A stretch of DNA of 64,000 nucleotides from Cordylochernes scorpioides (Eukaryota > Arthropoda > Arachnida > Pseudoscorpiones > Chernetidae). Below the pieces are notes generated by a model that was not told the origin of the DNA, did no database searches, and worked only from the letters and a program-made list of their open reading frames with translations. The stretch lies in assembly GCA_030710605.1 (NCBI GenBank), contig CP092877.1:44190406-44254405 (forward strand), in the 5' to 3' direction. Of the stretch, positions 1-64,000 are shown in pieces. Each line of letters opens with the position of its first letter. Position 1 is the first letter of the stretch. The translations under genes and the position numbers were made by a program.

Positions 1-59
1 TTACTGAAACGTCACACACTATTTATTTATTTGGATTTGGTCTTATTACCTTGTGTTTA
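1..59 (+). repeat. Fold-back family FB1, right-arm fragment
   Basis: The first 59 bases repeat, with few differences, the right arm of the fold-back element ending at 5558 (ACGTCACACACTATTTATTT followed by the GGTCTTATTACCTTGTGTTT end). The rest of the element lies outside the window. Confidence 0.8.
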
Positions 60-165
60 CTTATCCACATTGTGCCACTCTATCTCAGTTTAGTTGTGCC
101 ACGTAGTCTACAGTGGAGGCTTGTGGATAGCAAGGTTGTTGTGTATCGGCAGATCTGTCCTACAG

Positions 166-319
166 AGGGTGCTGTGCCACCCACCAAGCCCCAGGAATAC
201 AATGGTTTCCAGCCACTGCTGGATGCCATCGCAAACAACATCAAGTCCCCTAACTTCAACCACATCATGCACAAGACCTTTGGCCACATTGCCGCCGGAC
301 TCCTGGGTCATCGCCAGCA
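166..319 (+). CDS. MED15: MED15 exon (Mediator tail subunit), C-terminal region, part 1
   Basis: MED15 is a subunit of the Mediator tail module, which links activators to RNA polymerase II in the nucleus. This exon encodes VPPTKPQEYNGFQPLLDAIA followed by NNIKSPNFNH, matching the VPPTK / QPLLDAVLANIRSPVFNH stretch of animal MED15. The 3' end is a strong donor (GTGAGT from 320) after two bases of a codon. The 5' end is uncertain: I chose the AG at 164-165 because similarity begins directly after it, but acceptors ending at 113 or 152 keep the frame open too. The upstream exons (KIX domain, glutamine-rich part) lie before the window. No stop interrupts the exon, so the gene looks functional. 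Confidence 0.82.
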
Positions 320-489
320 GTGAGTCAACACAACCTAGATTTGTTAATTATAAGGACAGATTGTAGGTATGAAAGAAATCCAATTCATTAATTACAACTC
401 AGGCAGAATTGTCCATCCCAATTATATGTAGTGTCTTGGGTGATTAATGAAGGTGTTTTTTTTTACTCACCTCTTCCCCCCCCAAATAT

Positions 490-570
490 ACACATGGTAC
501 AGTTCATGATAATCATGGTGGGTAGTTAGCGCCTGCTTTTAATATAAGGGCACCTCCACTGTCTATAAGC
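490..570. repeat. Fragment of tRNA-derived SINE, 3' tail
   Basis: The stretch with CATGATAATCATGGTGGGTA matches the tail of the SINE copies at 12226-12556 and 21124-21480. Only the tail is present, inside the first visible MED15 intron. From 571 to about 1109 I see no gene and no recognisable element. Confidence 0.6.
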
Positions 571-1181
571 GTAGAAATGGTGTTGGACTTTTTACCAGAA
601 TCAGAGGCTATTGTGAAACACTTCTGAAAAAAGTGCCCAATTCAAGATCAAGATGGTTGTTGAAAATCAGTGTTTACTATTCTCCCACCAACTCCCAGAA
701 TATGTACATTCGTGGACAAAATGTAAGGAAGTCTGATAATTGGGACTAATTTTGTTCAGTGACGTGGCTGTCATGTTTCCCCAAAGATCCTCAATCTGAG
801 TCCTCACGACTGTTATATGAACTGTGTGTTAGTAACTGCCACGTTTAAACATGAGAATGGTTTTACACAGAAACTTCATTTAGGTTTCCTCCCATTGGTA
901 TGTTCCACCATTCTGGGTTTTATAATGAAGGGAACAATTATCCCCCTCCATAAAAATAAAACGTGCCTCTTCTGTCAAAATAGAAGCAAAAACTATTCCC
1001 TATTTATGGTCTCCAGATGGACATTCTGAATTAGCCATGTTGTAACTTTGTCACCAACCTGAGTCTTCTTATTTGCTGAGATGGTCAACAGATTGCATAT
1101 ATATATATATCTACTTATATATTTGCCTTATTCTGTCTGTTTGTTTGTCTGTCTGAAGCTCACGGATGGGATTTTTCATAA

Positions 1182-1252
1182 CCATCGGTGGTTCAGTGGT
1201 AGAATGCTCGCCTGCCACGCGGGCGGCCCGGGTTCGATTCCCGGCCGATGCA
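1182..1252 (+). tRNA. tRNA-Gly (GCC)-like sequence, copy 1
   Basis: A 71-nt sequence folds as a tRNA with anticodon GCC, T-loop TTCGATT and intact A and B boxes (GGTTCAGTGG; GGTTCGATTCC). It ends in a long T run that would stop RNA polymerase III. Position 1 is C where the acceptor stem needs G opposite C72, so the first pair is broken. It sits inside a Helitron-like unit and is duplicated at 1467, so it is more likely a captured, mobile copy than a regular gene. Confidence 0.75.
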
Positions 1253-1466
1253 TTTTTTTTTTTTTTTACAATTTTTAAAACTCATTTATATATTATACAA
1301 GAATGACATCCACGGTGCCAATTTATAATTGTAACGAATAGTATTTGAATAAAAGCATTTAATCGGGTAAAACCCGGGCGTTGCCCGGGTCATTCGTATC
1401 TACTTATATATTTGCCTTATTCTGTCTGTTTGTTTGTCTGAAGCTCACGGATGGGAATTTTCATAA

Positions 1467-1537
1467 CCATCGGTGGTTCAGTGGTAGAATGCTCGCCTGC
1501 CACGCGGGCGGCCCGGGTTCGATTCCCGGCCGATGCA
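1467..1537 (+). tRNA. tRNA-Gly (GCC)-like sequence, copy 2
   Basis: Identical in its 71 nt to the copy at 1182, with the same C1-C72 mismatch and the same T run behind it. The two copies lie 285 bases apart, the period of the tandem Helitron units. Confidence 0.75.
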
Positions 1538-2253
1538 TTTTTTTTTTTTTTTTACAATTTTTAAAACTCATTTATATATTATACAAGAATGACATCCACG
1601 GCGCCAATTTATAATTGTAACGAATAGTATTTGAATAAAAGCATTTAATCGGGTAAAACCCGGGCGTTGCCCGGGTCATTCGTATATAATAATTGTATAA
1701 ACGAATGCAAGACAAAATCACCGCGAATGTTTCTTTTTTTTTAAGGCAATTTCTTTTTAAGGCAATTATCGTTATTTATCGTTAATTTTTGTTTCGATTT
1801 TATTGAAAAAAAAAAATGATATGGTGCCTTTAAAAATGATCTTTATTACTATGCAGTTTTCTATTTAGTCAATATACCTAAGTTCATGTTGCAAATGTAA
1901 TTATCTCTATCGATTTAGTAGGTGAAATGCAAAAAAAAAAAAAATCGACATGATGAAATCTTTATGAAAATTCACATTTTTATTTTTATATTTTCAAGAC
2001 ACACACAGTTTGGGGCGGGACGTTTCACAAGAGAGACATCCACGGCGCCAATTTATAATTGTAACGAATAGTATTTTAATTAAAACATTTTAAAAACACA
2101 CAGTTTGGAACGGGACGTTTCACAAGAGTGACATCCATGGCGCCAATTTATAATTGTAACGAATAGTATTTGAATTAAAACGTTTTTAAAATATATACGC
2201 ACTCGGGTAAAACCCGGGCGTTGCCCGGGCCATTCGTCTAGTATATATATATA

Positions 2254-2428
2254 CAGTAGAACCTCCTTGTAAAGGACACCTAATTGCAGAGCCAAAGTGT
2301 CCTTTAAGGAGAGGTTTCCTCTTACCGGAGAGTTTCTAATTAGTAAAAATGGTAATTTTACAAATGAAAACTGTCCTTTGTAGAGAAGTGTCCACTAGCG
2401 CAAGTATCCTCTCATGAAGGTTCTACTG
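2254..2428. mobile_element. Pogo-like MITE, TIR CAGTAGAACCTCC
   Basis: 175 bp with terminal inverted repeats (CAGTAGAACCTCC at the left, the complement of a close variant at the right) and TA on both sides. Related copies lie at 9481, 11571 and 13461. No coding capacity. Confidence 0.8.
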
Positions 2429-2649
2429 TATAATATCATCCACTTTCTCTGTCATGGATCTTGCTGGTGGACATCTGTTCCAAGGTGGGTGTAAATAAAT
2501 ACACACTGTATTATTGGGGTGACTTAATTGTACAAGATACTACAGACATGATCACTTTCTATTTTAAAATTATAATCCCTTGGGCTATATCATTTGGGAT
2601 CCCAATTTCCTCTCTGTGCAATATTCCTGAAACCAGCTAATGTGTGTAG

Positions 2650-2921
2650 CCAGCAGAGCCCCCGGCCCACCAAACGTAAGCGGGTGGAGGCCCCCGTGGC
2701 AGGGGACATCCCGGATGTAGTACAGGGGGAGGTGGCCAGACTGGAGCCCAGGTTCAAGGTCCAGCTGGATGCCAGTAGACACCCGGGGTCCGGAGTGATC
2801 CACCTGGTGTGTCAGCTGGATGACAAGAACCTGCCCTGTGTGCCCCCCATCTCTATGTCCCTGCCCCCCGACTACCCCCAGCAGCCCCCTCGCTGCAACC
2901 TGGCTGCCTCCCGGGAATACG
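2650..2921 (+). CDS. MED15: MED15 exon, part 2
   Basis: The exon encodes a basic KRKR stretch, then VQGEVARLEPRFKVQLD and CQLDDKNLPCVPPISMSLP, closely matching human MED15 (LQGEVARLDPKFLVNLD; CKLDDKDLPSVPPLELSVP). The acceptor TAG ends at 2649 and supplies the one base needed to complete the codon split at 319. The donor is GTAATT at 2922, after the first base of a codon. The downstream exon at 5843 restores the frame. Three separate exons with compatible phases make this assignment strong. No stop or frameshift is seen. Confidence 0.9.
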
Positions 2922-3074
2922 GTAATTACCTCTCACCCCTAATTGTAGCAAATAAAATGTTCTTCTTCATTAAATAATCGGAGTGCTGTTGAGGAAACAC
3001 TCTGAAGCCCTCTCCAATTATTTAGGAATGTCAAACATTTCATTAATTTGGATTTGGTCTTATTACTTTATGTT

Positions 3075-3144
3075 AATAAATTAAATTTAATTGCCATCTA
3101 TCATTAAAATTTTAACGATAGATGGCAATTAAATTTAATTTACT
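3075..3144. repeat. Short perfect palindrome in MED15 intron
   Basis: Two ~30 bp arms (AAATTTAATTGCCATCTATC and its complement) flank a short AT spacer. Just upstream, 3040-3075 resembles the arm end of fold-back family FB1. Confidence 0.6.
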
Positions 3145-3339
3145 AATATATATTGGTTATGAAAACATATTTTGCGGAAGAGCTTTGCTCAATGCAATAC
3201 CTTGAAATTATATGTATGTACCTCTACAGACCTATAAGCTTATGTCCATGTTCACTAAACACCCCTAAGCTACCTTCCATAGAAAATACAGGGTATACTC
3301 CAAACCAATCCAATACAATAGTAGAGAGGTCTAGAGATT

Positions 3340-3440
3340 AATTTGGCGAAACCGCTGAGAGGGTTCACTACTGATGAGCCAAGCCCTCTCATTCAATAAC
3401 TCATATCATTGCAGTAAGGTCTGTAGAGATATTTGATGAT
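3340..3440 (+). repeat. Repeat family FB3, copy a
   Basis: Contains GGCGAAACCGCTGAGAGGG, then ACTGATGAGCC and CCCTCTC, then TTGCAGTAAGG. The same order of words recurs at 3590, 19302, 32165 and 60970. The GAGAGGG/CCCTCTC stem varies together with GGAGGG/CCCTCC in the other copies. Confidence 0.65.
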
Positions 3441-3589
3441 ATTTAAAAGAAACGCATTGCCAGTAAATTTATTTGTGTAAAATTTTAACTTTATGTTAAA
3501 TGAGACTACTTATTGCACAACTAATGTGGCCCAATTTAAAAAATTTTAAACTTCATATCTACAATTATAAGAAATTTGAAACTGGTGAA

Positions 3590-3695
3590 ATAGCTGGGAG
3601 GGTTTTTTCACCACTGATGAACTCAATTTTTATCATTGCAGTAAGGGTAGTAGAAAAATTGTTTTATTTAAAAGAATCATATGTGTCATAACAGA
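3590..3695 (+). repeat. Repeat family FB3, diverged copy b
   Basis: A degenerate copy: GGGAGGG, CACCACTGATGA and TTGCAGTAAGGGTAGTAGAA are kept, the GCGAAAC word is not. Confidence 0.5.
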
Positions 3696-3969
3696 CAGGG
3701 CGCTAATGCATCGTGTTTATATCCACAATTGGCAGATATTTTCAGGGTATCTCTCTGCAAAATATATATTGATATGTAACCTTTGCTGGAGAAACAAAAA
3801 AATGATTCAAAATAATTCATAGTACCATTTACTAAGTATTTTTTTCTGCCATCTACTATTGATAATTGGGATTATTATCATTTTGGTTTTACCAGAGCGA
3901 GAGTCTACAAAATAGATGTTTGACTCTGCCATATTTCAGAGGCAGCTGTTACATGGTAGTTTATATATA

Positions 3970-4162
3970 CAGGTAGCCCTCCTATGGCATAACACTGTTC
4001 TTCTATATACACTACTAGACAACATTAATTTTTGTTTGACACATTTGAAAACTAAAATAATGTTCAAAGTACTGTATTTTATATAGTTGTGGCTCCTATA
4101 ACACAGGTTCACACAACACAAAATTAACTTGGAACCTCTGTCTACCATAGGAGTGTTACCTG
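3970..4162. mobile_element. MITE with TIR CAGGTAGCCCTCCTATGGC
   Basis: 193 bp flanked by TA, with imperfect terminal inverted repeats (left CAGGTAGCCCTCCTATG, right complement CAGGTAACACTCCTATGG). A second copy starts at 4214. Confidence 0.75.
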
Positions 4163-4273
4163 TATTGTGATCTGGTCGTAGACTGGCAGCTGTTACATGG
4201 TAGTTTATATATACAGGTAGCCCCCCCTATGGCATAACACTGTTCCTCTATTGATAAGGCACAATTTGGATTA

Positions 4274-5323
4274 TCTCTTTATATATAAAAGTCAATGTCT
4301 GTCTGTTTCGCGATAAACTCAAAAACTACTGAACCAATTGGTACCAAATTTTGCATGTCGCTTTTTATAAACCTGGGGAAAATTTTCGGCTACATTTTGA
4401 TTAGTATTTTTGGCTATTTCTTTTTTTCATTTGAAGAACTTTTTTTACGCGGAGTAAATAAGAGGCGAAGTAACAACACGAGGCCAATTAAGCGACCAAT
4501 GAGCATTCTGCATTTCTTTTCAAGTTTCCTGCGTACTTTTTTAAAATATCTTTTTATACGAGTGTCACTTTTTTTTACAAAAGTATTGAGGGAGAAATTT
4601 ATATTACTAATTTACAGGCTAGTGCACACAATGCAATTAAAAAAAAAAACTTTACAAAATTAGCGTTACTGTATGTAAACAATGGTTTTCGTATTTTTTA
4701 TTAATTTTTGTTCTGGCCTTTTTTTTATATATAATAATAAATAAAAGTTACAGTCAATATGATAATTCTTAAAATTAAACAAACAATAGTCAATATGCAA
4801 AAAATACAAACTAACTTAATAAGATATTCTAATATCAAGCAATATGCAAAATCTCTCCTAATATTTAAATGTTCATATTATTAGCATCTTAACGGCGTTT
4901 ATTCGTTTTTATGTACTCCTGCAGGAAGGCAGAAATACTCGAAAGTTCGATATTGTTTTAATAAAGTGTAGAGAATCTCCAGAACTATTTTTTACCCAAA
5001 GAGTGTAATAGACCTACAGAGGATGCACCACTATATATAAGAGTTAACACGCTGGGGCGGGTACCTCAGAGGTTGGGTGGAAAATCTGCCAACTATTTGA
5101 ACTATATTTAAAACACCTAAATGGATTGAAAAATAAATAAATAAAAAATGCCTAAATACTAATATATTGCATTTTTGACATCACACATACTTTGTGCCTG
5201 TGATAATGTATTACTTCGGTGTTGCTATTCTATGGCTCTAATACTATTTATTAGTAATGTTCTTTCAGTATGAAGGAAATTGCACTCGGGGAATTCCCGG
5301 GCGAAGCCGGGTCATTCGTCTAG
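4274..5323 (+). mobile_element. Non-autonomous Helitron
   Basis: The 5' end is TCTCTTTATATATAAAAG after A, the 3' end a hairpin (CCCGG-GCGAAG-CCGGG), then TCATTCGT and CTAG before T. The text after the 5' end (AACTACTGAACCAATTGGTA) is typical of arthropod Helitrons. There is no Rep/helicase reading frame; the longest ORF (4295-4663) is chance reading through AT-rich DNA. Confidence 0.8.
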
Positions 5324-5473
5324 TAGATTATAAACACAAGGTAATAAGACCAAATCCAAATAAATAAATAGTGTGTGACGTTCGGTAACAGTGTTGTTAC
5401 CATCTTCAGACAAAAGTACTGAATGAGAAAATTTTTCCACAGCATGCTGTGGAAAATTTTTCTCATTCAGTAC

Positions 5474-5519
5474 TTTTGTCTGAAGATGGTAACAACGCTG
5501 TTACCGAAACGTCACACAC
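5474..5519 (+). ncRNA. Hammerhead-ribozyme-like motif in FB1
   Basis: Core CTGAAGA (5480-5486), one extra T, stem II of 7 perfect pairs (5488-5494 with 5499-5505, loop ACGC), then GAA and ACGTC (5506-5513). Stem I has three pairs (TGT before the core, ACA after the cleavage position). Stem III would be the self-complementary ACGT, so activity would need a dimer. The left arm holds the mirror copy with one A of GAAA missing. The match to the hammerhead core is seen directly; activity is unknown. Confidence 0.5.
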
Positions 5520-5842
5520 TATTTATTTATTTGGATTTGGTCTTATTACCTTGTGTTTACTGTTCCTCTATATAGTACTAGACAACACGACTTTTAACAC
5601 ATTTAAAAACTAAATTCCCCCATAAAACAATGTCAAAGTACTGTTATATTACATTTTATAGATTTGGGTCTTCCCTATAGCACAGTTTCACACAACATGT
5701 CATTATCTTGGAACTTCTCAATCATGCTATAGGAGGGTTACCTGTATTGGTCCAATGATCCTGTTGTAGTTTGACAGCGATAATAACTACTGTTACATGA
5801 TGAAGGGATGTTTGTAAAAGTTTCTCTGGGTGTGTGTTGTAG

Positions 5843-5940
5843 AAACTACTCCATTCCTCCAACGTATCCAGGCCCTCTTCAAGTCCAGGATGGAGAACAT
5901 GCCTTCTAACTTTACCGTCTCCCTCATCCTCAATGCCTGG
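5843..5940 (+). CDS. MED15: MED15 exon, part 3
   Basis: Encodes TTPFLQRIQALFKSRM then MPSNFTVSLILNAW, matching the human MED15 C-terminus (ANPFLQSVHRCMTSRL, KHSVTALLNTW). The acceptor TTGTAG ends at 5842 and the split codon joins the G at 2921 with AA. A donor GTATGG follows the TGG codon at 5940, in phase 0. In the human protein about a dozen residues follow, so one short terminal exon is expected downstream. I could not find it: it may be too small to recognise or lie elsewhere. Reading through would add ~55 unrelated residues. Confidence 0.88.
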
Positions 5941-6084
5941 GTATGGAAATATGTATACCTTCTTTCTATGCAAATATCTCCTCTCACATCACAATCAATT
6001 CTTGATTTAAGGCCAAGCCAGTGTGACACCAAAAATTCCTCCTCAATTTTGAAAAAATATAGCACACATATTTACACTCATGGA

Positions 6085-6215
6085 TATTTGCAAGTGCAAA
6101 GTTGAACTGCTTTTCACATGTGTAGACATGTGGGGACCTTACATTAAAAGCATTCGCCTACTTCTACTCACCATGATTATCATGGCCTGTACCACATGTA
6201 CTAGAGATAAGCAAA
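6085..6215 (+). repeat. SINE fragment, 3' half
   Basis: GAACTGCTTTTCACATGTGT, CACCATGATTATCATGGCCT and a final A run match the 3' half of the SINE at 21124. The rest of 5941-6848 shows no gene or element I can name. Confidence 0.65.
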
Positions 6216-6848
6216 AAAAAACACTCATGGATTCAGACAATAACTCCCTGTATAGAACCCTCAGATCAGTGAATCATAGTTCCTGTATTATAATCAAAAG
6301 GGAGTATTGTAATTTTTGCCCACAGAAATCATCCTTCTTCATGTTTACCATGTATTCTGTCCTCCCAACACTTCACCAGCTCAACTTAAAATTTTGACAG
6401 AATCCATCAATTTTGCAACTCCATGGGATAGAATACCATCTTAGTAGCACCTGTATTGATGAGGGCCCAAGACTATGGCAAACTGGCTTTTGATAGCATT
6501 TTCCTGGGTTAGGGCCTATTCATCAACTGATTCTGATGTGTGTAGTTGATATAGTTAATTAAGAAAAGTGTTTTTGTGCAAATAGTTTCTTTGTTTTTTG
6601 AGGTGTTGCAAGATTTCAAGCAAATTTTGCTCTTCTACGGGCAAAAAATTTGTTGTCCTATTTATTGTCATTATTATTATTTGCCTGTTGATGAGCAAAC
6701 TTTTTAAGAAAAGTTTCAAAAACATCTAAAAAAAAAAACTCTTTCCTCAAAAGTCCATGTTTTTCTGCATTTGTTAAAAGTGAGAATTTTTTCTCTGCAC
6801 ATAAATACAACCTCCTACACTATGGACATTTGTTCTGTTGTTGTTTCT

Positions 6849-7640
6849 TATCCCCTTGTGCAAATATTATACAAATGAGTCCATGTTTCTCCAGCTATTA
6901 GCACATGATGTTGTTTCTTACACAAATTCCATGAGTCTATACTTCTCCAGCTCTTAGTACATGTTGTTTTTGTGTCTAATATACATCCCCTTGTACAAAG
7001 ATTACACAAATGAGTCCATGCTCCTCCATCTCTTAGCACATGTTTTTTCTTATCCCAATGTTTCTTACACAAATTCCATGAGTCTATGCTTCTTAGTACA
7101 TGTTGTTATTGTGACTAATATACATCCCCTTGAACAAAGATTACACAAATTCTCCATGCTCCTCCATCTCTTAGCACATGTTTTTTCTTATCCCAATGTT
7201 TCTTACACAAATGAGTCCATGCTCCTCCAGCTATTAGCACATGATGTTGTTTTTATCCCCTTGTACAAAGATTACACAAATTCTCCATGCTCCTCCAGCT
7301 CTTAGCACATGATGTTGTTTCTTATCCCAATGTTTCTTACACAAATTTCATGAGTCTATGCTTCTTAGTACATGTTGTTATTGTGTCTAATATACATCCC
7401 CTTGTGCAAAGATTACACAAATGAGTCCATGCTCCTCCAGCTATTAGCACATGATGTTGTTTCTTACACAAATTCCATGAGTCTATGCTTCTCCAGCTCT
7501 TAGTACATGTTGTTTTTGTGTCTAATATACATCCCCTTGTACAAAGATTACACAAATGAGTCCATGCTCCTCCAGCTCTTAGCACATGTTTTTTCTTAAC
7601 CCCTTGTGCAAAGATTACACGAATTCCATGAGCGTCCCAG
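6849..7640. repeat. Irregular minisatellite
   Basis: Shuffled copies of short blocks such as CTTGTGCAAAGATTACACAA, GAGTCCATGCTCCTCCAGCT and CTTAGCACATGATGTTG, with spacings of about 70 to 210 bp. Long ORFs on both strands here (for example 7337-7753) only reflect the repeat. A related, partly inverted stretch lies at 15790-16015. Confidence 0.8.
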
Positions 7641-7752
7641 TGATGTAAAGTGGTGTGTCCAGGAAATGAGTGTCCGCCAGGGATGTTCCCCCCACAAACA
7701 GGACTTCCCCAATCCACCCCCCACCCCATCTGTGGTCTACCCGGCCAAATCA
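7615..7752 (-). other. Unrecognised coding-like fragment
   Basis: Unlike its surroundings this stretch is GC-rich and, on the minus strand, reads without stop through GEVLFVGGTSLADTHFLDTP to LYITGTLMEFV and a TAA at 7615-7617. I do not recognise the protein. It could be a terminal exon, a pseudogene piece or an element fragment caught next to the minisatellite. Confidence 0.25.
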
Positions 7753-7974
7753 TGATCTAATTTCACACTTTATTCTCACCTCCATCCTTGAGTTGAGAGA
7801 GAAAGTTGCCTAAATGTATTTAAAAAGAATTGTTATACCCTTTGTAAATATTACAATACCTATACATTCAAGTTTATTCAAGGAAAATATTTTTTTTATT
7901 CGATACAATTATTTTACCCTTATTTCTACTTTCAACGTTAACTCTTATGTTTTAAAAAAATAATTTTATATATA

Positions 7975-8045
7975 AAAAATAAAGAAGGCATCTCCTGACC
8001 ACAAGCACATGTGCTCGTGGTCAGGAGATGCCTTCTTTATTTTTA
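7975..8045. repeat. Palindrome
   Basis: Two arms of about 33 bp (AATAAAGAAGGCATCTCCTG and its complement) meet at CACATGTG. Confidence 0.8.
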
Positions 8046-8149
8046 ATATTAACACCTGACCCACTTATCTTTTTTTTTTTTAAATTGTTTTTCAATTTTA
8101 TATATGTGTTTCAAAATAGTACTTCTCTCTTTAATATGTATTGCTCTAA

Positions 8150-8290
8150 TGGATTTCTAAAGGGAGATGTGCCACTTCTGGTACACGAATATCATCCTTC
8201 CGCAACTTTTAATTTATGTATATCCTAAAGTTGTAAGTTGATGATATTCATCTATAAAAAGTGGCACCTCTCCCTTTAAAAATGCAATAA
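8150..8290. repeat. Inverted repeat
   Basis: AAAGGGAGATGTGCCACTTC near 8160 pairs imperfectly with the complement near 8270 (AAGTGGCACCTCTCCCTTT). Related text occurs at 8746 and 9132. Confidence 0.55.
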
Positions 8291-8454
8291 GATAATAATA
8301 AAATCATTTATTTGTGATCAAATGCTGTGGCCCACTGTACGTATTACATCCCAAACACGATGCGACACCAGCCATCTCTGCCTTGAGTTCAATGCACCAT
8401 CTCTGCGACCATTAAACCAGTAAGTTCCTTTAATATCCTTTAATAATGCATTTT

Positions 8455-8710
8455 GTTTATCATCTCAATACAATAATGCATTGTAAAACGACATTTGAAA
8501 TACTATCCCGCATGTGTTTCCCATCCCTGGACACTTTTATTTTTCCGTTTATCAATACTCTTCACAATTCACCCTTTCATACCTCATCCAAAAGGTTAGA
8601 AATAATCGATATTTCTCCTTGAAATTAATTTTGAATTTTCGTTGAAAAGAAACACATGCAGGATAGTATTTTAAATGTCGTTTTACAATCACAAGCCGCA
8701 TTATATTATA
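8455..8710. mobile_element. TIR element related to the 61.4-62.8 kb repeats
   Basis: The ends are inverted repeats (GTAAAACGACATTTGAAATA near 8482; complement near 8660-8690). The interior (CTGGACACTTTTATTTTTCC, then CATCCAAAAGGTTAGAAATA) matches the tRNA-like repeats at 61447-62850, without their tRNA-like part. Confidence 0.5.
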
Positions 8711-8745
8711 TTGTACAATAATGCATTGTTTTAATGAATTTTTAA

Positions 8746-9332
8746 AGACAGAGTTATATCAATTTAGGTACATGAATATCATCTTCCTGTAACTTTATGT
8801 TGTATTCAAGACTCTTAAATGGTCCTTGTCACTTTACCAGCTTAAACACCTGTTTGACCAATTTCATAACTCCCCTCATAGGATGCTATTAAATCGAAGC
8901 CGCCCTTATACTAATGAGAGTCATAACCTGACACCATGGTATACAGTATGAAGAGGTACTAGTACCTGTATATAATAATACTTGTACTATTTTTTCATAT
9001 TATGATATACAGGTTGGCTTTTTTTATCTGAATTTGCCAAAACTGATGTTGTGGCTTATTGATGATAATATCACCATTATTGCATTTGTATTGGGCTGAT
9101 AAACCAAATACAATTTCATTAAATATGTATTTTTAAAGAGAGAGTTATCAATTTTGGTACATGACTATCATCTTCCTGTAACTTTATGTTGTATTTCAGC
9201 CTGATTATTGGGCCTTGTCACTTTACCAGCTTAAACACCTATTTGATCAATTTGATACCTCCCCTCATATAGGATGATATTAAATCAAAGCTGCCCTTGT
9301 ACTAATGAGAGTCATAGCCTGAAACCATGGTA
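8746..9332 (+). repeat. Tandem duplication, ~386 bp period
   Basis: 8746-8946 and 9132-9332 share long stretches (ATATCATCTTCCTGTAACTT, CCTTGTCACTTTACCAGCTT, ACTAATGAGAGTCATA). No coding potential seen. Confidence 0.7.
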
Positions 9333-9480
9333 TACAGATTGTTGGCTTTTTGTCTGAATTTACCAAAACTGGTGTTGTGGCTTATTCTTTATCATCATCA
9401 TTATTGCATTTTGTATTGGACTGATAAACCAAATGTATTATTTTTATGCATTTTTTAAGGTTCTACTTTTGGTTTATTAT

Positions 9481-9651
9481 ATGGTAGAACCTCCCTGTAA
9501 AGGACAATACCTAATTGCAGAGCTAAAGTGTCTTTTAGGGAGAGTTGTCCTCTTACCAGAAAGTTGTAAAAATGTTAACTTTGCAAATGAAAACTGTCCT
9601 TTGTAGAGAGGTGTCCTCTAGCACGAGTGTCCTCTCATGGAGGTTTTACTG
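9481..9651. mobile_element. Pogo-like MITE, worn copy
   Basis: GGTAGAACCTCCCTGTAAAG at the left and GGAGGTTTTACTG at the right; same family as 2254-2428, with mutated first bases. Confidence 0.7.
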
Positions 9652-9785
9652 TGTGTTTTTAATTGGGTATTTTTATTTGTGAAATGTTTTTACCTTCTCT
9701 GTAATTTTAAGAATGTTGTCCCTGAATAGACCTATTTGCAATTTTAAGACTAATAGTTTTTACATATTTTTATAATTTGAAATAT

Positions 9786-9955
9786 AACGTAGAACAAGAA
9801 AAAATCCAAATTACAAAATTGTGTGTGATTGTTTTGGTAACAGCGTTGTAACCATCATCCAAAATAAAGTACTGAATTTATTAATTTGGATTTAATCTTG
9901 TTACCTTATGTTTCTAACCTCTTATAATTCAAATTGTATCTTATCACTTGTTCAA
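9786..9955 (+). repeat. Fold-back family FB1, degenerate copy
   Basis: GGTAACAGCGTTGTAACCAT and TAATCTTGTTACCTTATG are recognisable FB1 words. The hammerhead-like core is eroded here. Confidence 0.55.
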
Positions 9956-10024
9956 TTATTTGTAATCTCTTATTTAAGTCATCCCTTTTGTTTCTTTGAA
10001 ATAATTTGAGTGCAAGTCTTTGTT

Positions 10025-11285
10025 GGGACTCGCCAGCAAATCTCTGGCGGAACACCTAGTCCGGGAAGGCCTCGAGATCGAGGGAACCCTCATCAGGACC
10101 TTCCCCTTCAGGAAGAGCTCAACCAGAATAACGGTTGGAAACCTGCCCTTCTTTGTGGCGGACGCCGCCATCATTGACGCCCTCTCCCGCTATGGGCGCA
10201 TAACCTCCATCGCCCCCAAGCTGCTGAAGGCTGGAGAGTTTACATACACCGACGGCCGACGGGAGGCCTACATCTTCCTCCACGACGGCATCACCATCGA
10301 CAAACTGCCCACCCGATTTGAGATCAGGATCAAGGGTGAGGCCTGGCCAGCCTTCCTGTCTCATGGAATAAAATGCTCGAAGTGTCACGGCCAAGGGCAC
10401 AGAAGAGCTAACTGCCCCCAACTCCATGGGCGCTCTGCCACCGCCAGACGGGCTTCACCGCCCCCTTCCACCGACCTCCCACCATCGACCGTGCCTGGGC
10501 TGCCTAGGCAGTCTTCGGCCGCGCCTCCCAGCCCATCTAATAAGGCTTCCCGCGCCCCATCTGATTCCTGCGCTGCATCTCTACCATCTGCGGCGCCATG
10601 GCCATCCACACCAGCGCCGCCGGCCTCACCCATGCAGGCGGTGACTCCAGCTCCTCCACCAATGACCCCTTCACCTGAAGATCCCATGGGCCCTCGCTCG
10701 GCGGCGTCGCGTCCTGAGTCGACGCCTCCCGCCCGGCCGGACTTCATTGCCCCGGGTGGCCCTCCGCCTGCACAGTGGACCCTCGGACCTGCGACCCACA
10801 CACCGGATGTCGACATGACCACCACTGAGGAGCCCTCTGCTCCCTCACCAGCCGCAGTTTCAACACTCCCACTGCCTGCGCCTCAGCCTGCTGGGCCGAC
10901 ACCATCTGCTCCCCACAAAGAGGATCCGACACCGGCTATGACACCTCCGTCCCCACCACCTACCCCGATGGAGGAAGACCTGCCGCCGAACCTGGGTGAT
11001 TGCATCGATAGAATTTTAGGAGAGATCATCTTTTCCAAAATCGACCCTGGACCCTTGGTCGATGATGAAACCTCCTGGACCGACGCCATTGATGCCATCC
11101 TACATCCCCATTCTAGGGCGCCTTTCCTTGCGAGACTCTCGCCTATTTTGAAAAAAAACTACGCTGTCTTTTTCGAGGCGGCCATCGAGCGCGCTCGGGA
11201 TTCCCATCCCAGGATCCTCAACGGGTTGTCCGAGCTCAGGAGGGCCTTGGCTCCCAAGACTAGACGTCACTGCGGCAAGCGCTAA
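10025..11285 (+). CDS. LINE ORF1 (Gag-like) protein, 5'-truncated
   Basis: About 420 codons stay open with no stop or frameshift. The N-terminal part has the RRM-like fold region of L1/Tx1-type ORF1 proteins (RITVGNLPFFVADAAIIDAL, then SRYGRITSIAPKLL). A CCHC zinc knuckle follows (CSKCHGQGHRRANCP, about residues 120-134). Then comes a long Pro/Ser/Thr/Ala-rich linker and a short charged C-terminal region. Such proteins bind LINE RNA and form the RNP in the cytoplasm. There is no proper start codon because the insertion begins inside the gene. The open frame over 1.2 kb suggests recent insertion. Confidence 0.78.
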
Positions 11286-11374
11286 CCTAATGTATATACC
11301 CCTCTCTTCTCTCTTTCTCTTTGAGATGTAACATTGTCTAGAAGACAATAAATTATTTTCAATTGTCAAATTGT
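10025..11374 (+). mobile_element. ORF1-only LINE insertion (half-LINE)
   Basis: A GC-rich insert in AT-rich DNA, bounded by a 12 bp duplication CAAGTCTTTGTT (10013-10024 and 11375-11386). It is cut at its 5' end inside ORF1, yet goes straight from the ORF1 stop (11285) through ~90 bp of 3' end (TGTAACATTGTCTAGAAGAC) to the target duplication. ORF2 (endonuclease and reverse transcriptase) is absent. A truncated relative with a similar 3' end lies at 14805-15104. Confidence 0.72.
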
Positions 11375-11391
11375 CAAGTCTTTGTTTAGAA

Positions 11392-11554
11392 TGATAAAGC
11401 ACAATTTGAATTATAAATTATAATACAAGAAAATAAGACCTAATCTAAATAATTTATTAGGGTGTGACGTTTCGGCAACAGCATTGTCACCATCATCAGA
11501 CAAAAGAATAAAATATGTGTTAATATTATTTGGATTAGGTCTTATTTTCTTGTA
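11392..11554 (-). mobile_element. Fold-back element FB1, short intact copy
   Basis: 163 bp with an exact 13 bp target duplication TCTTTGTTTAGAA (11379-11391 and 11555-11567). It inserted directly behind the half-LINE, inside that element's own target duplication. It starts TGATAAAGCACAATTTG and ends in GGTCTTATTTTCTTGTA. Confidence 0.8.
11464..11506 (-). ncRNA. Hammerhead-ribozyme-like motif, canonical core
   Basis: On the minus strand the order is CTGATGA, extra T, a 7-pair stem II (two wobble pairs), GAA, ACGTC. Stem I has three pairs. Compared with the copy at 5474 the base at core position 7 is T instead of A (this position is free in hammerheads), and stem II differs at two places by wobble pairs only. 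Confidence 0.5.
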
Positions 11555-11570
11555 TCTTTGTTTAGAAATA

Positions 11571-11690
11571 CAGTAGAACCTCCCTTTTGTGGACACCTTT
11601 TACAAAGGACAGTTTTCATTAGCAAAATTACCATTTTTACGATTTAGCAACTCTCCGGTTAGGTGTCCTTTACAGAGAGGCTCTACCACA
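11571..11690. mobile_element. Pogo-like MITE, internally shortened
   Basis: Starts CAGTAGAACCTCCCTTTTG after TA and ends with TACAGAGAGGCTCTACCACA. Same family as 2254. From 11691 to 12225 I see only AT-rich unique sequence. Confidence 0.65.
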
Positions 11691-12225
11691 CAGTAAAACC
11701 TCCCATCTTTGTCAAATCATATTGAAACAAATCACAAGCTTGTGTAAGTCAGTTTTTTTAATCCCATTTCAGTCCTCTTTCAATATAATTTTTTAAATAT
11801 GGAGCAAAAATTATTTGTTTTATAATTTTTAAAAGATTAAGTTTTAATGATATCTTACCCAATTGTATAATTTTTTTAGCTTTCTCTAAATTGCATTTTA
11901 CAAAAATACATTTCTAAAATATATGCAGACTACTCTCTCTTAAAACATTTCCCCCCGCAAATTTTATTTTTTCGAGGTTGTAGACAAAATTTCTCATGAA
12001 TGACCCACCTATCTGATGAGTTTTTCACAGTTTCTGTAAAATCCAAGATGTGCGACTTCTTTTGACAGTAAGAAACTAGCTTCCTGGACAGACCTGACGT
12101 TGTCTTGTTTTCAGAAAGTCCTCAAGGGATATTTTACCGATGGCACTATATTTGTTATTTTGGGAGTCCCTGTAATCCCTTGTATTAATATTAAGGTGAA
12201 AATATCTGGCTTCCAGGGATACGTT

Positions 12226-12556
12226 TCTTTTTATTTTATTATTATTATTCCTAGTACACATGGTACAGGCCATGATAATCATGGTGGGTAGACATTGGCA
12301 ACTGCTTTTACTGTAAATGCACCACATGTCTACACATGTGAAAAACAGTTCCACTTTTACACTTACAAATGTGACAGAGCCTCTTTTGGTTATTTGCACT
12401 CGCTGGTGGGGTTGTACTTTTGCAAGAATCGGGGGTCAATGAATACATTTTTTTTTTTTCATCAAAAAAAGTGTCCAATACTGGATTTGATCCTGGGGTT
12501 GTTGCAGTCAAAAACCAACGGTTTAGAACACCCTTCCACTGACTCCCAAGCTAGTG
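12226..12556 (-). mobile_element. tRNA-derived SINE
   Basis: On the minus strand: tRNA-like head (GTCAGTGGAAGG as A box, GGATCAAATCC as worn B box), a body with CCAGCGAGTGCAAATAACCA, and a tail with CCATGATTATCATGGCCTGT and a short A/T repeat. A better preserved copy lies at 21124. Confidence 0.72.
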
Positions 12557-12728
12557 ATTTGAACAAAAAATGTTAAAAAGAGAAATCCAAGGAAGCCCCA
12601 GATGTTTTCACCTTACTATTTATTATTTTGTTGACTGGCAACTACCTCCTAGATAACTTACAGATGTTGACCACCATTTTGTTCAAATAGGTTTATTTCT
12701 ATAAATGGAACTTTCTATGCTCTATACC

Positions 12729-13063
12729 AGGGGTCTGCAACCTGCGGCTCTTTATATAGTTCCATACGCAAATATCTTCTTTGACAACCATCATGATTGG
12801 GTGAAGTAGAATGCGTCTGCCTTTGTCATTAAGACTGGGAGCACTACTCAATGGCGGGCCGACTTAGCCCCAAAAGAAATGGCCGCCTCTGGCATGAGGA
12901 ACAGACGCCATGTGCAGCCGCTCTTAATAAATACACAAATATTATTTATGCAAGTACTATTTATTGTTGGCATGAAAAAAATTTTGTGGCTCTTTAAAAA
13001 CTTTGAAATATTGTAAATTGTGTAATTTTTTACTCTTCCGACTTAAAAGGTTGCCAACCCCTG
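12729..13063. mobile_element. hAT-type MITE with nested repeat
   Basis: Terminal inverted repeats CAGGGGTCTGCAACCT / AGGTTGCCAACCCCTG with an 8 bp target duplication differing at one base (CTCTATAC, CTCTATAT). Positions 12776-12905 match the repeat at 15493-15760, which inserted into it or is part of it. Confidence 0.82.
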
Positions 13064-13234
13064 CTCTATATTAATTCCAGTAGAACCCTCAACAACATGA
13101 TTCTTGGTTTCAAGTCCCACTTGTCTCAATTGTAGTAATAGCATTATTACTACATAATAATGTAGTAATAACATTATTACTAGTACTACCAAGTAATAAT
13201 GTTATTATGAGGTTATATTGTTTTCCTGTATATA

Positions 13235-13411
13235 CAGTTAAACCTGCCTATAGCGCCCCCCTCTAAATAGCGCCTTCCTCTTTATAGCGCCCGATTTTAA
13301 ACATTAAAATGTAAACATTTTACATTAAAAGTGACCTGTCTATAGCACCCCCTCTCTATAGCACCCATTTTGGTGAGTCCCAAGTGGGGGCGCTATAGAC
13401 AGGTTTAACTG
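13235..13411. mobile_element. MITE with TIR CAGTTAAACCTG
   Basis: 177 bp flanked by TA; both ends read CAGTTAAACCTG(C/T)CTATAGC. Copies at 31705 and 60511. Confidence 0.82.
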
Positions 13412-13460
13412 TACCTACATTTCTGTTGATATTTCATATAAATGAGACTATATCATTGTA

Positions 13461-13622
13461 TAGTAAAACTTCAATGAGAGGACACTCCGACTCAACAAAG
13501 GACAGTTTTCATTGTCAAAATTACCTTTTTTACTTTTAACAACTCTCTTGTAAGAAGACACTTCTCCATAAAGGATACTTTTGATCTGCAACTAGGTGTC
13601 CTTTACAGGGAGGTTCTACTTG
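13461..13622. mobile_element. Pogo-like MITE, worn copy
   Basis: Left end AGTAAAACTTCAATGAGAGG, right end AGGGAGGTTCTACTTG; same family as 2254. The stretch 13623-14512 shows no gene and no element I can name. Confidence 0.65.
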
Positions 13623-14512
13623 TACTGGAATTTATATTGAAGATGTTCTTGGGTATTATTTTTGACCAATAGCCATTAAGAGAACATGTTTTGACTGTTG
13701 CTGCTGAGGTATAATTCAGATTAGAGATGAACATAAAGGTAACATCACCTACAAATAGTTAATTTATGTCTGATGTGAGAACAGTATTGAGGTGTTGAAA
13801 AATAGAGAAACCTACTTAATTAAATCTTTATATATCAAAAGGACAGAGATGATTTATAAATGATTTGATTTACCAATATTTTAGTTGCCAGAAAACTAGT
13901 ACAAAACAAATTGTCGATAAAAATAAAGGTCACCTCTCCCTTCAAAATAGACCTCAAAACTGTTGTTGTTGCTTATTCCTCAAGTCGTTTAAACAATCTC
14001 CATTAGGTTTCCATTGTCTCAGCTTTTCAATTATGATCCTGGCGTTTTCCCAGAGGTCGACCTCAAAACTAGACGCCATCTATTGACCATCTTTGCAAAC
14101 TAGTGGCCTTGGGTCGGTGACAAAGCCACAATACTAGGTTTGAAATTTTTATTTTGACAGGAAGTTTTTTTATTTGAACTACAAGCAGATGCCAATTTTT
14201 ATACTTTTTTTTTTCATTTGTAAAAGTTTTCCAAGACTGATATATAAGAGAGAGTATATATTTGTAAATTATTTTAAATATATTTATAAATAATTCTATA
14301 CTTCTCTTTTGCCAAATATATTCATGAATAAACTATTTTTTTCAATAGATTAGTGTATTTAATGATTATCTTTTATAAAAAACATTGTAAATTTATTATT
14401 TTCTTATATGCACTATATAAACTGAATGTATATGTTTTGAATTGTAAATAAAAGAATAAGACCCAAGCTGATGTGTTAAGTAACAATATTGGTAACACCT
14501 AGATACTTAAGA

Positions 14513-14735
14513 AAAAAGACATTTCCTGATTGTGCAACTAAAAGTTGCTGATGGCTTGCACCATCTATCAGAATAAATATCATCTAATTGTCAATTTTCA
14601 ATTTCGGGAATAATTAAAAATCTATGATTAGTTGATATTTATTCCAATAGATGGTGCAAGCTAACAGCAACTTATAGTTGCACGATTAGGAAATGCCTTT
14701 TTTCTTAATTTATCCACCTGAACCAAGTGAAAATT
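14513..14735. repeat. Inverted repeat with GTTGCTGATGGCTTGCACCA arms
   Basis: Two arms of ~80 bp read AAGACATTTCCTGATTGTGC and its complement around a short AT spacer. The same arms occur as two direct copies at 23045-23200. Confidence 0.7.
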
Positions 14736-14804
14736 CACTTTTGTACTATTTTTCACCCAGATACTTGTTTGGCTCACAATGTTGATCTCTACAATACCAA
14801 AGGG

Positions 14805-15104
14805 CGGCCCCCTGACCTGCAGGGCTGGGTCTTCTGGCATGGCCATCCTGGCATCTGCCAAGACACAGATCTATAGGTACTTCCTCGGTGTGGAACTGAG
14901 GAGGGTTCAAGAAGACCTTGTCTGGAGGAGAACTCTCTCAAGGTGGGGAAGCCTTCCTTGCTGAAGAAATTTGTACACATACACAACTATATATATATTC
15001 CCCTACATTTTATCTACCCTTTATTTACTATTTTATTATATATTTTTTCCACCTTTGTAACAATTGTTTAGAAGAATCAATATAATTGTTTAAATTGTCA
15101 ATTG
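14805..15104 (+). mobile_element. 5'-truncated LINE copy
   Basis: A GC-rich 300 bp insert with a target duplication of 17-18 bp (TCTACAATACCAAAGGG at 14788, TCTACAATACCAAAAGGG at 15105). Its 3' end (TGTAACAATTGTTTAGAAGA) resembles that of the half-LINE at 10025-11374. The open frame 14779-14964 is probably ORF1 debris. Confidence 0.68.
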
Positions 15105-15330
15105 TCTACAATACCAAAAGGGAGACAAAGTCTGACTGTCATGTGGTAGATAGCCAACCAGTGACAGCAGCTCCCCATTATGGAGACTTATGGACTATAT
15201 TTTGATATAATTGCTACAGTGTCTGGGGAAGCCGACGCAACCTAAGTTCCAGGGATGACAACAAGGTCAAGAAATTGCTAGTCCCCCCAAATATCAATAT
15301 TAGGATTCTTCAATGGCTCTTCTTCTAAGA

Positions 15331-15492
15331 TACAAGATAATAAGACCTAATCCAAATAATTTAATAGTGTGTGACATTTCGGTAACAGCATCAGACAAAA
15401 TAATGAATTGTTTACCAAATAGTTACACACTATTAATTTATTTGGATTAGGTCTTATTTTTCTTGCATCTATAATCCAAATTGTGCTTTATC
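15331..15492 (-). mobile_element. Fold-back element FB1, deleted centre
   Basis: Begins TACAAGATAATAAGACCTAA and ends with the complement of GATAAAGCACAATTTGGATT. Stem II of the hammerhead-like core is deleted here. The target duplication is not clear. Confidence 0.65.
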
Positions 15493-15760
15493 GTCTTTTC
15501 TTGATGACTGGGTGAAGTAGAATGAGTCTGCCTTTGTAATTAAGACTGGGAGCACTACTCAGTGGCAGGCCGACTTAGCTCCAAAAGAAATGGCCACCTC
15601 TGACATGAGGAACAGACATCATGTACAGCAGCTCCTAACATGGAGTACATACGCTGCTTATCCTGTATCCCTGGATTAGGAACCCTTATCAGCCGGGCCA
15701 GGTTTTTTGGTGAGCTTGTTACTGCTCCTTTTTCATCCGGGCTTGGGACCAGCAAAGGAT
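15493..15760 (+). repeat. Interspersed repeat R5
   Basis: GGGTGAAGTAGAATGAGTCT, GACTGGGAGCACTACTCAGT and TTTTTCATCCGGGCTTGGGA recur at 12776-12905 (part) and, on the other strand, at 23283-23590. Possibly the 3' end of a LINE or a SINE; no coding frame is recognisable. Confidence 0.6.
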
Positions 15761-15789
15761 GAGTCATTCTTCAATATAATTTAAATGGT

Positions 15790-16015
15790 ACACTTGGTAG
15801 TGTTGTTATTGTGTCTTATCCCCTTGTGTATAGATTACATGAGTGAGCCTCTTCTTGGGCAAAGTCAGACTTTCACCAAAGTCTCACTGGATCATTGTGC
15901 CATGATCAACGAAAGCTGCACCCCTAAGACCCCATTCCATGAGATCATGAACTCATGGAATTCATGTAATCTTTACACAAGGGAATAAGAAACAACAACA
16001 AAAGATTACATGAGT
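15790..16015. repeat. Minisatellite relative, inverted halves
   Basis: CTTATCCCCTTGTGTATAGA at the left is mirrored by TCTTTACACAAGGGAATAAG at the right; both match blocks of the 6849-7640 array. Confidence 0.55.
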
Positions 16016-16029
16016 TCATGCCCTTCGAG

Positions 16030-16560
16030 CTATTTTATAAGCAGCAGCCTCTCCCAAAGGCCCTGTTTAGTGCATCTAATGTAAGCCAAAATGTGTTCTG
16101 GAGCTGTAGGTGGCAAACTAGATTTTGGGCAAGTGGGGAAGATTTTGTTATTATTTTCTATCTTCAATGGTTTGAGATGGCCTGTTCTAAATCTTGTTAG
16201 TGTTGTTTGATGCTGTCTATTTCTGAGGTTCAGAGCTCCTGCGTTCACTCCACTGTACCAACTGTGCTTAGGTGGGATCCTCTAGTTCTTGTTTATTTTG
16301 TTTTGGTTACTTTAGTTCTAGTTTAGCTACTGTCTCTATTTCTTGGGATATTGAACTGATTCTTGGTTAATGGGTGTCTAATCATATTGCCTAAATTTGG
16401 AAAATTATTGTACATAGTTTTGATACCATATTTTCTAAGTGTTCTAGCTATCGATACTGATTGAAGGGAATATGGGATGATACATAATGCTTTATAAATT
16501 TCTGGTTTTTGGGTTATTGATTTAGTATTTTCTGCAAACTGATGGAAATGTCATAGGATG
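16030..16560 (-). pseudogene. Penelope-like retroelement relic
   Basis: The minus strand of 16300-16560 encodes SLQSVSIARTLRKYGIKTMY and NLGNMIRHPL, which resembles the region after the reverse transcriptase of Penelope-like elements. The next stretch (16030-16248) encodes TLTRFRTGHLKPLK, IFPTCPK and PEHILAYIRC, a zinc-finger-like tail that I recall from arachnid retroelements. Stops and frame changes separate the two. I cannot be sure that both pieces came from one element. Confidence 0.45.
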
Positions 16561-16624
16561 AAGGACTTTGGGTAACCTGACGATGATAAGTTTTTACCTT
16601 AATTAAAAACAGAAGAAACGAAAG

Positions 16625-17500
16625 ATATTATTAAAAACCTATCATGGCGAGTGGATGAAAGTGATCAAGTTGGTGTCGGACATCAGGACCCTTTCTTCTG
16701 TGAACATGGAAGATGGAAAATTAGGTTTGGCGGCTATCGCAGTCTCTACAACTTCCTCAAACTCTTCCTGGAAGAACCTCTACACGCAATTAAAGAAGAA
16801 GGTTTCAATCTAACTGAAGACTTTCGTTGAATTCTTCTCGGCAAAATGGAAGCACTATCAAACTTTCAGCAGATCAATGACTTTGGTCTTAAACAGCGTT
16901 GGATCAAAGTACTTCTTAGACATGGCCATCCTGATGTCTACGAGGTCAACAGGCTCTGCCTGCTCTCCTGGTGAGATTACGTGTTCAAGAGCTATAGGGA
17001 GAAGCTGTATGGCCTCGGGCTGGTAGAGCGGAGGTACTGCGGTGACGCCAGCTTGCTCAAAGGCTATCTCGGCCTTTACCTGAATCTTTGCCGATATCTG
17101 GAAGAGGAAGATCCACTCATCAAGGAAATTATGGAAATCTACAGGAATGTCTTCGAATCGCTATATTTGGAAGAAATGTAGAAGTTTTATACGAAGGAAA
17201 GCCGAGTATTCCTTGAGGAGAACTTTGTGAATACCTCAAGTTGGCTGAAAGACGTCTGGAGGACACTGATAGAAGAGGCCTTCCACAGCTCAACGGCCGC
17301 CAAATGCCAGTTCATTTGTAAGCAGATCTTTATCCCCGAGTACATAGATGCAATCAACTCCGAGTTCCTCAATTTTGTTCGGGAGCAGAGCTACGACGAC
17401 CTGGCTCACCTCCACCGCATGATCGGAGATATGCCTGAACTCGCAGGCTTCCACGCCATGTTCGAGGGCCATGTACGCGAAGAAGTTCCGAGAGAAATAA
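16625..17500 (+). pseudogene. Cullin-1-like pseudogene, N-terminal domain
   Basis: Cullins are scaffolds of ubiquitin ligases (SCF complex). One frame reads SLYNFLKLFLEEPLHAIKEE, then MEIYRNVFESLYLEEM, KFYTKESRVFLEEN and DLAHLHRMIGDMPELAGFHA, aligning over ~280 residues with the cullin repeats of CUL1 ([39 protein letters not shown]). Three in-frame stops break it: TGA at 16828 and 16972, TAG at 17179; no frameshift occurs over ~870 bp. There is no intron, which suggests a retrocopy. Similarity ends near 17490, where inserted repeats begin, and resumes at 19015. Sequence identity to CUL1 is low, so it may derive from a diverged paralogue. Confidence 0.72.
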
Positions 17501-17544
17501 GTGGTTGTAAAGAATCTTGTAAAAAGGATTCTGCAGTTTACATG

Positions 17545-17680
17545 TCGACAACCTTTAGGGTCTATATAAATCTTTTTATCATATCGACGTTTCAACAAAA
17601 ATATTTTGTCCTCGTCAAGAGCGAACAAAAATTAAAACATTTGGCAAGGTGTTAAAAACGCCAAAACGAGATAATAAAAA
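17545..17680 (-). repeat. Fold-back family FB2-like arm
   Basis: ACGTTTCAACAAAAATATTT and CCTCGTCAAGAGCGAACAAA match the arm of FB2 at 30938-31229. The hammerhead-like core on the minus strand is worn (TTGACGA instead of CTGACGA). Confidence 0.55.
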
Positions 17681-17892
17681 AACAATGGTTGCCTGTAAAG
17701 TCGGTTTTACGGGCGAAGATTTTACGTGACAACGGTAGAATATCTATTGATATGAATATAATTAAATTGCACAATAGGAACAAGGAATTGAATGAAAATA
17801 AGAATTGCACAAATTTTAACTATAGAAATATATTTTGTTTACTAAAACATTGTACATGTAAACTTAAACTTAACTAATTCCTATTTGAGTGT

Positions 17893-18390
17893 TTAAGGAA
17901 GTGTTTCTGCTGTAATGTGTCTTGCGAAAGTCAAGTCGATAGTTGTTCCTTTTAACGTAGTTGACTTAGAAACGTTTGATACGCAATCAAGATTATACGT
18001 ATTTTTCATGAAATTAAGAAACGAGTTGTCAGGCTTTACGTTTTTGTTAAAATCACCACACAGAAGAATCGGTATACTAGAATCAACTTGCACGAACGGT
18101 GGCACATACTGGCTGTTGTGAATGTACGGACCGAGTCCTTGCCATAGTAACATTCCAATATCCTGCATACTAGCTCCTGGATGAATATATACAGCACCGA
18201 GTATAAACTTGAAGCTAGTATTAGCGGCGAAGCAAGTAACTTCAGTCATGCACATGTCATCCTTGGTTTTAATGACACGAGTTACGTCTGTAATCGCAAC
18301 TTGGAACACTTCCGCCGTAGATGTCGATGATAATTTACGATAGATCGCCACTCCACCAGCCGCGTTGGTATTTGAAAATCAAAACACTTA
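17893..18390 (-). pseudogene. Endonuclease/exonuclease/phosphatase domain fragment (Helentron-type)
   Basis: The frame reads GGVAIYRKLSSTSTAEVFQV, LGAVYIHPGASMQDIG, ILLCGDFNKNVKP and KGTTIDLTFARHI. GDFN and the T-IDL-F motif belong to EEP nucleases, which occur in LINEs and at the C-terminus of Helentron (Helitron2) RepHel proteins. The wording is closest to what I recall of the Helentron type. It keeps ~165 codons open but lacks the N-terminal catalytic part. It sits in the 1.5 kb insertion that splits the cullin pseudogene. A GC-rich palindrome at 18800-18830 may be part of the same element. Confidence 0.5.
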
Positions 18391-18797
18391 TTCAGATCGA
18401 AGGTTCAAATTTTTGCTAAATAAATTTGAAATTAAATAAAATTTGTAATTGTAAATGATGAAGTTGAAAATTAAAACATTTACTTAAATTAGATGTTAAA
18501 ATTCTTGCTCAACACAGTTTAAATAAAGTTTTCTTATATCTGCCACTTTTTCTTAATATTTGTAATTTTAAAGAATCAATTCGAAAATCAAAACATTTAT
18601 TCAGATCGAAGGTTCAAATTTTTGCTTAATAAATTTGAAACTATTTAAAATTTGTAAAATAATAATTAATTAATTAATTAATTTTAAACTAATAATTTAC
18701 ACCACACGTGTGAACTTGTATTATGACGCTTTCTTGTTTTTCCAACGCCAAGAACGTTCGAGAAAGACAAAGACAGAGACAAGCATGCGCCTAATTC

Positions 18798-18832
18798 TCT
18801 AGCGCTGCGCGCGCAGCTGCGCGCGCAGCACT
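18798..18832. repeat. GC-rich palindrome
   Basis: AGCGCTGCGCGCGCAGCTGC followed by its mirror: a strong hairpin in AT-rich surroundings, near the end of the insertion in the cullin pseudogene. Confidence 0.7.
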
Positions 18833-19014
18833 CTCGTTCGGTGACTCATCGTAACGTTACCGGGCGTTACACTTTTTCATAAGTGACTCCCAGCCGCAAC
18901 CTAATTTAAGACGTTGTCACGTCAAAAGATTTACTGGCCGAAGTATCTTTAATTTTAAGAACTATGAATGCAGGCGGCCAGGCAACCTCTATCTTTACCA
19001 AAAGTACGAATGTT

Positions 19015-19187
19015 CAACGAAACAGACTGAAATCATTGAAGATTATTGTGATTATTTATTAAGGAAGAATCCAAAGCATAAGGCCGACGATCTAGAAGGC
19101 TCCCTTAGTGAAGTTGCATCCGTATTTGAGTACTCACAAGATTTCTTCCAGCAGTACTACGTAGAGCTTTTTTTAAAACTGTTCCAG
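19015..19187 (+). pseudogene. Cullin-1-like pseudogene, second piece
   Basis: Encodes IIEDYCDYLLRKNP, DLEGSLSEVASVFEYSQDFF and QQYYVELFLKLF, matching CUL1 around LARYCDSLLKKS / [20 protein letters not shown]. Same strand as 16625-17500; about 100 residues of the family in between are missing. It directly follows the end of an FB2-like repeat (GCAGGCGGCCAGGCAACCTC). Confidence 0.7.
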
Positions 19188-19299
19188 ATATATGTGCTCT
19201 TTTAATAAAATATTCATTCGTTAGCAAAATGTACATGTTAATTACAAGGTATAAGCTCTCCATTTATATTTACATTTTAGTAACTGTTTCTTTATTGTA

Positions 19300-19400
19300 A
19301 GGTTGATTAAACTAGCGAAACTGCTAGGAGGGTTCACCACTGATGAGCCAGACCCTCCAATAAGTAAAGGCAGTAGGAAATGGTTATTTTCAAAATAATA
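19300..19400 (+). repeat. Repeat family FB3, copy c
   Basis: ACTAGCGAAACTGCTAGGAG, then CACCACTGATGAGCC and ACCCTCC. Same word order as the copies at 3340 and 32165. Confidence 0.65.
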
Positions 19401-19571
19401 TTATTAATTCGCGTTATATAATAGTTTATTAAAAACCGTAAATATGTATATACAAGTGTATACTTATTTTTTGGAGATAGTTGTATAACTAATTAATAGG
19501 CTAATCCCTTAATAGAATGTTCAAATCTAAAAGCTTGAGGGATGAGTTTCTTTTGCAAATAAATTTATTTC

Positions 19572-19606
19572 GAGCTTTCTCTCTCTCTCTCTCTCTCTCT
19601 CTCGGG
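19572..19606 (+). repeat. (CT)n microsatellite
   Basis: About 15 CT units in a row. Between 19607 and 20489 I see no gene I can name; the open minus frame 20145-20393 is discussed under rejected items. Confidence 0.9.
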
Positions 19607-20489
19607 CAACGCCCTTCTACAGGAAAATTAAAATAAAGTAAATTAAATTATATTACACTGAGATTAAGCGAGGCAAATGTATAACAAACTATATAAAACA
19701 AATATTAGAAACAAACAAACACACGTGAGACTACTCGTGCGTCAGATGCATATGAATAAATCAATAAACTGAAATTTTGATATTTGTGTGTATATATATA
19801 GCGAATTTGATTGTCCAAAATATGAACTGATATAGAATCGGATTAAGAATATGGCATATTTAGGACAGAATAACTATTGACTTTGTGGTCTCTGAGTTCA
19901 TGATACAGTGGGGGGTTGGGTGGCAGCAGGGAATATTACATCATAAATTTCCGGTAAATCAATTTTTCTATTAAGGCTATGGAATTTACTTGACAGGAGG
20001 GATTCGATGATTAGTCTTTGATGTTACACATAGTTGTATAACACTTTTCAAATACTTTGTTTATAATTAAATTGCATATTATACAGGTTTTCTCATAATA
20101 CAGATTCAAGTAGTTGTTGTTGTTGTCGTGTCCAATAAAGAGCCTCAGATGTCTCCATGCATCTCTATCAAAACAGCAGCAATGTCCACTATCTTGGGTG
20201 TGTAAAGCTGCTGCTCTGGGTCCATGTCGTACAGATTCATGTGGTAAAGGGGTAAAAACTGGACCACGTGGTATTTGTCACATACCATTTTGATTAAAAC
20301 TGGGTTTACTATAAATAAGAGAAGCTGGAGGCCATTGTCAACATACCAAGCTTCCATCCTATCTATTGGTAGCCCTGACAGGCAAACGACCACGGGGTTA
20401 TTCTTATTAACTTAGTTTATATGTTCACAATTTTATCTCCTCTGACTAACTATTTACCTAATAAATTAGTTTTTTTTTTAACCAAACGA

Positions 20490-21085
20490 CTCGCCGACGT
20501 TTCATTAGCGCTACAATATTGTGGCAAAGTATTTATTAATTTTATTAACAGAGTATCATTTTTGATGTTTATACTTTGATACTCTGTAGACTTCCCTCTT
20601 TACTTATCTTTTTTTTTATCATTCATGTTTTGTTCTTTTCTAAGATAAATTGGTTGTCTCCTCCTGAAGTTTTTGTCTTCCCTAATTTTCCACGCGGCAT
20701 TTTGGTGAAGATGCTGGGTAAGTTAGGGAAGACAAACTGAACACCGCCGTGCTAAAGCCAAGACTTCCCTTGAAGATGACGATGTCCCTATAGACGATAC
20801 GACGACAAAGCCGCTCCTCACGCCGCAAGAAAAAGGACGCAAAGGTACTAGGGACAAAGTTCCAAGACTTCGATGGAATCCTTGGCAGAAGCACGCCAGA
20901 TCCATGTCAGTATCTACAATAATTTCAAGCTGTGGATCACAGCTCCCATAGGGAGGAAGCTATGTAACAAAGTATTTATTAATTTTATTAACATCACTCA
21001 TAGTTTCTTCTTGCCTAAAATAAATTGGTTGTCTCCTCCTGAAGTTTTTGTCTTCCCTAATTTTCCACGCGGCAATATATTTTAT
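20490..21085 (+). repeat. Repeat family FB4, two partial copies
   Basis: 20490-20700 and 20965-21080 share AAAGTATTTATTAATTTTAT and GGTTGTCTCCTCCTGAAGTT followed by CTAATTTTCCACGCGGCA. A third, inverted copy lies inside the Tigger element (38075-38330). GACGTTTCATTAGCGC near 20497 recalls the GAAACGTC word of FB1/FB2. The GC-rich spacer 20712-20960 looks coding-like, but I do not recognise it. Confidence 0.6.
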
Positions 21086-21123
21086 ACGTAAAATATTTTA
21101 AACGTAATAATTTATTAATTCAC

Positions 21124-21480
21124 TATATTGGGGGGTCGGTGGAAGGATTGTCTAAACCGTTGGTTTTCGACCGCTACGACCCGGGTTCAATTCCCGCATT
21201 GGGCACTTTTTTCTGATAAAAAAAAATTGCTCCAATGCCCCCCAATTCTTGCAAAAGTCAAAACCCACCAGCGAATGCAAATAACCAAACGGGGCTCTGG
21301 CACATCTATTAATGCAAATTCGAACTGCTTTTCACACGTGGTGCACTTTACATTATTTTTAGTTTAGTGTTGTTTCTTGACGCAAGCATCCCTTATGGGG
21401 ATATCGCGTCTGATTTGATAATAAATAAATAATTATCATGGCCTGTACCACGTGTATTAGGGATAAGCAAAAAAAAAAAA
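21124..21480 (+). mobile_element. tRNA-derived SINE, best copy
   Basis: Head with GTCGGTGGAAGG (A-box-like) and GGGTTCAATTCCC (B-box-like), then a body with CCCCCCAATTCTTGCAAAAG and ACCAGCGAATGCAAATAACC. The tail ends ATTATCATGGCCTGTACCAC and a run of 14 A. About 60 bp near 21350-21430 look foreign to the family. Confidence 0.75.
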
Positions 21481-22519
21481 AACCTATAATTTGGATACAA
21501 AGTTCTGTTTAACATAATTCGGCTTGTAGTTTTATCAATGTCAAACCATAAATACAAAAGACAATCCATTTTAAGTCAGCTCTATGGACCCATTTCAGCG
21601 CGATGGTGGCGCTCGAGTGGCGGAAGTCGGAACTAAATATTATTTTGCCTTATTTTGGCCTGGTTTAAATTAAAATTTGAGTGATTTCACTTCCATAGTT
21701 GTTTATTTATATTTATCAACCTGAGACACGTCAATTAACTTTAAAAGGGGCGTAAAAAAATTGAACTAATTTTAGTTCCAACTTCTGCCACTCGAGCGCC
21801 ACCGTCGAGTAGATATTTGGTCCATAAAGCTTAGCATGAGCAACATGGCGGAATAATTGTTACTGAGCAACATGGAGAAAATAAATAAAATATATATTTT
21901 TTGTATACTCTCTATATTAGAGAGAGTGAAAAATATATATATTGCGTTACCACAATATATTGTTTGTATTATAAAACGATGAGAGAGGGAAATATATATA
22001 TATATTTTTTTGAGAACGTGGTAGCCAAAGGTAGAACACGTTCCGCCATCTAGTGTACAAATTTATAATTACTTATATTTTAATACATTGTTTACAATAG
22101 TTTTAAATATGTAATTGTATAAAATTTTATTGTTTTATTACATTTTTTAAAATATGAAAAACTAATATGTGTTTATAAGAGCGTTAAAATTCTAATATAT
22201 TTGAATTATATTTATTAATTTTAAATATTTAATAGTTATTTTTTTTTTTGTGTATCACGTTATTTTGAGGTATGAAGTTTTCAAAATAATTGTGCTAAAA
22301 ACTATTTTATAATTAATAATCTTGTAAAAATGAAATTATTACTTATTTTTCAACTAATATATGTTTTTGGCTCAACGAATATCTTAAATAATATTTAATT
22401 ATACCGAATAATTTTGATTCAAGTATACCATATAAATTTAATATTTCAAAATAAAAATATTCGAGTTATTTTCAAAAAAATTATGTATGTAATTTTTTTT
22501 TATAAAGTTAATATAAAAA

Positions 22520-22605
22520 AAAAAATGGCTACAACGAGTATCGAACCTGCGACAAATTTAATTTGGCATTTTTATAAAGCTGAGTCACTATTCAGCCATT
22601 CTATT
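22520..22605 (-). other. tRNA-like sequence
   Basis: On the minus strand ATGGCTGAATAGTGACTCAG and GGTTCGATACTC look like A and B boxes, and both ends can pair (ATGGCT / AGCCAT). The middle is AT-rich and gives no convincing anticodon arm. Probably a SINE head or pseudo-tRNA. The flanks 21481-22519 and 22606-22769 are very AT-rich and show no gene. Confidence 0.4.
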
Positions 22606-22769
22606 AAATATAACAAGTAAAATACTTTTTTAACATTAAATTTTTAAAAAATGGTAGCAGGCGGTCCAAGTCAGATGCTATCTAGCGTGGTCAAACGATC
22701 TCTAATACATCACGTGACCCAAGTCTCTTTCATTCTTGGCAAGCTGCTACCCACGGCCCCATGATGCCT

Positions 22770-23250
22770 TTATTAAACATTATCTTCCGAAAGCTTTATA
22801 AAGAAGGAGAAATGCAAGCTATTAACTTGCATCACGGTGACGAGGGCCAAAAACCTGAAACGCGTACGTGGTTAGCTTTTCTTGATTAATATAGAATTGG
22901 TATTTGGCTAATTCTGGAATAATTGACAATCAACGAATGTGAAAAATAGTAAAAAAGTGAATTTGTACTTGGATCAGGTGGATAAATTGAGAAAAAGGGG
23001 CATTGTTATATGAACGTTGTTATATATGATCGATTTATAAATATTTGTTCCGATAGATGGCACAAGCCATCAGCAACTTTTAGTTGCACGATCAGGAAAT
23101 GCCCCCTTTTTCTCAATCAACGAATAGTTGATATTTATTCCGACAGATGACGCAAGCCATCAGCAACTTTTAGTTGCATGATCAGGAGATATGCCTTTTT
23201 TTGTTAGTTTATTAACTTGATCCCAGTACACTTTTGTACTATTTTTTCAC
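22770..23250 (+). repeat. Repeat related to 14513-14760, two direct arms
   Basis: CCATCAGCAACTTTTAGTTG occurs at ~23068 and ~23159 with the same flanks. Upstream, GGTGACGAGGGCCAAAAACC followed by TGAAACGCG resembles a worn hammerhead-type core. Confidence 0.55.
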
Positions 23251-23282
23251 ATTAAAATATTAGTTGGAAGATAAACTCCGCG

Positions 23283-23590
23283 TTTACCGGTCCCAAGCCC
23301 GGATGAAAAAGGAGAAGAGGGAGCAGTAACAAGCTCGCTAAAAAACCTGGTTCAGCTGACCCGGCTGATAGTACCCTGTAAGGGCTCCTAATCCAGGGAT
23401 ACAGGATGAGTAGCCTTTGTACTCCATGTTAGGAGTGGCTGCACATGGCGTCTGTTCCTCATGTCAGAGGCGGCCATTTCTTTTGGAGCTAAGTTGGCCT
23501 GCCACTGAGTAGTGCTCCCAGTCTTGATGACAAAGGCAGACGCATTCTACCTCACCCAGTCATGATGGTTGTCAAACAGACACCATCAAG
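23283..23590 (-). repeat. Interspersed repeat R5, minus copy
   Basis: Reverse-complement match to 15493-15760 over its whole length (CCCAAGCCCGGATGAAAAAG to GAGGTAGAATGCGTCTGCCT on the respective strands). Confidence 0.65.
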
Positions 23591-24006
23591 GGTCACAACT
23601 TGATACTCTAATATGATTGAGTGGAGATGAGAAAGAAGAAAAAGAAGTTGTAAGATTCATGTGAAAGTGAAGGTTAAGAAAAGAGGAAGCATGGGGACGC
23701 TGCAAGAGAAATTTCGCTCCGGACAACCTTGTGGTCCTATCTGTGGAACAAAAAATTAAATCTCCTATATCTATTGTTAAAATCTATTCCTAGTACACGT
23801 GGTACAGGCAATGATAATCATATGGGTACTAGTTAGCGACTGTTTGTACTTCAAGTGCACCAGATCCAAAGTTAGCGTCAATAAGACTGGAAGTTTGAGA
23901 GGAGAACCTGTACTATAGAAGACAGGGGTTGGGTCATCAACTGGGAAGATTGTGGATGGCTACAGAGTTTTGATAGATGTGCTTGGAATGACAGTTATAG
24001 AGTATC

Positions 24007-24216
24007 AAATTGACAGACACTTCTTTATTTTGTACACAGGTCTTTTCTCTTTTTTTTTCTCTCTCTCTCTTTCCCATTGTTAACAACATATGACTATTCT
24101 ATTCACGGCCTAAAATTATTGTATATATATATGTATATACAAATGTAAAGGCATACATGTATGACAGCGCAAGTGTCCCTAGGGGGACATAGCGCTTTAA
24201 ATTGAAAAAAAAAAAA
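24007..24216 (+). mobile_element. LINE 3' end (GTGTCCCTAGGGGGACATAG tail family)
   Basis: A 210 bp insertion with an exact 13 bp target duplication GTTATAGAGTATC (23994-24006, 24217-24229). It ends GCGCAAGTGTCCCTAGGGGG, ACATAGCGCTTTAAATTGA and an A run. The same tail ends the LINEs at 35298-38917 and 59740-60288. Confidence 0.8.
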
Positions 24217-24319
24217 GTTATAGAGTATCTTCAAATGTTATAACATATCATGGTTATGTAGAGCTTCTGCAAGAGTTTAGAGAATAAATATAGATTAAAA
24301 GGCCATAGTTGGTCATGTA

Positions 24320-24622
24320 AAATTCTCTTCAAGCAAGACAATGCTCTGAACACAAGTCTAACGACTTCACTCCAAGAATCACGGTTCGAACTGTTGCAAC
24401 CCACCCAGCCTACTCACCGAATATAACACCCAGAAACTACCACCTCTTAGTCAACCTTAAAAATAGCTTAGGAAGTCATCGCTTTTCAAATAATATTGAC
24501 GTCATCTCTGCTGCGCGAAAAACTATTTTGACAACCTCGACACAGACTTCTATAAAACCGGAATAATGGCTCTGTTACATCGTTGGTCAAAGTGTGTAGA
24601 CCTCAAAAGTGTAGAGAAATAA
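24320..24622 (+). pseudogene. Mariner transposase relic, C-terminal part
   Basis: Across several frames one finds QDNAL, ESRFELLQP, YHLLVNLKNSLGSHRFSNN and HRWSKCVD, which follow the order of mariner transposases (QDNA-PH, FE-L-HP-YSPDLAP, HRW-KCV). Many frame changes; long dead. It lies directly left of repeat unit 1. Confidence 0.65.
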
Positions 24623-26399
24623 ATGATTATTTTTATTGATTTTACCCTTTCTGTTTACCTTCTACAACTCCACCTTTTAAGAGAGAGACCACTAGCTGGA
24701 AAGTCCCTCTTCTATACAAATCACGTGAAACGGGAATTTACAGTAGCTACAAGATCCCCTCTACATGGAAACGACACCTTAACATTTATAAACACATTTA
24801 TTATTTTCTAAATTATTAATCTAATTGTTTAAAGATGGCGTCCCATATAACAATGGGGATTGCTTAACTCCTTCAAATAAATAGTCGTAAACATAAATTC
24901 AGATGTATACATCATGAAAAAGATTATATATTAGATAAAAATAAGATCATTTATATAAAAATATCTTCAAATGTTTCGAGGGGGGCGGCTCGGCGCACCT
25001 TTCTTTAAGGAGAATTTGACTCGAATCTCAGGAACTCAAGAGAATTTGAGCATTTCTGATATCTGCGAAATCCTTTGGATAATTTCTTATGCCATAAAAA
25101 CTAAAGCCATAAAACTCTAAATATGAGATCGGTACATGTGAAAAGACCAATAATGGTATCTGTTGTGGCCATGAATATATGCTCATTTAAAGGATTGATT
25201 CTCGATTTGAAAGTTATACCAAGATGCCTATTATATTTAAAATGCCAAATAGTGCTAAAGATTTGATATAAGAAGAAGGCAAAGGATCGAATTCTCAAGA
25301 GAAAGAGAAATCAGATGATAATTAATTGAAAGCAAATCAAGATTAATTGACTTCATATAAGTAAATATGCCTAAAGACTAGTGAATGATCCAGCTCAGAA
25401 AGTGGAAAATAGGAAAGAAAGAAAGAACAGCGTAAAAAAGAATCGGAAGCTGAAGAATCAAATCAAGAAAATTCTAGAAACAGTGCAGGATCGGAAAAAT
25501 AAAATAAAACTTGGAGATTAACTTGATGGGAAAATGAAGACTGGACTCCCAGTAAAATACCGCGATAAACACCAACTCGGCACATCGTGCCACATGCAGC
25601 ATGAAAACTCGTGAAAATTTCCGCTCTACTCCAATTTTGGTATTTCACAAAACAATAGCAGTGGCATTGCAAGTTTTCTGTCAATTTTCGTGCCTTTGTG
25701 CTAAGATCTAATGAATTAAGCCATAAATATGTTGTGAAAAGCTGATTGAGTAGGATTAATTCAAATGAACCGAAAATATGCAAGTCCATGCAGAATCATG
25801 TAACAATTCCATCATGAAATCATAAATAAGACCCTTATTTTCTCTCGTATAAGCTGAAAAGTGAGGAAACAACAATGGAGAGCCTAAGTATGAGGTTTGA
25901 AATATCTAGAGTACAAGTTAAGAAAGATCTAAAAGAATCAAGTCAACCTTTCTTTCCCAAACCTAAGAGTTATTTACAAATATGAGCAGATGGATGCAGC
26001 AAATTGTCCAAACCATCCGTTACTGGTGTTTGTACTTCAGCTTCAACTGGAATCGACCCACCAAAAGACATTACCCTCAACTCTGGAATTAACAATATCT
26101 GGAAGCTTTTTTATTCATGAACATTATCTCCGACCGTTGCTCATTTTGATCATGTTTGATAAAAATACTTTCATCAATAGAGCTCAAAGAACAAAATATG
26201 ATGAAATAACTTGCAAATTGGACTCCAAATGCATAAATCACCACTTGTACCTCCCGAGTAAATGTAAGCTCCAAGACTTACCATATAGAATTATATTGCA
26301 GAGTCGAGTACATTGCTCCCAAAGATGTCCCGAACCCTAAACAACGATCCTAAAGACCTGCTAATCACATAGAAAACTTATAATAATCAACTAATATCA

Positions 26400-26640
26400 T
26401 AACTACAATCATGGAAGAATTAATAAAAAAAAGTGTTAACCAGCCTTAGAGAAGTTATTGAAACAGCGAGACCAATTGGGTAAGAGCAGTTTGGATTCAG
26501 ACCAAGACATAATACAGCCCATCTTATCACAGTTATATTTGAGAAAGTCCAGCATTGATCTTTGAACAGACTCTGCTTATAAAACAAGAGATCCAACACC
26601 AGCCTACAGACAAGATGTTCCATTTTTATTCAAAGAAGGC
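26400..26640 (+). pseudogene. LINE reverse transcriptase relic in unit 1
   Basis: One frame gives EQFGFRPRHNTAHLITVIFE, the conserved QFGFR-H-T block of LINE reverse transcriptases, with stops before and after. The equivalent stretch in unit 2 (54460-54700) is deleted in this block and more worn. Confidence 0.6.
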
Positions 26641-27235
26641 TTCCTAAACGAATCACAAGAACAAGAATGATTCGCCTTGTGATAGAGCTTCTAGTAGAAT
26701 TGGCTTTGATAATTTAAAGATAATAAATGCCTTCATCCAAGTTCCCTGATAGAAAAATATAATCGGAAAATGATCTGAAAAAGGCCAGAAGGACCAAACG
26801 CTGCGTAAAAAATTTGTCAAACTTAACTGCTTTTCTTCTTTTGGACCGTCCGCTATTCCTGAAATTGTTGCCCTGTCCCCGTGCAGAATCTGGCGCCGAG
26901 GTCCCCTATCTTGCAGAAATGGCATTCCAAAACCTGGAGTCAAGTGAATAAGGTATTTCAAATTCTATATTTAGTCTATATTTATATAATTCTCTATATT
27001 CCATCTTGTTAAATTTTTAATTATATCATGTGGTTCGACTTTTTTTTGTTCCTTTTGCAAATCTAGCGCCTTTGTTCCTATCTAGATCTTCTGGTCATTC
27101 AGAACATTTGTTTAGTTTGTTTAATTGTGTTCTAGGCATTAGTTTTTTTTCTAGCCAGTCCATCTGCCTATTTCGCGCGGGATTTCTGGTTTGTTCTTCT
27201 TACTGGTTTATATGATCAACTAGTTTGGTCATATT

Positions 27236-28990
27236 TTCTGGGGCCTCGTTCGTTCTGGTCCGTCTGGTCTCCTAGTTCGTTCAATTACTCCAAGTGCTTT
27301 CGTTTGTCCTTGACGTTTGGCGTTCTTGTCTGTGCGTTCCCGTTAGTTCGTTCGCCCTGTCCTAGTGTTGGTTCAGGTGTTCTGGGGTGTTGTTCGTATC
27401 TATCGCGTACATATCGTATCGCTCGTCCAGGAGGCGTCGTGCGGTCTAGTGCGTACTGTGCGTTCTAGTGCGTCCAATGCTCTGGGGTGTTTGTTCTGGC
27501 CTAGTTCGCGCGTTCATTCTAGCGTTGTTCGCTCAGCTGGGGCGTCCAAGCGTGCTTGGGCTTACCATTGTACTAGACTGGTTGTTCGTTATAGCCTGAT
27601 CTTTCGGCTAGTTCGTTCGGGAATTCAAGGTTTGTTAAAACAGATCAGTTGGTATTCCAAGGCCTCGTTCGCTCTAGTCCCTGCGGTCTCCTAGTTCGTT
27701 CGATGAGTTCTAGTGCTTTCGTTTGTCCTTGACGTTTGGCGTTCTTGTCTGTGCGTTCCCGTTAGTTCGTTCGCCCTGTCCTAGTGTTGGTTCAGGTGTT
27801 CTGGGGTGTTGTTCGTGTCTATCGCGTACACGCGTATTAGGTCGTATCGCTCGTCCAGGAGGCGTCGTGCGGTCTAGTGCGTACTGTGCGTTCTAGTGCG
27901 TCCAATGCTCTGGGATGTTTGTTCTGGCCTAGTTCGCGCGTTCGTTCTAGCGTTGTTCGTTCAGCTGGGGCGCCCAGGCGTGCTTGGGCTTACCATTGTA
28001 CTAGACTGGTTGTTCGCTCTAGGTTGACTCTTCGACTAGTTTGTGCGGGAATTCAAGGTTTGTTAGACCAGTTTGGTTGGCTATTCCAGGGCCTTGTTCG
28101 TTCTAGTTCGTTCTGTCTACTAGTTCGTTCATCAGTCCTAGTGCTTTCGTTTGTCCTTGACGTTTGGCGTTCTTGTCTGTGCGTCCCGTTAGTTCGTTCG
28201 CCCTGTCCTAGTGTTGGTTCAGGTGTTCTGGGTTGTTGTTCGTATCTATCGCGTACATGCGTATTAGGTCGTATCGCTCGTCCAGGAGGCGTCGTGCGGT
28301 CTAGTGTGTACTGTGCGTTCTAGTGCGTGCAATTCTTTGGGATGTTCGTTCTGACCTAGTTCGCGCGTTCGTTCTAGCGTTGTTCGTTCAGCTGGGGCGT
28401 CCAGGCGTGCTTGGGCTTACCATTGTACTAGACTGGTTGTTCGTTCTTGCCTGACCGTTCGACTAGTTCGTGCAAGAATTCAAGGTTTGCTAGGATTGTT
28501 GGTCGTGTATTCCAGGGACTCGTTCGTTCTGGTCCGTCTGGTCACCTAGTTCGTTCAATCTCTCCTAGTGCTTTCGTTTGTCCTTGACGTTTAGCGTTCT
28601 TGTCTGTTCATTCCCGTTAGTTCGTTCGCCCTGTCCTAGTGTTGGTTCAGGTGTTCTGGGGTGTTGTTCGTATCTATCGCGTACATGCGTATCAGGTCGT
28701 ATCGCTCGTCCAGGAGGCGTCGTGCGGTCTAGTGCGTACTGTGCGTTCTAGTGCGTTCAATGCTCTGGGGTGTTTGCTCTGACCTAGTTCGCGCGTTCGT
28801 TCTAACGTTGTTCGTTCAGCTGGGGCGTCCAGGCGTGCTTGGGCTTACCATTGTACTAGACTGGTTGTTAGTTCTAGCCTGACCTTTCGGCTAGTTCGTG
28901 CGGGAATTCAAGGTTGTTTTGAACAGTTTGATTGGGTTAATTGGTACCTACTAGTCCAACTAGTCGCCTAGTTCGTTCGATCACTCTTAG
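27236..28990 (+). repeat. ~425 bp subrepeats, four copies (unit 1)
   Basis: The phrase TGCTTTCGTTTGTCCTTGAC starts at about 27295, 27713, 28142 and 28569, giving periods of 418-429 bp. The plus strand is rich in T, G and C and poor in A, with countless GTTCGTTC words. Open frames here simply reflect the lack of A. Unit 2 has only two copies. Confidence 0.88.
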
Positions 28991-29879
28991 TATACTCGTT
29001 CATTCTGGAGCGTTTTTCCTTGTTAATTCCTGTTTCTACTGTACGTTTGCGCGTTCTTGGGCGCTTTTACCCTACAAAACTGGCGTTGTGTGTGTGCCCA
29101 TATATGGTTTCTAGAAGTATTTTAAACTTTAACTATCCCTTTTAAGAATGGCAATGTGCTGGCCTTTGAGGTGTGCCTAGGGAGGAAGCAGACCTGCAGT
29201 GCGGCCTGGGATTCACTTCTGGAATCCAAGACCCAAGCTCGGATGTGGAAAGTCCTATTCTCAAATATCAGAACCCAGGCCCTTGAGAATATCATCTAAT
29301 TTTCAACTCCGGGAGACCTGCCGTGACCATCCAAGTCCCTATTCTCAAACCCAAGAAGCCCCTATTCTTACAAGTCTGAATAAAAATAATGTTAAAAATT
29401 TATTGAATCTTTTTTTTTTTAACGATTCAGCCACAAAGTTCCTCCAAGTTAGAAAATTTAAGCCTTAATTACACTGGTTAACAACATTTTTCCCCCAAGT
29501 AAATCTGATGGTGTTTATAGTGAGACTTTTCATGCTGAACTCAAAAATCTAATGAAAAATTTACCATCACCTATGGTTTTTTGCGTGAAAACCTTTTTTA
29601 GTATTGGGATTAACACAGCTAAAAATGCTAACAATGTTACATAAGCATTTTCACATAAACTTTATTACATTACACTGGTGAACTAAAAATATTTTTTGGC
29701 CTAAAAGAAACAGCATTTTATCTTGATGTAAATTTTGTGCTGATTCCAAATATACCATTAGTTTTTTTCGATTACACAAGGTTTCTGAGAGAACCACCAC
29801 ATTAAATTTGAGAATATTTTTCATATATAGGTTTATATGAACGAAATATATTTATTTTATTAAAATGTAGTGACAGTTA

Positions 29880-30830
29880 AAGAGGGCATTTTCGTTTGAC
29901 CTCAGATTCGACAATTGCTGCAGGATGGGATTTTAAAGATAGCTTAAATGAAGTTGAAGCAGAAGCATGGAATATTTTAGAAACGTTTGGAAGAACTTTT
30001 TGGGAAATGTTAGGGAAGAAATCTACAGTGACTTAGTTAATGAACTCTTACTTTTCTAAAAACACTGAGATATAACATGTCTCTCTGCATTCACCTCTAG
30101 ATTTCTTTCCCGAAAATCTTGGTGCAGTTAGCGATGATCATAATGAGAGATTCATCAATATATCACGCACACACAAAGCTTCATTAAGACCAGCGGTCTT
30201 ATACAGATTCACCACAGGAAGAAATAATAGATGGAGCTCCTATACTCCAGGCAGCGCAGCGCCCAACAACAGTCTCCTGGTCCGACGCTTGTCCAATGGC
30301 CACACAGATTCATCAAGATATATAAAGCATGGAGAAGCGGTACAACAGTATGCTTGCTGACTATTACTGGACACTCAAGAGGGATGTACCACAAGCAACG
30401 TATAGAAGAAACTGCACCTTGACAGTGGATTTTCTTCTATACGTTGTTTGTGGTACATCCTTCTTGAGTGTCCAATAGTAGTCAGCAAGCATAATGCTGT
30501 ATCGCTTCTCCATGCTTTATATATCTTGATGAATTCTCATCATGATCGTCGCTAATTGCACCAAGATTTTCGGGAAAGAAATATAGAGGTGAATGCAGGA
30601 ATTGGATCATGAGAGACGTGTTACATTCACTGTTTTCAGGAAAGTAAGAGTTCATTAACAAAGTCACTCTAGTTTCTCCCCTAACATTACCCAAAATTTT
30701 CTTCCAAAGATTTCTAAAAATAATTCCACGCTGCTTCTTCAATTTCATTTAAGCTATCTTAAAATTTCCTATCCTGCAGAAATTATCGAATTTGAGGTCC
30801 AATGGAAATGCCTTTAACTTTCGCATTACT
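29880..30830. pseudogene. Inverted pair of protein relics (unit 1)
   Basis: Two ~450 bp arms mirror each other around 30420. Each arm contains broken frames with LGAV, SDDHNERF and, from the unit 2 copy (58440-59370), RTLKRDVPQATYRRKSTVKV. These words recall an uncharacterised arthropod protein family (DEHGERFHQD, YCWTLKRD), probably from a transposon. Both arms are dead. Confidence 0.5.
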
Positions 30831-30937
30831 TATGCTAGGAAATTTTTGCTTCAAATAGGCACATCCAGCAGAATTTGGGATTCATTGCCTTTCAGAGTCC
30901 TTCAATTTTCTTCAATATTATGGTAAGTATATTTAAT

Positions 30938-31229
30938 TTCTATGAAAAATAGACACTTAGGCCAGTTAGTTTTTTTTTTCTCAACGTTTCGACAAAAATC
31001 TTTTGTCTTCGTCAGGAGAAGAAAATAAGAGCAATTTTTAACGCCTTGCCAAATGCTTTATTTTTATTTACTTCTCCTAAAAAAAAAAAAAACTACTGAC
31101 AAAGACAAAAGATTTTTGTCGAAACGTTGAGAAAAAAAAAAAAAAACTCTAACTGGCCGAAGTGGCTATTTTTCGTAGAAATATGAATGCCGGGGGGGGG
31201 GGGGGGGGGGGCAGGCAACTTCTATCTTT
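30938..31229 (-). mobile_element. Fold-back element FB2
   Basis: 292 bp inside unit 1 with an exact 13 bp target duplication AAGTATATTTAAT (30925-30937, 31230-31242). Unit 2 has the empty site at 59479-59491. Ends TTCTATGAAAAATAGACAC and its mirror near 31165. A run of 20 G lies at 31192-31211. Confidence 0.85.
30978..31020 (-). ncRNA. Hammerhead-ribozyme-like motif in FB2
   Basis: Minus strand: CTGACGA, extra A, stem II GACAAAA/TTTTGTC with a 3-nt loop, GAA, ACGTT. Stem I is five perfect pairs (TTCTC with GAGAA). All invariant core positions are kept. Stem III is only the self-complementary ACGT. The right arm has the mirror copy with G8 changed to A (CTGACAA, 31096-31102). Confidence 0.55.
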
Positions 31230-31704
31230 AAGTATATTTAATGGTATGTGTGCTTTGATTTAGATGTAATATCTATAATTATTGTCAGACAAAAATAACA
31301 GTCTGAATAATGATTTTTAGTTCCCTCCATACCATTTGAAGTGCAAAAGCCATATGACCTTTACCTTTAATCCTCCCTGTAAGAGGCCGAGCACAAGCTT
31401 GACAACAAAGATGAGGAGCCTAAGTCTTATCTTGGTCACCCCACTTTACATCCAAAGTTCATAGCATCTTTTGATGGGTGGTATAATATTACGCCTTTGA
31501 AAGTTAATTCTCCACATATGTAACAGAAAGTATCTGGATTATTCACACGACACTTTGGCATCGTCTTGTGTACGCGATCTATAAAAACAATTTGATAGAA
31601 TACGAAAAGGGAGAGAGAGATATTTATAACCCAGGTTCCTGGGGCACAGAGCGTCAACTACCCGGGGTGTCCAGCTCAATGAAAAGGAAAAAAAAAAAAA
31701 ACTA

Positions 31705-31881
31705 CAGTTAAACCTGTCTATAGCGCCCCCTATAAATAGCGCCTCCCTCTCTATAGCGTCCGATTTTAAATACGTAGTACGAAGCGATTTACATTAAAAG
31801 TGGCCTGTCTATAGCACCCCCTCTCTATAGCACCCTATTTTGGTGAGTCCCAAGAGGGAGCGCTATAGACAGGTTTAACTG
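31705..31881. mobile_element. MITE with TIR CAGTTAAACCTG, in unit 1
   Basis: TA-flanked, TIR as at 13235. It sits at the same place in unit 2 (60511), so it inserted before the units multiplied. Confidence 0.85.
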
Positions 31882-32339
31882 TATTTATAAATATAAATGT
31901 AAAATGCCAATTATAAATGATGAATATAAATAAAGTTTACTTCATAGATTAAATCTTCCATCTTCACCACAATGCCACTAAACAAATCGTTTATTTACGT
32001 ATCATCCTATCCAAGAAAGAACTATCTAATGTAATGAGGTTTAAGTAAAAAGTTTACATAACATAACTTTTTTTCTTTTCTAAGATTCCATTCTTCATAG
32101 TAGCATATACTAGTATAAGCAAAATTGTCTATTACAGTATTAGAGCTCTAAGAAGTGGTAGATTAAATTAGCGAAACCGCTTGGAGGGTTCACCACTGAG
32201 GAGCCAAGCCCTCCCAATATTTTTCATCGCAGTAAGGATAGTATAAGTTTGCTTTATGTTTAAAAGAAACATTCGTATTTTGATGCTTCCATTTCTTATA
32301 TATAGATGGCATGTCATCGCCTTATAATTAATTGTTTTT

Positions 32340-32432
32340 ATTTATTACTATGGAACGCCGCACCTAACGACAACATGTAGTTATGGTTTGGAGAGCCATC
32401 GCCTATGATAGCAGATCACCTCTGAAATTAAT
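32340..32432 (+). pseudogene. Tc1 transposase relic at unit end
   Basis: Encodes RQHVVMVWRAIAYDSRSPL after a stop, matching MVWGAIAYDSRSPL of the Tc1 transposase at 55474-56409. Only ~30 codons are left. The unit 2 end has the same relic at 61156-61240. Confidence 0.7.
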
Positions 32433-32559
32433 GTTTACCTTTATTGATTTTCTCCATTCTGTGTATCATACTACAATTCCACATTTTAAGAGAGAGACCA
32501 CTAGCTGGAGAGTCCCTCTTCTATCAAAGTCACGTGAAGCAGGATTCTACAGTTGCTAC

Positions 32560-32754
32560 TGTTATATAATGTGTTCTATGAATAAGTATTAAGATCATCA
32601 TCAATTGGTATGTGATTGTGTGCTTTGTTGTGAAAGAAAAAGAATGTGATGTGCCCTGTAAAAGTTATGTAATAAAAATAACTAAAGAGAAGATTATATT
32701 GGCCTCATTTATTAATAAAAGATTAATAATCAAAAGGAAGACCAAAATAATACA
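32560..32754 (+). repeat. Gypsy 5' LTR
   Basis: TG...CA borders give ~195 bp. The first ~125 bp match 51072-51196 with a handful of differences. The right border is inferred from the CA at 32753-32754. Confidence 0.7.
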
Positions 32755-34016
32755 TGATGGCAGCGGTCACAACGGCAAAAAATAATAGGGTTACAACGGC
32801 AAAAAGAACGGTAAGCCTATTAACAGATAAATTGATAAAGAGGGAGCAATCTCTCGAAATATTTTAAGAAAAAAATTGTTTTTTTTCTTTACAGATCCAG
32901 GTACGCCCTTTGTTAGAACTCATGGCATATTGTATGTATATATGTAAATATTACAACTATTTTTCTTTTTTTTGTGTGTGTGTGTGTGTGTGGGACCCCT
33001 CAGCGAAGGGGAATCTATTTTTTTGCAGTTTCTTCTCCTCTTTTTACTCACCGGCGCCCACCCCCTGTCGAGAGAATGTAATCGTCCGCCGGCCGGATGG
33101 ACAGTCCAAGTACCCACTGACCAATCGGAGGGGCAGAGGGGTCAAGAGGTCCAGGGCGCGGGTGCAGAGTTGGTGACACAGCTATGCCAAGTAGACAAAA
33201 AAAAAAAAAAAAAGCCTCGCGGGGGCTTGCCCAAGATGACCTCCGGGAACTTCGTCCATCTTCCATAAACGACCATATAAGCGGTCTGAGAAGGGACTGG
33301 GTGGCTGACATCTCAAAGAAAGGTGAAGCCGAGACGAATCTTTGAGAGATTCGCATAGTGGTTGGAGTAACGTCGAGGTCGACGAATTGTGCTTCATCTG
33401 AAGATACCAGGAAGTTCGTCGAGGACGACGAATTGAGCTCCCAAGGCTGGTGTTTTCTGCAGGGGGGCTCGGGGAGGCCGACCTAACAACTGAGAGGAAC
33501 TGTTTTTGGTGAGCACTCTCTCACACGCTTTTATTTCCAAAATTGATATATTTTTATGTTAATCTAGCACATTTTTTGTATTTTTTTCTTTCTTATTTTT
33601 ACTAAGCTTTCTATTTCGTCAATATCATCATTTTATATATTTTCTTTGTTAAAAAAATATTAAGTTGCATGCAAATTTTAGAATACACAAAAATAATAAG
33701 TTTTTCATATATTTTTAATCTTTATTTTATAGCTATCAAGAAATTAAACAAAAGCTTTATATGTGTAGACTTTTGTTGTCTTCCTTTTTTTCTTGCTTGA
33801 ACACCCAAGGCAGCCCAAAACAATATCAAAACTTTTGGTTAAAGTTTTTATTTGTTAAAAAGGGGGTTTGTGGAGCGTTCCGAATTTTTCTTTTCCTCCA
33901 CGAGCTTTTTTAATTACCCCTTTCTTAACACCCTTTTATATAATATAATAACAAATGTTTATATTTAGGCTAAATTAATTCAAAGGAATTATAAAAATTA
34001 ACATAATTTTGAAATG
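32755..34016 (+). other. Gypsy leader with GC-rich block
   Basis: The stretch 32755-32790 (GGCAGCGGTCACAACGGC) may hold the primer binding site, but I cannot assign a tRNA. A (GT)n run lies at 32972-32991. From 33040 to 33500 the sequence is strikingly GC-rich and ends in GGTGAGCACT, which looks like a splice donor. No protein is recognisable. Confidence 0.45.
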
Positions 34017-35092
34017 TTTAATAATATTGCGCGGTCGGAAAAATTCAATTTTAAATGTCCAGAAGAATGGATTACGTGGGCAAGACGTTTTGAACGTTAT
34101 AGGATCGCAACAGGCTTAAACTGCCGATTCAGCAAAATATGATGGGGTTTTAGACAATATTTGTCAGTATTTTATTGGAAGAAGAAACATTATTTTTGAT
34201 AGAGCCCAATTCAATAAACGTTCCCAAAGTGAGGGATAATCTCTGCAGGATTACATAAGAGATTTGTTTGTTCTTGCAGAAAGGTGTAGTTATGGGGAAT
34301 TAAAAGAAGAGTTAATCAGAGATACACTGGTAGTTGGCGTAAGAAATTTGGCCTTATCTGAAAAATTACAGTTAATACCTGATTTAACCATGGATAAAGC
34401 AATTGAAATTGCCAAACAAACAGAAGCAGTTAGAATGTGCAACAAAAATCATTGAGAGACGATTGCTTGGCAGAAACAAATGTTAATTTGTGAAAAAGCA
34501 AAATAAAGGCAATTTCAGTAAAATAAAAGGATCTAACCTTAAGCATGATGAAAGTAGTATACCAGACAACAGTAAAGCATGGTATCAAGCAGAAGGGGCT
34601 AAAGCATGCACCAGATGTGGCTCACCAAAATTTCATAAATTTGAGCATTGTCCAGCATTTAATGCTACATGTAGAAGATGTTCAAAAAAGGGACATTTCA
34701 TGAAACAATGCAAAACAAAATTGGTTTCACAAGTTACCACAAAAGATGATAATGAGAAATTTCTTGGAAATTTTTGCATAGATCAATTTTCTCCAGATGA
34801 AAGATGGAATTGTAAAGTGGCTGTAAACAAAAGAATAATGCCATTTAAGATTAATACTGGCGCTGATGTTTCTGTGATGCCAGAAAATTGCTTCAAGCAG
34901 AATTTTTCGCATCAACTTGGGAAAACACAGAAGAGGCTTTATGCTGCAGGAATGGCAATGCCAGTTTTAGGAAATATCCAGGCTACTCTTGAAGCTAATG
35001 GAAAAGTTTCTCATGAATATATTTATGTAGTCAAAAATTTGCATGTGTCACTGTTGAGTGCAAAAGCTAGTGAAGAGTTGGGATTCATTTAA
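34017..35092 (+). pseudogene. Gypsy gag and protease, broken
   Basis: The gag start (EKFNFKCPEEWITWARRFE, YRIATGLN) is K02A2.6-like. After a damaged stretch it resumes with SLQDYIRDLFVLAERCSYGE and ELIRDTLVVGVRNLALSEKL. Two zinc knuckles follow in the 34490-35092 frame (CTRCGSPKFHKFEHC, CRRCSKKGHFMKQC). The protease has NTGADVSVMP where the family has DTGA, so the catalytic aspartate is Asn. Several stops divide the frame. Confidence 0.8.
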
Positions 35093-35297
35093 AGACTATT
35101 AGATGTCAATTCTAATCCATTAACGGATCCTTTGAAGGATTATCCTGAATTGTTTTCTGGACTTGAAAAACTAAATAAGCCATATAAAATTGAATTGAAT
35201 GATCAGGCACAACCATATGCAATTCATACTCCTAGGCGAATTCCATTCCCATTAATGAATAAAACAAAACAGAAGCTCAAAGAAATGGAGGAGCAAG
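35093..35297 (+). pseudogene. Gypsy RT, N-terminal edge
   Basis: Encodes YPELFSGLEKLNKPYKIEL and PYAIHTPRRIPFPLMNKTKQ, the segment before the fingers domain. The frame is cut at 35297 by the LINE insertion and continues at 38924. Confidence 0.75.
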
Positions 35298-35304
35298 TTT
35301 CTTT

Positions 35305-35610
35305 CCTTATGATATTCCGAAATATTTACGACCAAACTATTATAATTCACAATTTATCACAGATCATGGAAATTACAGGTTTTTTCTTAAGAAAATTCAG
35401 GCTGTGCAAGATTCGACATGTTTCTGTGGATTGGGGGAACAAACTTCAATACATCTCTTGCTAGAGTGCCCTGTCTTTCAAGATTACAGAGTCAACAACG
35501 GTTTAATAGCTTTAGGCCCTAGTGATTTAATTTCAAGTAAGGACACATATATAAAATTTAATTTCCTTTGTAAATATATTTTGGATTTCATTAAGAAAAA
35601 TGGTCTTTGA
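35305..35610 (+). CDS. LINE ORF2, C-terminal zinc-knuckle region
   Basis: About 100 codons read YDIPKYLRPNYYNSQFITDH, STCFCGLGEQTSIHLLLECP and FQDYRVNNGL up to TGA at 35608. The C-x-C ... H-x4-C pattern is the C-terminal knuckle of arthropod LINE ORF2 proteins, thought to bind nucleic acid. No start is present because the element is 5'-truncated; the frame is undamaged. Confidence 0.68.
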   Translation, partial: PYDIPKYLRPNYYNSQFITDHGNYRFFLKKIQAVQDSTCFCGLGEQTSIHLLLECPVFQDYRVNNGLIALGPSDLISSKDTYIKFNFLCKYILDFIKKNGL

Positions 35611-36154
35611 TGTAACGATCTCAAGGAAATATTGGACATATCTTGTGGTTGTAAACATTATATAGGTGTATGCGTGTAATGTGTGTATATCTTTTATATA
35701 TAAAAATGAATGTTTGTATGTTTGTTTGTATGTCCGGTATACAAATTCGCAGTAGTTCACTAATTCAAACCAAAATTTCCATACATAGGTAAAAAATACG
35801 GGTAAGACGATAGGCTATTTTAAAAAATATATAAATCAATTATTAAAACTATATATTTTTAGTCAGAAAATGATGATGACGATATTGCTGTATCATGTTT
35901 GATTATCAGATACAAAATTATATCGGGAAAAAAATTCAAAAAGCAGAGACCACGGGTGAAACCAGTTCATTATTTTGTACGCAGGAACAAAATTCTAACA
36001 TAAAAACATTCATTCGAGCAGAAAACAAAAGCCAGATCATCTTTCTATAAAAATATCGCTTCTCAGACACAAAGTTTGAAGCGGGACGTTTCACAAGAGT
36101 GACATCCACGGCGCCAATTTATAATTGTAACGAATAGTATTTGAAAATCAAATA

Positions 36155-38516
36155 CAGTCGAACTTGGATAATTCGAACCCCAAGGGACCATAAAAAAATT
36201 CGAATTATCCAAAAATTCGAATTAAAGATGTTTTGAATAAAAAAGGCTTAAAACAATAAAAATCTCACAATTTCGATCAATTCCTTTATTAAGAATAACA
36301 TTAGTTGCTGTAAATTTACATTTTTACCGTATATTTAGATTATGTGCAATAATTGTATGTATATACTATATACATATTAAAAATTTTCAAAACTGATGTA
36401 CAAAAAAAAAAAAAAAAAGGCAGATTGCTGGTTTAAAAAATGTACAGATTATTCTGCTTCGTTGGAACTCTGAAATTTAAATTTGCCAAAGAAGTCAGAA
36501 ATCTTAGCCTGTTTTCTAGAATTAAGTCTTTCAGTAAGGACAAAGGATTCTAACATATTCAACGAGTGGAAAATAGAGGGACTTACGTCATTTTTACTTT
36601 CAAAAAAGCGTCTAAGTTGCATGATATAGTTCGTTGCTTCGGCCGCACTTGGAACGTTCATTTCCTCGGCAACTGATGACTCGTCTTCATCACCCGATGC
36701 CTCGTCGCCGTCTTGTTTTTCAATGTTGTGGTTGAGCACTTCAGCGATGATATCTGCGTCGGTTATCTCACCACATACTGCAACATCGTCATCCACGTTT
36801 AAGAAATCGTCATACGAGATGGTAGGATTAGAAATGACGTCCTCCCAGCCGTCAACTGAAGGCATCGTTTCCGCTATAATATCATCTGCATTTTCTTCAT
36901 CCTCCTCCTTTTTTACGAAACCAGCTTTTTAAAAACAGTGTTTGATCGTTTCAGACGTTACTTGGTCCCAAGCTTTCTTACACAATCGAGAGGCTTGATG
37001 AACGTCTAGTTTGATTTTAAGGGCTTCGGAATCTCCTGTCAATATGTTCTCAACTAGAAACCGTCTGTAAAAATGCTTAAGATTTTTGATGACTCCCTTG
37101 TCCATGGGCTGGATAACCGAAGTCATGTTGGCAGGAAAAAAAATTACTTCCACATTTTCCATTGGAGGGATTGAGTTGTGTGCAGTACAGTTATCGATAA
37201 ATAAAATAACTTTTCGTTTTTCTTTCGCGAACTTTTTGTCCAAGTTCAACAGCCACTTCTCAAAAAGATAACTAGTCATCCAAGCTCTTGCGCTGTTTGC
37301 ATAGTCCACTGGCTTCGTTTTGACGTTCTTGAAACAACGTGGATTGGCTGCCTTGCCTATCATCAATAGAGTAAGCTTTTCAGATCCATCCATATTTGCA
37401 CCAACCAGGAGAGTGACTCTCTCTTAGTTTTCCCCCGTGACATTTTTCATGCTTAAAAGCTAGCGTTTTGTCAGGGGTGCATTTAAAAAAAAAAGACCCG
37501 TTTCATCAACATTGAAGACGTCTCTAGCGTCTTTATCCTGGATCAATTCCCGTAAATTATTTTTCCATTGTTCGGCTACTTGTAGATTAACGGCCCCACT
37601 TTCTCCACAAATGGTTTTGAACGAAATTTTGTTGCGTTCTTTGAAGCCATCTAGCCACCCAGAACTCGCCTTAAAATCGGTTTTCCCCATTTCAGTAGCA
37701 AATTGTTCAGCTTTGCTTCTTATAAGGTGACCACTCACGGGAATCTTCTTATCTCTTGCTTGCTTGAACCATTTTAAAACACATTTGTCCAAATCAGGAT
37801 TTCCCGGCTCCCTTAACCTTTTTCGGCCTTTATCACACTCACTTTCACTCCTGAGAATTTTTTCTTTATTTTTTAAGTACGTCGACAACGTGTTTCGAGG
37901 AATCCCAAAGTCCTTAGCAATATCGGATTTTTTTTTCATCCCCATCTCTACTTCTTTAATCGCCGCTATTTTTTCAGCCAACGTCAAAGTTTTGTATGTT
38001 CGAAGCGCCGACATATTCGCTCCTTTTAGCTTTCTTGATAAATAAGGAGTCTCAAAAATCCAATAAAAATAAATTTATTATATATAGTACTTCTCTTGCG
38101 GCAAGATATTGCCACGTGGAAAATTAGGAAAGACAAACTTCGGTGTGACACAGCAATTTATTTAAGGCAAGGACAAACTATAATTGATAAAATAAAAGAT
38201 AAGCAATGAGGGAAGTTTACAGAGTAGCAAAATATAAACATAAAAATTGATAACTCTGTTAAGAAAATAATTAATAATAATAAAATAACAAATTCGTTGT
38301 TACAATATTACAACGTCATTTCGCAAAATTTCACGCCTTGACCCGGCATCAGGTCCTTATTTTAACTCGTAAAAGTTCGAATTATCCAAGACATAATTCG
38401 AATTAACCACGATTTTTTAACATTATTTATATAGGAAATTCTAGGGACCAAGATAAATATTCGAATTAAAGAGGTTTTCGAATTAAAGAAGTTCGAATTA
38501 TCCAAGTTCTACTGTA
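36155..38516 (-). mobile_element. Tigger/pogo DNA transposon
   Basis: 2.36 kb flanked by TA (36153-36154, 38517-38518). The TIRs read CAGTCGAACTTGGATAATTC and, from the other end, CAGTAGAACTTGGATAATTC. Near 38075-38330 it contains a copy of repeat FB4. Confidence 0.88.
36449..38014 (-). pseudogene. Tigger transposase, broken
   Basis: Starts MSALRTYKTLTLAEKIAAIK (ATG at 38014) with a psq-type helix-turn-helix (KSDIAKDFGIPRNTLSTYLK), then a CENP-B-type second domain (SSGWLDGFKERNKISF). The DDE nuclease has FNVDETGLFF, LFIDNCTAHN and VIQPMDKGVIKNLK, i.e. the pogo DDxD pattern. Frameshifts near 37400-37460 and an in-frame TAA just below 36932 divide it into three parts. The acidic C-terminal tail is kept. 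It acts on its own TIRs in the nucleus when intact; here it is dead. Confidence 0.85.
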
Positions 38517-38923
38517 ATATAACTTTCAAATATCGTTGTGAAAATTTACATATTTATTTTATATTTTAAAAACACACAAAGTTTGGAGCGGGACGTTTCA
38601 CAAAAGTGACATCCACGGTGCCAATTTATAATTGTAACGAATAGTATTTGAATAAAAACATTTAATCGGGTAAAACCCGGGCGTTGCCCGGGTCATTCGG
38701 CTAGTATGTATATATATATTTTAATTTAATGATGTATCTGTAAATAAAATTCAAATAATATATCTATATGTAAATAATATTTATAAATCTTTCTAAGTCG
38801 CTTTCTATGTATCTTTCCATGCTGAATATTTTCTTTGCTATATTTGTATGTACATTTAGCGCAAGTGTCCCTAGGGGGACATAGCGTTTTGAATTGAAAT
38901 AAATAAATAAAATAAAAAGCAAG

Positions 38924-39600
38924 GAGTAATTGAGAAAGTTGATCATGCAACGGATTGGTGCTCCCCAATGGTGATTGTGCCTAAAAAGAATAACGAAATT
39001 CGAATATGCGTTGACCTCACCAAATTGAATGAGAAAATAAAAAGAGAACGATATCAAATGCCTATCCTAGAAGAAACTTTGAGCCAGTAATATATAAGCA
39101 TTGGTAAAGTGTTCTCAAAATTAGATGCTAATTCAGGATTTTGGCAAATACCTTTGGATAATAAGTCAAAAGACTTTCAAACATTCTTCACACCTTTTGG
39201 ACGGTATAGATTTTTTCGACTTCCATTTGGAATTACTAGCGCACCAGAGCAGTTCCAAAAAAGAATGAGTGAGGTTTTAGGAGATATCGAAGGCTCAATG
39301 TGTCATTTAGATGATATCATAGTTTGGGGATCCAATCAGCAGGAACATGATGAAAGACTGAAACAAGTCCATAGCAAATTGAAGGAAACAGGATTGACAC
39401 TTAATAAAGAGAAATGTGTATTCTCTTCTCCTAAATTGAAGTTTTTGGGACACCAAATTGGACCTGATGGACTAAAGCCAGATGAGAAAAAGATAAGGGT
39501 AATTATTGTAATGCCATCTTCTCAAAATGTCACTGAACTGAAAAGATTTTTAGGAATGATAAATTATCTCTCTAGATTTATTCCATCTTTGGCAGAAAGA
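38924..39600 (+). pseudogene. Gypsy RT core
   Basis: Encodes IEKVDHATDWCSPMVIVPKK, RICVDLTKLNEKIKRERYQM, FSKLDANSGFWQIPLD and LDDIIVWGSNQQEHDERL, followed by FLGHQIGPDGLKPDEKK: the fingers and palm of Ty3/Gypsy RT with the catalytic DD pair. A TAA at 39088 interrupts it. The Copia insertion cuts it at 39600; RNase H resumes after 49148. Confidence 0.85.
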
Positions 39601-39899
39601 TGTTGCAAATATGTTGCCTATAATTTTGTGGAACATTTTTATTTAATATTTGAAAATATTCCTTATTGTTTTTTTTAATTTTAAGTATGTTTAAAATTTA
39701 CTATTATAAATAATTTTCTATGAAAGAAGATAAACAACGAGAGAAAAAAAGGAAAACAGAAGAACAAGCCAAAGAAGAGACACCTTACGTGGTCCTTATA
39801 TATCCTTTCCTTTAATTTTATATTTTAATAAATATTTTAATGATTATATAATTGACGTGATCCCTATCTTCCCATTTAAACACCCACAAAAAACCAACA
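39601..39899 (+). repeat. Copia A 5' LTR
   Basis: Differs from the 3' LTR only by a few single bases and small indels, so the insertion is fairly recent. Confidence 0.9.
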
Positions 39900-40028
39900 A
39901 TGGTTATGGGCCCAGCACGCTTCCACTGCGCCTAAAAAAGGCCTAGCGTCGCTAATACCAAAAGACTAACTTCTTTGGGATTCAACGGAAAGCTGATTAC
40001 CGAAAAGGTATAAGAATATCTTCAGAAA

Positions 40029-40253
40029 ATGGAGAGTAATGTGCAAATACCAAAATTTGATGGCAAAAATTTCGCCTCTTGGAAATTCCGAATTATTTCA
40101 ATTCTGGAAGGAAAAGAATTGGACGCCATTTTGGAAGCTGATCCACCCAAAGAAGAAAAGTTTAAAGAATGAAAAAAAAAGGACGCACAAGCCAAAGGTA
40201 TTCTTACCTGTTCTATGACCGATTCCTTAGTTGCCCTGATTTTAACATGTAAT
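40029..40253 (+). pseudogene. Copia A gag, N-terminal piece
   Basis: ATG at 40029 starts MESNVQIPKFDGKNFASWKF and CSMTDSLVALILTC, a Copia Gag N-terminus. An in-frame TGA (40168-40172 region, in FKE-stop-KKKD) breaks it. Copia B interrupts at 40253. Confidence 0.8.
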
Positions 40254-43200
40254 TGTTGTAAGATTTAGGTACTTACAGCTTGTAGGAAGGCATGAGGACG
40301 TTGAGGATTATATGATAATAATCTTTATTATCCATTTAGCAAGAAAAACAAAGTTATGGTAGCGAACAGTTATTGTAATATAGAGAAGAAGGTAAACAAA
40401 CAGTTGTGATGATGATAGGTCCAGTGTGGCGCTAGCTGTCGTAGCATTCAGTTATCCAACAAATCCCCGGCATGAATGTGGAGACATCACGAGGTTGTAG
40501 CGTAACTTCTCAAATGTCGGCCTTGGTAGCGGCTTGGTCAGAATGTCCGCCTTCATGTCGCCAGTTGGGCAGTAGATCATTTTTATCACTGTCTTCTTCT
40601 GAAGATCCTTCAGGTGATGGATCTTGGTTGCGATGTGCTTGGTTCTAGAAGACACTTTTTCGGATGAACATATCTTGAGACATGATTGATTGTCTTGGTG
40701 GAAGTAGATTGGAGCTTTCTGTTCCAGTTCGAGATCCTTTAGCAAGTCGAGAAGCCATAACAGTTCTTGTGAGGCTTCAGCTGCGGAGATTAGTTCCGCT
40801 TCGGTGGATGAGAGAGATACGCAACCTTGTTTCCCAGTCATCCATGAGATGGGGTTTGATCCCAGTAGGAACAAGTTTCCGCTTAGTGATTTTCTGTCGG
40901 TGTTGTCACTTGCCCATGTGGCATCACTGTATGCTTCCAGCGTGGGAGGCTTTTGGTTAGATATGCGTAGCTCGAGTTCTTTAGTAGTTTTTAGATATCT
41001 TACGATTCTTTTTGCTGCATTCCAGTCACAATTTCTAGGATTCTGGTTTCTGCTGCTGAGTATGCAGACTGGAGCTGCGATATCTGGTCTGGATACTACG
41101 CTTAGGTACAATAGTGAGCCTATCAGTTGTGGTATTGGACGTTTTTTGGTAGAAGTTTTTCATCAGATATACCGGGGTATCCGCTTTCCATGGGAGTGAA
41201 AGTAGGTTTCGCTTCTTGGAGATTGTACCTTTCAACTAATTCTTGGATTTTATTCTTTTGGCTCAGAAGGAGTTCACCTTCTCTGTTCCTTGAGATTTCT
41301 ATACCAATGAATTGAGTAGGGTCTCCAAGGTTCTTTATTTCGAATTCTTTTTCGAGAGTTTTTACAGTGTTTTGGATGATTATTTCGGAATCGCTTGCGA
41401 GGAGCATGTCATCCACATATAGAATCAAGTAGATGGAATGGTTTTCTTCATTCTTGGTGAATAGGCATGGGTCTACAATGCTCTGTTTGAAGTTATTTTT
41501 AATTAGAGTGCTTGCAATTTTTGTGTTCCAAGATCTTCCAGCTTGTTTTAGACCGTAAATTGCCTTCTTTAGTTTGCAGACTTTGTTTGTTTGTTTTGTA
41601 TGGAGTCCTTCTGGGAGTTCCATGTAGAGTTCTTTATCTAGGTCGCCGTGTAGGAACGCTGTCTTGACGTCGAGGTGGTTCACTTTCATCCCTTTGTAGA
41701 CTGATGCAGCTAGGAAGGCTCTAATTGTAGAATGCTTCACAATTGGTGCAAAGGTTTCTTCGTAGTCTGGGCCAAATTTCTGATTGAACACTTTTGCTAC
41801 GAGTCTGGCTTTGTACCGCTCTATTTCTCCTTTGGAATTGAGTTTTTGTTTATAGGTCCATTTACATCCTATGATCTTTTTGTCCTTAGGTAGAGGGGTT
41901 AGTTCCCAGACATTGTTCTTCTCAAGAGAATTTAGTTCTTCGTTCATTGCTTGTAGCCATTTTTCTCTTTCTATTTTTGGTAATTGTAGGACTTCCGAGT
42001 AGTTGGTGGGTGTCTGAATGTCTTGAGCTTCAGTTTTGTACAGCATGTAGTCATTTCTTATGGGAGGTATTCCCTTTGTTGGTCTCGTGGATCTTCTTTG
42101 TGTGACCACTTGTGTTCCTGTGCTTGTACCGGGTTGAAGGTAATCCTCGGTTTCTGAGTCCTCAAGGTTTTCGGGTTGTGTTCCTGGTTCCTGACTTTCC
42201 TCTGCATTACCAATATGATTGGAGGAAGTTAGATCTGTACTTAGTACTTGTGGTGAAGTTGTTTTTGTGGAAGCGTGGTGAAACCCGTTTTCTTTTTCTA
42301 GAAATTTTACGGATCTGCTGATTGTGATGTTGTCTGTGTCGTGCAGGATTCTGTATCCTTTGCTTCGATCATCGTATCCAAGAAAGATCCCTTCGATAAC
42401 TTTGCTATCCAACTTGTTTCTTTTTATCTTGGGAATATAGGCGAAGGCTTTACATCCGAATCTTTTTAGATGCTTCAGACTGGGCTTCCTGTTGGTCCAT
42501 AGTTCAAAAGGAGTCTTGTCTGTAGCTTTCGAGGGTATTCGGTTGTGTAGGTAATTAGCTGTGGTAACCGCTTCCGCCCATAGAGACTGTGGGAGTCCTG
42601 AGTCAAACAGCATGCATCTTGTCATCTCCATTAGTGATCGATTTTTCCTTTCGGCTACTCCGTACTGGGCTGGTGAGTAGGGGACTGTTAGCTGATGTTT
42701 GATTCCGCTTTGGTTCAGGAAATCTTCGACTTGTCGGTTTACGTACTCACGACCGTTGTCTGTCCGTATGGTTTGGATATTTTTTCCAAATTCCGTGTGT
42801 GCTGAGATGACGTAGTCTTTTATTTTTTCATAGACTTCGTCTTTTCCTTTCAGGAGGTAGATCTTCGTGTATCTGCTGTAGTCATCAGTGAAGGTGATGA
42901 AGTATCTCTTACCGCTGAGAGAGTTAGTTGGTAATGGACCGCAGATATCACTGTGGACAAGTTGAAGCGTTTCAGTTGCTCTGTACTCTGTCTTCTTTGG
43001 AAATGGGGTTTCGGTGAGTTTTCCTTGAATGCACTGAACGCAGTCTGTGCTGTGCGAACAGTTATTTAGACTTAGTCCTCTTGCTAGGTTCTCATTTTGA
43101 ATCTTCTTAATTGATTCTATATTTCTGTGTCCTAGTCTGTCGTGCCAGAGCATGAGGCAATTTTTGTTCTTGCAGTGGTTTTGTTTTGCAACATTTGCTT

Positions 43201-44739
43201 TGAATGTGCGAGTTTGGGGGTTGTCATCCAGGTGGAGTCGGTATATTCCATTGTCAAGTATACCGTTCGCGAGGGCTGTGTTGTCTCTTTCGATGGTACA
43301 CCAATCTCTGTTAAACGTTACTTTACATCCGTTGGAGGTGGTCGCACTCACTGACAGAAGGTTGTCTGTTAGTTCCGGGATGTAGAGAACTTTTGTGAGA
43401 AGTAAGGTGTCAGTCTTTCCTTGGGGTGTGATGACTTTGATTTCTCCTTGTCCTATCCCTTTGACCTGCAGCTTATTGCCATTAGCAACCACAACATTTT
43501 GTGTTTGTTCTCTGTTAAGTTCAGTGAAGAAGCTTTCATCGTACGCCATATGAGATGTGGCTCCAGAGTCGACGAACCAGTTGTGTACACTTGCTTCTCG
43601 TTGAGTGCAATTGAGAGCTTTTGGGTTAGGTCCTTTTGTTGTTCTCTGATTTGTTGATTGTTCTTGGGTGACACTCGACTGATTTGTGTACTTTGGTACG
43701 TTTCCTCTTCTGAAGTTTTCATATTTGTACTCTTTGTTGCTGTTGTTTCGCTTTTGATAGTGCCAACATTCTTCTTTGGAGTGGTTTGGTTTGTGGCAGA
43801 AAGAACAGGATTTCTTCTCTTTTTCTCTTCTTTGGCTTGAAGCTCCGTGGAGGCTTTTTAAGGCTTTTGATCCGGTGCTTTCGTCTTTCGAGCTTTCTAC
43901 TCTGCGTGTGTGTTCATCAAGGAGTTTGTTCTTGGTAAATTCAAGCGTTAGCTCGTCATCAGGCCTTGATTCCAACATCGTGATGAGATTGGAGTAGCTC
44001 TTTGGAAGCGAGCAAAGCAGTATAGCCGTGATGTGAGAGTCTTTTAGTGTTTCGCCAATGGTTCGCAGTTTGTCAACAAGTTCCATCATGGTAGTGATAT
44101 GCTGTTGCATGTCTTTGTCTTCTTCGAGTTTTAAGCTGTATAGTTTCCTTAGCAAATAAATTTTTCCTGAGAGTGTTTTTCTTTCATAGATATTTTTAAG
44201 AGTGTCCCAGGTAGCTTTGGCTGTTAGTAGGTTTTTGACATGCACTATTTGTGAGTCGGCGATGCTTAGATTAATGATAGCTCTAGCTTTTGAGTCTTTC
44301 TTTTTCCATTCGATTTTAGGTTCATCTGGAATATTTTCGGTGACAACTTCCCAAAGATCTTCCTTTTGCAAGAGCATTTCAATTTTGAAAGACCATAGTG
44401 AGTAGTTATAGCCGTCGAGCTTATTTAGGGTTACATCGTGGCTCGGGAGTGACGCCATTTTTGCTAAGCCTTTTTTCTTTGTCTTAACTCGTTAGTTGAA
44501 TTTCATGCAATATTCAGTCTCATAATCTAATTGTTGTAAGATTTAGGTACTTACAGCTTGTAGGAAGGCATGAGGACGTTGAGGATTATATGATAATAAT
44601 CTTTATTATCCATTTAGCAAGAAAAACAAAGTTATGGTAGCGAACAGTTATTGTAATATAGAGAAGAAGGTAAACAAACAGTTGTGATGATGATAGGTCC
44701 AGTGTGGCGCTAGCTGTCGTAGCATTCAGTTATCCAACA
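40254..44739 (-). mobile_element. Copia element B, nearly intact
   Basis: Two 208 bp LTRs (40254-40461 and 44532-44739) that look identical base for base. The 5 bp target duplication is GTAAT/GTAAA. Next to the 5' LTR (44516-44529, read on the plus strand) lies CAGTCTCATAATCT, the anticodon arm of elongator tRNA-Met, so the primer would be a half-tRNA. The polypurine tract GCCGGGGATT precedes the 3' LTR. This is the youngest insertion of the nest. Confidence 0.93.
40452..44458 (-). CDS. Copia B gag-pol polyprotein with one frameshift
   Basis: ATG at 44458 (MASLPSHDVTLNKLDGYNYS). In order: Gag, zinc knuckle CSFCHKPNHSKEECWHYQ (~residue 218), protease DSGATSHM (~297), GAG-pre-integrase HDRLGHRN, integrase with HSDICGP, RTDNGREYV and VAERKNRS, RT with YVDDMLLAS, RNase H with AYSDATWASD. 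One polyprotein of ~1,330 residues is expected, usual for Copia. The first frame ends after 1,111 residues; the rest (RT tail, RNase H) continues from ~41125 to 40452 in another frame, after a single-base change. The last codons overlap the 3' LTR. No other damage is seen. Confidence 0.9.
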
Positions 44740-47700
44740 GTAAAACTAGCAAGGAAATTTGGAAAGCTCTACATGCCAGATATGAGGGCGATAAAAGGAA
44801 GATAATAATTGAAGCTAGAAATGACGTTTCTAGATTAGTAATGAAAAGGGAAGAAAAATGGGAAGATTATCTCTACAGAGCAGAAAGACTTTTGGAACAA
44901 GCCAGAATTCTAGGCGCTGATATTGAAGACGAAGAGTTTATCACTTCAGTTATAAGAGGTTTACCCCACAAATACAATCTCATCGTTCTTCAACTCAGCA
45001 ACCAAGAAACATTAACAATTTTTGACTTAAGAAACTCATTAAAACTCTACCACGAAAGATTTTCTAATGATACAAAGGAAGAAAATTCCTCAGCTTTTAA
45101 AGTCTACAGCAAGGACAATTATAAACATTACAAAGAAATGAAAACACCAAAGACATACAAATGCTTCATATGCCACAAACCAGGACACAAGGCAGCTGAA
45201 TGCTGGCACAACCCTGAAAACAAGAAAAATACAAATGTAAAGCAAACATTTGCATCACAAGGATCAAGTGGCTACAAAGCAAATACACCCAATAAAAATT
45301 CAAAGGCTACATTTGCCAAAGATGAAAATAGAAATGACTTTGCTAAACTTGTGAAGCAGCAAGACAATCTGGAACAACAATGGATTCTTGACAGTGGAGC
45401 TTCCAGTCACATGACATTTCACCTTGACCATCTGAAGAATATCCAAGCCATGAATAAGAAAATTACCTTGGCTGATGATAGCTACATCACATCAGAATCA
45501 ATTGGAGATGTAGAAATAAAGAACAGTGATGAAGAATCTATCATTCTGAAAGATGTACTCTATGTACCAAAATTAAGTGACAATTTAATATCTGTAAGCA
45601 AGCTCATTCAAGACAAAAAGCAGATTCTTTTTGACAATAAGGGTGGACACATTCAGAATGAAGAAGGAGACACTTTATTAACAGCATCAAAGATTGAAGA
45701 CTTCTACATAATCAATGAAGCTACTGATACATATCTCCCACCAACCCCAAAAACTTTAAAAATCAGTGACACATCATGGGATATATGGCATAAAAGACTT
45801 GGTCACATCAACGAAGAATACATGAAAATGATGCAAAACAATGCACTAGTACACAAATTTAACTGCAATACAAGAAAAGATCTGAATTGTGTAACATGCA
45901 CCCAAGCAAAATTCTCCAGAAAACCTTTTAAAGAAGTCAAATTTGATCAATCATCCCAATCTCTTGATCTCCTACATGTTGATCTCATTGGCCCTATACA
46001 ACCAATCTCAATTGGCAAAGCAAAATACATTCTAACAATAGTGGATGATTATTCAAGAAAAATATTTACAAACTTTCTTAAATCTATATCTGACACTCCA
46101 GATGCCATCAAGAATTTCATAGAAAGAATTGAAAAATCTTTAGAAAGAAAAGTAAAATCAATAAGAAGTGATAATGGCCTGGAATTTGTCAATTCTAATC
46201 TAGAATCATACTTTACAACCAAGGGTATTGAACACCAGAAAACAACTTTCTATTCTCCAGAACAAAATGGAAGATCAGAGAGAGCAAACAGATCTCTATA
46301 GAAGGCACCAGAGCACTCTTGATAGAAGCAGAACTGCCAACATTTTTTTGGGCTGAAGCCATGGATGCATTCACATACATTAAAAATAGAACCCCATCAA
46401 GACATAACAAAAGGTGCACTCCAGAAGAGCTTTTTACAGGAAGAAAGCCAACAATTGGACATTTGAAAATCTTTGGTTGTTTAGCAGAAATGTGGACCCC
46501 CAAACACAAAAGATCAAAATTTGAAAAAATCACCAAAACTGCAATTTTTGTAGGATACTCCAACAATAGAAAAGCCTATAGAATTTGTAACCCCCAAGAT
46601 TTCTCTATTACTGAAACCAGAGATGTAAAATTCTTTGAAACAAGAAAAGGATCAGAACTTTTAAATCAAGAAAAAGATAAGGTGACCCAAAATTATACCC
46701 TAATTAACTTGGGAGATGAAGATTCTGAGGAAAATTACCATCCATCTATAACAGAAGCAATCTTACAAGAAAATGCTTAATCACCAAATCAACAACACCA
46801 TTATGATCTGAGACCTCATCATCCTGGACCTGGATTCTATTATGAACCTTCCTTAAGTAATGTTGAAGAAATGGATAATGACTCACCTGATTCAAGTTAC
46901 CAAACTGGTGATACTGTTTTAAAGACATCTCATCAAGGATATTCTATACCCAACTGCTACAAAGAAGCTATGAATTTACCTGATTCTGAAAAGTGGATAG
47001 GAGCTATGGAAAGGGAGCTTGACTCTCTAAGGGAACATAAAGTTTGGACACTTCAACCACTTCCCAAAGGCTCTAAAGTAATCAAAAGTAAATGGATTTA
47101 CACCATCAAGAAAGATGCAACAACACAAGATAGAAAATACAAAGCTAGACTAGTTGCAACAGGCTACCAACAGAGATATGGCCAAGACTATGAAGAAATC
47201 TTCTCACCAGTCATCAAGAATGACTCACTTAGGGTCATACTAGCATTTGCAGCCATCATGCAATATGACATCAAATGTTTTGACATTGTTACTGCATACC
47301 TCTATGGGAACCTTGAAGAGACCATCTACATGAAACAACCTGAAGGATTTGAAGTGAGTGATAAAAGCTTAGTTTGTAAATTGAACCAAGCTATATATGG
47401 CCTGAAGCAATCAGGTAAAATATGGTATAACACTTTTACCCAATATCTTTTAAATAATGGCTTTAAAATATTTTCTGCTGATAAATGTGTATTTTGTTAC
47501 CAAAATAACAATTCACTCTTAATTCTTGGAATCTATGTAGATGACATAATTGCAATTTATTCAGATGAGAAAATATTGTCTAATGCAATCTCTAAAATAA
47601 AAAATAAATTTACTGTTAAGGAAAATATTGGAGACATCCATTTCCTTGGTATGGATATATTTAGGGATAAAAATAATAATAATATTTTCATCAATCAAGA

Positions 47701-48496
47701 GAGATTTGTTAATGAAATTTTATTAAAATTCAATATGCAGGAGTGTAAACATGCTTTAACACCACTTGATTTAAACACTAATTTAGCTATATTTGAAAAT
47801 TCACCTAAATGTGACATTAAAAAATATCAGGAAATTTTGGGCTCATTAATGTATTTGAGTGTAAGAACTAGGCCAGATATAGCTTTACCTTTAACACTTT
47901 TATCTAAATATTCAAATGACCCCAGAGAAATTCATATGTCTTCCTTAAAAAGAATTATCAGATATCTAAAAGGAACTAAAAGTTTAGGCTTATGTTATAC
48001 AAGTGAATATGGTACATTCATTAAAGCATTTTGTGATGCTAGTTGGAGAGATGGAAAAAATAAAGAAAAATCTATTACTGGCATTACTACTCATTTAGGC
48101 TCATGTCTCATATCATGGATGTCAAAGTCACAAGACAATACTGCTTTATCAACCTGTGATTCAGAAATGAATGCTTTATTGACCTGCTACAAAAGATGTG
48201 TATATTTGAAATACTTAATTGAGGAACTTTTTGCAAAAGTATATCATAAAAATGTTAATTTTAATATACAAATTAATTGTGATAACCAATCAGCAATTAC
48301 CCTTTGCCAAACTGGAGTTACTTCTCTTAAAAGTAATCATTTAATTAGAGCTGTTAATTTTTTACATGAAAATCTGATTGTTAATAATTATTCCATATTT
48401 TACACACCTTCATCTGATAATTTATCAGACTTTCTTACAAAAGCTGTATCCAAAGATAAACTAAGAAATACTTTAAAAATGATTAATGTCGTATAA
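44740..48496 (+). pseudogene. Copia A gag-pol, main part
   Basis: Continues from 40253: Gag (LEQARILGADIEDEEFITSV), knuckle CFICHKPGHKAAECWH, protease DSGASSHM, integrase (HVDLIGP, RSDNGLEFV, EQNGRSERANRS), RT (YVDDIIAIYSDE), RNase H (FCDASWRDGKNKEKSITG). A one-base frameshift lies near 46300 in the integrase and a TAA stop at 46778-46780 between integrase and RT. The frame then stays open to 48496 (TAA). Confidence 0.88.
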
Positions 48497-48847
48497 AAAA
48501 TTTAAAAAGAGATTGTTTACTTATTTGAATATATATTACTAATGACATATTTTGATTGTATTAAATATAATTTCGATTATATAAAATATGATTATTTTGG
48601 ATATATTTAATATGTGTGTTTTAAACTTTATTTCATACTGTGTATCATAAAATTCCAAACTTTGGAATCATTCCATTTGTAAATGAAGCAGCCATTTTGA
48701 AGGCGCGTTGAATTATGGGAGGCAACCATGAGGTGACGTCACGTCCCGGCCACCAGCCCGACGTTTCTCATTGTGTACCATATTTGAACTTTAAACTTTA
48801 ATTTAATTGAATTAATGGAAAATATTCCCCAAAATTACGGGGGGATT

Positions 48848-49143
48848 TGTTGCAAATATGTTGCCTATAATTTTGTGGAACATTTTTATTTAATATTTGA
48901 AAATATTCCTTATTGTTTTTTTAATTTTAAGTATGTTTAAAATTTACTATTATAAATAATTTTCTATGAAAGAAGATAAACAACGAGAGAAAAAAAGGAA
49001 AACAGAAGAACAAGCAAAGAAGAGACACCTTACGTGGTCCTTATATATCCTTTCCTTTAATTTTATATTTTAATAAATATTTTAATGATTATATAATTGA
49101 CGTGATCCCTATCTTCCCATTTAAACACGCACAAAAACCAACA
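48848..49143 (+). repeat. Copia A 3' LTR
   Basis: Matches 39601-39899; ends CCAACA before the AAAGA duplication. Confidence 0.9.
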
Positions 49144-49148
49144 AAAGA

Positions 49149-51057
49149 GCTCATCCCTTATATTCATTGCTGAGCCAAAAAAATGATTGGTTCTGGGGAG
49201 ACAATCAAGTGAAAGCTTTTGAGACCTTGATAAAGGCTCTTCATCATTCCCTACTCTGGCTATGTACAATCCCAGCTACAAAACATTCATTACAGCTGAT
49301 GCGTCTTCTTTTGGTTTAGGAGCATACCTCAGTCAAATAAATGGAAAGAATCAAAGGCAGATTATTGCATATGCATCTAGATCATTGTAGGAAACAGAGC
49401 GTAAATATGCTCAAATTGAAAAAGAGGCCTTAGCTCTTACTTGGGCCATGGATAAATTTTAAAATTATATCATAGACCTAGGAGTTGAGCTAGAAACAGA
49501 TCATGAGCCACTTATTTCTATATTTTCAACCAAAGCAGTGGAAGATTTGTCTCCAAGAATACAAAGAATGAAGTTACGCATGATGCCGTACTCCTTCAAA
49601 ATCAAATATATTCCTGGAAAGGAAAACATTCTGGCAGATGTTCTTTCCCGTGCCCCTAGGAGTAAGATTGGCAAGGAAGAACTACAAAAGAAATCTTAGC
49701 CTTCATCAATAATATGGAACTTCATTCAGATGTTTCTGATAAGTGGATTAAAGAAATTGCTGTTCATCAGAGTAAAGATCCTACAATCCAAAGAGTGAAA
49801 AGTTATGTTCAAGATCACTGGCCGGATAAAAGTAAACTTTCCCAAAAGGAAGTAGAATTTTGGCATGTACGGAATGACCTCATAATTATAAATAACCTTC
49901 TGATGAAAGGAAGCAGATATGTAGTCCCAGGATCTTTAAGATCCGAGATACTTAGCCGCATACATGAGGGTCTTCAAGGAGTTACTAAATGCAGAAGAAG
50001 AATGTGAGAAAGTGTTTATTGGCAAAAGTCCTACAAAGACGTTGAACAGATGGCTCTAAACTGTAATGAATGAATCAAAGAAAGCAGTTCAAGGAAAGAA
50101 CCAATTATCATGACTGACTTCCCAGATAGACCATGGAAGGAGGTTGCGATGGATCTTTGCCAATTTGAGGGAAAACACTTTTTGGTAATAACTGATTACT
50201 ATTCTCGTTGCCCAGAATTTAGTAGATTGGATAATTATCAGCAGAACCTGTGATCTTGCATACCAAGTCTATTTTCGCACGGCATGGAATATCAGAACTT
50301 GTAAGGACGGATAATGGTCCACAATTTAAAAACTATTTGTTCCAGAATTTTGAAAAAAGGTACGGATTTAGACACATCACGAGCAGCCCTAAATACCCCC
50401 AAAGTAATGGAATGGCAGAAAGTGCTGTGAAGATGATCAAGGCAAGATTGAAGAAATCGCAGGATCCTTATCTAGGTCTTCTAGCTTTTACAGAACTATC
50501 CCTTTGGAAAATGGATTCAGTCGATCTGAATTACTGATGGGAAGAAAATTAAGAACTGATCTTCCTTCTCATCCTGACCTTCTTAAGCCTACTCTGGTCA
50601 ACCAAAGACTTCTTAATCAGAAGGAACATAAATACAGAGAGAGGGAAAGAAGAAGTTACAACAATCATTGGAAAGTTCGAAGTCAGAAAGAGTTTGATGT
50701 CGGAGATCAAGTGTGGGTCAGAGATCTAAAAGTTCCTGGAACTATCATAGGCAGAGCAGACCAGCCGAGATCCTACTTAGTAAAGTCTCCAAAAGGATAA
50801 TTGAGAAGAAACAAAATTCATTTGGCTCCGAATTATAAACATATGGTTTCCAGAGAATGTGAAGAAAATATCCTGGAGGTAACCCAAGTGGATTTACCTG
50901 AGTCTTCAGAACAAGGCCCTTCTTCATCTGAGGTGGAACAACAAGACCCTTCTTCATGTGAGGTGGAACTCCAACAAGATTCTCAAAGACTGCAGGGGGA
51001 AGGTGGAACTTCAAGGACTGGCAGAGTGGTGAAACTGCCCGTGAGACTAACCCTTTA
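49149..51057 (+). pseudogene. Gypsy RNase H and integrase
   Basis: RNase H: FITADASSFGLGAYLSQ, ASRSL, EKEALALTWAMDKF, with TAG at 49388 and TAA at 49460. Then IKYIPGKENILADVLSRAP. The integrase has a zinc-binding start (HEGLQGVTKC), RTDNGPQFKNYLFQNF and NGMAESAVKMIKARLKK, i.e. the D and E of the DDE triad. A stop at 50005 and a frame change near 50500 follow. The C-terminal part ends at 51057 with a short repeat rich in PSSSEVE. Confidence 0.82.
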
Positions 51058-51071
51058 GCTTAAGGGGGAGG

Positions 51072-51196
51072 TGTTATATAATGTGTTCTATGAATAAGTA
51101 TTAAGATCATCATCAATTGGTATGTGATGGTGTGCTTTGTTGTAAAAAGAAAGAATGTGATGTGCCCTGTAAAAGTTATGTAATAAAAATAACTAA
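51072..51196 (+). repeat. Gypsy 3' LTR, truncated
   Basis: Matches 32560-32690, then goes directly into unit 2 sequence (AATCCCCTCTATATGG). The LTR end and one target duplication are lost. Confidence 0.78.
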
Positions 51197-52282
51197 AAAT
51201 CCCCTCTATATGGAAACGACACCTTAACATATATAAACAAATTTCTTATTTTCAAAATTATTAATCTAATTGTTTAAAGATGGCGTCCCACATAACAATA
51301 GGTATTGTTTACTCCCTCAAATAAATACTCGTAAACATAACTTCAGATATATACATCATGAAAAAGCTTATATATTAGATCAAAATAAGATCATTTATAA
51401 AAATATCTTCAAATGTTTCGAGGCGGCTCGGCGCACCTTTCTTCGAGGAGAATTTGACTCGAATCTCAGAAACTCAAGAGAATTTGAGCATTTCTGATAT
51501 CTATGAAATCCTTTGGATAATTTATTATGCAATAAGAATTAAACCCATAAAACTATAGATATGAGAAATGTGAAATGACCAATAATGTGGTATCTGTTGT
51601 GGCCATTAATATATGCTCATTTAAAGAATTGATTCTCAACTTGAAAGTTGTCACAATATGCCTATTAAATTTAAAATCCAAATAATGATCAAAACTTGAT
51701 AGAATAAGACAAATAATCAAATGATCAAGAAGAAGAGCAAAATTAACAGAGAATATATTGAAATAAAATCAAGATTAATTGACTTCATATAAGTGAATAT
51801 GCCCATAGACTAGTGGATGATCCAGCTCAGAAGTGGAAAATAGGAAAGAAAGAAAGAACAGTGTAAAAAAGTATCAGAAGCTGAAGAATCAAATCAAGCA
51901 AATTCTAGAAGTCGTGGAAGAATGGAAAAATAAAATAAAACTTGAGATTAACTTGATGGGCAAATGGAGACTGGACTCCCAGTAAAATACCGCGATAAAC
52001 ATGAGATCGGTACTTCGTGCCACATGCAGCATGACAACTCGTGAAAATTCCCGCTCCTTTCCAGCCGTAAACGTAAACAAACAAAATTTTGGAATTTCAC
52101 AAATCAATAGCAGTGACATTCCAAGTTTTCTGTCAATTCTCCGTCATCTCTGAGAAGATCTAATGAATTAAGCGGTAAATATGTTATGAAAAGCTGATTG
52201 AGTAGGATTAATTTAAATTGGCGGAAAATGTGCAAGTCCATACAGAATCAAGTAACAAATTCATCATGAAATAAGACCAATA

Positions 52283-53879
52283 CAACAACAACAACAAAAG
52301 CCTTTATTTAGGGCATTCCGCCCCATACAGGATTCGCCGTATTTACACGTCAACAAGAGGAGAGGGAAGAGGAAACATTTACAACAAAAATAAGGTTTGT
52401 TACCTATTTACAGATGGATCATCCTCCAGTATCCTTTGCCCTGCATTCTTTCTCATGCGCCCAGCTTCTGTACAGAACTTAAAGTATTTATCAATCAGTA
52501 ATTTATCATTCAGATCTGAAGAGAGAAGTTGACATATGCTATGGTATCTAAATTGACCAGAGGTAGGGCTTGGGAAAGTTCAGTACGTTTTTCTGTTAAG
52601 AGAGGGCATTGGAAGAAATAGTGAACCAAATTATCATCCATGAGATCCTTACAAAGTAAACAGTTCCGGCCATTTTCTTTTCAGAAGTCTTTTCTTTCTT
52701 CCCTGAAAAATTGCCATAAAACTCTGTTGTGCAACTAGTCTTTTGTTGGGAAGCGAGATATTTAATCGTAGGTACTCCTCTGTCATGAATGATTCACTCA
52801 AAATTTGTAGTGAGCAAAGTGGGTTGAATCAGTGATTTTCATCTGATCGTTTTGAATTAGTTGGTCTGTGGTAGTTCTAATTATGCCTGGCAATTCTTTC
52901 TGTATGGCTAAGTAGTCTTCGCAGCCCTTCAGAAAGGAATATCCCTTGGAGTCTAGAATTTTTATTAAATTTTGAGTAAAGCTGTTTTCTATTTCCTTTT
53001 TCGCGGTGACTTTCCAGAGATAATTTAAGCAAGCATGTGGTAATCTGCTCGTCTCCATTTTTAAATCCTGACCCAAAACTTTAATGTGAGTTTTACAGCA
53101 TTAAGTTCAGTTGATATTCTTCCACATTCTCTTCTGAGGACATATCCTGGTGTGAAGTTTGGTAAGTCTAAGAGACGACGAAGAAATGTATCTTGGGTAT
53201 TATTGACTGTCTTCAGCTGGTTGATTGCCCACATTGGTGCCGCATATAGTAAAGTAGGAAGAACAATAGTGTCAAGAAGTTTCATCACTGAGGTAAAGGA
53301 CTTTATTCGCGCCTTTGTAAGGATTCTCCAAAGTGCATTAATTGCATTCAGTGCTTTGTTTCTAAAGTATTGGGAAGCATATTGGGTCGAGATTTTTGTA
53401 GTGAGAGGGTAACCCAGATATGTATACTTAGCTACTATTGTCAGGGGTTGCTGACCCCAAAACCATGTCTCGGAACGAGCTGGTCTTCCACCGTTTCTAA
53501 ACACCATTATTTTAGATTTATTTTGGTTTAACGTTAGGCAGTTCTCTTCTAAGTACTTTTTAAGTAAGTTAATCTTCAATTGCAAATTTATTTTCGATTC
53601 TCCTAAGATCACTATGTCGTCTGCATACAGTAAAAGGTGTATAGTTCCATAATTCTCAAGATTTATGCCTGGCAATTCTGATTCATCGAACAGGTGTACC
53701 AGATCGTTTAGGAAGAGAATGAATAAATAAGGTGACAACGGCTCCCCTGCAATACTCCCGCTTGTATTTTGATAGCCTCCGTGAAGGAACCCCGCCATCT
53801 GACTGTTGCCGTCATTTTGGGTATAATAGTTCTTAATTAGTTTAATAAATCGGCAACTCAGACCATTTAATGCTAATTT
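52283..53879 (-). mobile_element. 5'-truncated LINE in unit 2
   Basis: An exact 15 bp duplication GAAATAAGACCAATA (52268-52282, 53880-53894). On the minus strand the 3' end is a (TTG)n tail. Units 1 and 3 lack it. Confidence 0.9.
52480..53879 (-). pseudogene. LINE ORF2, reverse transcriptase to C-terminus
   Basis: The frame 53061-53879 encodes the RT palm: SGSIAGEPLSPYLFILFLND, LLLYADDIVILGESKINLQL, CLTLNQNKSKIMVFRNG and YTYLGYPLTT. A frameshift near 53065 leads to 52798-53076, and broken frames further on show the C-terminal knuckle CLLCKDLMDDNLVHYFFQC. The N-terminal endonuclease is missing through truncation. The clade is uncertain. Confidence 0.82.
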
Positions 53880-54459
53880 GAAATAAGACCAATATTTGCC
53901 CACGTATAAGCTGAAAAGTGAGGAAACAACAATGGGAGCCTAAGTATAAGGTTTGAAATGTCTAGCGAACAAGTCAATAAATATCTAAGAGAATCAACAA
54001 GTTTATCTTTCTCTCCCAAACCTAAAAGTTATTTAAAAATATGAGCAGATGGATGCACATTGTCCAAACCCTCCGTCCCTGGTGTTTGTACTTCAGTTCC
54101 AACTGGACTAGACCCACCAAACACCAACAATGGAATTAAAGACTACCTAGAAACCTTTTAGGAGATAACGAACATTATCTCAGACCGTTGTTCATTTTGA
54201 TCATGTTTGATAAAATTCTTTCTCATCAATAGAGCTCAAATAAAAATATATGATGAAATAACTTGCAAATTGGACTCAAAATGCAAAAATCATCACTTGG
54301 AATCACCGAGGAAACCTAAGCTCCAATAATTCTCATCCAGAATAATATTCAAGTGCATTGTTCCCAAAGATGACCTGAACCCCAAACAACAATCCTAAAG
54401 ACCGGCACATCATAGAAAACTTGAGATAATCAACTAATATCATTACTACAATCATGGAA

Positions 54460-54700
54460 ATATTTATGAAAAAAAGTGTTTACCAGCCTTAGAGAAGTTA
54501 TTGAAACCGCGAGACCAATTGGGAAAGAGCAGTTTGGATTCAGTCCAGGATTCAGCCCATCCTATCACAGTTTTATTTGAGAAAATCCAAGAATTGAACT
54601 TTGAACAGACTCTGCTTATAAAACAAGAGATTCAACACCAGCCTATAAAGAAGATGTTCCATTCTTTATCCAAAGAAGGCTTCCTAAACAAATCACAAGA
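54460..54700 (+). pseudogene. LINE reverse transcriptase relic in unit 2
   Basis: Counterpart of 26400-26640; GKEQFGFSP can still be read, but part of the block is deleted. Confidence 0.55.
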
Positions 54701-55233
54701 ACAAGAATGATTCGCCTTGTGATAGTGTTTCTAGCAGAATTGGCTTTGATAATTTAAAGATAATAAATGCCATCATCCAAGTTCCCTGATAAAAAAATAT
54801 AATAGGAAAATAACCTGAAAAAGGCCAGAAGGACCAAACGCTGCGGGAAAATTTGTCAAACTTAACTGCTTTTCTTCTTTTGGACCGTCTGCTATTCCTG
54901 AAGTTGTTGCCCTGTTCCCCTGCAGAATCTGGCGCGGGAGGTCCCCTATCTTGCAGAAATGGCATTCCAAAACCTGGAGTCAAGTGAATCAGGTATTTCA
55001 AATCCTATATTTATTCTATATTTATATAATTCTATATTCCATCTTGTTAAATTTTAGATTAGATCATGTGGTTCAACTTTTTTTTTGTTCCTTTTGCAAA
55101 TCTAGTGCCTTTGTTCATATCTAGGTCTTCTGGTCATTTAGTACATTTGTTTTGTTCTGGGCATTAGTTTTTCATAGCGGTCCATCTGCCTATTTCGCGC
55201 GGGATTTCTGGTTTGTCCTTCTCACTGTTTATA

Positions 55234-56652
55234 CACTGCGTGACATTGAAAATGGAACACCAAGAAATAGTGGCCAGAAAGTGATGAAACTCGGCAGACA
55301 GAGAGAGACAGGGACGAACAATAAGTGATCTTTATTTCAAAATGATAGTCATAATACAGAGCGAGAACGGCGTCGGCTTAGTAGCAAGTAGGACCACCGC
55401 GGACGGCGATGCACGCAGCAACACGTCTAGGTAGAGAGTCAATCAGAGTACGGATGGCGTCCTGAGGGATGGCTCACCATTCCCTCTCAACCATTTGCCA
55501 CAGTTCGTCTTCTGAACGCGGCTGTGGCAAGGCATGCAAACGGCGTCCAATGATGTCCCAGACGTGCTCGATTGGTGAGAGATCAGGAGAGTACGGTGGC
55601 CAGGGAAGCATCTGTACATCTTGCAGAGCTTGTTGGCTAATGCGAGCAGTGTGCGATCGGGCGTTATCCTGCTGATAAAGGGCATTGGGTACCCCCTGAA
55701 GGTAGGCGAGTGTCACCGGTCGCAGCACATCATCAACGTATCGTTGGGCCGTCATAGTGCCCTGAATACGAAGTAAAGGTGACCTGGAATCATACGCGAT
55801 TGCGCCCCAAACCATGATTCCACGTTGTCGCACGGTGGGGCGTTCCACAATTGCTGCTGGATTGGACCTTTCTCCCCGTCGACGCCACACGCGTACACGG
55901 CGACTATCACTGGACAAGCAGAAACGCGACTCATCTGAGAACACGACCCTGTGCCATTCCGTCATCCACGTCGATCTAGCCCGGCACCATTCCAAACGTT
56001 GGCGCCTATTCGGTGGGGTCAATGGCAGTCTTCTTAGCGGACGGCATGAGTGCAAGCCATTAGCAACCAATCGACGGGAAATGGTTCTGGTCGAGATGGA
56101 ATGATCTAGGGTGTCTTGCACATGTTGCAGGATGGCGGTACAAGTGGCTTGTGGGGCCGCCACTGCTTGTCGAAGGGTACGCCGATCCACACGTGCTGAC
56201 GTCACTCTGGTTGCACCGGCATTCCTATAAATTGCCACATTTCCTTGTTCCAACCATCTTCTCCACAGTCGGTGCACCGTGGACGCACCAAGGTGTGTAT
56301 CAGTTGCGATTTGACGTATGGACCAACCTGCCCTTTTCAGTCCGATCACCATGCCCCTCGTAAAAGCGTCTGTCTGCTTGAACTGCCTCCGTTTACGATG
56401 ACCTGGCATTCTCTGTTATTACACGTGTCTTTTGACACAAGAACAAAATTTCTACAATGATTTTCCTTGAAGAAATAACGACACGAATACTCTCCTTTCT
56501 GCAAGTTCCTTCCCTTATATCTTACTCCATGTGCGCACGAGAGCTGCGCATTTTACATCATTTGCATAACTCGGTTAGGCGCGTCTACCCTGAAATTTGC
56601 ACAATTTTCTGGCCACTATTTCTTGGTATTCCATTTTCAATATCACGCAGTG
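55234..56652 (-). mobile_element. Tc1-like DNA transposon
   Basis: 1,419 bp between TA (55232-55233, 56653-56654). TIRs of ~47 bp (CACTGCGTGA(C/T)ATTGAAAAT...) differ at two bases. Unit 1 preserves the empty site (GTTTATATGATCAAC near 27210). Confidence 0.93.
55378..56409 (-). CDS. Tc1-like transposase with one premature stop
   Basis: ATG at 56407-56409 (MPGHRKRRQFKQTDAF). Residues 1-110 form the paired-type helix-turn-helix DNA-binding domain (GWSIRQIATDTHLGASTVHR). The DDE nuclease shows VVFSDESRF, YQQDNARSHT and LSPIEHVWD, the DD34E signature of Tc1. It would cut and paste the element at TA sites in the nucleus. A TGA at 55474-55476 stops the frame after 311 residues. The following codons remain in frame (AIPQDAIRTLIDSLPRRVAA) to a TAA at 55378, giving the usual ~343-residue length. 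Apart from that stop the gene looks fresh. Confidence 0.9.
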
Positions 56653-56659
56653 TATGATC

Positions 56660-57560
56660 AACTAGTTTGGTCATATTTTCTGGGGCCTCGTTCGTTCTGG
56701 TCCGTCTGTCTCCTAGTTCGTTCAATCACTCCTAGTGCTTTCGTCTGTCCTTGACGTTTGGCGTTCTTGTCTGTGCGTTCCCGATAGTTCGTTCGCCCTG
56801 TCCTAGTGTTGGTTCAGGTGTTCTGGGGTGTTGTTCGTATCTATCGCGTACATGCGTATTAGGCCGTATCGCTCGTCCAGGAGGCGTCGTGCGGTCTAGT
56901 GCGTACTGTGTGTTCTAGTGCGTCCAATGCTCTGGGGTGTTTGTTCTGGCCTAGTTCGCGCGTTCGTTCTAACGTAGTTCGTTCAGCTAGGGCGTCCAGG
57001 CGTGCTTGGGCTTACCATTGTACTAGACTGGTTGTTCGTTCTTGCCTGACCGTTCGACTAGTCCGTGCAAGAATTCAAGGTTTGTTAAAACAGATCAGTT
57101 GGTATTCCAAGGCCTCGTTCGCTCTAGTTCTTGCGGTCTCCTAGTTCGTTCAATGAGGTCTAGTGCTTTCGTTTGTCCTGACGTTTGGCGTTCTTGTCTG
57201 TGCGTTCCCGATAGTTCGTTCGCCCTGTCCTAGTGTTGGTTCAGGTGTTCTGGGGTGTTGTTCGTATCTATCGCGTACATGCGTGTTAGGTCGTATCGCT
57301 CGTCCAAGAGGCGTCGTGCGGTCTCGTGCGTACTGTGCGTTCTAGTGCGTGCAATTCTCTGGGATGTTTGTTCTGACCTAGTTCGCGCGTTCGTTCAGCT
57401 GGGGCGTCCAGGCGTGCTTGGGCTTACCATTGTACTAGACTGGTTGTTCGTTCTTGCCTGACCGTTCGACTAGTCCGTGCAAGAATTCAAGGTTGTTAGA
57501 ACAGTTTGATTGGGTTAATTGGTACCTACTAGCCCAACTAGTCGCCTAGTTCGTTCGATT
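56660..57560 (+). repeat. ~425 bp subrepeats, two copies (unit 2)
   Basis: TGCTTTCGT(C/T)TGTCCT occurs at ~56737 and ~57164. Same sequence and composition as 27236-28990, but two copies fewer. Confidence 0.85.
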
Positions 57561-58439
57561 ACTCTTAGTATATTCGTTCATTCTGGAGCGTTCTTCCTTG
57601 TTAATTCCTGTTTCTACTGTACGTTTGCGCGTTCTTGGGCGTTTTTTTACCCTACAAAACTGGTGTTGCCCATATATGGTTTCTATAAGTATTTTAAACT
57701 TGAACTATCCCTTGTAAGAATGGCGATGTGCTGGCCTTTGAGGTGTGCCTAGGGAGGAAGCAGACCTGCAGTGCAGCCCGGGATTCACTCCTGGAATCCA
57801 GGACCCAAGCTCGGATGTGGAAAGTCCTATTTTCAAATATCAGAACCCAGGCCCTTGAGAATATCATCTAATTTTCAACTCCGGGAGACCTGCCGTGACC
57901 ATCCAAGTCCCTATTCTCAAATCCATGAAGCCCCTATTCTTACAAGTCTGAATAAAAATAATGTTAAAAATATATTGAAACTTTTTTTTCAACCATTCAG
58001 CCACAAAGTTCCTCCAAGTTAGACATTTTAAGCGTTAATTACACTGGTTAACAACATTTTTCCCCCAAGAAAATCTGATGGTTTTTCTAGTATGACTTTT
58101 CATTCGCTGAATTCAAAAATCTATTGAAAAATTTACCATCACCTATTGTTTTTGCGTGAAAACCTTTTTTAATATTGGAATAAACACAGCTACTGTATAA
58201 ATGCTAAAAATGTTACATAAGCATTTTCGCATAAACCACATTACATTACACTGGTTAACTAAAATTTTTTGGCCTAAAAGAAACAGAATTTTATCTTAAT
58301 GTTACTTTTGTGCTGATTTCAAATATACCATTCGTTTTTTCTATTACACAAGGTTTCCGAGAGAACACCCACTTGAAATTTGAGAATATATTTCAAATAT
58401 AGGCCTATATGAACGAATTATATTTATTTTATTGAAATG

Positions 58440-59370
58440 TAGTGACAGTTAAAGAAGGCATTTTCGTTTGACCTCAGATTCGACAATTGCTGCAGGATCA
58501 GATTTTAAAGATAGCTTAAATGAAGTTGAAGCAGCAGCATGGAATTCTTTTAGAAACGTTTGGAAGAACTTTTTGGGAAATGTTACAGTGACTTAATTAA
58601 CGAACTCTTACTTTTCTAAAAACACTGAGATATAACATGTCTCTCTGCATTCACCTCTAGATTTCTTTCCCGAAAATCTTGGTGCAGTTAGCGATGATCA
58701 TAATGAGAGATTCATCAATATATCACACACACACAAAGCTTCATTAAGACCAGCAGTCTTATACAGATTCACCACAGGAAGAAATAATAGATGGAACGCC
58801 TATACTCCAGGCAGCGCAGCACCCAACAACAGTCTCCTGGTCAGACGCATGTCCAATGGCCACACAGAGTCATCAAGATGAAGCATGGAGAAGCGGTACA
58901 GCAGTATGCTTGCTGACTATTACTGGACACTGAAGAGGGATGTACCACAAGAAACGTATAGAAGAAACTGCACCTTGACTGTGGATTTTCTTCTATACGT
59001 TGCTTGTGGTACATCCCTCTTGAGTGTCCTGTAATTATCAGAAAGCATACTGCTCTGTACCATTTTCCCATGATTTATATATCTTAATGAATCTCTCATC
59101 ATGATCGTCTCTAACTGCACCAAGATTGTCAGGAAAGAAATCTAAAGGTGAATACAGGAATTGAATCTTGGGAGACATGTTACATGTCAGTGTTATTAGG
59201 AAAGTAAGAGTTCATTAACTAATTCACTGTAGTTTCTTTCCTAAAATTTCCCAAAAAGTTATTCTAAACATTTCTAGAAGAATTCCATGTTGCTGCTTCC
59301 ACTTAATTTAAGCTATCTTCAAATGCCCATCCTGCAGCAATTATTGAATTTGAGGTCCAATGAAAATGCC
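58440..59370. pseudogene. Inverted pair of protein relics (unit 2)
   Basis: Counterpart of 29880-30830. The left arm lacks a few bases compared with unit 1; the fragment TLKRDVPQATYRRKSTVKV is clearest here. Confidence 0.5.
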
Positions 59371-59739
59371 TTTAACTTTCGCATTACTTATGCTAGAGAA
59401 TTTTTGCTTCAAATAGGCAAATCCAGCAGTATTTGGATTCATTGTCTTTACAGAGTCTTCCATTAAGTCCATTGTAATAAGTATATTTAATGATATACTT
59501 TGATTTAGATGTAATATCTGTAATCCTTGTCAAACAAAAATAACAGTCTAAATAATGATTTTTATTTCCCTCCATACCATTGAAAGTGCAAAAGCCATAT
59601 GACCTTTACCTTTAATCCTCCCTGTAGGAAACCAAGCAGAAGCTTGACAACAAAGATGAGGGCCTAATAAGTCCTATCTTGTTTACTCCACTTTACATCC
59701 AAATTTCATAGCATCTTTTAATGGGTGGTATAATGTTTC

Positions 59740-60288
59740 AACTCATTTTGCAGATTTATTTTGAATTTTATAAAAATAATACTAAATTATTTTGAAACGC
59801 TTTCATTTAGAAATTAAGTCTGTCTAGCATATATATATATATAAGTTTTAATTGAATAATTCTCTAATATCTTGCATATTTTCGTTCTAAAATATTCCTT
59901 AAAACTTTCTTCAATCTGTAAATTATTTTTCTCGAATGCACACAATACTTTACAATTTGATTTCATTTAACTAGATTTGCATACCAACCCTTTCTACATA
60001 TTTCAATTGTTAAAAGAGAAAACGAAAATATAGCGTGGTGAGTTTCTTTTTAAAAGAAACTCACCACGCTATATTTTCGTTTTCTCTTTTAACTTTTAAA
60101 ACGTGGCTAAAGTATGCCTGATCCTAATATTTCAATTGTGTTGATATTTTTTCCTCTTTTCATCTAACTTACATACTATTTCTTGTACTTATTTCAAATA
60201 TCTTTTTTTTTCTTTCAATGTTTTGTTTACCTTTAAAGTGTAAGTGTCCCTAGGGGGGCATAGCGCTTTATGTCGAAATAAAATTTAA
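59740..60288 (+). mobile_element. LINE tail insertion in unit 2
   Basis: Bounded by AATGTTTC (59732-59739, 60289-60296) and absent from unit 1. Ends AGTGTCCCTAGGGGGGCATA. Contains a perfect palindrome of ~79 bp at 60013-60091 (arms AAAAGAGAAAACGAAAATAT). Confidence 0.75.
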
Positions 60289-60510
60289 AATGTTTCGCCT
60301 TTGAGACTTGAAAGTTAATTCTCCACAGATGTAACAGAAAATATCTGAATTATTTACACGACACCTTGGCACCGTCTTGTGTACGCGATCTATAAAAACA
60401 ATTTGATCGAATACGAAAAGGGAGAGAGAGATATTTATAACCCAGGTTCCTGGAGCACAGAGCGTCAACTACCCGGGGTGTCCAGCTCAACGAAAAGGAA
60501 AAAACAACTA

Positions 60511-60687
60511 CAGTTAATCCTGTTTATAGCGCCCCCTCTAAATAGCGCCTCCCTCTCTATAGCGCCCGATTTTAAATACGTAGTACGATGCGATTTACAT
60601 TAAAAGTGACCTGTCTATAGCACCCCCTCTCTACAGCACCCTATTTAGGTGAGTTCCAAGAGGGGGCGCTATAGACAGGTTTAACTA
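60511..60687. mobile_element. MITE with TIR CAGTTAA, unit 2 copy
   Basis: Orthologous to 31705-31881; the right end is mutated (TTAACTA). Confidence 0.82.
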
Positions 60688-60959
60688 TATTTATAAATAT
60701 AAATGTAAAATGCCAATTATAAATGATGAATATAAATAAAGTTTACTTCATAGATTAAATCTTCCATCTCCACCACAATGCCACTAAACAAATCGTTTAT
60801 TTACGTATCATCCTATCCAAGAAAGAACTATCTAATGTAATGAGGTTTAAGTAAAAAGTTTACATAACATAACTTTTTTTCTTTTCTAAGATTCCATTCT
60901 TCATAGTAGCATATACTAGTATAAGTAAAATTGTCTATTACAGTATTAGAGCTCTAAGA

Positions 60960-61060
60960 AGTGGTAGATTAAATTAGCGAAACCGCTTGGAGGGTTCACC
61001 ACTGAGGAGCCAAGCCCTCCCAATATTTTTCATCGCAGTAAGGATAGTATAAGTTTGTTT
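60960..61060 (+). repeat. Repeat family FB3, unit 2 copy
   Basis: Same as the copy at 32157-32260 of unit 1: TTAGCGAAACCGCTTGGAGG, CACTGAGGAGCC, CCCTCC. Confidence 0.7.
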
Positions 61061-61626
61061 TATTTTTTAAAGAAACATTCGTAATTTGATGCTTCCATTT
61101 CTTATATATAGATGGCATGTCATCGCCTTATAATTAATTGTTTTTATTTATTACTGTGGAACGCCGCACCTAACGACAACATGGCATTATGGTTTGGAGA
61201 GCCATCGTCTATGATAGCAGATCACCTCTAAAATTAATGTTTACTTTTATTGATTTTCCCCATTCTGTTTACCCTACTACAACTCCACATTTTAAGAGAG
61301 AGATCACTAGCTGGAGATTCCCTCTTCTATCAAAATCACGTAAAGCAGGATTCTACAGTAGCTACAAGATTCCCTCTATATAGAAACGACACCTTAACAT
61401 TTATAAACAAATTTCTTATTTTCAAAATTATTAATCATATTTATACTTATAAATGACTGCGGCGTATAATTATAAAGCTATACAACCAGTTTAACCGCAT
61501 AAGTTTCTTTTTATTTATGAAAAATCATTTTAATTTCAAAGAGAAATAATTTAATATTTCTAACTTTTGGATGACGTATGAAAAGGTTGAATATATGAAG
61601 AGTGATGGCGAACGGAAAAATAAAAG

Positions 61627-61701
61627 TGTCCAGGAGCGGGAATCGAACCCACAACCTTCTGCTTACCGGGCAGGTGCCATGTCCACTAAGCTATCTTGGA
61701 C
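61627..61701 (-). other. tRNA-like sequence, copy 1
   Basis: 75 nt; the acceptor stem GTCCAAG/CCTGGAC has a mismatch. T arm GTGGG-TTCGATT-CCCGC. The anticodon loop CCGGTAA would give GGT (Thr), but has C instead of the invariant T33. No T run follows. Confidence 0.55.
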
Positions 61702-62212
61702 GTATTTCTCCGTTCGTAACTAATATTTAAACTGACTAATAATACTTATAAATGACTGCGGCGTATAATTATAAAGCTATACAACCAGTTTAACCGCATA
61801 AGTTTCTTTTTATTTATGAAAAATCATTTTTAATTTCAAATAGAAATAATTTAATATTTCTAACTTTTGGGTGACGTATGAAAAGGTTGAATATATGAAA
61901 AGTGATGGTCTATATATGAATGGATGACGTATGGAGGGTGAAAAATATGAAGAGTAATGGCGAACGGAAAAATAAAAGTGTCCAGGAGCGGGAATAATAT
62001 ATAGACCATCACTCTTCATATATTCAACCTTTTCATACGTCATCCAAAAGTTAGAAATATTAAATTATTTCTCTTTGAAATTAAAAATGATTTTTCATAA
62101 ATAAAAAGAAACTTATGCGGTTAAACTGGTTGTATAGCTTTATAATTATACGCCGCAGTCATTTATAAGTATTATTAGTCAGTTTAAATATTAGTTACGA
62201 ACAGAGAAATAC

Positions 62213-62287
62213 GTCCAGGATAGCCTAGTGGACATGGCACCTGCCCGGTAAGCAGAAGGTTGTGGGTTCGATTCCCGCTCCTGGACA
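62213..62287 (+). other. tRNA-like sequence, copy 2
   Basis: As copy 1 with a perfect acceptor stem that extends to 8 pairs (GTCCAGGA/TCCTGGAC), one more than a normal tRNA. Pseudo-tRNA or SINE head. Confidence 0.55.
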
Positions 62288-62564
62288 CTTTTATTTTTCC
62301 GTTCGCCATTACTCTTCATATTTTCACCCTCCATACGTCATCCATTCATATATAGACCATCACTCTTCATATATTCAACCTTTTTCATACGTCATCCAAA
62401 AGTTAGAAATATTAAATTATTTATCTTTGAAATTAAAAATGATTTTTCATAAATAAAAAGAAACTTATGCGGTTAAACTGGTTGTATAGCTTTATAATTA
62501 TACGCCGCAGTCATTTATAAGTATTATTAGTCAGTTTAAATATTAGTTACGAACGGAGAAATAC

Positions 62565-62639
62565 GTCCAGGATAGCCTAGTGGACATGGCACCTGCCCGG
62601 TAAGCAGAAGGTTGTGGGTTCGATTCCCGCTCCTGGACA
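62565..62639 (+). other. tRNA-like sequence, copy 3
   Basis: Identical to copy 2 over its 75 nt. Confidence 0.55.
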
Positions 62640-63488
62640 CTTTTATTTTTTCCGTTCGCCATTACTCTTCATATTTTTCACCCTCCATACATCATCCATT
62701 CATATATAGACCATCACTCTTCATATATTCAACCTTTTCATACGTCATCCAAAAGTTAGAAATATTAAATTATTTCTCTTTGAAATTAAAAATGATTTTT
62801 CATAAATAAAAAGAAACTTATGCGGTTAAACTGGTTGTATAGCTTTATAATTAATCGAATTGTTTAAAGATGGCGTCTCACATAACAATGGAGATTGTTT
62901 AACTCCCTCAAATAAATAGTCGTAAACATAACTTCAGATGCATGCATCATGAAAAAGCTTATATATAACTTAAAATAAGATCATTTATTGAATATCTTCA
63001 AATGTTTCGAGGCGGCTTGGCGCACCTTTCTACAAGGAGAATTTGACTCGAACCTCAGGAACTCAAGAGAATTTGAGCATTTCTGATATCTAGGAAATCC
63101 TTTTTTTGGATAATTTCTTATATATAAGAACTAAAGCCATAAAACTCTAAATATGAGAAATGTGAAAAGACCAATAATGGTATCTGTTGTGGACAGGAAT
63201 TTATGCTCATTCATAGAATTGATTCTTAATTTGAAAGTTGTCACAAGCTGCCTATTAAATTTAAAATGCTAAATAGTAATATAAACTTGATAGAAGAAGA
63301 CAAAAGATCGAATTTTCAAGAGAAAGAGGAATCAACTGAGAATAAATTGAAAGAAAATCAAGATTATAATTGACAAGATTATAATATGCCTAAAGACTAG
63401 TAGATAATCAGGCTCGGAAAATGGAAAACAAGAAAGAAAGAAAGAAAGAAAGAGAGGACAGTAAAAAAGATCGGAGCTGAAGAATTAA

Positions 63489-63680
63489 TGTTACGATGTA
63501 CTAGAGCGCCATCTGTTATCAAATTATAAAACTATTTTAGAGGCGTAATATTCTTTTTAGAATAAAACAATTTCTACTGTCCTTACTGCGATAGAAAAAT
63601 TAATTTTTCTATCGCAGTAAGGACAGTAGAAATTGTTTTATTCTAAAAAGAATATTACGCCTCTAAAATAGTTTTATAAT
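63489..63680. mobile_element. Fold-back element FB3-type in unit 3
   Basis: 192 bp with an exact 12 bp duplication CTGAAGAATTAA (63477-63488, 63681-63692); units 1 and 2 have the empty site (near 25452 and 51883). Its body is a near-perfect snap-back with ~75 bp arms around 63600. The arm text CGCAGTAAGGACAGTAGAAA is the tail of repeat family FB3. Confidence 0.82.
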
Positions 63681-64000
63681 CTGAAGAATTAAGTCAAGCA
63701 ACTTCTAGAAGTCGTGCAAGAATGGAAAAATAAAACTTGGAGATTAACCTAATGAGCAAATGAAGACTGGACTCCCAGTGAAATACCGCAATAAACACCA
63801 ACTCGGCACTTCGTGGCACATGCAGCATGAAAACTCGCGAAAATTCCCGCTCTACTCCAGCCATAAACGTAAACAAACAAAATGTTGGCATTTCGCAAAA
63901 AAAAAAAAAAAAAAAATAGCAGTGGCATTGCAATTTTCCTGTCAATTTTCCGTCATCTCTGAGAAGAATTAATGAATTAAGCCATAAATATGTTGTGAAA

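Follow-up and report, generated by a model that had tools for sequence, protein, structure and literature searches.

A palindromic repeat with a hammerhead-like core in Cordylochernes scorpioides is very probably a single Penelope-like insertion of two truncated cDNAs

Penelope-like retroelements (PLEs) with ribozymes or inverted copies have been described before, and several of these accounts serve here for comparison. PAc, a Poseidon-type PLE of Anolis carolinensis, carries a hammerhead at the junction of pseudo-LTR (pLTR) and ORF, with the start codon at stem II; two RT starts bound its tail, and both target strands are cut and extended (PMC11167929). The Penelope element of Adineta vaga has an ORF of ∼840 amino acids, direct and inverted pLTRs, a 31-bp tail on one inverted pLTR, a short target site duplication (TSD), and palindromes at the inverted junction; this account makes no mention of a ribozyme (PMC3846280). 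The minimal type I hammerheads of PLEs have the usual core residues, a stem II, an almost absent helix III, and a self-complementary ACGT that would suit a dimer (PMC7761336, PMC6155905), and dimer action has been reported for PLE ribozymes (PMC7761336). Retrozymes are noncoding, ribozyme-bearing units dispersed by reverse transcription; their ribozymes form direct repeats, and their cycle is believed to include a circular RNA (PMC7761336).

We examined a snap-back repeat, FB1, in a 64,000-nucleotide stretch of the Cordylochernes scorpioides genome (the window). FB1 and its longer relatives resemble the two PLEs in these features of layout, with two-ended cutting and extension presumed from the insertion products, and they resemble the minimal hammerheads in the features listed. 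The ribozyme copies of FB1, however, are inverted rather than tandem, in contrast to the minimal type I hammerheads (PMC7761336, PMC6155905), and have an extra base between A9 and stem II; its TSD is 13 bp, compared with 8 to 10 bp in A. vaga (PMC3846280). An extra core base is also cited for a viroid hammerhead (PMC6155905). The features of the insertion are collected in Table 1; arm positions are numbered from q1 at 5445 in the right arm. The tail ends at q144 in this numbering and at q147 in that of L058, a longer copy with some additional bases beyond q77; as far as q77, the two numberings coincide.

Table 1. Features of the FB1 insertion and of its tail site (window coordinates unless a locus is named)
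Feature	Position	Strand	Remark
Left copy of the 13-bp TSD, ACTGTTCCTCTAT	4239..4251	.	Exact match to 5559-5571
Distal part of the PLE tail of the left arm, reverse complement	4252..4273	-	100% match to q122-144 (= L001 422-444); other copies share the tail
Helitron-like insertion splitting the tail	4274..5323	+	Starts TC, ends in a GC-rich hairpin and CTAG, host A/T; insertions at this site, in this orientation, recur in other copies
Proximal 7 nt of the tail, TAGATTA	5324..5330	-	Reverse complement of TAATCTA
Left arm: inverted, 5'-truncated pLTR	5331..5444	-	Hammerhead on the minus strand
Palindrome center AGCATGCT, junction of two truncated copies	5441..5448	.	8-bp overlap, both arms start at q-3
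Right arm: 5'-truncated pLTR, q1-q114	5445..5558	+	Ends near the proximal start site, without tail
Hammerhead-like motif CTGAAGA-T-(GGTAACA ACGC TGTTACC)-GAA-ACGT-C	5480..5513	+	Predicted cut between 5513 and 5514
AUG from A9, the extra U, and G10.1	5486..5488	+	In FB1, start of a frame of 29 codons
Right copy of the 13-bp TSD	5559..5571	.	= 4239-4251
Helitron-like insertions at the tail site	4274-5323; L011, L019, L030, L034, L035, L038, L041, L043

A sequence-only reading of the window had described FB1 as two mirror arms whose insertion duplicated exactly 13 bp of the target, and both observations hold. The segment 5331-5558 is an almost perfect inverted repeat (5381-5444/5445-5508, 64 nt, 97%; 5331-5382/5508-5559, 52 nt, 100%), with one T, by eye, missing from the left arm relative to the right, and the duplication is identical at 13 of 13 positions. 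The RNA is predicted to fold into one long hairpin of -183.7 kcal/mol (200 shuffles, -42.8 ± 4.7; z = -30). The insertion itself is longer than that reading had it and extends out to 4252, through a 29-nt tail (q116-144) on the left-arm side. This tail is split at TCTA/TAATCC by a 1,050-bp element that begins with TC and ends in a hairpin and CTAG between host A and T, and that we take, from these terminal features, to be Helitron-like. Because of this split, the left copy of the duplication lies ∼1.1 kb to the left of the previously noted start at 5331. In PLE copies elsewhere, the right arm runs on for the 29 nt of the tail and then meets the 13-bp duplication.

The unit of arm and tail is the pLTR of a PLE with full-length copies in this genome. 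Among the loci seeded with the arm (best 40 of 1,064 candidates), arms stood head to head, separated by at most 1,119 bp, and FB1-type arms enclose anything from no spacer to RT and endonuclease (EN) coding sequence. Where the spacers are longest, they code for a GIY-YIG endonuclease (L033, 25.2 bits against a cutoff of 22.6; L026, by eye). In L040, one side carries RT-like motifs together with an endonuclease, and the opposite side has a piece of endonuclease in inverted orientation. The RT piece of L040 alone had no Pfam match; a search with it gave 25,083 first-look candidates, and the 150 that were scored all showed 89 to 100% identity. L058 consists of a partial copy, a pLTR, an 846-codon frame starting with ATG, and another pLTR, all in one direction, with the two direct pLTR arms (1461-1607 and 4285-4408) flanking the ORF on the same strand. 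L059 has two frames of this 846-codon type placed head to head. Pieces of the L058 ORF matched RVT_1 (34.9 bits; cutoff, 29.6) and GIY-YIG (25.5 bits; cutoff, 22.6), the domains of an EN+ PLE, and the EN piece of L059 reached 21.1 bits, just below the GIY-YIG cutoff of 22.6; scanned uncut, the 846-residue ORFs matched neither RT nor EN. A sequence search of the PDB for the RT gave weak matches to bacterial RTs, and a search of a phage collection gave no match. Judged by domains and layout, L058 and L059 are built as EN+ PLEs, with pLTRs, tail, and inverted copies, and the link of FB1 to Penelope-like elements that had been proposed is upheld by the RT and GIY-YIG domains of the full-length copies.

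Five further, diverged arms of the same family lie within the leftmost 16 kb of the window (1-76, 3025-3083, 9793-9945, 11393-11559, and 15327-15492), and an arm search of the window found none to the right of this region. The copy at 11393-11559 has, by eye, TCTTTGTTTAGAA on both flanks.

Hammerhead ribozymes share the invariant core CUGANGA ... GAA and an NUH cleavage triplet. The first of these blocks is given as the hammerhead core sequence CUGAnGA in PMC10085705. The right arm of FB1 contains both the invariant core and the triplet, in the order that the sequence-only reading had seen: CTGAAGA (5480-5486, q36-42), an extra T (5487, q43), a 7-bp stem II with a loop of 4 nt (5488-5494/5499-5505, q44-61), and then GAA (5506-5508), ACGT (5509-5512), and C17 (5513), which together make up q62-69; helix III is almost absent. 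Stem II thus follows A9 after one extra base rather than directly. The extra base had been noted before and is present, but it is not peculiar to FB1, since 120 of the 122 arms with a letter at q43 have T there (98%).

A layout scan requiring a stem II of at least 5 bp, run on 268,084 bases chosen largely for this PLE family, gave 89 matches, 77 of them with GAAACG; the 85 that fell in the family of FB1 all carry the extra base, but the search string included it. Each of five same-size first-order Markov sequences gave 1 to 5 matches, none with GAAACG. Genome wide (2.6 Gb), the exact 34-nt motif, with any base at N7, occurs 10,161 times, and a reversed control pattern 0 times. The Rfam hammerhead models gave no match to the motif: no family reached its gathering threshold across the window, and none matched at an E value of ≤10 in 5300-5600 or in L058 1485-1550.

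The only Rfam matches to FB1 were below cutoff, the best of them to miRNA hairpins. One of these, to the miRNA family mir-2513 (RF04108), covers 5371-5519 at 64.5 bits, under the cutoff of 89. The mir-2513 consensus has ucuGaaGauGgu in a long hairpin, so that a PLE snap-back might underlie some of the hairpins annotated as miRNAs; a literature search under the name mir-2513 found nothing.

Inverted arms with hammerhead-like cores were also seen in a second snap-back family (window 30941-31185, L022 1685-1826, and L041 5980-6100), which has a different stem II (CTGACGAAGACAAAAGATTTTTGTCGAAACGTT) and likewise one extra base after A9. It may represent a second family of PLEs.

The AUG over the ribozyme opens frames of 29 (FB1), 26 (L058), and 17 (L059) codons, and the long ORF begins 119 to 124 nt further on, so that, in contrast to PAc, the AUG here opens a short frame only (PMC11167929). 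We rejected a need for a start codon as a full explanation of the extra base. The frame behind the AUG is short, and the second hammerhead family, with A in this position, shows that such a need cannot account for the T entirely. Counted from this AUG, the predicted cut lies at 28 nt and the outer ends of insertions at ∼74 to 81 and at 103 (106 in L058); in PAc, the cut follows the ATG by 26 bp, and the main RT start is at +111 to +118, where the comparable point here is the tail end (PMC11167929).

Across 161 arms, conservation is no higher in the hammerhead core than in the sequence on either side of it, with N7 as the most variable core position (71%). Changes in stem II are mostly one-sided, and the first pair has gone from G-C to A-T in 5 copies. 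Two subfamilies that adjoin open ORFs differ at 0 of 12 fixed, 6 of 22 permissive, and 16 of 113 outside positions, a contrast that is suggestive at most. These comparisons give no clear sign of selection on the core and speak, if anything, against a strong constraint. Two CpG sites, q61-62 and q66-67, are among the most decayed positions of the ribozyme (77 to 81% consensus); most changes are C to T or G to A, the pattern expected where CpGs are methylated.

If ribozyme-cleaved RNA were the usual template, arm starts should pile up at the cut, and none of this was seen among 94 truncated arms. Two of them start at q70-71, against ∼3 expected for q69-71 under a uniform distribution (starts being those of local alignments). 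With no peak at q70, we rejected cleaved RNA as the usual template, in agreement with the finding that ribozyme mutants of PAc still inserted in vitro (PMC11167929). The RNA of FB1 has one sense ribozyme, and dimer action in cis is unlikely because, in the predicted fold, that ribozyme pairs with its complement in the antisense arm. Cofolding of two single motifs preferred a stem II duplex to a hammerhead dimer, which speaks neither for nor against activity.

How FB1 came to be palindromic was approached through its relatives. We scored the best 40 of 1,337 candidates for FB1-like palindromes, and centers near q1 are over-represented in the set for this reason. The 40 places represent 32 distinct insertions, since seven groups (for instance, L005/L067, L007/L081, and L065/L077) share both flanks. 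In several of these groups, the copies are oppositely oriented, 25 to 155 kb apart on one chromosome, and by their flanks we read them as local, partly inverted segmental duplication.

The inner ends of the 32 distinct insertions form 23 different pairs between q-27 and q37, and 24 of the 32 are asymmetric; the q-3/q-3 center of FB1 is common to five (FB1, L003, L005, L063, and L073). The outer ends are much more regular: as a rule, one lies at ∼q144 (distal) and the other at ∼q115-122 (proximal). Exactly one tail was found in 36 of the 40 places (28 of the 32 distinct insertions), none in 3, and two in 1; FB1 is counted among the tail-less places because its tail is split by the Helitron-like insertion. 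Among 35 tight inverted pairs, 26 have one tail and 8 none, and a two-tail pair occurs. One tail per pair is thus the rule here, whereas the RT start of PAc in vitro was alike on both strands (PMC11167929).

Duplications matching at 12 to 13 of 13 positions were found in 18 of the 40 FB1-like places (13 of the 32 distinct insertions) and in 20 of 35 other inverted pairs, compared with 2 of 300 mispaired controls. The latter count becomes 18 of 31 after collapsing of shared flanks, which also merges some pairs whose flanks share a repeat and is therefore conservative. The 15 pairs of the 35 without such a duplication may reflect age, nesting, or wrong pairing, and FB1 itself scores 8 in both duplication tests because the Helitron-like insertion displaces its tail. 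It is important to note that the junction statistics rest on 26 to 40 pairs.

Because the inner ends vary, one tail is the rule, and the duplications are 13 bp, we consider it very probable that FB1 is one insertion of an abundant PLE, formed by two 5'-truncated cDNAs joined head to head. The PLE endonuclease would cleave the two strands of the target with a stagger of 13 bp, and each target 3' end would then start a cDNA at either of two positions inside the PLE RNA, ∼75 to 105 nt beyond the ribozyme-overlapping AUG; we infer this two-ended priming from the insertion products. After stopping early, the two cDNAs would be fused head to head; in FB1, the fusion would lie at the self-complementary GCATGC. 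We take the hammerhead to be the ordinary minimal ribozyme that PLEs have where the ORF region begins; FB1 would have carried it along, and it is probably silent there.

The joining step was examined in 31 pairs that had not been chosen by their center. Asymmetric junctions make up 23 of these, all but one with an overlap of ≤5 bp. The other 8 are symmetric (7 of 26 pairs after collapsing of shared flanks), compared with a mean of 1.6 symmetric pairs and a maximum of 6 in 2,000 shuffles, and all 8 overlap in self-complementary sequence of 10 to 30 bp, which suggests annealing of self-complementary cDNA ends. Symmetric junctions fall on stem II of the ribozyme in 5 of the 31 pairs, three of them in one locus, L003 (4 of 26 after collapsing). 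Since stem II is self-complementary, cDNA 3' ends could anneal there, and we raise as a tentative possibility that stem II also acts at the DNA level, the hammerhead hairpin being a favored place for the joining of cDNAs in twin-primed PLE insertions. By eye, the L022 copy of the second hammerhead-bearing family is centered on its own, different stem II.

The main rival for the joining is self-priming, in which a single cDNA, bent back at a hairpin (GCATGC or stem II), serves as its own template, as has been proposed, with an antisense template, for rotifer PLEs (PMC3846280). The 8 symmetric pairs, with their self-complementary overlaps, are what such folding back would produce, but the 23 asymmetric pairs, with their short overlaps, are not. 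Self-priming would also be expected to leave tails on both arms, which was seen in just 1 of the 31 pairs, and the single tail is not easily explained by it. Arms within an FB1-like element are, moreover, hardly more alike (mean identity, 96.2%) than arms of different elements (95.7%); as a sign of a shared template, we dropped this comparison as uninformative. On balance, self-priming appears unlikely for FB1.

The sequence-only reading had taken FB1 to be a tiny nonautonomous passenger moving as a unit, that is, a retrozyme- or SINE-like palindromic ribozyme RNA copied whole by a PLE. The many similar short palindromes (best 40 of 1,337 candidates scored) would be in keeping with this, as would the GCATGC center with its 8-bp overlap shared by the five q-3/q-3 insertions, which may be a small propagating lineage. 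The asymmetry and variety of the inner ends described above, however, argue against copying as a unit, the same arms also occur, in a graded series, around increasing amounts of PLE coding sequence, and the ribozyme copies are inverted, not tandem. Where retrozymes have ribozymes in direct repeats and are noncoding mobile units, FB1 has inverted arms and a coding parent. With 23 inner-end pairs among 32 distinct insertions, we rejected FB1 as a self-moving unit, and a passenger origin is very improbable. That FB1 is an ordinary foldback or MITE DNA transposon whose likeness to a hammerhead is due to chance would fit the short inverted repeat, the target duplication, and the missing Rfam hammerhead match, but we rejected it as almost certainly wrong, given that longer members encode RT and GIY-YIG, that a tail on one arm and varying inner ends take the place of fixed symmetric termini, and that the motif is far above random expectation and at the position reported for PLE ribozymes (PMC7761336, PMC11167929).

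Read as a truncated Penelope-type insertion of two joined cDNAs, FB1 is a mobile element of a known rather than a new kind, and it advises caution: a ribozyme-like core in a snap-back repeat may mark a truncated PLE instead of a novel element. With its 10,161 exact motifs, the genome amounts to thousands of natural records of PLE insertion. Those examined show a 13-bp stagger, two internal starts (usually one each per inverted pair), and truncation without a peak at the cut, so that the poorly understood mechanism of PLE retrotransposition and the unsolved role of the hammerhead become open to counting. Less ordinary here are the symmetric junctions on stem II and the repeated Helitron-like insertion at one site in the tail.

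At that site (TTTATAATCTA/TAATCC), Helitron-like elements with different ends are inserted in one orientation. Of 17 Helitron-like 3' ends in a sequence set that was picked for PLE arms and is hence biased, 9 lie at this site. An exact pattern for the Helitron/tail junction, counting one orientation and one site, occurs 3,246 times genome wide, and its reversed control 0 times; one common Helitron end pattern, which is not nested with the junction pattern, occurs 34,590 times. Elsewhere in the window, tRNA genes lie in repeated blocks at 1182-1537 and 61628-62638, the latter together with large inverted repeats at 61584-62853.
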